Positions 1 through 64,000 of a stretch of DNA of 64,000 nt are shown in pieces; positions within the stretch are counted from its first letter, which is position 1, and each line of letters opens with the position of its first letter. Source of the DNA: Liolophura sinensis (taxonomy: Eukaryota; Mollusca; Polyplacophora; Chitonida; Chitonidae); the NCBI RefSeq assembly GCF_032854445.1, contig NC_088301.1:33216402-33280401 (forward strand), read 5' to 3'. Made by a program: the position numbers and the translations under genes. Below the pieces are notes generated by a model. That model was not told the origin of the DNA, ran no database searches, and saw only the letters and a program-made list of their open reading frames with translations.

Positions 1-3000
1 TGCTGGTTTGAGTCTCTATTTTGGCAGCTTTGATTAGACGAGCAGACTGACTCATCCAATCACAAACCACGTCTGACGCCCAGCCTTTGTTTTCTGTTTT
101 ACAGCAGTCATCAATGCTTTGTTCCAAAACTGATAACATCTGTAGATCAGCTTCTAGTTTTTCTTCATCACATGGCTGTAAAAAAAAAAAAAAAAAAACT
201 TTATTATTAAAGCTGAATCAATCAGTTCTTTGCTGTTCATTTTTCACATATTTGTTGAATGGCTTACAGTGTCTCCATGCAACAAGCCGATCTCAATGCA
301 ACATATGCATGAATCTAACTCACTAGAAACCCATGCTGTAGACACCAGATATGGCACTAAACTGGACACCAGGAAAACCAGTACTTGTAAAGTTATTATG
401 TGAATTTTATTTTCATACTTGATATATTAAATTATTCACATTATTACTGACTATGATTCATTTATTTATTTATTATTGCTTAATTGCTTGTTGCTTAGTG
501 CCATACTCAAGAGTTTTTCACTTATGTAGTGATAGTCAGTTTTATGGGTGGAGGAAACCATAGTGCCCAGCGTAAAGCACATATCTGTGGCAAGTAAGTG
601 GCGAACTTTTCCACATTGAGGTGCATATATTCACACCACATTCTTGGAAAACATGTGGCCTTCAACATATGGCGACATGAGCATGACATTGCTGACCGGT
701 CATTTTCATCAAGGTCCCACAAGTGACAGCAGGCTTCAATCTGCACATTCCTTATCCAAAGCCAGGTTTGAAATTTCACATCAATTGCCCTAGTGATGGC
801 CCTTCTATCAATCTGTTGCTTATGGGCCAATGGAAATTTACATGACACCATCACATGACACATATGAGATACTAACTGATTTAGCAGACTTACCAAGATA
901 GATGTGCCTGATACATTCAGCTTTAACAGCCCATCAAAACACCTCAGATATCTGGCCACTCTGTGTGTGATCTCTCTGTTCTCTGTCAAATACGAACAGG
1001 TTAGTCCAGAATTCATTTTCCTCTGATGCTGCATTTACAGTACTTAACCACATTATAGGGAAACCCTCAAAACAAATGCTCTCTGTGCAAAGGCCCATGT
1101 TTATATAGCCTGCCTTTAAATTTATTTCCTTGATTCATTTTTGAATGCCTTACTTTTTCATTTACACTACGGTCAGGTTCATGGGTGGAGGAAATGGGAG
1201 GTAAACCATTATCATTAACAAACCGTCTGATTTCAGGTTGAAACTTAGAGCTAGATTAAAGCCTTCCACCTTAATTGTCAAGCCCAAGAGCTGGAGCAAA
1301 GTACCCAATATGTAAGGGCTAAGAAGCAACATAGTTAACAGTAATAAAAAAACATGAAATCAAAAATATAGCATATCACGTGACTATCAACATTTACTAC
1401 AAGCTCATAACAGATCCATTTCTAAAACAACGGCTGACTTTATGCATTTTATGTCATCAACACTGTTTTTCACCTAAAGTTTAGCATTTTTAAAGTGGCA
1501 CATTTTGCTTGAACATGATCAATTCATCCACCTTATAGGGCCACTTAAGATTTGTTTGTTCGCCTTGATTAATTTCTTATCCAAAACATGGCACCAATAA
1601 TATTATTTTCAAGGATACATAAAAGAGTACCAAAAACAATGAATATGGTTTTAAGGCACATGAAGAAAGGTATGCTGAGAGATTTTTTTCACTTTGATTT
1701 TTTAATAACCCCTTTATTTTATGCATATTTCCTGTCAATTTTCAGAAATATTCGGAAAAGACATCACAATTTAACATACTATGAAAGTTGGACCAGCTTA
1801 TCTTTCCCAATTAGGGCTCTCTCCAACAAAATTGTTTTGACAGCTATCACTGTTGATGCCACCACAGCTGGCTACTTAACAGCCTGAGTGTTGACGTGTT
1901 ATGAAAACTGTAATTTAAAGCCATTTTTATGCCCCCAAAAGAAAGCTGACAAACTGTTTTGCAGTTGCACATGTATATGTTAGGCTATATCATATACTAC
2001 ATATTAACAAATAATATTTCCATGTATCCTTTAAGGCCTATATGTGCTTCTGAAAGAACATTTTCACATGCCAATCTTTAGGTGAAATACAGCATTTTCC
2101 GATTATTATATACTTAGCTGGAGTTGTAGTTGTTTCAAATGGCTGGTTCTGATTCAAAGCTAACTTGAAACATAATCTAGAGAAGAAAGACATTTGTCCT
2201 TAAGAATAGTGTCTGCAGACTGTAAGACTGAGACGGAGACTGAGTGTATTTTCACCTGATAAATCTAAGGTGTGTAAACTAACAGGCCCTCTTTTGAAGA
2301 TGCGCAGCGGAATCGTCATCCTCTGAACCCCCTTGTCTGACAGACCATTCTCACACAGGCATAACTTCTTCAGTCTGAAACATATCAAACTACTTTATCA
2401 AAGTTTAAAGGAATAAAATAGCACAGTGCAGGTTATAAACAATAATATTATTATTAAGAGGATACTGTTCTGTACGGAGCCATAAAAGTGACTTGGTGAG
2501 AATAAAATTTCTGGAAGAGAAACAAATTTTTTTTGGAGATAAAAAAAATTTTTGGAAGATGGAAAAAAAAAATTACATGGTGAAAAAAAATTTGGGGGAA
2601 GAGAATTTTTTTAGACCCAGACGATACTGTTCTGTACGGAGCCATAAAAGTGACTTGGTGAAAATAAAATTTCAGGAATAGAAAAAAAAATTTTTTTTGG
2701 AAGATGAAAAAATAAATGCTATATATTCAAGAATTTTCAGCCGCAACTAAGCAGCACTATAAGTCTGTCATTCTCTTTGTAGCTTGGTAGAACTTTTGAC
2801 AATCTGATTTTTGTTGACTTCATTGCATGGTCGTAGCGTTTTGCCAAACACTGTACATCATTTCACAAATAAATGTACAATCGATGTGCGTTTGCCAGTA
2901 CTGAGGTGCAAGAATTCTCCAGCAACTGCACAGGACACTGTACAGTGCCTCATACCAGAAAGCAGCTCATATCTCAGAAGAACTGAATCTGAACATTCAG

Positions 3001-3724
3001 TGTCCTAACTACTCAACCAATGAGGGCCACTACCAATCTTATGTTGTAACAATTCTTATTTACTTGACTGGTGACCTGCCAGTGCTAAAGAATTATTGCT
3101 TGTATAACAGTTTCAGGTTTATGAGTGGAGGTAACAAGATTGCAATCTTAGTAATATACTGTGTTTTGCCAGATAACTGATTTACAGGAATTACCACCCT
3201 AATCACAAATAATAAAATTGGAAATTGTTTAAAGACATACCAGTATGTAGGCCTGTAAAGGAAACACTGTCACATTACCTGTTTAACTGTCCAATGTGCT
3301 GCAGCAACTCATGATCATCCCCCAGACCACACTGACCAATGTCAAGTTCTACTAGGTGAGTGAATAAACACAGGTGATCAAGGTAATCAGCAATACCTAT
3401 ATGACAGCATCGCAATGTCAAACAACTCAGGACGTCAGATCCATATGCCTCGCAGAACAGCTCCATGGCTGACAAAGACTGTGTTGTCACACTGTTGAAT
3501 TTCCCTATATCTTTAGCAAATTGGAAGATTTTGAATCCTACAATATCTGGAAAACCATAAAGGGATTCCACCATGTGGATGTTTCTGGCTATATACTCTA
3601 TACATGTTTGAAAGAGTGTTGTAGGGTTCTCAACTACACTGCCAACTGGTGGCTTTCCACAATGAGCATCATTGCATTTCCGTCTCTTTTTGACTGGACT
3701 GTATGTAGTAAAAGCTGGCTCCAT
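1..3724 (-). CDS. LRRC42: LRRC42, leucine-rich repeat-containing protein 42 (3' end cut by window edge)
   Basis: Four coding exons are seen: 3279-3724, 2256-2374, 894-982 and 1-175 (continues left of the window). Each internal border has AG/GT signals and the phases join without a stop (AG+A, G+AG, then phase 0). The product resembles human LRRC42 as I remember it: VESLYGFP (human DSLIGFP), EAYGSDVLSCLTLR, LGDDHELLQHIGQL, ENGLSDKGVQRMTIPLRIFK, then LNVSGTSIL, and in the last exon CKTENKGWASDVV (human CKTEGWADQIV). These are the leucine-rich repeats and the start of the C-terminal region. The start is set at ATG 3724, because a stop lies in frame 12 bases upstream; a polypyrimidine-AG at 3775-3776 makes 3725-3774 likely 5'UTR, with two tiny upstream ORFs. 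The N-terminus is about 40 residues shorter than in human, so a further coding exon cannot be excluded. The molecular function of the family is little known. Confidence 0.9.
481..700 (-). repeat. Degenerate SINE-related repeat (family A core, reversed)
   Basis: The stretch reads ..AAGAGTTTTTCACTTATG.. then TTTATGGGTGGAGGAAACC, AACTTTTCCACATT and GGAAAACATGTGGCCTTCAA. The same order recurs at 7187-7340 and 38715-38880, and the middle part matches the reverse complement of the family A SINE centre. It overlaps the 3' flank of the LRRC42 exon at 894-982 and accounts for an apparent long minus-strand ORF there. Confidence 0.6.
1131..1215 (-). repeat. Short fragment of the same degenerate repeat
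   Basis: Contains GGTCAGGTTCATGGGTGGAG followed by GGAGGTAAACC, the core of the repeat seen at 481-700. It is in the last visible LRRC42 intron region. A still smaller piece (TTTATGAGTGGAGGTAAC) lies near 3118-3136. Confidence 0.4.
2461..2690. repeat. Tandem duplication, period about 162 bp, in LRRC42 intron
   Basis: GATACTGTTCTGTACGGAGC begins at 2461 and again at 2623, each time followed by CATAAAAGTGACTTGGTGA and an A-rich stretch. The spacer is low-complexity A/G-rich DNA, which explains mirrored ORFs on both strands here. Confidence 0.8.
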
Positions 3725-4789
3725 ACCCTCCACTTAAATCATATTTTCTGGCCAGTTCAAAAAGACATGCTTATCTGAAACTACAAAAAAAAAAATAAGA
3801 ATTACATTACAATAATCTACATCCAAGAATTCTGGACACACACATAATTAAATCAATGTTGTATAGAATACACAAGTATAGTGCAGTCAGTCTAAGTAAA
3901 TGTAAGTTTTATCCTAATCTGCTTTCTATTCACAGTGAATAGAACTACTAAAGCCACATTCACAAGGTGCATTTGTCCAATCAACAAGTCAGCTGGAAAT
4001 ATACAATTTCAATTGATTTGTATCATTCAATAAATCACATTGCCTTACCTTGTCTTATGAAATGGATGTCCTCTTTTCTTTCCAATTGTCAAATTTGATC
4101 ATTAAATACTGGCAAAATAGAATTTAGGCAGAGTAGAGTTATAGTCTTTTAAACTGTGGGGTATACAACATTAAAAAGGTAACAAAAGGATAACAACATT
4201 TTTATGATTTTGTTGAGAGACAGGGACTGACCCAGAATGTAATTATTCTATAATAGCACACTGAGTCCATCTTGATGGACTAGTGCATCATGCTAATTAT
4301 AAATTGTCAACCTAACAATTAATTAGTCCTATACAATAAGATTCTGTATTTTGTAGTTCCCATTTGACGATGAGTCATATTGGCATGATACATTATTCCT
4401 GTTTAAAAAAACACCTGTGTCAAGCCAGCACTATCAGACACATTTTGCATTAGACTAATAAATTATGTCACAAATAGGGTGACATACAATACTATGAGTG
4501 TCGAGTTAATGCACTGTTACACAAACATAGTAACATTTTAAGCTATAGTAGGAGTAGTGGCTATAGTAGAAGTAGTAGTATAACTATTTATAACTTAGTA
4601 AACTAAACAGCTCCGCGGAGGTGTGTATGCTGTTATCAATTACAATATAATACATGTAGTAGGCTATATCATCACAGCCATACAACGACACAGGCTGGAG
4701 TTGCTCAGTTACTGTTGATCAGGCCTCCTGCATACAGTCCACACATACAAGTTACACAGACAAATCATGCGATCGAATAATAACCCTAC

Positions 4790-4870
4790 CTTCTACACAA
4801 TATTTGTATTTGTTACTATACCAGCAGACGGTAAAGCCAGTCTGTACATTTGATTATCTTGTTGAAGTTC
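4790..4870 (-). other. LRRC42: Possible first (non-coding) exon of LRRC42
   Basis: On the minus strand a consensus-like donor (AAG/GTAGGG) falls at 4790/4789, just inside the promoter region. A short ORF starting MYRLALPS ends in TAG just before the donor, so the exon would be untranslated. A second possible UTR exon has the donor AAG/GTAAGG at 4049/4048. Both are inferred from splice signals only; the 5' border is a guess. Confidence 0.3.
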
Positions 4871-4899
4871 CCGCTGAACCAAAACAATGTACGAGTGTG

Positions 4900-4990
4900 A
4901 AATGGCAGTGCGCGGAATTGATTGGTCGTAACCAATGACGCGCAAAAGCAGACCGGAAGACATTTTTGTGTTGGCTCATGAAAATCTGAA
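4900..4990. promoter_or_regulatory. Bidirectional promoter between LRRC42 and HSPB11
   Basis: Between the two divergent genes lies the palindromic pair ATTGGTCGTAACCAAT (4921-4936), that is CCAAT boxes on both strands, followed at once by TGACGCG (CRE-like, 4937-4943) and an ETS-type ACCGGAAG (4952-4959). CpG density is raised here compared with the surroundings. CCAAT plus ETS without a TATA box is typical of bidirectional housekeeping promoters. The activity is inferred. Confidence 0.6.
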
Positions 4991-5031
4991 ATTAGTTCTG
5001 TAAATCATTTTGAATTTTAACTGTAACAAGG

Positions 5032-8000
5032 ATGTTTGACGTGGCATTGGCGAGTGCTGGATCGCAGGTCGTGCTGGCAACTTCTCATGATGACAAACAC
5101 CCTCCAGAACACATTATCGATGGGTAGGAAAACTTAAACGTTAAATTCGACAAATTCGTGATATGCAACAACAACAACAGATACTGTTTGACAAACCTGT
5201 ACTTAGTAGAATGAATGAATGAATGCTTGGGGTATAACGTCGTACTTAACAATTTTTCAATCATGTGACGACGATGTACTTGGTAGAGTACAGGTGTGTA
5301 TGTCTTCTTGGGATTTTACGTCGTACTTTGCAAATTTTCAGCCATATGAGGACGAGGAGTCATAATTAGGTGTGTGTTCATGTAGCTCGAGACCTCTGTC
5401 TAGGGTGGATACTGATACGCAGAGACTGCTGGCCGATCGTAGCCCGAGAGCTATTTGGACCCGATTCCGCTATAATGATTATAACTACCTCTTTGATCAA
5501 TTCAGATGCATGCACGTTAGATTCGTCCCGAGTACATATACAGCATGGCAATTATGAAAGTTGAAATATTTACACACATTTTGCCACAATCGCTACTTGC
5601 CAGTACACCATTCTCCTGTAAAATTTTACTGAAGTCGAAAATAGGTTCATATTTAGGAGGTCGCCACGGGCTGCCATATTTTTAAAATCTGGGTCAGCGA
5701 GGCATGCATGTGCAGCAGCAGTTTCAGTGAAATTGAATGGAACAAATGCCGAAGATAACCCCCTTTTTCACTACAAACTTAATCTGACAGCTCTCACAAA
5801 CTGTGGGGTCCATTATTCTGCTCCATAGCTATTTTTAATTTTTTAAAGTCAAATGAATTAACCTGCCCTGGGTTTGATCCTCGCCCTTGATGACTACATT
5901 GTTTCTTTATATTTCTACTGGTGCTTGCATTATCCAAATTTTCTGACTAGAACTTGCAGCAGATATTGTTATAAGCCTGATGACATGTAGCACAATTCTA
6001 GGGCTAGCCTTTACAGCCCTGCCTTACCACATCGTTATGCTTTAGCGTGAAGGAAGCACTCGCAGCACTCCATTAAAGATATGCTGTGACTGTTCCTACA
6101 TGTATTCTTAGTAAAACTGGCTTGTTGTTTCATTGTTGGCCTGCTTTGTGTGAAAAAAAAACCACGAAGAAGGACATCAATACTTCGGCATGAAGTTCTT
6201 CCCCATGTCCATGTTTGGCCTAGATTTGACATTGATACATCTACTCAAGGAAAACATCAGATCCAGGAGATAGGACTCTTGTTGCAAGAAGTCAGAAGTA
6301 TATATAACACAGTAATGTTGTATGAGACTAGCTAAGATAGCACTCAGCATCAGTCCAACCAACATCCATGTGTACAATTTAAAATCATGGTGGCTGGTAA
6401 CAGTGTAACCTGGAGGCTTTTTCCTTGAGTTTTTTTTGATTATCATTACAAAGTTGTGTGCGATGATGGAAAGGGAAGATGGGAGATAATGTGCATTTCA
6501 AGGTATGCAAAGTGTTTATTTGTGCTGCAATCTGATTTAATTCTAACAAACCAGAAGTTGAGCAGCCATGACTATGGGGTATCCAAATATTTCTCAACTC
6601 ACTGGTAAGTGTACTAGAACAAAATCAATGAGGTAGTCCTTTCACAGTTATGAGATATGATATGTGGCAGTATGACCCTCGAGTCAGAGACATAATATTT
6701 ATTTATTTGGACATTCTTTAGGACAATAAAAACTCCTATTGTGTGGAACTACTTGTATGTTCTTGTATATACTTTAACATTACCTTTTTCAGAAATACGG
6801 ACACCTTTTGGGTGACAACTGGCATGTTTCCTCAAGAGTTCATTGTAACTTTCACAAAGATGATGAGCATGAAAAATATAGAACTGTCCACTCATAATGG
6901 TAAGATAACATTTTACATGTTAGTATACATGCTGTCATCCGGTATAGGAAGGTTTCCTCTATACAGCATGATCTGGTAGGCCAGGCACTTTTCAGTATTG
7001 ACAAAACAATATTTTGTCCATATTTTGCAATTCATATAAGATTTGTGTCCTAATTTGCTGCTATTTCCAGGACATTGTTTGGTATAGATTTAGATGACTG
7101 CTATATTGTGATGCATTCATGGTCTTACACATGTACAGTATATATATCTACTTAGCACTGATTACACGTATATATCTATTTGGTTGTTCTCAAAAATTTT
7201 TCACTTACATGATTCAATAGCGCTCAGTTTTATGGGTGAAGGAAACTGTTACAATGCGCAAGGAGTAAACCATCAATTTTCTCACATGTGGCATAGTACA
7301 GGATATGCTCACATATTGGTGGAAGACAAGTGATCTTCAGTGTACATCTGCAATCAGCCATATGAGCACTTATTATTATCGAGTCTCCAGAAGCAGTGAG
7401 AGCTGGGAAATCTCCACACCACTTATTGAACTTGCAGCTCAAAACTATGCCAGTCAGTTACAATGTGATGATAGTACACAGTATACCCAGGCAGATATTT
7501 AAGGAGAATGTGGACAAGATATGTTGTTCACCAATATAAACATTTATCTACCCACCAATAATGGCAGAAAGGACCTACAAGCCACTCTGAGTTACACCTC
7601 ACACAAGAACATGAACGTATAAAAATAAAATTGCATTTATATTTATAGTCAAGTAAATAGGTGGACAGACAGATAAAATCTCTATTAATACACACCAGCA
7701 ACAGTAAACACATAAAATTATGCAAGCTGTCTGTCAAGAAAAGTATTTGGCTTGTATTTTAAATGTACCATATTATACTAAACAGTTGAACACATAAATG
7801 CAATAATTGCTTTCTAAAGCATAATTGTTTAGGTTTGATTTTAATATTTTGGTTTAAATTTGTTGCAGTGCGGAAGTTATGTATAGAGCGCAGTGTACAA
7901 CATGATCCAGTTGACTTCGAACCTTTAAAAGAAATAGGTATGAAAATTGCCTCTGCTTGAAGCTGAAACACTTGGCTCACTGGGCATAATGAGCATTTCA

Positions 8001-8450
8001 GGAAACTTGCTTGATATATATAGTCCTTTTGTAAGTAAACTTTTTACCTCTATTCTGAAAGATATTTTCATCTTACATGTTTCAAAGGCAGGATGATATC
8101 CTACTGGAAACGTGCAAGTTTCACGACTAAATCAAAATGTAATATTGTGTGATCTATTTGCCTCTAAAAAATACATTTATTCAGGTGAATATTTATTACA
8201 AATACAGTATATCTAGATTGAAACTTACCTTACTGCTCAGGAGACGCTGTAGATGTATGTAGTTTTCATGCATAAAGGGTATTTTTTTTCTGTTTCAGAA
8301 TTAGATTCATCAGAGGGCCAGTTACAGATGGGATCAGCAGATGTTGGAAGTGTAACTGCAGTTCACTTAAGGGTTGTGATTGAATCCGGCTATGATCATT
8401 TCGTGTCAGTTCATAAACTACATGTGGATGGCGCAGCAGTTCCAAATTGA
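5032..8450 (+). CDS. HSPB11: HSPB11 / IFT25, intraflagellar transport protein 25
   Basis: Four exons, 5032-5123, 6793-6899, 7869-7937 and 8299-8450, join in phase (GG+A, G+TG, G+AA) into 139 codons plus TGA; human HSPB11 has 144 residues. All borders are AG/GT. Strong matches to the remembered human protein: VVLATSHDDKHPPEHIIDG, then TDTFWVTTGMFPQEFI, then HDPVDFEPL, then SEGQLQ and YDHFVSVHKL. The family folds as a single jelly-roll (discoidin/DOC1-like) domain that binds calcium. It pairs with IFT27 in the IFT-B complex, which moves cargo in cilia and is needed for Hedgehog signalling in mammals. It is not a true small heat-shock protein despite the name. The ATG at 5032 is preceded by a three-codon upstream ORF. 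The gene starts next to the bidirectional promoter and converges with RPS12. Confidence 0.95.
5213..5365 (-). mobile_element. Two tail fragments of SINE family B, reversed
   Basis: 5213-5280 and 5299-5365 each resemble the reverse complement of the family B 3' end (TGCTTGGGGTNTAACGTCGT, then ACAATTTTTCA and CATATGACGACGA). Both sit in HSPB11 intron 1, one after the other. The adjoining 5366-5480 is also CpG-containing and may be older element body. Confidence 0.65.
7187..7345 (-). repeat. Degenerate SINE-related repeat
   Basis: In HSPB11 intron 2. TTCTCAAAAATTTTTCACTT, then TTTTATGGGTGAAGGAAAC, CTCACATGTGG, and ACAAGTGATCTTCAG follow the same order as the copies at 481 and 38715. Confidence 0.6.
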
Positions 8451-9889
8451 TACCTGAGCTGTTTACTTGATGGACAGAAGTTGATCCACAAACTTGACAA
8501 ATGAAAAAACCAATAGTTCCAGCCAACAGGTGGCATGTGATGACCTGCTGATTTAAGTTATGTTCCTTCATTCCATAGCCTGATCAGACATTTTGTTGCT
8601 CAGTGTGGGTCTACATGGTGATTCAGAAAGAGATAAAGATTTTTGCACTTATTTATTGAAGTGAAAGCGCTTGTTATACTGTGAAGGTAGGGCTTCACAG
8701 TATGCAACAGGGCTCACATGTTTGTCTAGAGTATCGTCAGACATTAAAGAGGTAACATGGTCTTCTTGTAGAGTGTTGCTATACTGGAATGTACATGTAA
8801 CCAGAAAAATGTCAAAAGTAGTATGAAAGCTTGTGAGAAACTGGACTCACAATTGGTAAACCATTTTTTATTCTCATGGACCACTGTGATGTCATTCTCA
8901 CCTTTGTTAATTAAATTCAACTGAGATTCTTGTAATATAAATAACAATATTATATTTAGTATGGAGTTTTTTTTTGTTTTTTTTTTAATACCCTGTATGA
9001 ATGCAGTGGGGTCATCTTGATTTACACTATCTGTCTGCATGCGTAATACAGCTGTTTTGTAGCCCTATATAAAACATCATCTCTTGTTTCACTTACTGTA
9101 AATCCAACCTTTTCAACCCTTGACCAGCATAGATATGTGATGACAGGACTTAAAATAATACATAAAACAGTCCGGCACTTTTCTGATGCAGGTATTGGCA
9201 AACAAAGAACTCTGAATCACGTGGCGCTAAAGGAAGATATTTTGCGCAAGTTTTCGTCAAATAAAAGCAATGCCTTTATCTACAGCAGTTGCTAAGAGAT
9301 TACATCGGTCTACTTTTTGTGCCATTTACTTTATCCCAGTGACTGCTGCACTGCCATCAAAAAAAATTTCTCTTTAATCTGGTACCCTGCCTTTTATGTT
9401 ATTATGAAGCTGTTGGGAGGAGTCATGAGCAAACTTTGGTTTGTATCATCTATCGCCGTTTTTTTCTGCCTTACAAAATCTGTGGAATGGGGACCATAAC
9501 CTGCCTAAGGCAAGTAAATTTATAAAGCAGGGTACTCGTAAAGCAGGGAGGATGCTGTGTGTAATGACAGAGAATGTGTTCTTTCACAGATTGGAACCGA
9601 CTTGTATACACTGAAGAGCATGCCCCACACTGAATAGACAACTCATTTAAATATGGATTGCATGTGTGCTGAACAAACGTTCCCATGCCTTTTGTGAAAT
9701 ATCAGCCAGGTCTATCGATGGACATAAGTAGCAGACAAAAGTGTTAATTAAATCCGTCGTGTAACAATTACATGTTCAACAGAAGCTAGAATTGAACTTT
9801 GTCGGGCCTCATTTACATCCGAACATTTGTTTTGGCAAACACATGTACTCATTTCAGTGGGTAATAGGCTTTGATGGAGTAACTTAATA
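8451..9889. other. Intergenic region after HSPB11, no gene seen
   Basis: AT-rich DNA holding the HSPB11 3'UTR (end not determined). I see no splice-supported coding segment. Short T-rich and A-rich runs occur near 8960-8990. Confidence 0.5.
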
Positions 9890-10423
9890 TTGAATTATAC
9901 TGTAGAACAAATTAAAATAAGAAACTGCAAAAATTCAGGCAAGACAAAATCACACTCAAGTGAGATTTGCAGGTCGTTAGGTAGATTCTTGTTCACGTCC
10001 GGCATCTCATTTCAAAGGAAATTCCTGTTGAAAGGCACGATTTATTACTTTAAGTCTATCCCTAAGGAACTTAATCTTGACGATCAGAGGCTTTACCTTT
10101 GCATGAAGATGATCCGAACAACCAACTTAAGAGAAAACCTATGGAGGATGGTTGTACCTGTACCATCCAATAATCTTTGTTAGACAAAGCCTTTTTGGTT
10201 GAGACACCCTTCCCTGGTTTTCCCAGACTGGTCACCACTTGACTACAACATGAGCATGTACAGGTGCCGAACCGGCCTTACTCGGGAAGAACTGTCTTTA
10301 AGAATATTTCTTTTGTCAGACACCCCCGTCATGCGCGTTCATGAGCAGATGCCAGATGCAGAACTATCACACATCATTAGGTACACACCTTATTTTCTGA
10401 AGCATAGCCAGTTATGCCAGTAG
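9890..10423 (+). pseudogene. Unrecognised coding-like remnant with one internal stop
   Basis: A single frame stays open for 178 codons apart from one TAG at 10181-10183. The segment has higher GC and CpG than its surroundings. Composition looks protein-like (for example LRIFLLSDTPVMRVHEQMPD), but I recognise no family. Just past the end, on the minus strand, a GTGTTCAAATCC B-box-like motif suggests that part of the stretch is an old tRNA-derived element. It may therefore be a transposon or SINE remnant instead of a gene relic. Confidence 0.25.
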
Positions 10424-10575
10424 GTGCTGGATTTGAACACACGACATCATTGGTCACTGTGAAAGCAATAAAAACAAACGAGCAAAATAGTTTAGCATCT
10501 TTGTATTGTTTTACTCATCATACAATAAAACCCACAGCCCCAATAGTTTTATTATATGATGACACTGCAACAGGT

Positions 10576-13500
10576 TTATTTCTTGGACTTAAAGTACTCG
10601 TTCAAGACATCTAAGGCTTGAGACTCCTTCCCATAATCCTACAAAATGCAATAAAAAAGAAAAGAGATCAGTACATAGTTATAAATGAAATGAGGTAGCT
10701 TAAGGTATTTAATATGTGTCTAATGTACTGAATTGGCAATTACCCTTCCATAAATTAGTTATGTTTGAAAAGAGATTAATTCCTCCACATTTATTTTGAT
10801 CAAAACATTTAAAATTCCGGTATACTATACATCCATTGGATGTTATGTGTTGACTGTACACAAATTTTAATGATCTGGTAAGTATACTGGAGTAAAGCTA
10901 GACATTAACACAAAAGCTAAACGGATACATATACGCATCGAAAAGATACTTCTTCCTCCCAAGACTACTTTGTCCCATTGATAGTAAACTTTAAGCACAG
11001 CACAAATGCTCTGATATCTTCAGACATAAGGCAATTGGATGCATTCCTCATTAAATATTCAGTAGAGGGAGCATATATTGTCATCACAAGATATGAGCAC
11101 TAACATGCTGGTTACTTGCAAGCAAATTGAGCAGGGGTTAGTTGCCTATTGTATGACACAGATCAACAGTACCCTTATGTTATTTCCATGAACTTGTCAG
11201 ACGTATTAAGGCATGTTCATATGATGTTTTTTAGCACCCTTAAATAGTACCCTTAAATAACTGGACATGTCACTGCAATGAATAGTTGACTGGTGTTTGA
11301 CACACCCCAATGGCATTCACAAAACTCCAATGCCTGAATACTTTCACAGCTTTCCTTACCTGACAGGTAAATGTCTATAACTATAAAAATACATGCATTA
11401 AGTTTCCTACTGAATGGAGTTGGCTCACCTTGACAACAACACAACTGCAGCCTACAACTTTCCTGGCTTTTCCTTCTTTGTCAATCTTGCACAGTCCAGC
11501 CCACTCGCCAAGTTTTTTGTTGTCTTCAACCTGAAATTCAAATAAATTTCATACAAAAAAAACATGTACATGTCAATTTATTTACTTGATTTGTGTTTTA
11601 TGCTGTACAAGAATATTTCATTTACACAACAGTGGCCAGCATCATGGTTTTAGAAAACCGAGCAGAGCCCATGACCTGTACATTTACTTGATTGGTTGCT
11701 ATGGGTTAAACAATATACTCATGAAATTATGTGATGTCATTCAGATATAGGACAATGAAATGACAAATGCTCAGGAATACTTTAATTTGTTCTTTGTCTG
11801 ATATCATATCTATTTAAATTGATTGAAGCATTATGGCGTAGTCAAGAGTATTTCACCAACATGACAAAAATCAGGTTTAATATTAGGTGTCAACATTCAC
11901 GAGTAAACTGCTCGTGCGATATTTTCAAGAGATATTTTGTTAGGTGAATAAAGTCCGATGTCCAAGTAGTGTTTACTCTGTTTTTGCCCACTTTGTAATT
12001 ATTTCCTTCATTCATTTAAATGGATTTAGGAGTGGTGATAGTTATGAAACTGACTTACCTTCAGCAAGTTGATGCCATGTTCATTACAAAGTGCCTCCAC
12101 TAACATCACATACATCGTCTCATCACAGTTGTTTGCCAGAATACACAGGTGAGCTTGACGTCTGAAACAGACCAAGATGCAGATTAATACTTGAACTACT
12201 CTACCGTTAAAATGATAAAAACATTCAATATAATCTCAGAAGTATCATTCCATTGTAAACCAATGACAATTACTGGTCATTACTACTTGCATTACTCAAG
12301 TCCCACACAGCTTTAAAACAAAAAAAAATCGGAAAAATGCAGAAAAAGTGTAAATATTAAAATTGGTATTACATCTGTATTTTTCTCAATACCACCTTAA
12401 AAAACATGTACCCTAATTTGTCAACCATTTTGCATATGCAAGATCAATTTTCAGTGCAAATTATGCACATTTTTAATTTGATTGTGAGACAGAACTGTAT
12501 TGGATTGGTCAGTCTCAGGGCTTCACAAAAAGTGTAATTTTCTCAAACACAAGAAAATGCCTTCAGAATACGCTTGAATTCACACCTTGAAAACATGCGA
12601 AAAGGTTGAAGAATTACAGCACCTTACAGTTACAGTAGTCATGGAGAGATAGGGGAAGCAACTCCTTCCACAAATCAGTTGTCTCCCATGCTGCATTATG
12701 ACTGATGCTGAAAAACTGTCTAGAAATCTAACAATGAAGCACCAATTTATATCATTACAATGATGCTGGAGTTTGCTTAAGTATGATGTAAAACACCAAC
12801 CAAATAAATAAATTACAATGACAGCATTCCACAAGAGGAAAAGGCAAAGCACTGGGCAATGCAAAAGCTGAATTACTAAACAGTAATGGCCTAACACTTT
12901 CTTACATTTTCTCACACCAATACACGATCTTACCACAGGAAAAGAGGGGATTGCTAACTTAAAGACAACACAGAAGGTAACACAGAATAATACAAACGCA
13001 TTCCTTGATTTACAGAAGAGGGAGCATACTTCTGAGCATATGTTATCACTATCAGAACTGAAAGTATTAATAGACGAGTCAGAGGACAGAAAATGTAACT
13101 TCTAGAGTTGTTCTCGTAAGGATACACTTTGCATAGATTTTTTCCACTCAATATAACATGTACAGGGATATCTAATTATGAATAAATAAGGAATCTGGAC
13201 ACTAATCCTTTAAATTTTCTTGATATGCTGCACTACCTGTTATGACAACATATTTTTCAGAGTAGCCTATATCATCTTAGCTCCACGAGTGAAGCTCACA
13301 TCTGTTTTAACAATGTACTAATGTATCGAGCAGGTAATGTATCCACTACTTGGATGAAATCGCTGGTGTTGGATGCAGAAAAACTTGCTTCCTAACAGGA
13401 CGCTTCATACATGCATAATAACAAGGACTGACCTGGTATATTTTTATGTCATTGAAGAGATTTGAGCATTTGTTGTCATTTTGTAGGTTTCTGTCAATAT

Positions 13501-16500
13501 ATACAGTAAATCGATGTGTTTTCACTGCCGGGGGTCTCCATCTCTGGGAATTAAAGTCTTGTTTCCATTTAACACAACCATGCAATCTCTTGTAAATTCA
13601 CGACATGTGCTTGCGGGTCTTCCCAGCCTAATTTTGAACACTGAACTGAGGGACGAAGACATTTGCAAATGACTGAGTTTGTGACGTAGAACTGCCGATT
13701 AAAGTTGTAACCAAGTCGCTTTGTCTCTCATCTATAAGTTACCATGTTCACAATGTTCTTCAAAACAGTCTGAGTTATCCATAAAAGCGTTGGCACTTGA
13801 GAGTGTGTTTCTTTTTTCCTTTTTGTAGGTTGTTGGGTTACCTGAATATGTATGAGCTATTGCGTACGCCACCTACTTTCATATGCCAACAACGCATTAC
13901 ATCCCATGGGAATCCCCAAGTCACATGACTGCGAGAACAGGCTACATAGTCCCCACTGATTTCTTTTAGGTTTGGGCGTGGCTTTATGCTGCTTGGTATG
14001 TTAGTGCATCATCAGATCAGCTGTGCCACACAAATGCGCCTATTATCATCTATACTATGAGGTTAAGAAATTTACAGCATCCAACTTAAAAACTCTTGCT
14101 ATCTACTCTTACGATCACTTTTAATGTAGTTTCCTTTCATATTGTGATGTCTCTTCTGTGGACCAATGAATCAGTTTCTAAAGACTTTTGGAATTGTCAC
14201 CTGCCATAAGAACACATTAACCATGGCTATGGAAGTTGACGCTCCAACCATTAAGCCAGCTGAAAGTCTCAGTTTTGCACATCATGTTGCCTGCCACCAT
14301 TTTACACTGTAGTTACACAATGGTACATAACATTTGCCTTGGTTTGCAAATAAATGTGCACTCAAGTTAGCCCCCCCACCCCCCAAACATTCATTTCTTC
14401 AAGTTGGACTATGAATCCCTGCAAAACAACTAAAGCTGAATTTTATTGGTGCTTATGTCTATTTTGAAAGACCTGTAAAATTCAAGAAAGGCCACTTGAT
14501 TTCCATGTCAACTAACAATGCTGGCCAATATACATTTGGGTCATATTTTCATCCAAGATTTCCCAGTTCATGCATAAAACAAACTCCTGTCAAAATTAAG
14601 ACAACGTATTTGGACGTAAATTGCATGAAAACATAATATATTGCTATTTACTCAAGATCACAAATAGTGAACATCTGAATTTGTACTCTTGTAGTATATC
14701 AAGCATGCTGCTGTTAAAACAAAAGCTTTAGAACCAGTCCACCATAACAGCAGAAAAATTTCAACATGCATGTTCCATATATTTTAACTGAGTCACTAAT
14801 AATTTGCACAGCTGACATACATTTGGCTTGAAGATTTAAAATTTTATATTCCAAAAATATACAATCTCCTGAGATAAAGAAGAGATAATAAATAGTTCCA
14901 AATAACACAGAAGCTATTTTGGGATCTTCAGTAATAATACAAATGCGTTCCACATTACATTCAGAAGAGGGAGCATATGTTTTCATCATCAGATCTCACA
15001 GTATTTATCGGTGAGTAGATGGGAAATGTACACTTTACAGTTGGTCTTTTCCATGTCATCCATTGGGTGGGGTGGGGTGGAGAGGGGGTGGGGGGGGTGG
15101 GAGGTTTTGTTGGGAATCAACAACAGCAGGTGTTGAAAAAAAAAAAAGGAATCATTTTCTGTACTGCAGCAGAGACTTGAATTACATATATATTTTAGTG
15201 GATACCCTTACTGTACATGACTTGAGATTTTTTCGATCGAAGTCATGCTCAAGAATTTTTCACTTATAAAACAGACGTAAATTTGAATGTGTAAGCTTGT
15301 AGCTTGAATCAATTTTTAATTTTATAACCAATAGAGTAGTTAGTGACAAACCTATAATAAGCCATGCAATTCATCCCGTGCAGCATATTTACCCATCCAC
15401 TTTCAGAATTAAGAAAAAAGTACATAGATTTTCATATAAATAAAGTAAGACTTACTTTCCCAGGGCTTTAGCACATTCATGAAGACCCCTCGAGAGACCA
15501 TCGTGGATCAGCGCATTTTTGAGCACCTCCTGTAAAGCAGTGTTTACATCCATAGAACCAATAGGTCCTGTAGGGACATCATCTCTGAAACACACATCAA
15601 GATGAGGATTAATAGTGTGAAGCACCTTACTTGCTTATTTTCTGGGTATGCACAAAGCTAACCATTTAGACACTGATATGCCATAATTTACTAACTGATA
15701 ATCAATGAATATACCTCTTTACAGAGAAAAAAACTAACTAACAGTGGGCCCAGTTTCTTCACATGACGTAAATAACTGAAGAATCCTCAGCGCAGTGGCA
15801 TATGATTGTCAGACTTCAATTCTGTCTCTGAAGGGCCAAATCAGGATTTGATTTTAGTAAAACTTCAAGTGATCCAGTACATTTTTTCACCTACTGGCCT
15901 GCGGTTTTTGTGAAAAATATTACCTTGGTCACTGTAAAAACCTGACTTTCAGATGTATCTATCCTTGTGTATCTAGTATTCATGTATTTAGAAAGCAACA
16001 GTTTATCTCCTGCAGGCTGCATAATTTCATGTTGTTGATGCAAAAAAAATTAGAGGTTCTTCCCAGCGTAAAAGACAATCCTCGAATGACTCACACATTC
16101 TCTGGAAATTTCTATGTGGCTGGCAAGGTAGGAGTCCCATGCACTGCCAAGCGAAACCAGGACTTTCATAGATTTTTGCGGAGTTTTACCAAAGGGTTGG
16201 AGCCCAGAATCACAAAAAACAAATACGTTCTCGCGCAATGATAAATCATGTTCTGTAAAAAAGTTCTGTAAAAGTTAGTCTAACGAGTGGTAATGAATCA
16301 GTATATTTTGGAGACTTTTCTTCACAAAAGCAGTATGGCTAATCATAGGTAATGTTTATTTTGCTTATACCTTTATGTGGAAATCTCACTATCAACATAG
16401 TCATGGCTAAACAACATCACAGATGTAGAAAGTGGTTGAATTGTTGATTACCTTATTTAACATGCTTTTTCGTCATTTTGGCCTATTAATGTTCCAGTAG

Positions 16501-18099
16501 ATTACAAGCAGGTCCAGGAAAAATATATTACTACTAGCCCTGCTGTCTAGTAAATGTTTGGGGGGAAAATAGAACCCTGCAAATGCAGAACAATGCAAAC
16601 ATTTGGGGAGAAAGGACATCATGTGCCTTTCACTCTTTGCCCTAAATTAGTGGTTTAGATCAACTGACCGGAGATAAAATTGTTTTAAGCGTAGAGCAGA
16701 AATGCAAATTTATCAGAAAATGGTGAAATGGTACAAGTTGGCTGCAAACAAGTAACTCTGATTACAATATGAAGTGAGCCTTTGCCATTATGTGTTGCCG
16801 GAAGCTTACTGTGACATTTCTTCAAATACATTTTACATCCTCAAATATTACTGGAGATTGTAAATTGAGTTCGACCCCATATTGCAAAAAGCAATCCCAC
16901 AGACAGTTCACACGTGGTAAAACATTTTTTTCTCTGCACAGCTACCACAAGAGATCTACGAAAGTTACCAAATAAAAATACAACTCATCTGCTGAGAGAC
17001 ACCAAGTTAAATATTCTAGGACACTAAATTAGTGGTTTAGATCAATTGACCGGAGATAAAATCGTTTTAAGCGTAGAGCAGAAATGCAAATTTATCAAAA
17101 AATGGTGAAGTGGTACAAGTTGGCTGCAAACAAGTAACTCTGATTACAATATGAAGTGAGCCTTTGCCATTATGTGTTGCCGGAAGCTTACTGTGACATT
17201 TCTTCAAATACATTTTGCATCCTCAAATATTACTGGAGATTGTAAATTGAGTTCGACCCCATATTGCAAAAAGCAATCCCACAGACAGTTCACACGTGGT
17301 AAAACATTTTTTTTCTCTGCACAGCTACCACAAGAGATCTACGAAAGTTACCAAATGAAAATACAACTCATCTGCTGAGAGACACCAAGTTAAATATTCT
17401 AGGACACATCAGACCTCGTTCTGAGCAGTGACTCTTATGGTTGCTTCACTTAAATTAGTTGATGTGGGCGTCATCTACCAGGACTGTCAAATATTGCCAC
17501 AAATACAATCTAATTTAATTGACTTATTTGTTTGGTTGGAGCAATACGCCATACCAAAGAATATTTTACTTAGCCTACTTCTACATGACGGTGTCTGTCA
17601 ATATGGTTCATATGGATCATTTTCATCCATCATCATGGATGAAACTGGGGAGATAACCAACTGAAGGTTGCTGCTACACTGAAGAGGAAGGTCACAGCAA
17701 TCACATTGGTGAAAGGCTCCAGAGTCATTGTGCTGTTACTTTAATAGAACCATATGTACAAGCAGGCCAACCTAAAATGCAGGGTCTTTAAAAGTGGTTC
17801 CAAAATCACAGCGAAACCCACAAAAAAGACAAAATTGGGCAAAACTTGTAGGACTCCTTATGAAGATTAAATTTGGGTAGAGCTAGGTCCCTACTGTTAA
17901 ACATGAGAGTGTACTTCAAGCCGTTCCCGAGTTGACCAGCAACAGATGACATATTACAATGCATTCCAGTGCCTACACTGGAATGGTTATTTCTATGCAA
18001 AATCACTTCAAGAATGACAACGATTGCCACGGCAGACGTTGTTGTTGTAGGTCACATGTATTTGCCACATATTCATACTAACCCTTCCGCATCAGACAT
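10576..18099 (-). CDS. RPS12: RPS12, 40S ribosomal protein eS12
   Basis: Five coding exons, 18083-18099, 15456-15584, 12059-12161, 11429-11530 and 10576-10638, join in phase (GG+A, AA+A, then two phase-0 joins) into 137 codons plus TAA; human RPS12 has 132. The protein begins MSDAEGDDVPTGP and carries the family signatures [35 protein letters not shown] and [20 protein letters not shown]. eS12 is a ribosomal protein of the L7Ae/L30e fold in the beak of the small subunit. All introns begin GT and end AG. A probable AATAAA signal lies at 10553-10548 on the minus strand. Introns 2 and 4 host snoRNA-like sequences. The gene converges on HSPB11. Confidence 0.96.
11013..11095 (-). ncRNA. Box C/D snoRNA in the last RPS12 intron (SNORD100-like)
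   Basis: Read on the minus strand: box C GTGATGA (11087-11081), box D' CTGA (11062-11059), a C'-like ATGAGGA, and box D CTGA (11023-11020). The flanks ATATCT and AGATAT form a perfect terminal stem next to boxes C and D. Upstream of D' the sequence GCTCCCTCTA is antisense to the conserved 18S rRNA stretch AGAGGGAGC. Counting five bases from D' selects the first G of GGG. From memory this fits human 18S Gm436, guided by SNORD100, which is itself intronic in RPS12. Length about 83 bases. Confidence 0.8.
11578..11690 (-). mobile_element. SINE family A fragment, reversed, in RPS12 intron 3
   Basis: Reads TGTTTTATGCTGTACAAGAA, TATTTCATTTACA, GTGGCCAGCATCATGG, AAACCGAGCAGAGCCCA, which is the reverse complement of the family A 3' half (compare 22440-22560). 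A smaller related piece follows near 11836-11860. Confidence 0.6.
12409..12620. mobile_element. MITE-like element, copy 1, in RPS12 intron 2
   Basis: Starts TACCCTAATTTGTCAACC and ends AAAAGGTTGAAGAATTACAG, which are inverted repeats of each other with few mismatches. The interior (CAGTGCAAATTATGCACAT, GGCTTCACAAAAAGT) matches copies at 31654 and 46985. Confidence 0.75.
12758..12815 (+). mobile_element. SINE family A tail fragment
   Basis: Contains ATGCTGGAG, then GTATGATGTAAAACACCAAC and CAAATAAATAAAT, the family A 3' end. In RPS12 intron 2. Confidence 0.55.
12980..13055 (-). pseudogene. Decayed box C/D snoRNA copy in RPS12 intron 2
   Basis: The same antisense element (complement AGAGGGAGC at 13017-13025) and the downstream GGAATGCGTTTGTATTATT are present, close to the copy at 14921. 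Box C is changed to GTGATAA, both D-type boxes read CTGT, the guide region is partly duplicated, and no terminal stem is evident. It is probably non-functional. Confidence 0.6.
14921..14997 (-). ncRNA. Box C/D snoRNA in RPS12 intron 2 (SNORD100-like, second copy)
   Basis: Minus-strand order: flank GAGATC, box C ATGATGA (14989-14983), guide GCTCCCTCTT, box D' CTGA (14964-14961), box D CTGA (14931-14928), flank AGATCCC. Flanks pair as a terminal stem with one mismatch. The D' guide is the same as in the copy at 11013, but the stretch before box D differs, so any second target would differ. Length about 77 bases. Confidence 0.75.
15063..15112 (+). repeat. G-rich tract, possible G-quadruplex
   Basis: Repeated GGGTGGGGTGGGG-type runs with at least four G-tracts, in RPS12 intron 2 about 70 bases upstream (in transcription) of the snoRNA at 14921. 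It is C-rich in the transcript. Confidence 0.8.
16643..17407. repeat. Two tandem copies of a 382-bp unit
   Basis: Unit 1 (16643-17024) and unit 2 (17025-17407) both begin TAAATTAGTGGTTTAGATCA and end TAAATATTCTAGGACAC. I count about seven differences, so they are about 98% identical. They lie in RPS12 intron 1 and contain no recognised gene; the matching 61-68 codon ORFs are just the copies. Confidence 0.95.
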
Positions 18100-18247
18100 C
18101 GTGAATAGCGGACGTCCTTCTGCAAAATAACACAAAATTTGACATGAGTGCAAAGTACAATATCTTTATTATCAAGATACTTTGTTAAAAAGTTGTCTGA
18201 AAGGTCGATGTTTAAGGATGGAAGCCTAAAACATCGTGAGCACTCAC

Positions 18248-18289
18248 AATGATATCCCGCACGCGTTGAAAGTTACGGCGAAAAGGAGG
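18248..18289 (-). promoter_or_regulatory. RPS12: Probable RPS12 5'UTR exon with 5'TOP start
   Basis: On the minus strand a ten-pyrimidine run (CCTCCTTTTC, from 18289) followed by GCC looks like a terminal oligopyrimidine start, usual for ribosomal protein mRNAs. A donor ATT/GTGAGTG follows at 18248/18247, and an acceptor TTATTTTGCAG at 18121-18120 precedes the ATG exon. This gives a 42-base leader exon and a short 5'UTR intron. A CGGAAG (ETS-like) lies just upstream near 18295. Inferred from motifs. Confidence 0.5.
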
Positions 18290-18299
18290 CTAAACGGAA

Positions 18300-20354
18300 G
18301 TGTTTGCCTGACCCTGCATATGTAGGGTGAAGGTCGATTGTGGTGACCGGACATCGTGACAAGTGAGTAATAGGGATGAGTAGATCTGTGTCAAATGTGT
18401 AAACATTGGATAACAAAGTGAGTGCAGCATGGCTTATAGTCCGTTCGAGCGCAATTCACAGTCAATATTGTGCGAAGTTTTAGTACGTTAGCATGTATTA
18501 AGAGTTTCGTTTAGAATAGGAATTTTCCATGTTGATGTCTTCTTGGTAATATTATCACTGACTCAGCATGTACCGCACGAAAGTAAGACCATTCATTTAA
18601 GGCCATTAACTCCAGAATTCGCCAGTGTTGGTGGTATATCTGTTGTCCTAGGTAAATTTAGATTAATAGTACGGAACAGCATAGAATAGAATATTTAGTG
18701 CACGTCTTAGAGCAATAAAAAGCAATGTTTACAGTTAGTATTTTAAGACAATAGGCCTGCACAGCGGGGTATCAAGCAGATATTCCTGTCACACTGAATG
18801 ATGCTGCAGTGCATAGAGGCTGGCATATGCCTACAGAAAAGGTCCAAATAGCTGCCAATACAACACTTTTGTTTCTTCTGTGACGCTGCCGTGCTTGGTT
18901 ACTTTCTGGCTGTTTTATGAGTCCACATACATCGATAATTGTGACATAATAAAAGAAAGAAGAGAAGAGTTCATAGCTTTGGACCATCCTCTTACAGGTG
19001 GATGGAATTTTATGAGTTCCTCATTGCGAATCCAATGGCTTCAATCTTTTGTTGCCCAACACGTTATTTATGGCGTATCAGGTCTGCTTATTGTGATGTT
19101 GGTCTGTTTATATTGAAGTAGGATATGCAGCAAAATGATGTTATACTTGTATGTCCCACTTAGGTCTTTTGGTGATATGTTATTAATACTGAATTAAATT
19201 ATTGTCATTTAATTAAACATTTTATTGTAAGTAATGGAATAAGGAAAATGATTGATAGGAGCAGAAGCAGTAAAGAAATCCATTTAAATAGATAGATGTT
19301 CTCAGTCATGTGCTTATTACACATACCAGTATATATATGTTCACATGAATTGGTCTACAGTCGATACCCTGTGTCTGTAAATGCTGACCAGAATTTTCAG
19401 GCTAGGGCTGAGGAAAACAAGTGCAAGGACTAAACCATCAATTCTATGATGGCATCCCTTATAACTGATAGGGCTCTTCCAAATTGACCTTCCATGAGCT
19501 TGCTTTTCCATAAAAGAAAGACACATGTACTCTGAAAATGGCTAATGGTAAATTTCCAATTTCAAGATATAAGGCCTGTGATTGTTAGCACATACACTGT
19601 AGGTGAGGTGAAAATACAGGTGTATACAATGGCCAATATGTGCGTTGATTCACCTTGAGACTTTCAATTCTCATGATGGTGACTGAATTAAATTTGAAAT
19701 GTTAAGATTGTCTAAATGAATTTCCAAAAAGTTACATTGCTTATTTATTGCTTTCTGTATAATTCTCAATAGGTTTTAAGAAAAGTGTAGTGTTCAGATG
19801 CTGCATATATCTGTTACGTGAAATGAACATTCAACCAGACCAAGCCTTATGCTGTCATCAAAGAGCCACTCACATGTAACTTGGATTAGGAAGTCTAGGT
19901 ATGACAGGTGTAGAAAGTGATCTCCCTTTAACTGCATAGGGATAAGTTTCACTACACTGTATTTTACTTTCAGTTGCTGTAGTATTTCAGAAAAATTAGT
20001 AAGAAATTCAGCTATTGGATATCCTGTGGATGAACAGTTTTCTGGAAAAAATTTTTTGTGTGAAAAAGGAGTTTCATGATATTGTAAAGTTTGGTTGTTA
20101 GAGTTGAGCAGCTAAAGAATTTTAATATTATTTTCTCAGTCTCTGAGATGTAGATCAATTTCTTAGATGTACAGTGTAGCATTTATTTTGTGTTGTACAC
20201 ACACGTCAGTATGAATTACAATACAGTGGCTTTCAACCACATTGATGATGTTAATTGATATGCTTCTTCTCAATTTACTTACATTGTAAATCACTGACTG
20301 GTAATAAATCATCGTACTGTAAAGGCTGAATGTATTATTTTGTATTTCGACAGC
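18300..20354. other. Upstream flank of RPS12, no firm gene
   Basis: The first 300 bases are moderately CpG-containing and hold GT-donor-like sites (GACAA/GTGAGTAA near 18360). A plus-strand transcript starting here is possible but not shown. The rest is AT-rich without supported exons. A diffuse repeat resembling family A lies near 19380-19470. Confidence 0.4.
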
Positions 20355-20364
20355 TTACCAGTGA

Positions 20365-20546
20365 ATGTGGTGGCCCTGCATATCATCTGCTCTTTCTAAA
20401 CTGCATAGAAAACAATATGCTATGCAGCAACTTGGCATTTGGAACATTCAAGATTTGTGCAGCTTCCAAGACATACACAGGGACATAGAGTTGACCTGCA
20501 TGCAGAGAGTCAGAATGGACTTGAAAATGTTTCTTTTCTTGGAAAG
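20365..20546 (+). CDS. Candidate early exon of the unrecognised plus-strand gene
   Basis: After AG acceptors at 20353-20354 or 20409-20410 (TTTCTAAACTGCATAG), one frame is open to a donor AAAG/GTAGC at 20546/20547. It ends in phase 2 (AG), which fits the exon at 30358 (starts with one completing base). ATG 20365 has an in-frame TGA immediately upstream, so it could be the start. The end LKMFLFLER followed by GETWLMSV from the next exon reads like two beta strands. No homology is recognised; the call rests on splice signals and phase. Confidence 0.3.
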
Positions 20547-22317
20547 GTAGCTTGATGCTTGTGCTTTTCAAGACAAGTTTTTTAAGGTAAGTGTTTGTAT
20601 AAGTTACTAGTCTGTAGAACACATGTACACATTTATGTGAGTAATTTGTATGTGAATCAATGCTGGCCTGATCCAGGATCTTAATGCCAGTACGGTTTAT
20701 AATGGATTGTTTATTTAAATGGGACTGAAAATGGTCTAACAGAAAGGTATGCTAATTTACTGTTTTGCCTGGTGTATTGTGGTAAAATTTCCCAAAACTA
20801 ATCTTTAATCTCCAAAGCATTTTTTTTAATTTATTTTTAATTTCAGTTATGGTGTTTATGTGACAATTTGTTGAGATCTGGATTAGTCTTTCTGTTTCAC
20901 TGTAATGATCAAAAAGACACATACTGCACCTGTTCCTTACCATAGCATAATGAACAGTGATAATTAATGCGGCCAAAGTTCTTCAACTTGAAGGAAAGGC
21001 AAGGTTACGTGCGATGTTTACAGCTTATTAATAAACAATGTTTGAGCCTGCACAGTGTGACAGTAGATTAAACATGCTTTGTACAAGGCCAGATAAGCCT
21101 TCAGAGGACCAGGAAAACCTTTAAAGGCCCTAGAAAATCTTGCAACTTAAAAAATTGTAGAGACACAATTCCAACCTTTCTAATTATTGTTTTTGAACAA
21201 TTCAACTTTTTGTCATTTAATACAGTGTTAAATTAAAATTAAAAGAAGTTTGTACTCCAAAAGTGTCTTTGCAAGGTTCTTAAGTTACAATTAATTGGCT
21301 CCAGTAGTCTTTAAGTATTATGTTGTTTAGACCCATAAATGATGTGGTTAGATCATAAAGAATTACACTCTTCAGGACATTTTGTCTTGATAGCTAAGTA
21401 ATTTTTTTAGTACTTAAAACTCTTTCACTAGATTTTTGAAACTTTAGTGGTTTTTGCTGATGTTATGAAAATGTTTCTTATAAATTGTTCGTTACATTGC
21501 TGTATTGATATTTCCTTTTTTGTGGTTAAGAAACGGGACATAAATAAATCAATTCTGATACACAGTATGGTTATGTGAAACAAGAATATGAACTTATTTT
21601 GTGCACATATTACTTTATTCATACACATGTGTGTGGGTTGTTACCATGCTTGTTTTAGCAGATGGATATATATCTTTGGCAAGACATACATGTTCTTTTA
21701 GCAGAAGATATTTCAGGTGTTGAATGACAAGAATTCTTTCAACTGAAGAAGTAAACTCTTCTGGTTGCTGGATGTGTACTTTTGGGAATAAAAATTGAAA
21801 TCATACAAGGACGTCTTTATGTGAACATGCTGAGAAGAGGATCAAACAGAAACATGAAATACTGCATACACCTCAGTTCGGCCTGATGGATTATAATGTA
21901 ATACTGATAACTGACAGTGTTCATGCAAGAAGCAAGGCAATTTTTTGAATTTTGAAAGACCAAGTCATCTGCACAGAAGAAATGAGCTTGATGTGATTTG
22001 AAAGGAAACAAAACGGGTAAGTGCCATTGCTTTGCAATACAATTGAAAATCAATTTTTATGCACATCTATCTTTCTAACATTTATGCTAACTACAGTCTT
22101 AAGTCTTAAGTTATAATGGATCATATAAACCATGAAGAGATACATGTAATAGACGTGATTAATTGCCTAATCAGTTTACATGTTTGAACCTCGTTCTTTG
22201 GGCCATTTTATTTAAAATTGTGTACATCTACATGTGATGCAGACCCCTGCAGGCTGGGTTCATCCTGAAGACATCTACCCTTGAGCAATGAGGTTACATG
22301 TTCGAATCCAGCAGCAG

Positions 22318-22592
22318 GGCCTCCGTGGCTTAGTTGGTTAGCGCAATAGCGAAGTGTAATGATCCAGGAGTCTTTCACCAATGCGGTCGCTGTGAGTTCA
22401 AGTCCAGCTCATGCAGGCTTCCTCTCCAGTCGTACGTGGGAAGGTCTGGCAGCGGCCTGCGGATGGTCATGGGTTTCCCCGGGATCTGCCCGGTTTCTTC
22501 CCACAGTAATGCTGGCCACTGTGGTATAAGTGAAATACTCTTGAGTACGGCGTTATACACCAATCAAATAAATAAAATAAATAAATAAATTA
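22318..22592 (+). mobile_element. SINE family A, full-length copy with target-site duplication
   Basis: The tRNA-like head has an A box (TGGCTTAGTTGGTTA) and a B box (GAGTTCAAGTCC). A central domain follows (CTGCGGATGGTCATGGGTTT), then a tail CTTGAGTACGGCG, CACCAATCAAATAAATA. It is flanked by AATCCAGCAGCAG (22305-22317) and AATCCAGCATCAG (22593-22605), a 13-base duplication with one mismatch. Confidence 0.92.
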
Positions 22593-22605
22593 AATCCAGC
22601 ATCAG

Positions 22606-25600
22606 CTAGAGTATACAGTACATGTAGCTACAAATACAGCTATATTATCACATGTCCAAGCACTTCAAGTTTCCTTAGGACTCTTCCCACTTCCCTTTGT
22701 CCATAAATCTGACTGCTCTCATATAACAGAATATTCCTGATTATGACATAAAACACCAGTGACACAGCTAAATGTAACTGTTAAACTGAGTTGAGCTGTT
22801 ATCATGGTCTTCAGTTGAAGAGGATAGTGCCATAGTGAGTCATCACTGTGTATACAAAACACAGACTTAAAATCCAACAGACTGTTATTATATGGCCTGG
22901 TAGCTGCTCCGACATTTAAGTTACCATGAGAAAACCTTTACACCTATTACACCTGCACATGTAATACATCATCTTCCCCTGTGAACATTGTGATGTTTTA
23001 CAAAAATGTGGCATTGTAAACAGGCAATGAATATCTTGGTTTTAGTAATGATTTTCTGCTGTTACTCCTTGCGTTGTTTGTTAGCAAGAATTAATTTTAG
23101 TATGAAAAAAATCTCCAGAGATAACACAATTTGATTAAGTTATAAGCATAATTACCTTTATAATTAATCAGTCATTCACTCAGTGCGTGGCAATAGTTGC
23201 ATTTTGTGACCAAAAAATGAAAAAAACAAAAAAAAAAAACATTACAAAGGTGCCTGTTTAAAAGATGCCTGTTTAAAGCAAAATCAATATGCATTTTGCT
23301 AGTTTTAATTTTCAGCAGTGTTCTTTTGGTATTTGAAAAAAAAAAAAAGCACAGAAAAGCTACATGTACAGTTTAGCTGTGGGGTGTTTCTGAGGTCAGT
23401 TCAGTCAACTGACGTGTATATTTACATATTAGGCCACAGCCAAGTTTTATGGTATCTTAGCTCATAGTCCCGTGTAGTGTTCATACTGCATGTGTTAATA
23501 CAGCAGTTCATGCGAGTCAGGAGTCAGCCTCTCAAGGGTAACCCTTTGTCAAGAACTGTATTAAGAATCAATAGATTTCTGATTATTGGCTGCTTTATTT
23601 ATCACCCTTCCTCGCCATCCGGCAGATATCTACCAAGATAGATGGATAAATAATAAGTTCATTTTAGAGTGAGATCGATCAGTACTATCTAGGTCGTAAA
23701 ACCATGGCACTCCCTAACCTCAATCTCACACCTTTATTACCTTTTCATTGAGACGGAAAGGCTTCCAAAAACCAATAAATTGATCAATGTTTGTGGAGAG
23801 AGTTTTTTATTTATTTATGTAGTCGGGGGGAAAATCCATATGTTTTCCAATAAAGTTTTTATTATTGTAAGTAGGAAATGAAAAAGAGCTGAGATTAACT
23901 TTTTTTATTTCCATTTTTAATCAGGCTGTTATTTTAGGCGGATGGATATTGATACTTGGTGACTTTCTACAGGGATGAATTCAGCCTTTTATTTTTTATT
24001 TTTTGAGGTTCATTTTCGTTTACTGCACATGGACCTCAGTCCCTTACAACTTTGAGGATATTCATACACACGACAGTTATATAGACAACAGTGTTTTATT
24101 GGTTTTCAATGTCAAGAAGATACATTGCCTCATTGCCTGTCTGCCACATGATTTTGTTTCTTGGAAAAGCAACTTCTTACAGAGGCCTGTTTTATCAAAG
24201 TGCCTGTCTCACTGGGAGATATGTGATTCTTTAAGGTGATAGACTATGTAGCATAACTAATGAAGTTTTCTGTCCCAACTAGCCCAGTCTGTCAAGTTTC
24301 ATATTGATATTTCAGCAATCTCATTGATTTTTCTTGAAAGGAAATGAATGTGGTCCATCCCTCATTTATGATCCTTGTCCAAAACCCGCTTTTCTTCTCT
24401 TTACTGGCCGTCTTCAGTCGTGGAAAGTGGTCAGCCTGTATACACATCAATATCCATGCATTGCTCTTCCATATACATGTCTTGTGAACTACCAGCTTGG
24501 TACTTGGTACAGTTGAGAGCCATTTCCAGTCTGCACAAAAATTTTACACATTTGTTGTAACTACCATAGATGGATATATATTTATTTTCAAACCTATTAC
24601 AAAAATCATTTCTTTACTATTTTGTTACCTGCCACCAACTGTCTGTTCCATTTTGCCTCAAACTTGTTCAGTCCATGTTGGTTTTATCTATGGTAAACTT
24701 TACAGACAACCCAAAATGCACTTATGGCTATGGCATGAAGCACCAATGAAATAAATAAATAAATAAATCAAAATGCACTTATACAGGCATATAAACTCCC
24801 CTATTTCTTGTTTTTATGTTTACCTGTAGTTGTTCTAATCACATTTTGATTGCATTTCTATGGCTAGATTGAAAAAAAAAATTTCTGTGAGGTGCTGATG
24901 GTGGCATCAGCTATAATAAAACAATTAAAATGGATAAATTGCATTTAAAGTTCCATGTAAACATCAGAAAAGGTTCAAGAAATAGGGTATTTACACACTT
25001 GATTTATGGGAAAAGCATCTTTTGCAGAGGAATATTTTTTCAAAGTGCCTGTCTCAGTGGAAGATATCTTTCTAAGAGTTATACATCTTTCAAGACCAGT
25101 GTCTAGAATTCTTTTTTTCTCAGTTCCTCATAGGTTTTAAGATGAGTATTCCTGGAGATTTTGAAGGTATGCAAATAATAGTAACTAGAGAATGCCAGTG
25201 TATGTGATTGTGAAGTGCTTTATAAAGCAGGATTAAACAATATGTCCCATTGTGCCAGCAAGTTCTTAAACGAAAAGACATGAGAAAGAATTGCGCCTAT
25301 TTTTTATGAAAAAGGAACACTGGTTGATCTTAATTAATACAGTCATTAAAGGTAGAATAAAACATAATGTCCATAGGAGAAACTCATAGATCCTTATTTT
25401 TTGACAAGTTCTAAAATGTGTGTGTACAAATAAGCTTTTTCAGTCTTTCTACTAGGGGTTAAATTGGCTTAAAAAATAAAAATTTATTAGGTCTCAGGAA
25501 TCTGCCAGACAGTTTATGACAGATTATGATATCTATAAAAACAGTTATTAAGGCAAGAGCAGTGTGAGAGGGCACAAAGCCTCCATGTATACACACAGGC

Positions 25601-25853
25601 CCTATCCCTGTTCTTGCTGTTGGGACCCTGATTTTACTCACATATGTAGTGCTTGTCAAGATGATATGTTTTGAAGGCAAGGAGCAAAGTTGATGAAACT
25701 TATGTCACATATACATGTACCTCATATAAAGGACAAAACCCTACAGACTTTCAGTGACTTTGATCTATTTTTTTCAAGGTCATCAGGGTTATTTGATGCC
25801 AGATGTAATTAGGTGTAAACATGTTGTGTCTTAAACAGTTAAAGCCAGATGAT
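22606..25853. other. Gene-free stretch
   Basis: AT-rich DNA with A-runs (23225-23240, 23336-23349) and an (AAAT)n run near 24748-24768. I see no supported exon, RNA gene or complete element. If the plus-strand gene model is right, this is intron. Confidence 0.5.
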
Positions 25854-25864
25854 CTTGAAATCTT

Positions 25865-26231
25865 GACCGGCCCGGATAGCACAGTTGGTAGAGCGTCCGC
25901 TTCGGGACCGGTGGATCTAGGATCAATCCTTGATCGAGTCACACCTAAGACTTTAAAAGAGGAAGTTGTAACTTCCTCGCTTGGCGTTCAGCATGAAGGG
26001 GATAGGGCAACGACTGGTTGACCCGTATCAGTATAATGGCTCGGGCGGGGCGGCTTGCTTGCCTTCGGTAAGTCATCTCAGTGAAGCAGCACTAAATAAA
26101 AGAGCGGTGGAAATCCGTCCTGCAACAAGGAGGCACATTACACGTACATGCACCCTAATGATTCCTTCGTCGTCATATGACTGAAAAATTGTTGAGAACG
26201 ACGTTAAACCCCAAGCACTCACTCACTCACT
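25865..26231 (+). mobile_element. SINE family B, full-length copy with target-site duplication
   Basis: The tRNA-like head (ATAGCACAGTTGGTAGAGCG; B-box-like GGATCAATCC) is followed by a body with GTTCAGCATGAAGGGGATAG and GGTGGAAATCCGTCCTGCAA, and an end CGTTAAACCCCAAGCACTCA repeated as CTCA. An 11-base perfect duplication CTTGAAATCTT flanks it (25854-25864 and 26232-26242). Confidence 0.93.
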
Positions 26232-26242
26232 CTTGAAATCTT

Positions 26243-28555
26243 TAAATCTAATTTGATGAGAATCATGAAACCCTTAGGCTACATCATATATGAGGACCCT
26301 CAGATGTGAAAATCAGTCTGATGTGTTCATAACTTTTACATATTTAATTAGTTTTGTGATTTTCAGTTGTTGATTTTTGTACAATTGCTGGTGCAGAAAT
26401 TTATTTTTGTTAAAATTTTGTGTGCAGGTTCATTTTGTGTAACCTCAAATTAATTTTGAAAACCACCGAATCCTTGCATAAAGTTTGTATATTTAATGAT
26501 TTCCTGTCATTCGTTCCTATCCAATGAATGCTTCAGATGTTGCCTGATTTTTAGATAGAAATTTTAAAAACATGTATGTTTCAAGACATGTAAGGCAATG
26601 AACTTTTTAATGAAAATAATTTTTTTAATGATATTTCAGCAGGTCATTTGATTGCACAGTCATTATGGGCATAGCCCACTGTTGCCAAATAAAGAAAGGG
26701 CATAAAGACGTTGCCTGGTTTTTAAGACTGTTGAAAAAAAGATGTCTTGACATTGTTTTTTTGACATGTTTTTGACATTTTGGAAAAAGGTTGTCTGTGT
26801 GTGCCATCGATGCTTCCAACACAGATTTTTTCCTTGTCAGTCTCCTTTGCAGTCATAAATCCATTTTGTTTTTGTTAAATATTTTATTGGGATTGACAGA
26901 CCATTGTGCTCTGTGTGGCATCTGACCTTTAGTGGTGTATTTGCCCAAGAAGTGGAGGGGTTTCTTGTGGTGGTTTGGCTGATTTCTGATAGATATTAGA
27001 TTAGGCTGTTTGTTTCTGACGGGAAGCAATCATTCTCTGATGCCTTACTCAATATATCTAGCTTTTACCCTGGAATTTACTCTTGGGGTAGAAGATGTTT
27101 TCTGACCTTCAAAATCTCATCCCTTGTCTTTCCAAAGACTACCCACATTTATTTCAAGATGCTGAGGGTTACATATTCACTGCCCAGGAAGTGGTTAGTG
27201 TGTGCACAATGGCCAAGCCACTAACCCATTCAAGTCCAGCTCATGTTATTTTCATCTCGGATCGTATTTGGAAAGGCATGCCAGTAACCTGTGGGTGGTT
27301 GTGGGTTTCCTCCAAGATTTACCTGTTTTTTGACATTCCTGTTTAGAACTTAGCGTTGCTCTTGGAGTGCCGAGAATAGGCTGTTCTCTATACATACACA
27401 GCTTGTCCCACTGGAGCACTGGTTGCTTAATTTTCATCTTGCTACATGTCATTGCTTCACCATTCTTATTGGAAGCTCTTGAGTTGGCCAGGGGTTTCCA
27501 AGTGTAAGTGCTGCACCCTCTTTATTTGAGTTAATCATTGAGACCTTTGCTGGAATTTGTAATCTCATCATCTTTCTTACTGTAGCCTGCTAATAGCTCT
27601 TCAGATCAGCTGTACAGAATCAATCAATTTTTTACATGCATATCTTGCTGTAAGACTTCAAAAGCCCAGTCAAGCACTTCAGCTCAGAAAAGGAAAGTCC
27701 CAAAATTCGTTGAATCAGATGTAGTAGGTGCAGTAATTTTAGCCCTCCCAAAAAAAAGGTGAAATCGTTTGTTGCCCATTATTTTAATTTTTTTTTAAAG
27801 TACATACCTCATTATCAATCACTGCATGCACGCATCATCGACTTCTTTCCTTGGAATGCGTAGAGTTGAGCAATTACTGGAGAGATCTGAGGGAAAGCAA
27901 ATGATTCCATCTCATTCGGGTGTGCGAGGGAGGAAATAGGATTGTAGGAGAGGGAAACGGGCGGCTGAAAATGGTAGTTGTGAGCTGAAGCATGTTGTGG
28001 GATTTCTGTTCGTTTGATTAGCTCTGTTGTGTGACACCAGGCCCAGGCAGAGGCATAGCAAACAAGGCATTAATGGAGTGATTTTCTCACTTTTTTTTAA
28101 TCTCTACTTATGTCTTCCTTCAGATCGTTGAAAAGTTTTCTAGATCAATCATTATACGATGAATGGATAATGGCGGGCAGTTACATGTACCTGGGCTATA
28201 TATATAAAGGTTTCAGATGAGGGCACTCTTGGATGCCCAAAATAAATACATGTATACAGAATTTAATGAACCCTGTATTATCTAGGCACATAGTTGATCA
28301 AGGGTGTTTTTTAGATTTTTAATGCTCTTTTTAATATTGATTTTATATTTACAAATAGGTCTGATATTTCAACGATATGTTTTGAGCTTTCCAGAAGGTT
28401 TTCCTCCAGTTTTTAACCCAAGGCCAACTTTGGCCAAAGTGTGTTGTCATGGTCAATTCAGAAACATTTACTTTCTGGCATATTTACTTTCTGGCACTTC
28501 ATGTCCTACCAAAGTATGAGGAACCGATTCCAGTATTTGACTTGTGACACTGTGT
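26243..28555. other. Gene-free stretch with one SINE relic
   Basis: Mostly AT-rich. 27220-27345 is a degenerate family A piece (TTCAAGTCCAGCTCATG, then AACCTGTGGGTGGTTGTGGG). No supported exon is seen. Confidence 0.5.
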
Positions 28556-28570
28556 CTCCAAAACTACAGA

Positions 28571-29370
28571 CTGGCCTCGATAGCACAGTGGATAGAGTGT
28601 CCGCCTCGGGAGTGGTAGATCTAGGGTCAATCATGGGTCAAGTCACACCTAAGACCTTAAAAGAGGAAGTTGTACCCTCCGCGCTTGGAGTTCAGCATGA
28701 AGGGGATAATGCAATGACTGATTGACCTGTATCAGTGTAATGGTTTCAGCGGGGCAGCTTGCTTTCAGTAAGTTGTCTCAGTGAAGCACCACTAGATAAA
28801 AAGAGAGGTGGAAATCTGTCCTGCAACAAGGAGGCAAATTACATGTATATGCACTTCCTAAGAATGCATTCGTCATCATATGACTGAAAAATTGTGAAGT
28901 ATAATGTTAAACACTAAGCACTCACTCACTCGCTCATTTTATAGGACACATATGTTCCTTCCAGATTCATTAAAATGTTTAAGTTATATAACTTTGATTA
29001 CATTACATGTTAATGAGCTCTCATTGATATTATTGAAAACAGGCACAGGTTACAGAGATAAATGTTACAGTATATATATAACCATGGACACACATGAACC
29101 CGTACATGAATCTTTACATGAATCCGATAGCGTTCAGCATGCAGGGGATAGGTGCAATGACTCGTTGACCCTTTATCAGTATATTGGCTCGGCGGGGTGG
29201 CTTTTTCGCCTTCAGTAAGGCGTCTCAGTGAAGCACCACTGGATAAAAGAGTGGTGGAAATCTGTCCTGCAACAAGGAGGCACAATACATGCACTCTAAG
29301 GATTCCTTCATCGCCATATGACTAAAAAATTGTTAAGTACAACATTTAACCTCAAGAACTCACTCACTCA
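28571..29370 (+). mobile_element. Composite SINE family B insertion (one head, two bodies/tails)
   Basis: 28571-28935 is a complete-looking element (head ATAGCACAGTGGATAGAGTG, body, tail with CTCA repeats). After about 195 bases of other sequence, 29130-29370 repeats the body from CGTTCAGCATG to a second CTCA tail, with no head. The perfect 15-base flank CTCCAAAACTACAGA occurs only at 28556-28570 and 29371-29385, so the whole block sits between one pair of target-site duplications. Confidence 0.85.
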
Positions 29371-29385
29371 CTCCAAAACTACAGA

Positions 29386-30357
29386 GCCACACTATACACA
29401 TAAATTCACTTCCAGGTTCTCTGTACTGGATTCCAAGTACATGAAGGCCAGTACCACTGGTCACCTACTGTTTTCCAAAATAACTGACCCAATTTCAAAT
29501 AAATGTCAATCATGGATTCACTGCTGGTCCACCCTGTCCGCATTTAAAGCCTATGGTCAGTGCTAATGACCTGCTTTCATAGTTATTTTTATGGCTAGTT
29601 ACTACCATATTTCAAACTACTGAGCTGTCATTTTCATCTTTTAGGTGAAAAATATTTATGGTATTTAACCTTCCTTGTGCAGTTTTCTGTTTTTGATTTA
29701 CATTTGGCAATATCATGATTTTATGTATCAGAACAGGTTAGGCAGTGTTTTTTTTTTTTTTTTTTTTTAGTTGTAGGACTATACTTGACACGCAGGCTTA
29801 TATTTAAATAGTAGCATGATATGTTGTATGATCTAGGAACATAAAACTTTACCACACATGTTTTATAACGTCATCCTGCTGAACTCAGATTACAAGGTCC
29901 TGAAAGAAAATGTTTCCATTTTTGACGTTGTAGCGTCTTGGTGTAAAAAGGCAGAATGTATCTAACATGTAATATCTAACTGTATAAAATATCACTTTTA
30001 CCTGAGAAGAAAATCCTGATATTCACCTATATATAAATATTAAAATGAGTATGGTAAGAAAACCTGAATGCAATACATAAATACCACCTTAAGTTACATG
30101 TAAATATAGCTTTGTTATTAACATTGTATATATATACTTATTTCTGAACTATATACATGTAGTATGGTATTATATATTGTTTTCCTCTTTTTTGATGAAT
30201 GAGCTAAAATTGCTAGGGAAAGACAGGGTTTATTTGAACATGATTTACACTTGAAGGAGGCTTATATGAACTGTAAAACCCAACACTTCAGACAGTGCTA
30301 TGAAGATAAAGTTCATGAATTACCTTAATATCTGTTAGGTACTTTATTTGTGGTCAG
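29386..30357. other. Gene-free stretch
   Basis: AT-rich, with a T-run at 29750-29769. Nothing coding is supported; presumptive intron upstream of the exon at 30358. Confidence 0.45.
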
Positions 30358-33300
30358 AGGCGAAACTTGGCTCATGTCAGTGAACCCTAAGACACCTGTA
30401 AAAGAAAGAAATCAATGGATATCGCTGAAAAGGAGAATTACATGCAGAAATGGAAATAAGGCCCCAGCCGGCAATTATTCCCTGCCTGTAACTCGTAATG
30501 ATTGTGTCGAGTTTTATTGTTACTTACTTGAAGTAACTTGTCTAGTGGAAACACATCTTTTTGTAGATGTTTTTGGTGGGAAGGAAAAAATCAGGTTCTT
30601 TTTCCAATACGAAGAGTAAGTTTATGTGCATGCATTCCTTTGACTGTGCCTTCTGTCCAGTTGGATCTTTACATTTAGTGTAGACATCATTTCTGAATAT
30701 TTCCTATGGCTGATAATATGTATAAGATACATGGGTATCTTATATAATGTAGTTGATGGAAAATATGCATAAGATACAGGGGTAATTAAGAGATAGCAAC
30801 TGCACATCAAAAATGAAAGTTTTAAAAATTTTTTGTTAGACGTTTCTTCATCACCATAACTTTCTTAAAACCATAATCTTTGTTTAGAAGATCCTTTTTG
30901 TGTATCCTGCAAGACAGACAGTGGACATGAAACAGAGTACCTTGCTCAACATTAAAGCCTGTAAAGTGTGTATGTATTTGCCATCTATGTTGCTCCTACA
31001 TTGCATTGGATAACTGTCCCTGTTAGACTGTATACAAATACCCTTTCAGAGAAACCAAAGATCATTTAGTAGATTATTTTAAAATATGATTTGCTACCAG
31101 TCACAGCGTATACAGTGGACAGCACTTCTGACTTATAAACTGATGTAATTCGGTAAGATAAGCAGCCTGTCAAAATGGAGTCCCCAATGCAGCTGACTTG
31201 AATTTATGATTGTGAGGGTTTGTATCTACATAACTGTATATTTCTTGAAGTATTGAGCTATGATTGAGTGCTGAATGATTTTGTGTAAAATACTCTGAGG
31301 AGAGGTGGGGGAGGAGAGAATGAAGCTCTCACTTAAACCTGAGCCCATTTGCATTGAGAAGATTTTCAGTAAATTTGACTGTTACATGTGTAAGAGCATG
31401 AAGATGATGTTATTTTGCTTAAATTGTACTGGAAACAAGGAAACACTGATCTCTACTCTTGTTCAACTTTCCTGTACTTTAATCTATACTGACAATGTGG
31501 CAAGTTCGCTTTGTCCCATGTCGAATGAGAATAATAAACATTTCCCTGAAGCTTAGAGTATGACTGCTTTCTGGCATATTTCAACATTTCATTGCTTGTG
31601 TACGTGTAATATTACTAACAACACCAAACTTCATATTCACAGGGAAAATATATTACCCCAATTCCACAACCTTTTCGCATATGAAAGGGCAACTTTAAGT
31701 GCAATATGTGCACATTTTTGATGTGAATTTGGGGACAAACTACATTGGTTGGATTATCCAATCTCAAGGCTTCACAAAAAAGTCTAATTTTATCTGTCTA
31801 CACCAAATGTTGCCTTTAATATTTGCTGGAATAAACACCGTGCAACTATGCAAAAAGGTTGAAGAATTATAGTATTAAGGTTTGATTTCTAAAAATAGTT
31901 GTAAATATGTACATTCTGATAGTAACATTCAAAAACAAAAAGCATCCAAGTACACCTGAACAACAACAGCTGTTCAACAATAAAAAGGACAATGTGCAAA
32001 GCTTAGCATTTTGTCAATTTAAATTTCTCATCACCTTTTATGTGTTCTGCTGTACGAGAAATGGGCTTAAATGCCTCCCAGCCATATCTGGATGGGGCCA
32101 AGGCCCCCCCTCGTAAACAGCTATGCTAATGAAATACTTGTTGTGTAGCCCTGCTTGTAAGTGTGAAAATCCCAGTGGAGAAAGGAAATGAATGGATCTG
32201 GAGGTAAATGAGGAAGGAGCCAAGTCATTTCCAGTAGACAGTAAAGTCTGCTTAATGGGCAGTAACTGTGACAGTGAAAGGCATCAAGTGGATTGCTTTC
32301 CAACCATCAACATAAGTTCTTGAGCCATTAACCTAGTCATTGTCCTAAGAATAATGTTTCTGATGCATCAAATTTACACAGTGACTATTTCCACAGCAGC
32401 TCAAATGCACTCCAAGTTGTTTCCCCTAGTTTTCTGCATATTGCCAGTAACATCATGTACTGGTATTACAGTGTTTTGTGTGTATGTGAAATCCAGTTTC
32501 ATTACTATAAAATTGTTATTTTCAGCAAGATTAAGGAATGTGCATTGTAAATGTGTATAATTTAGCATCCATCCCAAATAAAGGGGATATTTTGATTGAA
32601 AATTCATAAGGAAGAAGAAAACAAATGAATTCAAAATATTTCCTCAAAGAGCAAGAATTCTTTTATGTAATGCTGCTAAGTACTAAGTTTGTGATTTTTC
32701 AACTCAGTCTTAAAGCAAGTTATCTCAGTGTGAAAACAAATACACAAGGTTTAATCCATGTTGCAATTGCCATAAGTGGCTCAGTGGTTAAGGTGTTTAC
32801 CCTTCCATGACTGAGTTACACGAGTATTTATGGGATAGTTGGACTGGCAACTATCTAGATTCCTCAGCATTCATTGTTCTGTGAGTCATGGTGGAAAGAT
32901 GTGGTTGGCATTGTTCTCTTACATGAAGTTCACTTGAGACCAAGTAGGTGATAATTGGTGAGTATTGGTGATAAAAAACATTGAAATGCTAAAATGAAGA
33001 TTTTTAATGTAAAGTTTGTCAGAACCTTAATAGTAAACCTTTGGCAGATAATGGTAGATTATGTAATGTGTCAGCATCTGTGTCGTTGATATTCGGTTGA
33101 AAAAATTACATTTCAGAGTGAATTAAATGTACAGTAAAGCCGGATCATAACCATCAATTGCATAGTTGCATAGAGCTGTCATGTACAGCGCAGACTTCAG
33201 AGAAAGCAACGTGTTGCATATGCATATATTTGTCAGCACATAACTCTGCCATAAATGCCTCTGAGTAGGCTTGTTATTTAATAATTAGTGAAGTAATTTT

Positions 33301-36300
33301 TATTAAAGCTAAATATCATATACTGCAGACGCTTGGTATAAACTTGCATCCCCTGTCCTGAAGAGCACAGTGTATACAGGTGGCGGACCAAAACAGTAAG
33401 GATCCCAAACAGTATGCTATTAAACTCAAGTTTTGTGCGAAATTCATGCGCAAGTAAATATGTTGCGAGCCATCACAGTGTTCATAAGAAACATGATGGT
33501 TTACAGGAAGTGGGTGCGTATTTAGCGTTAAAACATTTGATGATTGAGGGTCGATGGGCTGTGTACAATGACTGGAGGATTGCGTCACAGCAGGAGTATG
33601 AAGGTGCGTGGTTGGCGTATCGTACGCTGACCATGGGCCAACCGTCTGCCTATCCGGCCACAATGGTCGTAAAGTTGATGGTTAGGATCCAGCTGTGCTG
33701 TAGGTAAAGTTACTCTGGATAACTGAACTTTTGACCATACCCTGCAACAAAGTCCTAGCTACGTGTAGCTCTGTGGTTGGGGACAGCACATTTGAAATAG
33801 TGAGTTCCACAAAGTACAGATCTGTATTTCTGAAAGCTGAACTGGGAAGAATGCAAACAGATCTTAGACTTAGTCCAAGTCTGAGCTTCACTGTATAACA
33901 ATACAAGTGTATGGACTAGTACAAGTGTGTGTGTATAAGGTAGAGGACTGGTCCATTACTGCATTACTGTCTTGGTGCACCTTTAGTGTTAGATGGCTGT
34001 ACAATCTTCTTTTATCTGCCCGATTGCTGATAATGTCGTATAAATCATTACTATCAACTTCCCAGGGCACACAGTCTCTGTGCTGTTTTCCAGTTCTCCT
34101 TGACAAGCTTGTGTTTTTTTCCTTTCCCCACACTGCATGCCATTTTAAACCACAGCTGGCATCAGATACTTTTTGGGTATTGCTTCTCTGGACAATAACA
34201 TTGATACTAAAGAAACTGGCTCACTGTTTGCCCTTAAATTTAATCTCACTGCAATAAAGATGTCATTGTCCAGCTCTGTAACTTCGTTTTTATGACTGTA
34301 CTTTATTTGATTTAATCCTCACTAAAAGAAATTTAATCATCTTTTTTTTTCTTTAACCCAACAGGTTTTTCTTGCTATATCTGTGCTCTTGGCAAGATGC
34401 CAAGTCTAATCTGGTCATGACTTCACAAAAAAGCTTGTGCGATGTCTCATGCACATACATGTATGTAAATGTAAATTATCTTTATCTGCAGAAATTGCAC
34501 TCTAAAAGCATATATTTCAAGCCAAAATCTCATTTGCATGGATTCAGGAACTGGTTGATTGCTGTCTGTATCAAAACTTTGATTGTGGAAACAGTTGCAT
34601 CTTGTGATATCTTCATGCAGATTGAAGCCTTTTATTTGTCTGGAAATGAACTGCAGTGAAAGATCCTATATGTTGCCTAAATTTGTTAGCATATTGCTGA
34701 TCACAAGTTGATTTTTTTTGCTTTTTTTTTGTCAGTTCTTATGTTCTGTTATGTGTCACATAACCTGCGTAAGTGACTTCTTAACTCTAGTCATTTAATA
34801 TGTTCTGTTATGTGTCACATAACCTGCGTAAGTAACTTCTTAAATCCAGTCATTTAATAGCAGGGAAAAACGATAAGCAAAAAAAATCAAAAAAAATGTT
34901 TATATGAAAGCCATCATTTTTCTTTGTCTGGCAGGATCCTGCCAAACTTGATTTACTAAGAATGATACAATTTCAAAACATTTTCTAAAAGTGTTACTAC
35001 AGCAAATTATAGAATGGTAAGGTCTTTGATATTGTCATTATATGGTCAAGTTTTTCTCATATGAAATAATCTTGAGTTTTCTGCATTTTTATTCTTGTTT
35101 TCTGAAATATATTACCAAGATATAGCATAGTTTACACTTGTTTATTCATCTTCCATCTTTCCTATCAATATGTGTGTCCTAAATCATAAATATGCTGTTA
35201 TTTTTTAGGTGCAAGAAGTAAATAGATAAATGAATATATGGATGAAATATTTTGCTGTTAAAATCATTCGAATGGGTCAGGTAGCATTGAAAAGCTTCTA
35301 AAGTTATACTGCTTTTGGTTCCAAACCAAGCTATGCAATCCAGGTTAACCCTGGTGAACACTGTGCCAATTCCTTGAGTTTCTTTTGTCATGTCTTTTAT
35401 TAACCTAGTTGGGACTCTAGACCAAAGTACAGTTATAAATCTTTCAGTCTTTTTAATTTAAAATCAAGCAACATATATGAGTGAACACTAATCTAGCCTT
35501 TGGAGACAATCCAAGCTGCATGACAAGAATCTTCCTTTGTGCCTTTACTGATTTCAGTGTGGTAAACTTGAGTAGGATTTTATTATCTATGGCCATGCAT
35601 GATGCAAAAATAACACACTCCAGGGTTTGGTTTGGACCAGAATGCTGCTCAAGAGAAGGCAACCATGGACTGATTGCTGTCATGTTACTGTGGAGGTGCT
35701 AATAGTAGTGATACTGAATTTCTTGCCTCCCACTGATTTATTGTCTTCCTCCTCCTATCTTGTCACACAAACTGCTTGCTATTGGAGTCTGACATGCAAA
35801 CCCTAGGCAAAGTGGCCACATGCTCCTTCAGTCAGGGCTCTTACCATGGCAGCGTAGGTTTTTCCGGATGTGGTAAACCAAGGTGTGAATGGGTGTATAG
35901 ATATGATATTGCAGTTTAAATCTTCCCAGATAAGTCAGAAACAAACACACTCGGCTGGGATTTTAACTTTATAAAATTTTGAGCAAGGCTTGTAAAAATT
36001 CAGAAATGACGTAGAGGTAAGTTATGCCTCAAATCCAAAAATGTATGTAATTTGATGTTATACCAGTCCTCTGTAGTTATGCTTTAAAAAAATTGTTGTT
36101 CTGTCCTAATTACACAGCTTGTGGATCAGCTTAGTGGCCAGGTGGCTAATTCTTGATGATATACCTATATTACTAATGTAATTAAACATTCAAGTTTACC
36201 AAACGAATAATTTTACTCTTTCTCTCTTACTCACTTAGTTTATGTTATGCATGTGTGCAAGGGAGTTCTCACTAATGGGTGTACAGGAAACCATGGGTAA

Positions 36301-39300
36301 TGGGTCTCCAACCTACCCCCATTCACCTTCTGGTTGGGACAGTCACATTGACTGCTCTATTTTTCTTTTCTTTTTTTTTTGTATTTGCATATTTATCTGC
36401 CAAACTACTTGACACTGTGTTTAATGCTGTGTTATATTTGCTGTATGTTTTGACATGTCACTGAAGTACAGGTTTCCTATACATTGCTTTGTGTGTGAAG
36501 GTCTTAGGGAAGAAAAGTTTCAGTGTAAATTGACTGAGTGACCTATAAGATATTCTTATTGTGTATAAACTGCCTGAGACCTGCTGAAATGACCTGGAAG
36601 CGTAAGATTTTGTCCACGGGGGATTCAGAAGGATATAAAATTGTTTGTTTCGTGTATTATACTGGAACCTGGAATTGGAGATGATTGCATTACTGCTTGG
36701 TGTGGGAATATTCACATTAACTACATACAACCTGGTGTATGGACATATGTGGGGATTCATACACCTTTATTTTAGACAAGGTATTTGGTTGTAAAACTCA
36801 GTTAAACACTGAAAATTGGGGTTAAAAAAACTCAATTCTGTGGGGTTTTTTGGTACAAATACTCAAATTTTTGGATAAAAACCAAATTACATTCGAAAAC
36901 ATATGCATAGCAATGTGCGGTCGACTTCAATCACCAACAGTTGCATCTGTGACAGGCCGAAGTGGTCAGGCAGGTATTTGCTGTAATTAAATGAAAATTA
37001 GGCCTTAAATATATTCAAATTATGGTGATAACGTTTAGTGGGTATGAGACAGAGTGGGAGCCCATTTGTATTTAGTTTGATAAATCTTCGATATGCCAGG
37101 CAAGTGAAAGAAAAGTAGATACCAGCATGTTCTGGCTTCCAATGAATGTCGCTTTGATACACGCTATCCCATTGGCTGTGTGTCTCCTGTGGACCAATGA
37201 ATGAGCTACTGACAAATTATGAACTGTATATTACATCTCAATGGCAATTTAGCAATGTTAGTGGTGTCAGACCGGCTACAAAGGACGATTAAAACCGAAA
37301 ACAATCCAAAACTTATCCTGTTGCTTGACAGCGTGAATGACTGGCTCCAATAATGGATAATTTATGCGTTTTACTGCTAAACTGTGCTGCTCAAAAGGTG
37401 ACAGGTCATTTTGCCAGTTAATTTAAAGTAGGTCTACATGCACTTGCTCGCCAAAGGCCAGTGCGAAAACAAGTGACACCTATTAGGCTCTTTAAATACT
37501 GCTCACAGTACGTGTAGGTGCGAATGTTATCTTCTTGCATACTGATTATCGATCCCCTGCGGTTTACATCTCTGATCCAGATGAAGAAGTGAGAGGATTT
37601 TAGCCACTCGTGATAATATTTGCTTGACGTGCTTGAGCAATTTCGGTCATGTTATAACTCGAAAAATTAAACAGTTTTTTTTTTTTTGCAATATCTTTTG
37701 CAGTTACCTAACCCTTGTTCCTCACGAACACATCTTTGAAGTAAATCTACGAAAGTAAATTCCAGCTAATAATAAATACTTTACAGTATATACCTCTGAT
37801 CAGAATAAACCTTGTCTTTTGTCTTTGTAAGCCTATATATGTTTATTTTTTATGTAGTATTTGCTAGTTCCTTTCTTTCCTTTGTATTTTTGCACATGTT
37901 TACTTTTTCTGTGTTTCCTTTAATATAACAACCAACAACTGAATATGCATCACCATGGTTTATAACTGTTTTATTATACAATGTATATCTCTGATGAAGA
38001 TAATATACTTGTTATATATAGGTACCAACAATAAAATCATGATCAGAATTGAGCCTCGAATGAAATTAAACTTTCTCTCTCTCTGTTTTGAGTTTCTTGT
38101 TGTAAAAGTGTGGATTTGTATGAATCTGTGATATGTTTTCAGATAGGTTCATTATGTGGGCTTTTTATTTATTGATTAGCTGATTTAAAATACAAATGGA
38201 AGGACAGTTTTGAGAATACAGGCCCTGACTGACAGATTGTTGTATTCCAGTTTTGGTCCATTATATACAACTGGTATCATCAGTCAAGCTTGTGTGCGAC
38301 TCTGGAAAAATGTAAAAATATATTCTTATAAGGTTTTTTTTATCTTAATGCTAAACATTTCAGTTTGCCCTATGCAGAACTTTGAATTTGTGAGAACTGT
38401 TAAGTGAGGTCACAGAGTGAACAAGCTAAGTAAAGCCTGGAATAGGAAGATAAAGCATGTTGAAGTAATGTCTCAAATATTTAATATTTATTTGACTTTG
38501 GCTTAATTCTGTTCTCAAAAATTTTTCACTTTTACATCAACATTAATATTTATGAGTGATGGAAAGTGGAGAGCCTGAAGCAAACCGGCACACTTTCTCC
38601 AAGTGCCCTACAAACTTTTCTTAAGCCTTCAACCTCAGCACTCATTTGATGATCAGCAGCAACAAGTGCAACACCTTAATAGCTGAATGAGCATATTTAT
38701 TCGTTAAATTGCTGATTGCTGAATAATTCTTCACATAAATAATGGCGGTCAGGTTTATCAGTGGAGGAGTCATAGTGCCTTGCGTAAACTGTTGCCAAGT
38801 TGCAGGCAAACTTTCCCACATGTAATGTACAGACATGCACTCCATATTCATTTGGTATAAAACAAGTGGTCTTCAGCTAATGTTAGAAGAAAAGAAAGCT
38901 TAAATGCATATTGAAGTTCTGCATAATTTCATGAGTCTATGGAAGGAATAATTTCGGTTTTTAATGGCTGTATATGATATGCTTGTATAGCTGTTAAATG
39001 ATATTGACTGCAATAAGTTTGTTACATAAAATTTAATAGTAATCATTATAGCATATACATGAACATTGAAGTCCCTCCACACTTTGCTTTCATGAATAAT
39101 GAATTGATTTAAGCTTAGAATATAATTCAAAGCACTAAAAGCATAGTTTGTAATACTCTGTTTCAATTCTTCTCAGTAGTAATAGATAGTACAGATACAT
39201 GTATGTGAAGATGTTGAGGTTATAATGGTGACTTGAATAAACCTGGAAGGATGTAAATTTGTCATGATTGTTCAGAGGTTGTATATTCTCTGTGAAGAAT

Positions 39301-42300
39301 TGTTGGATTGTTTGTCCACCACAATTTTTTTTTTCTGTTATGCAGTTGAGGTCATTGGCATAATATTACAAGAGGCTATTACTATCCTAGGTGTTGGATG
39401 GCCTCAAGGAGTAAGCCGTGATTGTACCCCCTGATAAACTTGCCCAACCATGGTGAGGATTTAATAGGCTATTTCCCTGAGATGCCCCCAGAAGGCATCT
39501 CTATTACAACCTTTTTGTTGATCCTCTTTACACAAAGTGGCGTTATCCAGCCATTCTTCATTATGATAGTGTAAGACAAGCTTGGCCTCAGCAGCCCTGA
39601 TTCTTCCCCATCATCTCTTAGGTTGGATTATCTGAACTGAGAGTATACAATGCTGCCTCCTTTTAGATAACCATCTAATAATTTACAATGTGACTTTGCC
39701 CCTCACAGACTCCTTGGAAGAAAATCGCTTAGTCTAGACTAGTGGGATGTTGTTATCACCTGCCTGGATAGACCTCCAAAGCTAACTTGAACAAATTTAT
39801 GTTTTGAGAAACCCTGATAACATAGATGTAAATTATTGTCACAATATGGAGAGATATTGGGAAACTTTCAGTTTGAACCTACGGAACTATTTTTGAAACA
39901 TTATCTCGAATATATGTGCATGCCTGCATCATTGCCAACCTAATACATGCAATAGGGTTTAAAAGGAATATGCATTTCTTTAAAATGGCCAATTTGTTTC
40001 TACAGTACTGAGAAAATCCCAGAAGATCTTAATGATTACAGGGCTTAAAACATTTTGTGCTTCTACATTTTGATGTGCCTAGGTATTTAAGGGGGATGAC
40101 TGCCAATGCACAGCTGTTACTTTAATGGGCATATGGGTGGATCAATGTACGATATGCGGAGTCTGTTGGGTAAGATATATTGATTGACGGGGAAACAGTT
40201 TGATACAGTTTTGTCAGTCTATCTAGTGACAAGCCTGCTGCCAGTAGATGACTCAATTTTGTTTGTATTAATGATTCCAGTTTGATAACAGTGCTGGGAA
40301 GGTTTTATACTGTTGAGTGATTTTACCAGTTTTTATGTTCACTTAGCTGGTTAATTAAAGAAGCACTACAAAATGCTGTGTTTGGCATTGCTGAAGCATT
40401 TCTTTGAAATATTTGTTTTACCATATGCTGTAACGTTGGCATTAATTGTTGTTACATGGAGTTTTTGAATGATGCTGAGATAATGCTAATGCTAAACAGT
40501 TTCTGTACATGAGAAAGTTTACATAAATTGCAAAAGTTCCTGCACTTGTAAACCTGACTGAAGTATGCCACAGGATAACCATAGCCATCAAATCAACAGA
40601 AATCAAGAAAAGATGAGCTTGTACATGTATGTAAATATTCTAATATTTAGAAGTTACATGTAGAAATGTGTTTTTAAAGAAAAAGCTCTTGAAAATCAGT
40701 TTAATTTAAATCAAGGTATTTTGAGTGGAATTGCTAATGCACACGAGCCAGAAATCTATAACATTTTATGGTAAAGCATCATTTATAATGTTGTTGCATC
40801 AGCAAGCGAATCTTCCGTTATTTTTACTAGTCACAGATATGAATAAAAATTTCCAGTTGCAGAAAGGATGCATTTTCTACATAAATTTTTGATTTAAAGC
40901 ATTATTCTGCATATATTGAAAGGGTTTATTTAGCTGACCCTTCTCTCTATGATAAGGACACATGGATAAGGTCAAGTTTTGACTTCAAGACCTGTGGAAT
41001 ACAGTTCACAGTGACTCATTGACTCAATGACTGACCTAATGTGTGACTGATTAACAAGTAGAATGGTGTACTATTGATTTAACTATGGAGGGAAATTTCT
41101 CATGTCTTGTAAACTGAGTGCAAATGACAGGCCTTTTATCATTGAATTTTAGCTCTAGTGTTATAGTGTTATACTTTTATGACAAGGCAGAGAAGTGCAG
41201 TCAAAGGAGAGTTTGACTGTCCAGTTGACTGGTGTGGTTGAAAATTCAGCCGAGTTTGTATGATGCCTTAACACCCAAGCTCCTTGCTGCAGAAGATTGT
41301 TAGGGAGCAGTATTAGGGTGAGTGCAATACATCAAAGGTTCTGGATTCTGGACTTGTATGTGCTCATGACAGTTCAGTCCCAGCAGAAACTCTACAGATT
41401 ATTCAAATCTTTTATCTATGGCCTTTTCAAGTAAATTATCTTTCAGATATTTCTAAGTAAAAAAGACACTCATATATATATTGTAAGTTCTATTGTGTTT
41501 CCATTGCCAATGATGTCTCTCATTGCTTGATATTGAGCTCATGCCTCAAACTTGTAGCAGATAGGTATATTATCACTCACCGATGTCACCTCTTCATTAA
41601 ATGCAGGTTACCCAGGACTGTCAGAAGTTTTAGTGGTTTGCCAATCTACAGTAATGATTTATAAATTGGCATAGGGAGTAGTTGACAGGTCTTGTTGGGG
41701 CACAAAAGGTTTGGGGCCTCAGGCAGGACGTAGCCTTAATGCCATAGTCGACAGCCACCTACCATCTCAAATTCACTACGGGTAGCATATGAAAGAATTC
41801 ATAGAGGACTGCTTTGATGCTTTATTGTCAGATTCCCATCATTTCTTTGTCATAGTCTTTTGAAGTTAATGAAAGCTTTTCACACACAAGGAGTACATTT
41901 GGCAGGATTTATACCATATTTTATCCTTAAATTAGATAAGACACCCAATTTACAGGAGGAGTTTTTTTCATGTCTAGTTTAAAGTTGGATTTTGATTCCT
42001 TAGTGGGTCTTTGTGCTTTTACTAAATGTGAAGAAGTACAGTTCTTCAAGAGCATCTGTCAATAATAAATCAAATAATCCCCTGCAAGCACACCACACCT
42101 ACAGCAATCTTCATTGCTGTAAGGAAACAAGTGCCTTTGTGACTTGTAGCATTTCTGCTACCTCTTAATGTAATAGGAATGTTCATTGGCTGGTATTTTT
42201 CTGAAATGTGGCAATTACTTGTATAAGTTTAAAGGTGTATGGCTATTGACTAACTTCACTTAAGCTTGTGTGGCTGTAGTGGTTTTAATGTGGCATATGG

Positions 42301-45300
42301 GAAGTTTTGACCTCTGGATTGACCTGAGATGTCAGTTTGTTTATTTCTCTAACAGGTGGTGATGATACCTTCAGATCAGCCACTCTGACAGCATCATGAA
42401 ATACGGACTAAACAAGATTTTGGGTGAAGGCCTCAGAGCAAACCCAGGCAAAAAGATAAAAAATGAAATTTTGCATGCAACAAAAACAGTTCTTGTTTAT
42501 CACAAGGTTTGGTAATAGAGAAGTGTACACATCTAAACTGTACACAAGTACTATAAGCCACTGGGCACGATGTGTAAATCATTGAAATTAATTACAGCTA
42601 TTTGCTGTGTAAGCATCTTGTAGTTAATGCCAAATAAATCGCATGTTTTCTCCACCCATAAAAATGGTCATATTGAATATGGTAAGTGGAAAATCCTTGA
42701 AATAAATTATATTTTCAATGGTTAGATTTTCCCTATTTTGAGTATCATTTTTAGCTTGCAGGTACAAAGTAAGGCAAGGTATTGTGAGTGTGGGGGAAAA
42801 GTGTTGTCCTTGTCGGTGTTGGTGTCAGTGTTCGAGTAAGCTTTTTTGTTTGGGTCAGTTGAGTAAGGTTTTATGTTGGGGTCTGCTTGTTTCACATTAC
42901 CTTTCTGAAATTTGGCTCAGTTGGTTAGCGCTCTAGCGCAGCGTAATGACCCAGGAGCCTCTCACCAATGCGGTCACTGTGAGTTCAAGTCCAGTTCATG
43001 CTGGCTTCCTCTCTTGCCTTAGGTAGGAGGGTCTTCCAGCAACCTGCAGATGGTTGTGAGTTTCTCTGCGCGGTTTCTTCCCACCATAACGCTAGCTGTC
43101 GTTGTATAAGTAAAATATTCCTGACTACGGCGTAAAACACCAATCAAATAAATAAATAAATAAATATCAGGAATTGGACTTCACTTCACAGGTGTACATG
43201 TAGCCTCAGAGTGAGGTTTTATGTTTGGGTCAGCTGTTACCAGTTTTCAACATAACCTTCATGAAACTTCATGGGCTTGATAAACAGGCCCTGATGATAT
43301 ATACATATGAATTTTGGTATTATATTGCATTATATTTTTTTCATCCAAATTACCTTATTTTGGACTTGCCTGTACCAACTATGGCGAGGTTTTGTAGGAG
43401 GGAGGGAAAAGTGTTGGTGTTGGTGTCTGGTTAAACTTTTTTCTTTTTAGCTCCTGTACCTGTATAATGGGATCTCACTCATTCATTGGAGGTTAAGCTT
43501 TTTTGTTTAGCTCTCTTGTCTAAGGTTTGGTGTGTAAATGCACATTCTTGGATGGCAGGTTAAGCTTTTTTTTTTTAGCTCTTGTATGTTGGGCTATCAC
43601 ACATGGATTAAAGGTTAGGTTTTTTTTTTTTTTGTTGTTAGTTTTAATTTTATAGGCTTTTATGGCCGTTTGATGAAGAGAACAACGTCGCCATAAAGTA
43701 GGAGAGAGAGAGAGACAGGACGTGTATTCTGTATCAACAATATAGAGGCAGCTCCCCTACCATCACGTGATAGCAGCGCCACTGAATATGGTTAGAATTA
43801 TTCCCCTTGTATAGCGGATGTCACATTTCCCCTCTTGTTTAAAAAGATACATTTAAATATATGTTGGCTTCAACGACTTAACACTAAGTACTAATCGCAA
43901 TGAATAATTGACTAAAGAATGAAATCGAACTCTGTCTGTAAACATCGATTTAAACAATGACAAAACATCTTACCAATACATTTTAAATAAACCGAACCTA
44001 TAGCTGCTACTAACACATCCTATAGTGTTCTCTACATTCTGATCCATAGAGTAAGAGGCATTTCTAACACAACCTCATTTACTTTCAGTTTAAACGTTCA
44101 ATTGTTTATGTCCATCACAAACTCTTTAGCCCAAAGGGGCAGGTGAATGATTCTACGACTACTAGTTCTCAGTTCGGGAGTAACTGCCGGTGCAGGCTGT
44201 ACATTGCGCAGACAGTTTCCTTTACCCTGAAAATCTGAAATCTTCAAACCATTTTGACCATTTCCCCCCTGGGTAAAAGAGGTTGGAATTGTTCCATTGT
44301 ACACAGAGAGGTGTTTTTCATTTCATTTTTGACCATTTGCTTACACATAAGTGTATGATCCAACTGGTTTCACAATCTTTATAGGACCAGAAAATTTACT
44401 TTCCCCTTTTGGTGTGTGCCAGGGTTTCTTGATTTTAACCAGTGTGCCAGGTGTAAGGGAATGAGGTCTCACACAGTGACGTCTGTCAAATCGTTCTTTC
44501 AGTCAGGCTTGTCGCTGTTTTACTCATTCATTAATCTCATCATCAGAGGTTTTTGGAAGTGGATTCATGTAATCCACGATGTCTAACCATGTACACATGT
44601 GATGCCCATGTAGTAGCATGGTGCTGAGAAATTTGCTATATAGGACATTTCTCAATTTTCACAAGTTGCACAGTTTCTCTTAAAATGGGATTCAGGTGTT
44701 CAACCCCGCTGTTTCCTTCAGGATGGTACACAGCAGAAAATCTGTGTCTGATATTACGTTTACAGAGGAAACTTTCAAATTCCTCACAGACTAATTGAGA
44801 ACCATTGTCTATTATGATTTCATCCGGGTAGCCATCTCTACTGAAAACAGAGAGTAGAAAGAAAATTGTTGTTTTGGCCCCTGATGGAGGTTGGGCTGAA
44901 CAGGTGTTGTGTCGGGCGATAGCTTTATCGCATGGCAAAACCTGTTTGCCTTTAAAAGTTTGTCTGAAAATAAATTTGGAAATTCATTAACAATCTTGGT
45001 CTAAGTTTCCCAATTTATGCTAGGATTTTTGGTTCTTGCTGTCTGAACAGCTACCCTGGAAATCTCAGGTGTACAAACATTTGTAGAAAAACATGACAAT
45101 GAACTACCCTGTATTGTGATATCAAGGGCCTGGGTTAAATCTTTCCCCAACAGACTCGTATCTTGTTCAACAACAATGAAATTGGATAGGCTGCGTTTGT
45201 GTTTATATGTAAAGTAAGCCTTGAAAAAAACAACAGTAGGTATAGGATGAGAAGTGTAGCTAGTAATTGAACTAGCATTTTACCATTTCTTGTTTTGTGG

Positions 45301-48300
45301 ATTTCATGCGCAGATGCAGATTGACTTCATTCTGTTCTCTTGTAAACATGGATTTCTGCAAGCCTTTCTTGTTTGGCGATCACTTACTGAGATAAGCTTT
45401 TTGTCTCTCTAGCTACTTTACCTGATTTGTAGAGTGTAAAATTTTACCTTGGTGTGTATCAATTTGTGGTATACACAGTATCTGTAGAAAGCTTTCCACA
45501 TCTGAAATATTACTAGGAACCTATCACACTGGCCGATGCAGGTGCCTTCCTATATTGTCACGGAATGTTTAAACCATCCAGAAGACATTCACTGTTGTCA
45601 GCTAAGTATTAGCTCAACCAATGAGAGGGCAGCAGTGGCCACCCATAGTATATGGATAGCCTATCATGTGAAGCGATTTGCATATCAAAGACCACTCCAG
45701 CAAGTTTGTACTCGAACACCCCACAACAAAGTTTTTTTACTACCAAAGCTCAGCATTTGCTCAGCCTTTCACAGTGTTGGAATTGTTCACGGATTGCCGC
45801 GTGCAGTTCACAATTTGCATATCAAAGACCATTGCCTCAATTTTGTGCTCCCTACAGTGAGCTCTTTACTACCACAACACGCTAAAGTAGACAGCATGCA
45901 GTAAGAAACCCATACGTCCTTTAATATGTAAGCTTGTTGTGGAATATGTATTTAATATTTTACTTATATGATGGCAGCCAGTACTGGGGAAGCCCACAAC
46001 CATCCACATGTTGCTGGAAGACCTTCCCACTTGAGGAATATATAAATAAGAAACTTCTGTGAATACTGTAAACATAAATCTTACCCATGTGTAATCTACA
46101 TTTTGCCTGATTCTGTTCATCTTAAAAAGGTGTTATCTGGTTTGTTTGGGAACTAGATAGAATGATATCCTACTGGGAAATTGTTTCTCCTAAGGTAATA
46201 TATATTGTCTCTGAAATTTCACTTTTTATTTTAGTTGAATGAACTTGTATCTTTGTACTTTTGATACAAGGAAATTGGCTTTAGAACCATGGATGTTATG
46301 TTGCAGTCTGCTGAATTATCCTTCAATGGGAACATGTTGAACCCATCAGGTAGTAAATAAGAACTTAACCTTAACATGTGGCAGTGTCTTTGTAATGTCA
46401 GGGGATCGTACTTCCCCAGTTAACATTTATTCGCTTGGTTTACACCATGCTGTTGCCATTTTCATCTTTGTGGCTCAGATAAAGTTGCCAGCATCCTGAA
46501 TTTGTCCCTTCACTCTGCTGGGGCTATCAGCATTTTAGGTCTTTCTTTATAGCTCATTTAGGTGTGTGTTGCTATTGTCATGCTTTGTTCTACCAAAAAG
46601 TGATAATGTGACTCAATCTTCAAAGCTTGGCTTTATTACAGCATTGGTAACAGCTGGCCCCAATGGTGTCAGTAACCTTTCATTATAAACTTTATGTTGG
46701 AGGTTTGAGCTGTGGGAACTTCATTTCAAGATGAAGTACTAACTCCCTGATTCTCACAATCAAGATGTGATTTGTAATTCTTTGTCTGAATTGCTGGATA
46801 AAAGACTAACTAGACACTGTGACCTGCATGCGACACATACAAGTATCACAGCACATTTTCTTTTAGTCATGACAGTTGCAAAAATTTGATAGATATAGCA
46901 ATCTTGGTATAGACAAGCATAACAAATAAAGAAAATGCGGGGAGAAATTCATACATGCATGTTGCTGAAAGCCCCGGTTTTTAGTTACCCTAATTTCTCA
47001 AACTTTTTGCATATAAAAGAGCAACTTTCAGTGCAAGTTATGCATGTAAAACTGAATGCAATTTTAGAAGGACACAAAGGCTTTGTAATGATAAAGACTT
47101 TCATACAATCACTTAACATTTTCTGACAAGAAATTAATCAAACTTAAAAAAAAAACTGTAACTGTAAGTGAAGTACATTATTCTGTCTTAAATGAATGTA
47201 AAGTTAAATTTAAATTGTAGCTAAACTCTTCATTGTCATGTGTGTTTTCATTTCTTTTAAGGAAAATTTTAAGAGGATATATCAAATGATATTGTCTGTA
47301 TTTGAATACTAAGAATGGCTTAACTCATTGCGTTTCAGTAAATACCAGACTCGTACCTGAACTATTACTAGTGTTAAAGCGATTTTAAAGTTTGAAAAAT
47401 TTACAATGTAACCCAATTTACATATTTTGGAAAATTTGTTATTGATTTTGAACAAAAACTTATGTACACATGACGCTGATATTTTGTTAAAGACATTTAT
47501 TTCAGCTATTTGACCATGATTTTCAGTATAGCCTTTTAGGATTTGTGGGCCAAATTTACTAAGAAAAAATTGTGCTCTTATTTATGAAACAAAAATTGAC
47601 TAATCAAGAGGGTGAAAGATCATCCCGTTCAATACTATCACTTAATCTAGCCAAGCCTTGGTGTATAAACAAAGTGCCTTATGGCACAGGAGAGGGCATC
47701 TGGTACAAAAGGAACTTGTACTTTTTGGCTCTGTGCATATGGCAACATATTCCCTTAACTCTTGTGTTCATTCATTCATTACATATTTTCATTGACTGAA
47801 CCCTCAGTTTCATCAAAAGAAAAAAACAAGACCACAGAAAATGAGGAAATACATGTTCTGTATATACCTCTCTTGGCAGGATAAATTTCTGTACATATTG
47901 TAAGTCAAAATACACAGCATGAAGGTTTACAAAAAGGTAGTAATATTTGGAATATACCAAAATGAGCCTTTTATGGCCTAATCAGGTGCATGTTTTCATA
48001 ATAAAAATCAGTTTCCAATATTTAGACAAAAAAACATAGATGACCAGTCTGATGTCGCTGTTCCTATTGTGTCACTTAAATCATGAGAAAAAAAGAAGGC
48101 AATGACTGATCTGAGTATTTCATGTATATGAAGCACAAAGATAAAAGGATACGGCATGTGTAGTTGTCTTTCCTGGATGTAGCAGAGAATACTTCAGGTC
48201 TAAACAATGTACACTGAAGAAATTAGCCAAAAATCATGGATCTCGAGGAAGTCTCAATAACTAAATTAAATTGGTGCATGCCATATTTTTTTCTTCACAG

Positions 48301-51300
48301 AATTGAAGATTTCTTGTCAAGGGTTGAGAATTACAGCGGAAATGAGGACGGCAGTAATTCAATGAAGTGGTCATTAAAGTGCGAGTCAAGCACTCAATCG
48401 GAAGCATCTCAAGTTGGTGACCAGACATGCTTGTTAAGGAAGTGTGCTGAAGCATCTAAAGTGGAAGGCGGAAGGAGGGTGAGTACAGTACATGGTCATA
48501 CACCAGTGGGGGCAATCTGTCAGCTTATCCCAATACCACAGTAGCAGTAAGAGTTTCCTATATTAGATATATAATGCAAATGCCTTGAAATTCTGCTCTG
48601 CTTGTTTTTTATCACGTTCTGTCAGTGTATGAGGGTAATAGGGTGAGCTAGGGTAATACTGAAGGCTAGTTAATTAATTCCCCTAAAAGTTTTCCAGAGG
48701 TGTTCTAAAAAGTGTTATCAGCTTATCAACTGAACAAGTAGCATATGATTGCTGCGACTTATTTGTATAGGCCATTTTGCCATATTAGCCTACTCATTTG
48801 CTTTCTTTCAAGGGAATCACCAAGCTTCTGTAATGCACTCAGTATATGCTCCTGTACTAAACTTTTAAAGTAGAAAGCGGAAGGAGGGTTGAGCTTTGAT
48901 ATTAGTTGTTATCCATATCTGGTTCAAAGTCAGTAGGGTTTATGTTTTGAATTCTGAATACATGCTAAATTCCCCCTCCCACCAACTCATTTTCTTTCTT
49001 TCAAGGGAAACACTCAAATTTCTTTAATGCACCTGTATACTCCTGGCATTGGCACATAATCTTCCCATCAGTCAAACAGATTCTGCTATTTCTGTTGCGG
49101 AAATAACATGGTTGCTTATCTGGGTTGTTTTACATGGATGGAATTGCAGTGACATAGAACTGCTTAAGGATATCACACTCTTTTTGCCATCTAGCATTCC
49201 TTAAGTGAGCCAGATTACACCATGATCATGTTGATATAGGTTTGTGTTACTGCCTTCATTTCCTTTCAGAGGGGCATACCATTGATTGCTGCTGGAGCTA
49301 CCCCTATCCTCTAGACTAGCAATCTGATTACTTCATACTCTAGTTTTATTTCTGCAGCCCATCGGTCTGGCCATTGTGTCACTATAGGTCAGAGATATCA
49401 CTAGCATTCTGGAATCGTTTGACACTTTCTATGCAGATGGTGCCAAAACTTTTTGGACATTTGTCAAGGAAAACTGTTGTATACTCTCTTGTGGTTACCA
49501 TAGTATTGTAGGTATAAAGAAAACCATTATGGGAGAATTGGGCCTGGACTGTCCTGGTGCCATTGATTACCTAAAATGTTACATTTGTGATCTTCATGCA
49601 TGTATACGATTTCTTCTGGTAAATATTCTATTAGCCATGTATCATCTCCAGTGTCACCATTAGGACTATGATATTGAAAAGATACCCTGAGACCATGGAA
49701 CGAAATTAGTAGTTCATAATGGCTTGATGCTGGCATGTGGAAGCTTAAACCTTTTTGAAGTTATCTAACTATTTAGTAATGTTAGGGGGTGTCTTCTGCA
49801 TGCTGCTTGAGGGGTGCAGCTCTGTGTCAATTTGCGTTGTTTTAATTTGATTGTATGTGAAATGTAATGGCAACAGGGCATTTGAGTAATTTCTAAACCA
49901 GTGACGTCTAATACATTGCAATTAATGTCAATGCATATTTTTTTTAACCTAATTCTCTTTTAGCCATTTATGTATTTACATGAACATTTTGCCAGCTATC
50001 AGACTGTCGTTACTGCTCTTGTCTTACTCTCTATGCTGTACTCTACGTCTTTAATTATACTACGTGCGTTGTCAGCTTGAAATCCATTCTTGTACCAGTG
50101 AACACTTTTGTTCTTGAATTAGAATTTATAAAAGGTAAATTGTCAAACCTGAAGCTAACAGATGAAATAAAGCCGGCAAGCAAAGATAAACATAGCCTGC
50201 CTAATAAAAAGAAGTTGGTGCAAGCCATGGTTTCTCGTTATTTTCTGTATCCTTCAGTGTTTCTGGATAGCTGCATTATTTTGGTATTACCTGTTTTGCT
50301 GTATATATATTTTTTCTTGGTATTTTTCGATACATTCTTCATTTTCCACAATTTACAATTCACTTGATTTTATACAACAAACCTATGGTTGGATATCCCA
50401 CAAAGCAGAAAGCCGGAGGTCACTATTTAGGTATTCAAATGTAATAAGCTGACTTGAGTAGATGTGCTGGGTATAAAAATTTGGCAGAATGCCTGCAAAG
50501 ACGACTTGTCAATTTGCTCCTTGTTGAGACACTATAGATTATTATTAGTAATGGGTATGAGTATCTTATTCATTCTGGTAGGGGAAGTGTATATAAGTAT
50601 GTTGGTCCTAATGAAATATGGACACGCTGGCCTCAGCGGTTGATCCAAAGAATCCATCAAACTTAATCAAGCTGTCTGAGTGAGTGCTGGCCATTTCTTT
50701 TATTGCTGATGTTTGTCAGATGCTGGCCGTTGGGTTATTATTTGGTAAACATGGCTGGTAGATTCACGTTGTTATCGATGCTGGTCTGATAGCCTGACAC
50801 AATACTCCTCTATTGATTAGGCTATTTATAAGGGATAGAAATTAAGATTCAGAGATTGGGAACCTCTGTCCTGTACCATAAAAAAATTCTTAATACATTG
50901 CCAAGTGTACTACATGTACATTGTACTTCCATTATCAGTTTTAGAGTAATTTCCTGGAAGGTAACTATAGTAAGTTTTTATATGAAATTGTTTTTACTGC
51001 TAACTATTTTGGTAGGTCACAAGGTACAAGGAGATATTTGAAGTAGTTATTCTCATCAAGGGCAATCTTATTTTCAAGAGGCTGAAAATTACCTGTCAAA
51101 CCCTGTTGATGCAAACTTGTGTCAAAGGTGAAGGTTCAGTCCCATCACTTCTGCTAATGGTGAGAGATTGATCTGATTAAACAACCATCTCAAATGTGTG
51201 GAGTTTAAGACAAGATGCTGCTCATTGGCACCTGAGCATGTTAGCTGAAGAGGTTTGGAACTATCATAGGTTCTGTGTAGGCTCTGAACTGCATGTTCAA

Positions 51301-54300
51301 TTCCACCTCTCATGTTTTGCTGGCAGTGGTTTTTAAGTCCGAGTTTTGTCAGGTGAAGTTTGGTGATTTTCTCAGGATTCCTCCATCTGCAATCCTGACT
51401 GCCATCATTAAAGTGAAAAATTCTGCAGCACAAGGGCAAACAACTAACAGTCAGTCAATCTTGTCTAAACTACAAGTATGTAATGATAGATACAGTGTAC
51501 TGTGTATATGTTTCAGTGCGTCTGGTTTGGCAAAGCATGATGGTACTCCTTCAATAATAATTGTCATAATGTTACTGTTCCCAGTCCAGAAAGACACTTA
51601 TAAGAGATGTGATGTACAACTGCTCATCCATCAGTCCTCCATCTCTTGCTCTTTATGCAGCTACAGATACATCTTTGTAGATGATCAACACTTACGATAT
51701 GCATACATTTCTGGATTTTTGCACAAAAGGCTAATATTGTTTTTGTTAATTTACAGATTATGGAACATATTATCTTTTTTACATTTTACTTGTCTTGGCC
51801 TTGATTTCTTCGAAATCAACCCCATCTATGGCACTGTTGCCCCTTTTCATTACTTGCATCAGCCACTACCCCTGCCCAAATCCCTACCAGCATCCTGGCA
51901 GGGCAATGTTCAGTCCAAGAACTGGATTCTGTAGATTGTTGTTCCATTGGGTTATGTCTTTAAACCACGTGGAATTCATGCTTAGATGGGCTTATTGGTG
52001 AAATGTTCAAATGTGCTTCAACAAGTCAAAATGTGAAAAATCTGCTGAACAAGAAAAAATGTTACGCAAATGTGTTACGCCAAATCTGGTTTGCAAGAAT
52101 CGTTTATGAAGTTGAAGTACAATGAAGTACTTGTATTTCATTGATTAGTTGACAACAGTTACATTATATGTAAGGTAGATGTTGTAATAATTCAAATTCA
52201 GCCATGTAAAGTCCACCTAAGTCATGTGCCACTTGACATTTGTTTTGCAGACATATGACAGCTAGGCCATCAACGTAGTGTTGAATCAAGGTTAATGCTG
52301 TTCCCTTTAAATACAGCATTTCATGACACCTCTTATTTAATTTTTACAAGATGTTCTGCACATACATTACATTTCAGGCAAGAAATGCATCCTCCTTTGT
52401 TCAAGTCAATTGAAGTCATTTTTGACCATTTTCTAAAGGTTTTAACATTCACTGTTGGGCATTTTAATGTCACTACATCTCATTGTGAGAAACCTCACAA
52501 GCAGCAAACCTCATTTCATCATGCCTCCTAGTTTGTCTGTGTCTATGATGTTTATAATCTTTATTCTTGAAAACCAGTCACTGACTTGGTTTACAACTGT
52601 AATGGCCACTCCACTGTGACACAAAATCTTGTCAAATTTGTTTTTTTTTTTTTTAAGAACATAGTTGTTAGCTAGTTAGTTATGCATGTTTCTCTTTTGT
52701 AAAAAGCTAATGTATAAAAGTCTGCACAAAAGTTTATAGGCTACACCTGATTACATGTCATTGCTATCTGCCCATCTTAACATCTAGGTCTGCAAGCAAC
52801 CTGCGGATGGTCGTGGGTTTCCCCCGGGCTCTGCCTGGTTTCCACCCACCATAATGCTGGCCGCCGTCGTATAAGTGAAATATTCTTGAGTACGGCGTAA
52901 AACACCAATCAAAAAAAAAAAAAAAAAAAAAATCTTAACATCTATTCAGGCTTTATACATGTAGCTACTTTTACTGATCATAAATATAACATAATGTATG
53001 TATATACACAATGCACTGTCAGATTTGGCAGTCTGAAGAAACAGGCCAGTACAGGTGCATATAAGACATGGCTAATTGTATATCTAATTCAACCATTAAA
53101 ATTCTACATGTGTATATAAAATTATGCTTTTGCATTAAATTGGTCATGTATTAGCATGTATTAATTCTTTGGTGTGTATTAGTTCATTCATATTTTAGAT
53201 TAATTTTGTTGGTGTTGTTGATTTTCCAGTTACCTGAACCTGTATAAAGCAGACATACTCTTACTAAAGCCTTCCTGAAGTCTCTTGATCTGTGTATAGC
53301 AGTCTAGAGTATATTTGAAATGTGAACTGTTATTTGTTCAGATGAGGCACTTTGCAGTTGTCACTTGGTCTGGCAAACAATCGAGGGAAGTTCTGTTGAC
53401 TTAACTCATGGTGGCCAGGGTCTGTTATTTACTTACTGGTTTCTGTCTTCTCAGTTTTATGTGCTGCACTTTGGTTATACTTTCCTGGTACTTTAGAATT
53501 CTGATCTCTGAAGCAAAGCATAAGATTTCCTACCTTCTTTATTGATCATTATCTTCCAATATTATTTCAGAAGGTCAACTGTAGGGTTTAAGGATCAGAG
53601 GTTTCTTTAGTTTTTTCCAAGACCAGGGTTAATAAACTTTGGATATGGTTTTTTTTTTTTTTTCGTCTGTCTTGAGCTCTTACAAGGAGATGGTTTCAGA
53701 ACTGTTCTTGACTTAATGAAGATTGTCGAAAAGGCAAACTTTCTTCCTTCTTGTAACTAATATTTACTCCTGTTGAATATGTTTCCACATGGCCTGGCTG
53801 GAAGTCAGTTTGGCTAGCTGTTGCTCTGTTCATTGTACAGCATTTCTGTTTTTTCATCTTCAAGAATCTGGCACGAAAGCTTTTTTGTTCCAAGGAGAAT
53901 CAGTGGATGTCAAAGCTGTTGAAGAACTTGCTAACAAGTTTCACTGGCACAGATCTCATTTGTTGGAATTGTCTGTTGGCAAACAGCACTGAAGGGGAAC
54001 GGTTTCGCCAAGATGTTTGCTCTAGTTTGCCCATAGTGATTGTCATAGAAGACGTTACAAGGTCCACAGCGTTGTGGGCTGCATGAGATTGCCAATAGCT
54101 GAAGAAGCAAGAGATCAATTTCCTGGCAGCCCCTGTGCAAACTAATCACTTGTGAACGTGCTGGCCTGCGATGACAGCGCCCTGGTTGGAACATGCTGGA
54201 TGACCAGCAATCTGATCACACGCCATCAGCTCAAACGCCAATATGCTTCGATCCTACTTGCTCCAAGATTCTCCTAAATGCCCCACTGGGCACTACCATT

Positions 54301-57300
54301 CCAAAGCTAACTTTTGAATTAATCAGGCCTGTGGGAGTGTTAGCAATGTAAGCTTTATTTTCTTTGATTCACTCTGTTAGCTCATTATACAAAACGATTG
54401 TCTGCTCTCCTCTGCCTCATTATAGCATGTTGAGTGGTTGTCATCCTTTGGGAGCTGCACTGATTTTGTTTATTATTTTAGCTAAGTCCAGTCACTTATG
54501 CAACAGCGTTGCTCAATTTATCTTGTTTATTTTTCATTATATCTCCTTCCTGCCAAGTTGCACCGGTACTTTCAGAATTTATGTTTGGAGTAGGCCTATA
54601 TGGGAGGGCATTATGTTATGCCGAGTCATGTCAAGAGCAATATAGACTAATGACAGCATGAAGATCAATGGCTAATTTTATGTATTTCTTTATTTGTTGC
54701 TTTACTATGAAGGTGTTGCATGTTTATTAGTTTGCTGAAAATAAAAATTTTGATTCTGAACCATTTCAGTAAAACCATCATAGTCCTGTACTAGTCGGTG
54801 TATTATAATGATGTTCACAACACTTAATCTACTTAGCACGGGCAAAACAACAGGTGGTCGGTTCAGGTCTCTTGCTGTAATTGACGGGTCCTTCAATCTA
54901 TGATGAAACTGAGCAAAGTTGCAATTTGCATGTCAATATCACTCAGCTGTTTAAATTTGAATACTAGTATACTTAGTCAGTTGTAGATGTACGCCTCCTC
55001 CAGTTTTTCACACAAAGAATGCTAGCCTATTGTTAGTCAGGGCCTACATTGATGAGGTGTGAAGACATACATGTATGTTCCAATTTAATGCAAACAAACA
55101 GGGTAAAAATAAATTTTCTTGCGAGAAAAAACATGTAAAACTCGGCCAAATTTGAATGAAGTGGAGGCTTGTGCTTTGTTTAACATGCGGAAGCATAAAA
55201 AAATCACAAATTTAATATTTATCAATATTTTAGAAACGGACAAACATTGTTAAATGTACTTCAGTTATCAGTTTATAAACTTTTCCTTCTACATGTATCT
55301 TGTAACCATTTTTTTGAAGAACAGAAGAACCAGTCCAAGCATAAAGAGTGCTTTTCAGAAGTGAATGCATGCATCAGAATTAATCATGTAGAGATTAAGG
55401 GATTAAAGATGAGTGTTTAATCGGGCCTTTGATCAGCAAGTCTGTCTTAATCCCCTAATTCTGCTAAAGATCACCCATCACCATACCACTCTGTTGTTGA
55501 GGATTACAGTACAAAAAGGACTAACTGCTTGACACCCTTGAGTTTAGACCTAGAGTGCTGACAAGTCTCATTCAAATTCTTAGTCTGAGATAATACACAC
55601 AGTCAGGTATTATCAGCTCAGCATAACATGTAATGTGACAACAATCTCACATTTAACTCTGGCAATAGACGGTACAACATGGTCTAACATCTCTAACTGT
55701 TTCATTTCTGGTGTCGAATAATTTATTTAAATTTGTTTAAAAACGGAAATGGTTGACAACACAAGCAATTAAGACTTGAATTTCGTTTGAGTCCGTTGTC
55801 TTAACCTGTTGACTTCTTAATCACTGTTTCGATTAAGTGAATCCTATTCTGCATGTATTTATTGACTCTTCAGTCATATGCCACAGCCTTTTAAACTTCA
55901 AATCGAACATCTCAAACCAGAGTCTGCCATGTTTGAAATTCTTTTTTTTAACTTCAAGGTGATGGGCCTCAAAAATGTTATCCACCCAACAATCTGTTTA
56001 CAGAGCATTCAGTTCTTATAGAGAGTGTTGGGTAAGATAAAATTTTTGTGGCACACCGCCTTGCCCAAAGTTGAAAAAAAAATTCCAAACATGGCAGATG
56101 TCAGTTTCAGTTGTACGATTCGAAAGTTTAAACGGCTGGATTACTATTGAAAGATGGTTTACCAATGCTGGCTTTGATATATAACATTTAGGGCGTTTTA
56201 GGGAATCGTTAGATTCGTCAGTGAAATTGTCCGTGTGGAAGGTCTGTATGACTGGAGCTAGACATTACGTTAGGAACCTTTGGGCTATGCAACCACCTGT
56301 CTGTAATATTTTTGGACTTGATATTTCTGGTAAATATTATAACAAGTGACCAGTAATTGTCATTTACTTCCCGCACACAGTTATGCTGGCTGACTGTCAG
56401 ATGTTGTTGTTGTGCCGGGTCTCTCAGCGCGTGAGGGTTACACATGTCAGATCTCCAGCAGTGTGCGGTAGGGTACCCCAATCTCCCCGTGTGCTTGTCA
56501 TGGATTAAACCCTGAATTCTTCGTAAGTTTTGCTGCCCACTGCATCCGAAAAGGTTGCGCAAATACAGTAACTCTGTCTGTTAAAAACACGAAGTAGATC
56601 AGTTCTGGAATTGAGAACTAGAAAACACACAACAATTTCAGGATGAAAAGCAGAGGAAAAAGAAAACAAAAAAAAAGAAAACAAGAACAACAACAGAGAA
56701 TATTACTTGTGTTTAACATTACCAATTTCCATTTTAGACTGTTATCAGAAGGTGTCATGCAATGTTATATATACCTAGTCAAACAGTTTCGTTTGATTTC
56801 CCCCGAGAAAACAGAGGGAGAAATATTAGAACCATGTTTGAAAAGTCAGAAGGGTTGGGAGAGTCATATGGCATAGGTGTGAGTGAATTGAGGGCAAAAA
56901 TGTGGGGAAGTCTCTGGTCTTATGCCTGGTGTCCCCTTTCTTGACTGGTGGTGTATCTGCCTGAATCAGGGTACAGAATTTATGTACTTATCTAAGGTCA
57001 ATCTCCACCCACCTGCACACTTTGGCAAGCAGCCTCTATTGTAACACTAGCTCAGATTTATGTTGATTAATTTCATGTTAAGGCTACATCTTCACTTTAA
57101 TGCAAGACATTTTCTTGATCCCTTACACCCCTTGTCAGATATCTCACATGTGCTTCATTGATGGTTATTTGGGGGTGGGGGGGGGGACAGCTTCCTACAC
57201 ACCCCTCATCAGTTTTCACCTTTCTTTTCATCACACCTGTATGAGCTAAGATGGCTACAGAGCTGCTAACATGCTTTTTCTTAATTTAGATTAAGATTTG

Positions 57301-58412
57301 TTTGAAATTAGTTATATATATAAGAATATCTTAATTTCTGCAAAACTTTTTATTAACCGATTGCTTTTGGTATCCTAGCAGGTAGTTGTATGAAATAGTG
57401 AGTGCTAATTTTGTCATGTAAGTAAAATTGTTGACACTGATTAATTTTTTCACTTCGTTTACTGTAAAAGCATAATAAAATTTTGTGTGATTACAGACAC
57501 AATGTTCATCAGATTTTGGCTTGTGTCATCCATCTAAAAGGAAATTGGCATGTATGACTGAGAAAAGTTACTTAAATAGTATTCATGGAATTAAAGGTAT
57601 TCTAGCTCAGAGATCATGGTTTTCAGGAAAATTGACAAAAAATGTTCATTTTGTATCTCGTAATAACTCCTACAGGTATTATATACATATTTTTTGTCAG
57701 TAGTCGAAAGTCTTTAAGAATAAACTCATCTCCTACATACTTATGTAGGAATACTGGACCAGCTAAGCACTCTCAATTTCAGCATTTTTGCCAGTGTTTT
57801 TTTATTTTTTCAATTTTGGAGGAGGGTATAAAAATAAAAGTAAAAAATCATATAATTTGTGGAAAACGTGGACTCTCTCAAAAACTGTTCCTAATAAAAA
57901 AACCTATGTAAGTGATCAGAATTAGGCCTTGCAAAGCTGGAAAGTCATGTTAAGCATTAAGATTAGACAAAGTTAAAAAAAAAAATTTTTACTTTTTTTT
58001 TATTTTTTGATATTTAAGGTTTGGTTCACCTATGAAAGTTTGACTTTTCAAATAGTCTGTATGATTCAAGAATGAATTGCAAATGTTTAGCTTTCCAAAA
58101 GCACATATATATTAAATCTGCAATGGTATACTGATATGTTATATATACTAACAAAATTATATCATACAGTAGGCTGTAGTTTCATAGCTATTATGATATA
58201 TAGCATATGTCATATTATCATATTATGTCAGATATCCATCTGACAGCACAAACAGGCAGAAATAACACATGTAGTAACAATGCTAACCGAATGCGTGTTC
58301 TGTCTGTAACTTCCTGTGTTCTATATGATAAATTTGATAGGAGTTTACCTACTGTGCCACACTCGCACTTCAATCTCTATCGATCTGACATGACATTTGC
58401 ATTCTCATCAAG
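30358..58412 (+). CDS. Unrecognised long-intron gene, four internal exons
   Basis: Four open segments have acceptor and donor signals: 30358-30615 (GA/GTAAGT), 48301-48478 (TTTTTTTCTTCACAG; AGG/GTGAGT), 57497-57596 (TGTGTGATTACAG; AAAG/GTATTC) and 58232-58412 (TCAAG/GTATTT). Their phases agree in order (2, 0, 1) and the joined 240-odd codons have no stop. The first exon alternates hydrophobic strands (for example ETHLFVDVFGG, EKIRFFFQYEE) and runs into a helix-like IEDFLSRVENY in the second. Exons two and three are polar, Ser/Lys-rich and probably disordered. The fourth holds RMRVLSVTSCVLYDKFD. A beta-rich head followed by a helix could be a PH-like domain; a distant REC114-type meiotic protein is one weak thought, unverified. 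Start and end are outside what I can define; 20365-20546 may be an earlier exon. Confidence 0.4.
31654..31873. mobile_element. MITE-like element, copy 2
   Basis: Starts ACCCCAATTCCACAACCTTT and ends TGCAAAAAGGTTGAAGAATT, which are inverted repeats. The interior matches copy 1 (GTGCACATTTTTGATGTGA, AAGGCTTCACAAAAAAGTC). About 220 bp. Confidence 0.75.
33414..33710. other. CpG-richer island of unknown nature
   Basis: CpG dinucleotides are clustered compared with the flanks, and both strands have ORFs of about 100 codons. No homology, no convincing splice pair. It could be an old element, an exon or a regulatory island. Confidence 0.3.
34740..34857. repeat. 59-bp direct repeat with palindromic core
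   Basis: Two adjacent copies begin TATGTTCTG at 34740 and 34799 with four or so differences. Each contains the palindrome TTATGTGTCACATAA. Confidence 0.9.
34860..38499. other. Gene-free stretch
   Basis: No supported exon. 36900-37560 is somewhat richer in CpG and contains CCAAT motifs (around 37170-37200), with TGTGGACCAATGAAT shared with 14157-14171 in RPS12 intron 2. Confidence 0.45.
38500..38880 (-). repeat. Two degenerate SINE-related repeats
   Basis: 38500-38600 (TTCTCAAAAATTTTTCACTT, TTATGAGTGATGGAAAG) and 38715-38880 (GGCGGTCAGGTTTATCAGTG, CTTTCCCACATGTAATGTAC, ACAAGTGGTCTTCAGCTAA) follow the order of the copy at 481-700. Confidence 0.6.
38890..42750. other. Gene-free stretch
   Basis: Nearly 4 kb of AT-rich DNA without supported exon, RNA gene or recognisable element, apart from a small plus-strand relic of the degenerate repeat near 42640-42705 (TTCTCCACCCATAAAAATGG). 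Presumptive intron. Confidence 0.5.
42757..43445 (+). repeat. Duplicated modules flanking a SINE (A-B-SINE-B'-A')
   Basis: Module A (42757-42850: GTGTGGGGGAAAAGTGTTG, GGTGTTGGTGTC) recurs at 43365-43442 (GAGGGAGGGAAAAGTGTTGG, TGTTGGTGTCTGG). Module B (near 42855-42925: AAGGTTTTATGTTGGGGTC) recurs near 43210-43275 (GAGGTTTTATGTTTGGGTCA). The SINE at 42908-43167 lies between the B copies. Confidence 0.6.
42908..43167 (+). mobile_element. SINE family A, near full-length
   Basis: Head with TGGCTCAGTTGGTTAGCG (A box) and GTGAGTTCAAGTCCAG (B box), central CTGCAGATGGTTGTGAGTTT, tail ACGGCGTAAAACACCAATCA and AAATAAATAAAT. No clear target-site duplication found. Confidence 0.88.
43433..43640 (+). repeat. 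Degenerate tandem repeat with AGCTTTTTT units
   Basis: GGTTAAGC(T)n..TTTAGCTC recurs near 43433, 43492, 43558 and, changed, 43612, spaced about 53-66 bases. Ends against the LTR. Confidence 0.6.
43636..43825 (-). mobile_element. 3' LTR of a Ty3/gypsy element
   Basis: On the minus strand a purine tract AAGAGGGGAAA (43836-43826) is directly followed by TGTGACATCC (from 43825), the expected polypurine-tract/LTR junction. The LTR would end at ...CTAACA near 43636, giving about 190 bp with TG...CA ends. The integrase remnant lies upstream in the same orientation. No 5' LTR was found. Confidence 0.6.
44098..45290 (-). pseudogene. Ty3/gypsy polyprotein remnant (protease and integrase parts)
   Basis: Reading the minus strand: around 45175-45121 is a protease-end-like piece with SLLGKDL. 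Then, with no reverse transcriptase or RNase H in between, an integrase core is open from 44938 to 44636 with GYPDEIIIDNGSQ and AVYHPEGNSG (the DNG and the later E region of the DDE core; the first D is missing). Near 44460-44340 is a PGTLVKIKKPWH-type C-terminal domain, and near 44200-44110 a tail piece. Frames are broken between pieces. A copy with a large internal deletion; not functional. Confidence 0.75.
45678..45890 (+). repeat. Imperfect duplication with octamer-like motif
   Basis: ATTTGCATATCAAAGACCA occurs at about 45679 and again at about 45818, each followed at similar distance by TTTACTACCAMA-like sequence. Period about 139. ATTTGCAT is the POU octamer, but no role is shown. Confidence 0.6.
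45946..46035 (-). mobile_element. SINE family A fragment, reversed
   Basis: ATATGATGGCAGCCAGTACT, AAGCCCACAACCATCCACAT and GTTGCTGGAAGACCTTCCCA are the reverse complement of the family A centre. Head and tail are missing. Confidence 0.7.
46036..48300. other. Gene-free stretch
   Basis: AT-rich, no supported exon until the acceptor at 48300. Contains only the partial MITE at 46985. Confidence 0.45.
46985..47065. mobile_element. MITE-like element, 5' part only (copy 3)
   Basis: TTACCCTAATTTCTCAAACT and CAGTGCAAGTTATGCATG match the first 80 bases of the copies at 12409 and 31654. The other end is missing. Confidence 0.65.
48440..49050 (+). repeat. Local duplication spanning the donor end of the 48301 exon
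   Basis: AAAGTGGAAGGCGGAAGGAG (exon end, from 48459) recurs as AAAGTAGAAAGCGGAAGGAG from 48867. The later part CTTTCTTTCAAGGGAATCAC near 48800 recurs as TTTCTTTCAAGGGAAACAC near 48995, each followed by TAATGCAC. Period roughly 200-400, variable. Confidence 0.6.
49060..52772. other. Gene-free stretch within the presumed intron
   Basis: It includes the longest uninterrupted ORF of the window (51293-51934, plus, 213 codons), which looks like chance: no homology, low-complexity hydrophobic composition. No other support. Confidence 0.4.
52787..52931 (+). mobile_element. SINE family A, 5'-truncated copy with target-site duplication
   Basis: Begins inside the element (AAGCAACCTGCGGATGGTCG) and runs to ACGGCGTAAAACACCAATCA and an A-run. 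A perfect 13-base duplication ATCTTAACATCTA flanks it (52774-52786 and 52932-52944). Confidence 0.92.
52945..57496. other. Mostly gene-free stretch; one coding-like patch
   Basis: 53835-54090 holds an open, protein-like stretch (GESVDVKAVEELANK, then after a frame change GERFRQDVCSSLPIVIVIED) with a preceding ATCTTCAAG acceptor. It has no donor and later stops, so it may be a pseudogene piece. I do not recognise it. A G-run sits at 57171-57187. Otherwise nothing supported. Confidence 0.35.
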
Positions 58413-60295
58413 GTATTTCATGGTTATTGCTAAATTTGCCAGTGGTTTGGAAATAGTTTTTTTGAAAGTGTCTGTGTGCCTAATAGACTAATCTTTGAAG
58501 TATCTCTATTGCATGAAATTGGGTTTCTTTGATGATCAAAGCTAAGCCAGGATAGTTAAATGAGATGGCACAGTAGATAAAAGCTATTCATGAAGTTCAT
58601 TGCAAGTCGTCAGCATGAATGAGAAGAAAAGCTTCTGCTGTACAGTGCCATTTGCTTTTCTCAGGGTTTGTTCAAATTAACTTCTGTCAACCAGTCTCAT
58701 GTTGCAGCTGAAGTTGACATTTATACCTGGAATTCTTTGTGGCTTTTCATGCTGGCTATATACTGTATTTATTTAATCTGTATTTTATGTCACCAATGAA
58801 GAGAACTTTAACAGTGAAGGGAGCCATGCAAAGCTTGGTGAAAATCCCTACATTTCTCTAGGTCAAGCACATGTTAAACCTTTTGAGCTTCAGCCTAAAG
58901 TGTGCAAGAAAGAATAATGTTTGAGCTCGCAACCTGGCCTCAGGTTTTTTGCAATAAACGTTTAGTGGTAAGCGTTGAAATCTATATCTAAACTTACTGT
59001 GTACATGGATCTTTACTTACATTTATATTACATGTTTTAAGATGAAAGAACAATGCAGAGAGACTCTCTGTTACATACCAACAGTCTGTGTTAGCTCAGG
59101 TCATCAGTGTGTAGATATCCGATAATGGCACTACAGTACGGCCCCAAAAACTGTATGAGAATGTTGAGTTTATATCCATCAAAATCCCAGTGTAATGTAA
59201 TAGTGTACAGCAAAGCCTTACAGGCTCCAGATTTGACATAATATTATGTGAAGATCATTTCTGTAATCCAATTGATAAATACATTTAAAAAATGGGAAAC
59301 TCTAGCTGTAGAATTGATTGATACAGCTTGCTCAGGTAGTGTACAAAATAACTGGAATGGTGACATGTATAAGATTTATTTGATATATTCTCATTTTTCT
59401 GAATGTAGGTAAGGAATTCCATTGGACAGTGAGACCTCGTATGCTTTTATTGTTGCATGTTACTTAAAAAATTCTAAAGAGTTATGAATTTCCATGTGTG
59501 TGTTTTGAAAACATTGTCTTTTGTGTTGTAGATGAGCAAACCATGAGCTCAAATCATTAGGTGAAATAACAAAGTTTGTTACAATTATTGCAGGACTCAT
59601 TACTCATGACTTAATATAACTGATATGTAATGTATTTAATATATGTGTTAGAGTTTTTCACATCATATGCTGAAAAAGTAAGACTATTTGGTGATTGTAT
59701 GTTGGGCAGGTTAATTAATTGGTGAAGGAAAAAGGGTGTAAATACTGCTCCATATACATGTAATGTCTTAAAACTATGAATCATCTCTTGTAATATCTTG
59801 TCATATCTGCATGCGAAAGGTCTTCAAAGAATTTCTTATTGCTTTTCAACTACCAACACACTTGCCCAGCATATTTTAATTGTGGGAAGTAAGACAAATG
59901 ACAAGTAAAAGAACATTAATACTGCCTTATTCCACATGAGGTGAAGAAATTATGAGTCAACATTTATGTGAAGCGTTAATCTGGCTTCTGGAGTAACTCG
60001 TCCCTGAAGAGTACTACATATTACTTACTGCACACTGTTGAGTGAGATAATTTGAGAGGGAATTATATGTTAAGCTATGTCAGGATTCTCTGACTCAGTG
60101 ATCTACTATGCAACTTTCTATCACTAACTACTCTGACCCCCCCCCCACCCCCCCACCCCACCCCCCCCATCCCCACCCCTTTCCTCAAATTATTTGTGTC
60201 AAAATATTGCAACTTGAGAGACCGTTCTCATCGTTCTCTTCGTTGTTGTCGGTTTTACCTGTCAGACTAAGTTATAAACATGACGGGCAAAACTT
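58413..60295. other. Gene-free stretch
   Basis: AT-rich; no exon with the phase needed to continue the upstream model was found with confidence. A C-rich run at 60138-60180 is annotated separately. Confidence 0.45.
60138..60180 (-). repeat. C-rich run, G-quadruplex potential on minus strand
   Basis: Nearly pure C interrupted by single A or T; the other strand has at least four long G-tracts. Confidence 0.85.
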
Positions 60296-60306
60296 ATTGT
60301 ACATGA

Positions 60307-60466
60307 CTCTGGACGTACGTGAGAAGGTCTGTCAGCAACATGCGGATGGTCGTGGGTTTCCCCTGGGCTCTGTCTGGTTTCCACTCACCATAAGGCTGGG
60401 CGCCGTTGTAAAAGTGAAATATTCTTGAGTATGGCATAAAACACCAATCAAATAAAAACATAAATC
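60307..60466 (+). mobile_element. SINE family A, 5'-truncated copy with target-site duplication
   Basis: Starts at ACGTACGTGAGAAGGTCTG, the middle of the full-length element, and continues to TATGGCATAAAACACCAATC and an A-rich end. A perfect 11-base duplication ATTGTACATGA flanks it (60296-60306 and 60467-60477). Confidence 0.92.
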
Positions 60467-60477
60467 ATTGTACATGA

Positions 60478-63400
60478 ATACATACAGTGTCATGGCAGTT
60501 AGATGGCCGGGAGATGCATTTTCTCTGGCCATCCTTTCATTAGTTTAGATGTTGAGGATCTAAACCTTACACTTGGTGTATGAACCTTAAGGCATATTTG
60601 TTTATATCATGGTGTGATGAATGAAACTTCTGTGAGCTCTCAAAATTTACAGTTTGCTCTGGTACATATTGTATTGTAAAAGTTCGCCTCTTTGATGTGT
60701 GAATTCAGGAAAGACGTTTTGGAAGACTAGTCTTTAAATATGTGTATGTTGCGGCAAAAGTGACACGAATCATCAGTGTTTGATAGATCTTCGTTGGCAG
60801 GAATCGATAACAGGAAAGCTTCTGTCTCTGCTTGAGACAGCCTGGACAATTCAATAATTGGTCCTGGTAGAGGGCGCTGATCTCTGGCTTCTGTCCAGCG
60901 AAGTAGACATAAGCAGAAGCAAAGTCTGAATGACCATTACAGTGGCATGACTCGCACTTTTCAGGATTCCCCCAAGTCTTACTGAAATTAGGTTACTGTA
61001 CCAATTTTGGACACAACCCCTCCTAGGAAAATCTGTTTCATTGATGAGTGATTGTTGGATATTAAGTAAAGCAGACACACTTTATGATTTCTTTTATCAG
61101 TAAGCAGTGACCCTTCTGTGGAATTATAAACCTATATCTTCTGCAAAATTGTCTGTTTACTGCTTTACAAATATTGTGTGACATCTACATGTAACAACAT
61201 GTTCATATGGATTTTGTACTTCAAGGAGACTGGATTTCACAGGTTATGTGTGACTTTTTACCAAATATCACACTCATTACTGCTCTGCTTTTACTTTCTG
61301 TGATGTATTTTTTTTTATAATATATTCTATAATATATATACGTTTTTTTTTAACCACATGTACAGCACATTGTACTACCTGTAGTACATTTCATGTCCAT
61401 AATATTCGCAGTACCACATGAAATGGGAAGTGATGCATGAAGCACTTTCTATCTGACTTGTGCATATGGAATGGAGATGAAGCTTAAAGCTTGGGTCATC
61501 TATCATGATATACTAGAGAATATATTTAAACAGGGAGGAGTGACTCAACAAGGATAAGAATCAGGCTTAAAACATTGATGAGAACACCGGGTGCTGTTCT
61601 GCTGAAAGATATCCACAGTTAGGTTCAGCGTATTGTTTACAAATTACCAGAGGCAGACATACTGGGGATACATTCCTGACATGGTTTTCTTAAATAATTG
61701 CTGCTATAAGCCTGAAGGATATAGTTGTTGGCACTGCTCAGGAAAAAAGACACTCTCCCCACTGAAGGGCACAACCGTTTAGACAAAATCTGGCACCTGC
61801 TACTTGTCATGGCTCTGGTGATCTGAAAATCTGAAGATGTGTGTAAGATTTTAGACAAACAGTTTCTGAGTGCTATGTTTTCTCTGCTGTTTTCATTATC
61901 CGGACTCTGAATAGAACATGAAGAGCCATCACTCACTCAGTCAATCAATCGTTGTTGGTTTCAAGGCTTAAATGAAGCCTTTGTCATTCCATTAGTCAGT
62001 TGATCTCCCTAGACTGTAACCCAGCACTGGTCCACATTATTGAAACCCATCCCTGTAGACTGTGAGAATTAATAACCGTAAATCATGATCAATAACTCAG
62101 TCTGTGCCCTGGCCTTTAAAATCTAAATTTGTCTGTAGTGTAGGGGTGGATGCCTGCTTACATTCCACAGAGTAATGAGTCTCCACCCAAATCTAAATTT
62201 CTAACAGGTGAGAATCAGATGGAAAAGTAAAGAAAAAAAATTAAAACATCTGCAAAAAAGACATTTGTCTCTGTAGTAGTATGCATTGTATGAATAAATT
62301 AAACATAAGTACATTTATCTTCCAATTTGGGAAATAATAATTGAAAAAACTTAGTGTACATTACATTTTACTCACTGGCCTATCAAAAACAACTAGTACT
62401 AAAAAAAAGGTGCTCTCAGTCATAGAAATCTTTGTGGTATTTGTGATCGTGCTGTATTCAATCACATGTTTTAATGACTGAGATGTTTTAATTCTTGTTA
62501 CAAATGTAGTTGAAAAGCCACTGTTTCATATACCTCAGGTATGATGGACATGGTGTTCATTTATTTACTCAAACAGCATAATCAATAAATCTTCATTTGG
62601 TCTTTGTATAATAGTACAATAGTTATTAGTTCAGGAAAAGTAATTGGAGTACATGTATGTACAACTGCATTTAGACCGTAGTCCTAAATGTCATGGCAAA
62701 GATAAAATTGTCCAACAATAGCCTACAAGTCTTTTCCTGCATGTAGGTGTTGTAGTGATGAAAAATTAGATATCATAAATGTAATGTGGTGATATTGAAA
62801 TAAAAAGAGGAAGTAAATGACTCAATTAAGCTAAGCCAATGCATTTTACTGTACATTGAGTATTTTATGGGCATCTATACCTTCCATTACACTATTTTAA
62901 GTTATTTGCATTATACTTATATGTTAATGTGTGTAGCCACTATAGGTAATGTATTGTGTATAAGTTAATGGTAAAGTACTTTTGTTGCAACATTTTAATT
63001 CTCCAAATTTCTTTTACAACTTGTTTATACACAGGTGATTACCTTGTAAAGAAAAGATGTTTCCACTAGCTTCCAAAATTTAGAATGTTTTCAGTTGGCT
63101 GAGAAATGTTGTTTTTACATGGAGAAGTGCATATCTCATCGACAACTAAGCATGACCAGGTTGGGACTTTTGCTTACACCCGAAATGCCTTCGCATGTTT
63201 TTGTGCTAAGAAAATAAGTAATTCAATCAGCCTTGTGACCATCTGCATTCTTGGCTGACTTAGTAGATTTTTGATCTATTTGCAGAGAACATTGGGTAGA
63301 TGGAAGAAGCTCATTGGATTTGTAATTTTTTAACTTTTCTGTTTACAGCATATTATAAGATTTTCCTAAATGGAATTTAACAGAAGTTTTCGTTACAGTA

Positions 63401-63916
63401 AAAGAAAAGAGGAGAGCTTTTAGTAGTCAGCAGACCTTTCAGACTGATCCTGTCCTTGTTGATAGATGGCTCCACTGACCAGACTTCAAAACTTGATAGC
63501 TCAGAAATCACCAGTGAACTTCCTGAACTCTACACATTGTGAGTGCCTGTCACGTCCTCTGCCCTGTTGTACCATATCTTGTTCAGAAGAGAATAACCAC
63601 ATGGACACAAAATAAAACGCAATAGTCTAGGTGGTAAAACCAGAGCAGCAACAACATTGTTACTGTTTGCAAATGGTCACGCACAAAACACACAGTGTTT
63701 GAATAAAACAGATATATAATATGAGTGAGTAGTACTTGTACCAAGGTTGCAAATAACAGGCTGGACACTGACATTATCAGGTACAAAAATGGCTGATGTC
63801 CGCCTCAAGTTTTTTGACGCTGATCGTTTTGTCCAGAAGAAATTTTGCGGTCCATAAAAAGAGGAGATCTTCAGTTGTGTAACTCTCTCAATTCACTTGT
63901 GATCAAACTTTTATGA
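60478..63916. other. Gene-free stretch
   Basis: AT-rich, with no supported exon, RNA gene or complete element. Confidence 0.45.
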
Positions 63917-64000
63917 CCAGTCTGGATAGCACAGTTGGTAGAGCACCCTTTCAGGAGCGGTAGATCTAGGATCAATCCTGGATTGAGTCACATCTAAGAA
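63917..64000 (+). mobile_element. SINE family B, head only, cut by window edge
   Basis: GGATAGCACAGTTGGTAGAG (A box) and TCTAGGATCAATCCTGGATT (B-box region) match 25873-25937. The rest lies outside the window. Confidence 0.88.

Follow-up and report, generated by a model that had tools for sequence, protein, structure and literature searches.

Two intact SNORD100-type box C/D snoRNA copies and a degenerate third in the RPS12 introns of the chiton Liolophura sinensis

The 64 kb window (the whole stretch of Liolophura sinensis DNA that was analysed, 64,000 nucleotides) carries a genuine RPS12 (eS12) gene on its minus strand, of which four exons were recognised. The predicted product matched the L7Ae/L30e/S12e family in Pfam (E 3.8e-28), and its top match among eS12 chains reached E 3.4e-65. 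In addition, a genome-wide protein search placed 4/4 exon matches at this locus. No 5' UTR exon or ATG exon of RPS12 was identified, the four mechanical candidates all being unconvincing. Three snoRNA copies lie in the introns between the recognised exons, which are numbered here after mouse (Table 1). The E4/E5 intron yielded no snoRNA copy, its top match reaching 10.0 bits (E 1.0). SNORD101, which presumably also is a vertebrate RPS12-intron snoRNA, and Snora33 were both absent among the matches up to E 5 in 9000-18000 or 15000-24000. Snora33 sits in intron 5 of mouse Rps12 in the gene description given in PMC10287158.

Table 1. Positions of the RPS12 exons and introns, the three snoRNA copies and the duplicated segments in the window
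Feature	Position	Strand	Basis
RPS12 coding exon E3 (mouse numbering)	15456..15584	-	translation + splice sites
RPS12 E3/E4 intron, 3294 nt; contains copies 2 and 3	12162..15455	-	donor GTAAGT, acceptor TTTCAG
RPS12 coding exon E4	12059..12161	-	translation + splice sites
RPS12 E4/E5 intron, 528 nt; without copy	11531..12058	-	
RPS12 coding exon E5	11429..11530	-	translation + splice sites
RPS12 E5/E6 intron (last), 790 nt; contains copy 1	10639..11428	-	donor GTGAGC, acceptor TTGTAG
RPS12 last coding exon E6, contains stop	10561..10638	-	translation + splice sites
Copy 1, SNORD100-type box C/D snoRNA, last RPS12 intron	11013..11095	-	cmscan RF00609, generic C/D scan
Copy 1 box C, GUGAUGA	11081..11087	-	direct reading
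Copy 1 D' guide GCUCCCUCU, complement of 18S AGAGGGAGC	11064..11072	-	direct reading
Copy 1 box D', CUGA	11059..11062	-	direct reading
Copy 1 C'-like element, UGAGGA	11045..11050	-	direct reading
Copy 1 box D, CUGA, then 3' half of terminal stem	11020..11023	-	scan + direct reading
Copy 2, SNORD100-type box C/D snoRNA, RPS12 E3/E4 intron	14920..14998	-	cmscan RF00609, generic C/D scan
Copy 2 box C, AUGAUGA	14983..14989	-	direct reading
Copy 2 D' guide GCUCCCUCU	14966..14974	-	direct reading
Copy 2 box D', CUGA	14961..14964	-	direct reading
Copy 2 C'-like element, UGUGGA	14949..14954	-	direct reading
Copy 2 box D, CUGA, then 3' half of 5-bp terminal stem	14928..14931	-	scan + direct reading
Copy 2 and flanks, partner of 12892-13114	14837..15047	-	local alignment
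Copy 3, degenerate pseudo-snoRNA	12975..13049	-	37.9 bits, E 3.7e-7, model from copies 1 and 2 only
Copy 3 guide, intact	13017-13025	-	alignment with copy 2
Copy 3 box C position, GUGAUAA (altered)	13043-13049	-	alignment with copy 2
Segment homologous to 14837-15047	12892..13114	-	local alignment score 114; 100-shuffle maximum 40

A first-pass annotation of this DNA had described two RPS12-intron copies with boxes C, D' and D, a terminal stem and a common D' guide, and direct reading, cmscan and a generic C/D scan all agree with that description. Copies 1 and 2 both lie in sense orientation inside RPS12 introns, the usual host of SNORD100, and share 62 of 78 aligned bases; the guide, D' and D are identical, and box C differs at the R position alone. 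The terminal stem of copy 1 comprises 6 bp (AUAUCU/AGAUAU), and one pair altered on both sides between the copies keeps its pairing (U-A to G-C). Folding energies were unremarkable for the intact copies (z -1.16 and -1.52) and for copy 3 (-0.04), as is expected for C/D RNAs.

The covariance search of both loci that had been proposed for these copies bore out the assignment, with SNORD100 (RF00609) the best of 4227 Rfam families for copy 1 (39.5 bits, E 9.2e-6) and for copy 2 (31.2 bits, E 0.0021). The matches, found by cmscan of 9000-18000 at 11014-11094 and 14921-14997, were full-length, covering model positions 1-81 in both. No Rfam match in the window reached a gathering threshold, and both copies fell under the 58 bits of RF00609, which is a curated search cut-off and not a biological feature. 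Furthermore, in both copies a single base separates GCUCCCUCU from the CUGA downstream of it, which matches the Rfam consensus of the SNORD100 guide. By anatomy, guide and host, the intact pair is thus classed, as a sequence-based assignment, as SNORD100-type despite the sub-gathering scores, and the vertebrate SNORD100 identity and RPS12 host link proposed earlier hold at this level.

Counting two copies was correct for the intact ones but missed a third, degenerate copy. Copy 3 contains a 12-nt insertion and a 9-nt deletion, the latter turning box D into CUGU and removing the 3' half of the stem. RUGAUGA and CUGA closed by a terminal stem are present in copies 1 and 2 but not in copy 3, which is not counted as a box C/D member because both of these boxes are altered and the 3' stem half is gone. 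The segment around it aligns with copy 2 and its flanks, with identity outside the snoRNA of 39/48 and 56/81 aligned bases. Judging from this alignment, copy 3 is the sister of copy 2, arisen by segmental duplication within the E3/E4 intron. It is conceivable that copy 2 is decaying as copy 3 did, which would leave a single active copy, probably copy 1: copy 2 scores less than copy 1 (31.2 vs 39.5 bits), its stem has 5 bp vs 6 bp, its C'-like element reads UGUGGA, and its sister is already broken. We consider this unlikely, since in copy 2 boxes C, D' and D are all intact, the guide is retained and the stem still closes, and we favor the reading in which both intact copies are functional-looking.

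The D' guide GCUCCCUCU is positioned for methylation of 18S AGAGGGAGC at the leading G of its GGG, the equivalent of human Gm436. The guide sequence thereby upholds the methylation site and Gm436 register that had been predicted for this pair. UAU precedes GCUCCCUCU in all three copies, and the Rfam consensus has CUG there. The guide-to-target duplexes were computed with a single published primer and with two assumed 18S contexts, and the variant of 12 bp, vs 9 bp, depends on an assumed 18S reading. The literature library gave this reading no confirmation, GAGCATGAGAAACGG having no match there. Literature matches to AGAGGGAGCATG were set aside: none was about 18S by title, and the two that were checked were parts of a prawn virus primer and a mouse genotyping primer. 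The genome itself gave no match for the 18S or 5.8S of this species when searched with two 18S patterns and the 5.8S family (39 of 13377 first-look candidates scored), a result that may reflect unscored or unassembled sequence. An 18S primer with 3'-terminal AGAGGGA appears in the primer table of a bivalve study (PMC3271234). Human 18S Gm436 is assigned to SNORD100 in the entry given by PMC9941101; in PMC4463414 and PMC8817022 the sole text match was 28S Gm4362, which is irrelevant.

The stretches before box D are unlike (UUGCCUUAUGU in copy 1, UUGUAUUAUUA in copy 2), and the first-pass annotation had suggested that the copies may have diverged in a second target. Dual-guide C/D RNAs are common, and specialised copies could use this stretch, in one or both, as a second guide for a new target. 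This is less probable still than decay of copy 2, since the D side is poorly conserved between the copies and against the Rfam consensus, as a non-guide arm should be, and the second target is thus unsupported. We retain the single 18S site as the predicted target of both copies.

The generic C/D scan (RTGATGA, CTGA 50-110 nt downstream, a stem of 5 bp or more with G-U permitted) covered both strands of the window and gave two matches in all; these were copies 1 and 2, both guide-bearing. In 40 Markov-simulated windows, generic matches averaged 0.7 with a maximum of 3, so that two lie within the chance range, and guide-bearing matches occurred in 0/40. When RF00609 was searched against the genome (61 of 37132 first-look candidates scored), copies 1 and 2 ranked first and second, at 39.5 and 31.2 bits. 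The third-ranked match (25.3 bits) was rejected, being without the guide, a generic C/D match or a two-copy-model match to E 5. The pattern of box C, guide and D' had three exact sites in 609 Mb, two of which were copies 1 and 2. The other (C7:53897287) is probably a chance match; it has box C and the guide and scores 8.2 bits with the two-copy model and 21.3 with RF00609, and its D' reads CUGG, while the CUGA boxes further on allow a stem of just 3-4 bp. Searched as DNA against the genome, copy 1 and copy 2 recovered only themselves and each other, and the pair is therefore unlike a dispersed repeat, although these searches missed even copy 3 and are blind to decayed copies. Chance resemblance or inert intronic repeats, in favor of which stand the sub-gathering scores and a count of two generic matches per 64 kb that lies in the simulated range, are scarcely credible when boxes, stem, guide, host and strand coincide, guide-bearing matches are missing from all 40 simulated windows and each copy finds only itself and the other in the genome.

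Taken together, the best explanation as a whole, to which we give a probability of about 0.92, is that copies 1 and 2 are paralogous SNORD100 genes of functional appearance, predicted to guide the Gm436-equivalent methylation, with copy 3 a decayed sister of copy 2. The intact copies would be transcribed as part of the RPS12 pre-mRNA and presumably set free when the introns are debranched and trimmed. In each snoRNA a C/D kink-turn that the terminal stem closes would form the cap, and SNU13, NOP56, NOP58 and fibrillarin would assemble on the RNA. Pairing of the D' guide with 18S AGAGGGAGC would then direct 2'-O-methylation to the nucleotide that faces the fifth guide base counted upstream from D', which is the leading G of GGG. 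The second intact copy would most likely provide dosage or redundancy for this single site.

The chiton pair resembles human SNORD100 (HBII-429, RF00609; Gm436; RPS12) in its full-length model match, the guide core GCUCCCUCU beside D', host and strand, and differs from it in scoring under the gathering cut-off, in having two intact copies and one broken, and in carrying UAU rather than CUG before the core. Unlike mouse Snord100, placed in intron 4 in the gene description of PMC10287158, the chiton copies occupy the E3/E4 and E5/E6 introns, by the intron correspondence that we infer. Sponge SNORD100 resides in RPS12, with expression verified, and shares this host and the target site with the chiton pair in the account given in PMC3412847. 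The passages of that paper on SNORD100 do not mention its duplication, whereas other sponge snoRNAs are described as cis-duplicated into adjacent introns. A host link older than the split of protostomes and deuterostomes, as first proposed from the two copies, is correct, but its stronger form, a SNORD100-RPS12 pairing from sponges to vertebrates, is already published there. Plant snoR30/snoR58 (18S Gm390-392) are tabulated alongside SNORD100/Gm436 (PMC3511168), and a further table lists plant Gm392 with human Gm436 and leaves the yeast entry blank (PMC11542601); as tabulated, the methylated 18S site is common to plants and SNORD100.

A search of a single literature library found no earlier mollusc SNORD100 or oyster box C/D snoRNA, and its papers on intronic snoRNAs of molluscs or protostomes dealt, by title, with other subjects. 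What is new here is the mollusc SNORD100 member and the occupation of two introns, neither of which, by our reading of the correspondence, is the mouse intron. A mollusc is thus added to a snoRNA/host-gene pairing that, as reported in PMC3412847, predates the sponge-vertebrate divergence. The locus also hints at how the pairing persists, with a constant host gene inside which the snoRNA duplicates and part of its copies decay. By having two intact copies beside a broken one, this gene offers a modest natural case of the 'constrained drift' model of snoRNA evolution as outlined in PMC3511168. As a doubtful extension, mollusc SNORD100 might keep its host and not its intron, being re-copied within RPS12 while copies die; the guide UAU might have co-changed with the 18S 3' of AGAGGGAGC, giving a 12-bp and not a 9-bp duplex, and a spare copy might be free for a second target. 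As a separate observation, one locus of this genome bears eight haemocyanin beta-sandwich units, an arrangement that we take to be mollusc-type.

The SNORD100 covariance model RF00609 confirmed the first-pass annotation of two snoRNA copies in RPS12 introns. When positions 9000-18000 were scanned with cmscan, copy 1 was matched at 11014-11094 (-) (39.5 bits, E 9.2e-6) and copy 2 at 14921-14997 (-) (31.2 bits, E 0.0021). This search, proposed earlier as a check, gave a full-length match (model 1-81) at each locus, both below the 58-bit gathering threshold, at which the 64 kb window had no passing matches. The remaining four listed matches had E 1.5 or worse, and three of them were other C/D families over copy 1. 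Over the whole genome (61 of 37132 first-look candidates scored), copies 1 and 2 headed 10 RF00609 matches at E <= 10, and the third reached 25.3 bits. The tail of this list is noise, because matches at this loose setting, all under the cut-off, also turned up in 12 of the 14 prokaryote control genomes. In L003, the genome region of the third-ranked match, positions 934-996 (-) weakly matched the nematode snoRNA ceN114 (27.1 bits, cut-off 44, E 0.042), which chance or an unrelated C/D snoRNA might explain.

Elements of copies 1 and 2, and the RPS12 introns (exons numbered as in mouse)
Feature	Position or length	Strand	Remark
Copy 1 box C GUGAUGA	11081-11087	-	
Copy 1 guide GCUCCCUCU	11064-11072	-	one base, then box D'
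Copy 1 box D' CUGA	11059-11062	-	
Copy 1 C'-like element UGAGGA		-	
Copy 1 box D CUGA	11020-11023	-	
Copy 1 terminal stem AUAUCU / AGAUAU		-	
Copy 2 box C AUGAUGA	14983-14989	-	
Copy 2 guide	14966-14974	-	
Copy 2 box D' CUGA	14961-14964	-	
Copy 2 C'-like element UGUGGA		-	
Copy 2 box D CUGA	14928-14931	-	5-bp stem
E5/E6 intron	790 nt	-	contains copy 1
E3/E4 intron	3294 nt	-	contains copies 2 and 3
E4/E5 intron	528 nt	-	no copy; best match 10.0 bits, E 1.0

Copy 1 forms 6/6 and copy 2 forms 5/6 of the modelled stem pairs, and at one of these positions copy 1 has U-A where copy 2 has G-C. A generic C/D scan of the whole window on both strands (box C and box D with a stem of 5 bp or more) returned exactly these two copies. 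Forty simulated windows gave a mean of 0.7 matches (maximum 3), so that a count of two alone is within chance; a guide-bearing match occurred in 0/40. Whole-transcript folding energies were unremarkable. A G-rich tandem repeat with units of ~9 or 21 bases was observed at 15065-15104, ~70 bases from copy 2.

The fifth base upstream of box D' is the last C of CCC, whose partner in AGAGGGAGC is the leading G of GGG. The guide of the Rfam SNORD100 consensus is identical in sequence and register. SNORD100 is the assigned guide of human 18S Gm436 in the tables of PMC9941101 and in part of the sponge study PMC3412847, and a bivalve 18S primer in PMC3271234 ends in AGAGGGA, 7/9 target bases. Two 18S patterns and the 5.8S family had no match in the genome sequence searched, from which close matches to human DNA are excluded, so that these negatives do not show the rRNA to be absent. 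At 1500-1555 of L006, the region around C7:53897287, box C is also present together with the exact SNORD100 guide, here followed by CUGG; CUGA boxes lie farther on, and the stem has 3-4 bp. This is probably chance and possibly a remote decayed copy. Copies 1 and 2 do not share their D-side stretches, which also depart from the consensus. A second target, as suggested earlier, is unlikely.

UAU precedes the guide core in 3/3 copies, where the Rfam consensus has CUG. If the mollusc 18S has the putative sequence AGAGGGAGCAUG, the copy guide would form a run of 12 pairs (the last G-U) versus 9 in a vertebrate-type context, and the consensus guide shows the reverse trend (9 versus 10), both 18S contexts being assumed. 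Our literature search found no 18S paper with AGAGGGAGCAUG.

The RPS12 gene lies on the minus strand of the window, and its four exons translate through GT/AG junctions to the stop. The protein matched the Pfam L7Ae/L30e/S12e family (E 3.8e-28), and it also matched eS12 chains in ribosome structures, the best with E 3.4e-65. In a protein search of the whole genome (609 Mb, 632 contigs), four exons were matched, and none of these matches lay outside this locus. In the part of PMC10287158 that describes the mouse gene, intron 4 holds Snord100, intron 5 holds Snora33 and exon 2 holds the ATG. Provided that the intron sets correspond, the host would be conserved and the intron not, the mouse position being used by neither mollusc copy. 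The proposal that the SNORD100-RPS12 link predates the protostome/deuterostome split is right but already in print in stronger form, given the published SNORD100/Gm436 record: PMC3412847 places SNORD100 in RPS12 of both sponges and vertebrates, with verified expression, a table in PMC3511168 sets SNORD100 next to plant snoR30 and snoR58, which act at the corresponding site, and a list in PMC11542601 pairs human Gm436 with plant Gm392. On the upstream side of the identified RPS12 coding exons, 16642-17407 is a ~382-base head-to-tail duplication (units 98-99% identical) absent from the TRF output.

A third, degenerate copy, missed by the first-pass annotation, lies at 12975-13049 (-) and belongs to a segmental duplication that took in copy 2 together with its flanks. 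With a model derived solely from copies 1 and 2, this locus scored 37.9 bits (E 3.7e-7) and the runner-up 14.0 bits (E 0.62). With filters off, 10500-20000 gave 29 matches to E 10, namely the three copies and 26 others (best 14.7 bits, E 0.064). GCUCCCUCU is intact in copy 3. Alignment with copy 2 showed a box C of GUGAUAA, a 12-nt insertion between box C and the guide, and a 9-nt deletion that leaves CUGU as box D and removes the 3' stem half; the model's own alignment put the gaps elsewhere, yet again without a good box C. Because both core boxes are changed, the kink-turn needed for assembly should be broken. Including flanks, ~210 bases of copies 2 and 3 aligned with a score of 114 (maximum of 100 shuffles, 40), with identities of 56/66 in the snoRNA (26 gap columns) and 39/48 (6) and 56/81 (12) in the flanks. 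DNA duplication inside one intron thus gave rise to copies 2 and 3. The alignment of copies 1 and 2 is mainly limited to the snoRNA.

Elsewhere in the genome, the haemocyanin beta-sandwich family PF14830 gave eight consecutive matches within 12 kb (C8:37880506-37891931), 8/8 over the cut-off. Eight-unit haemocyanin is mollusc-type, and the row points to a haemocyanin-bearing mollusc.
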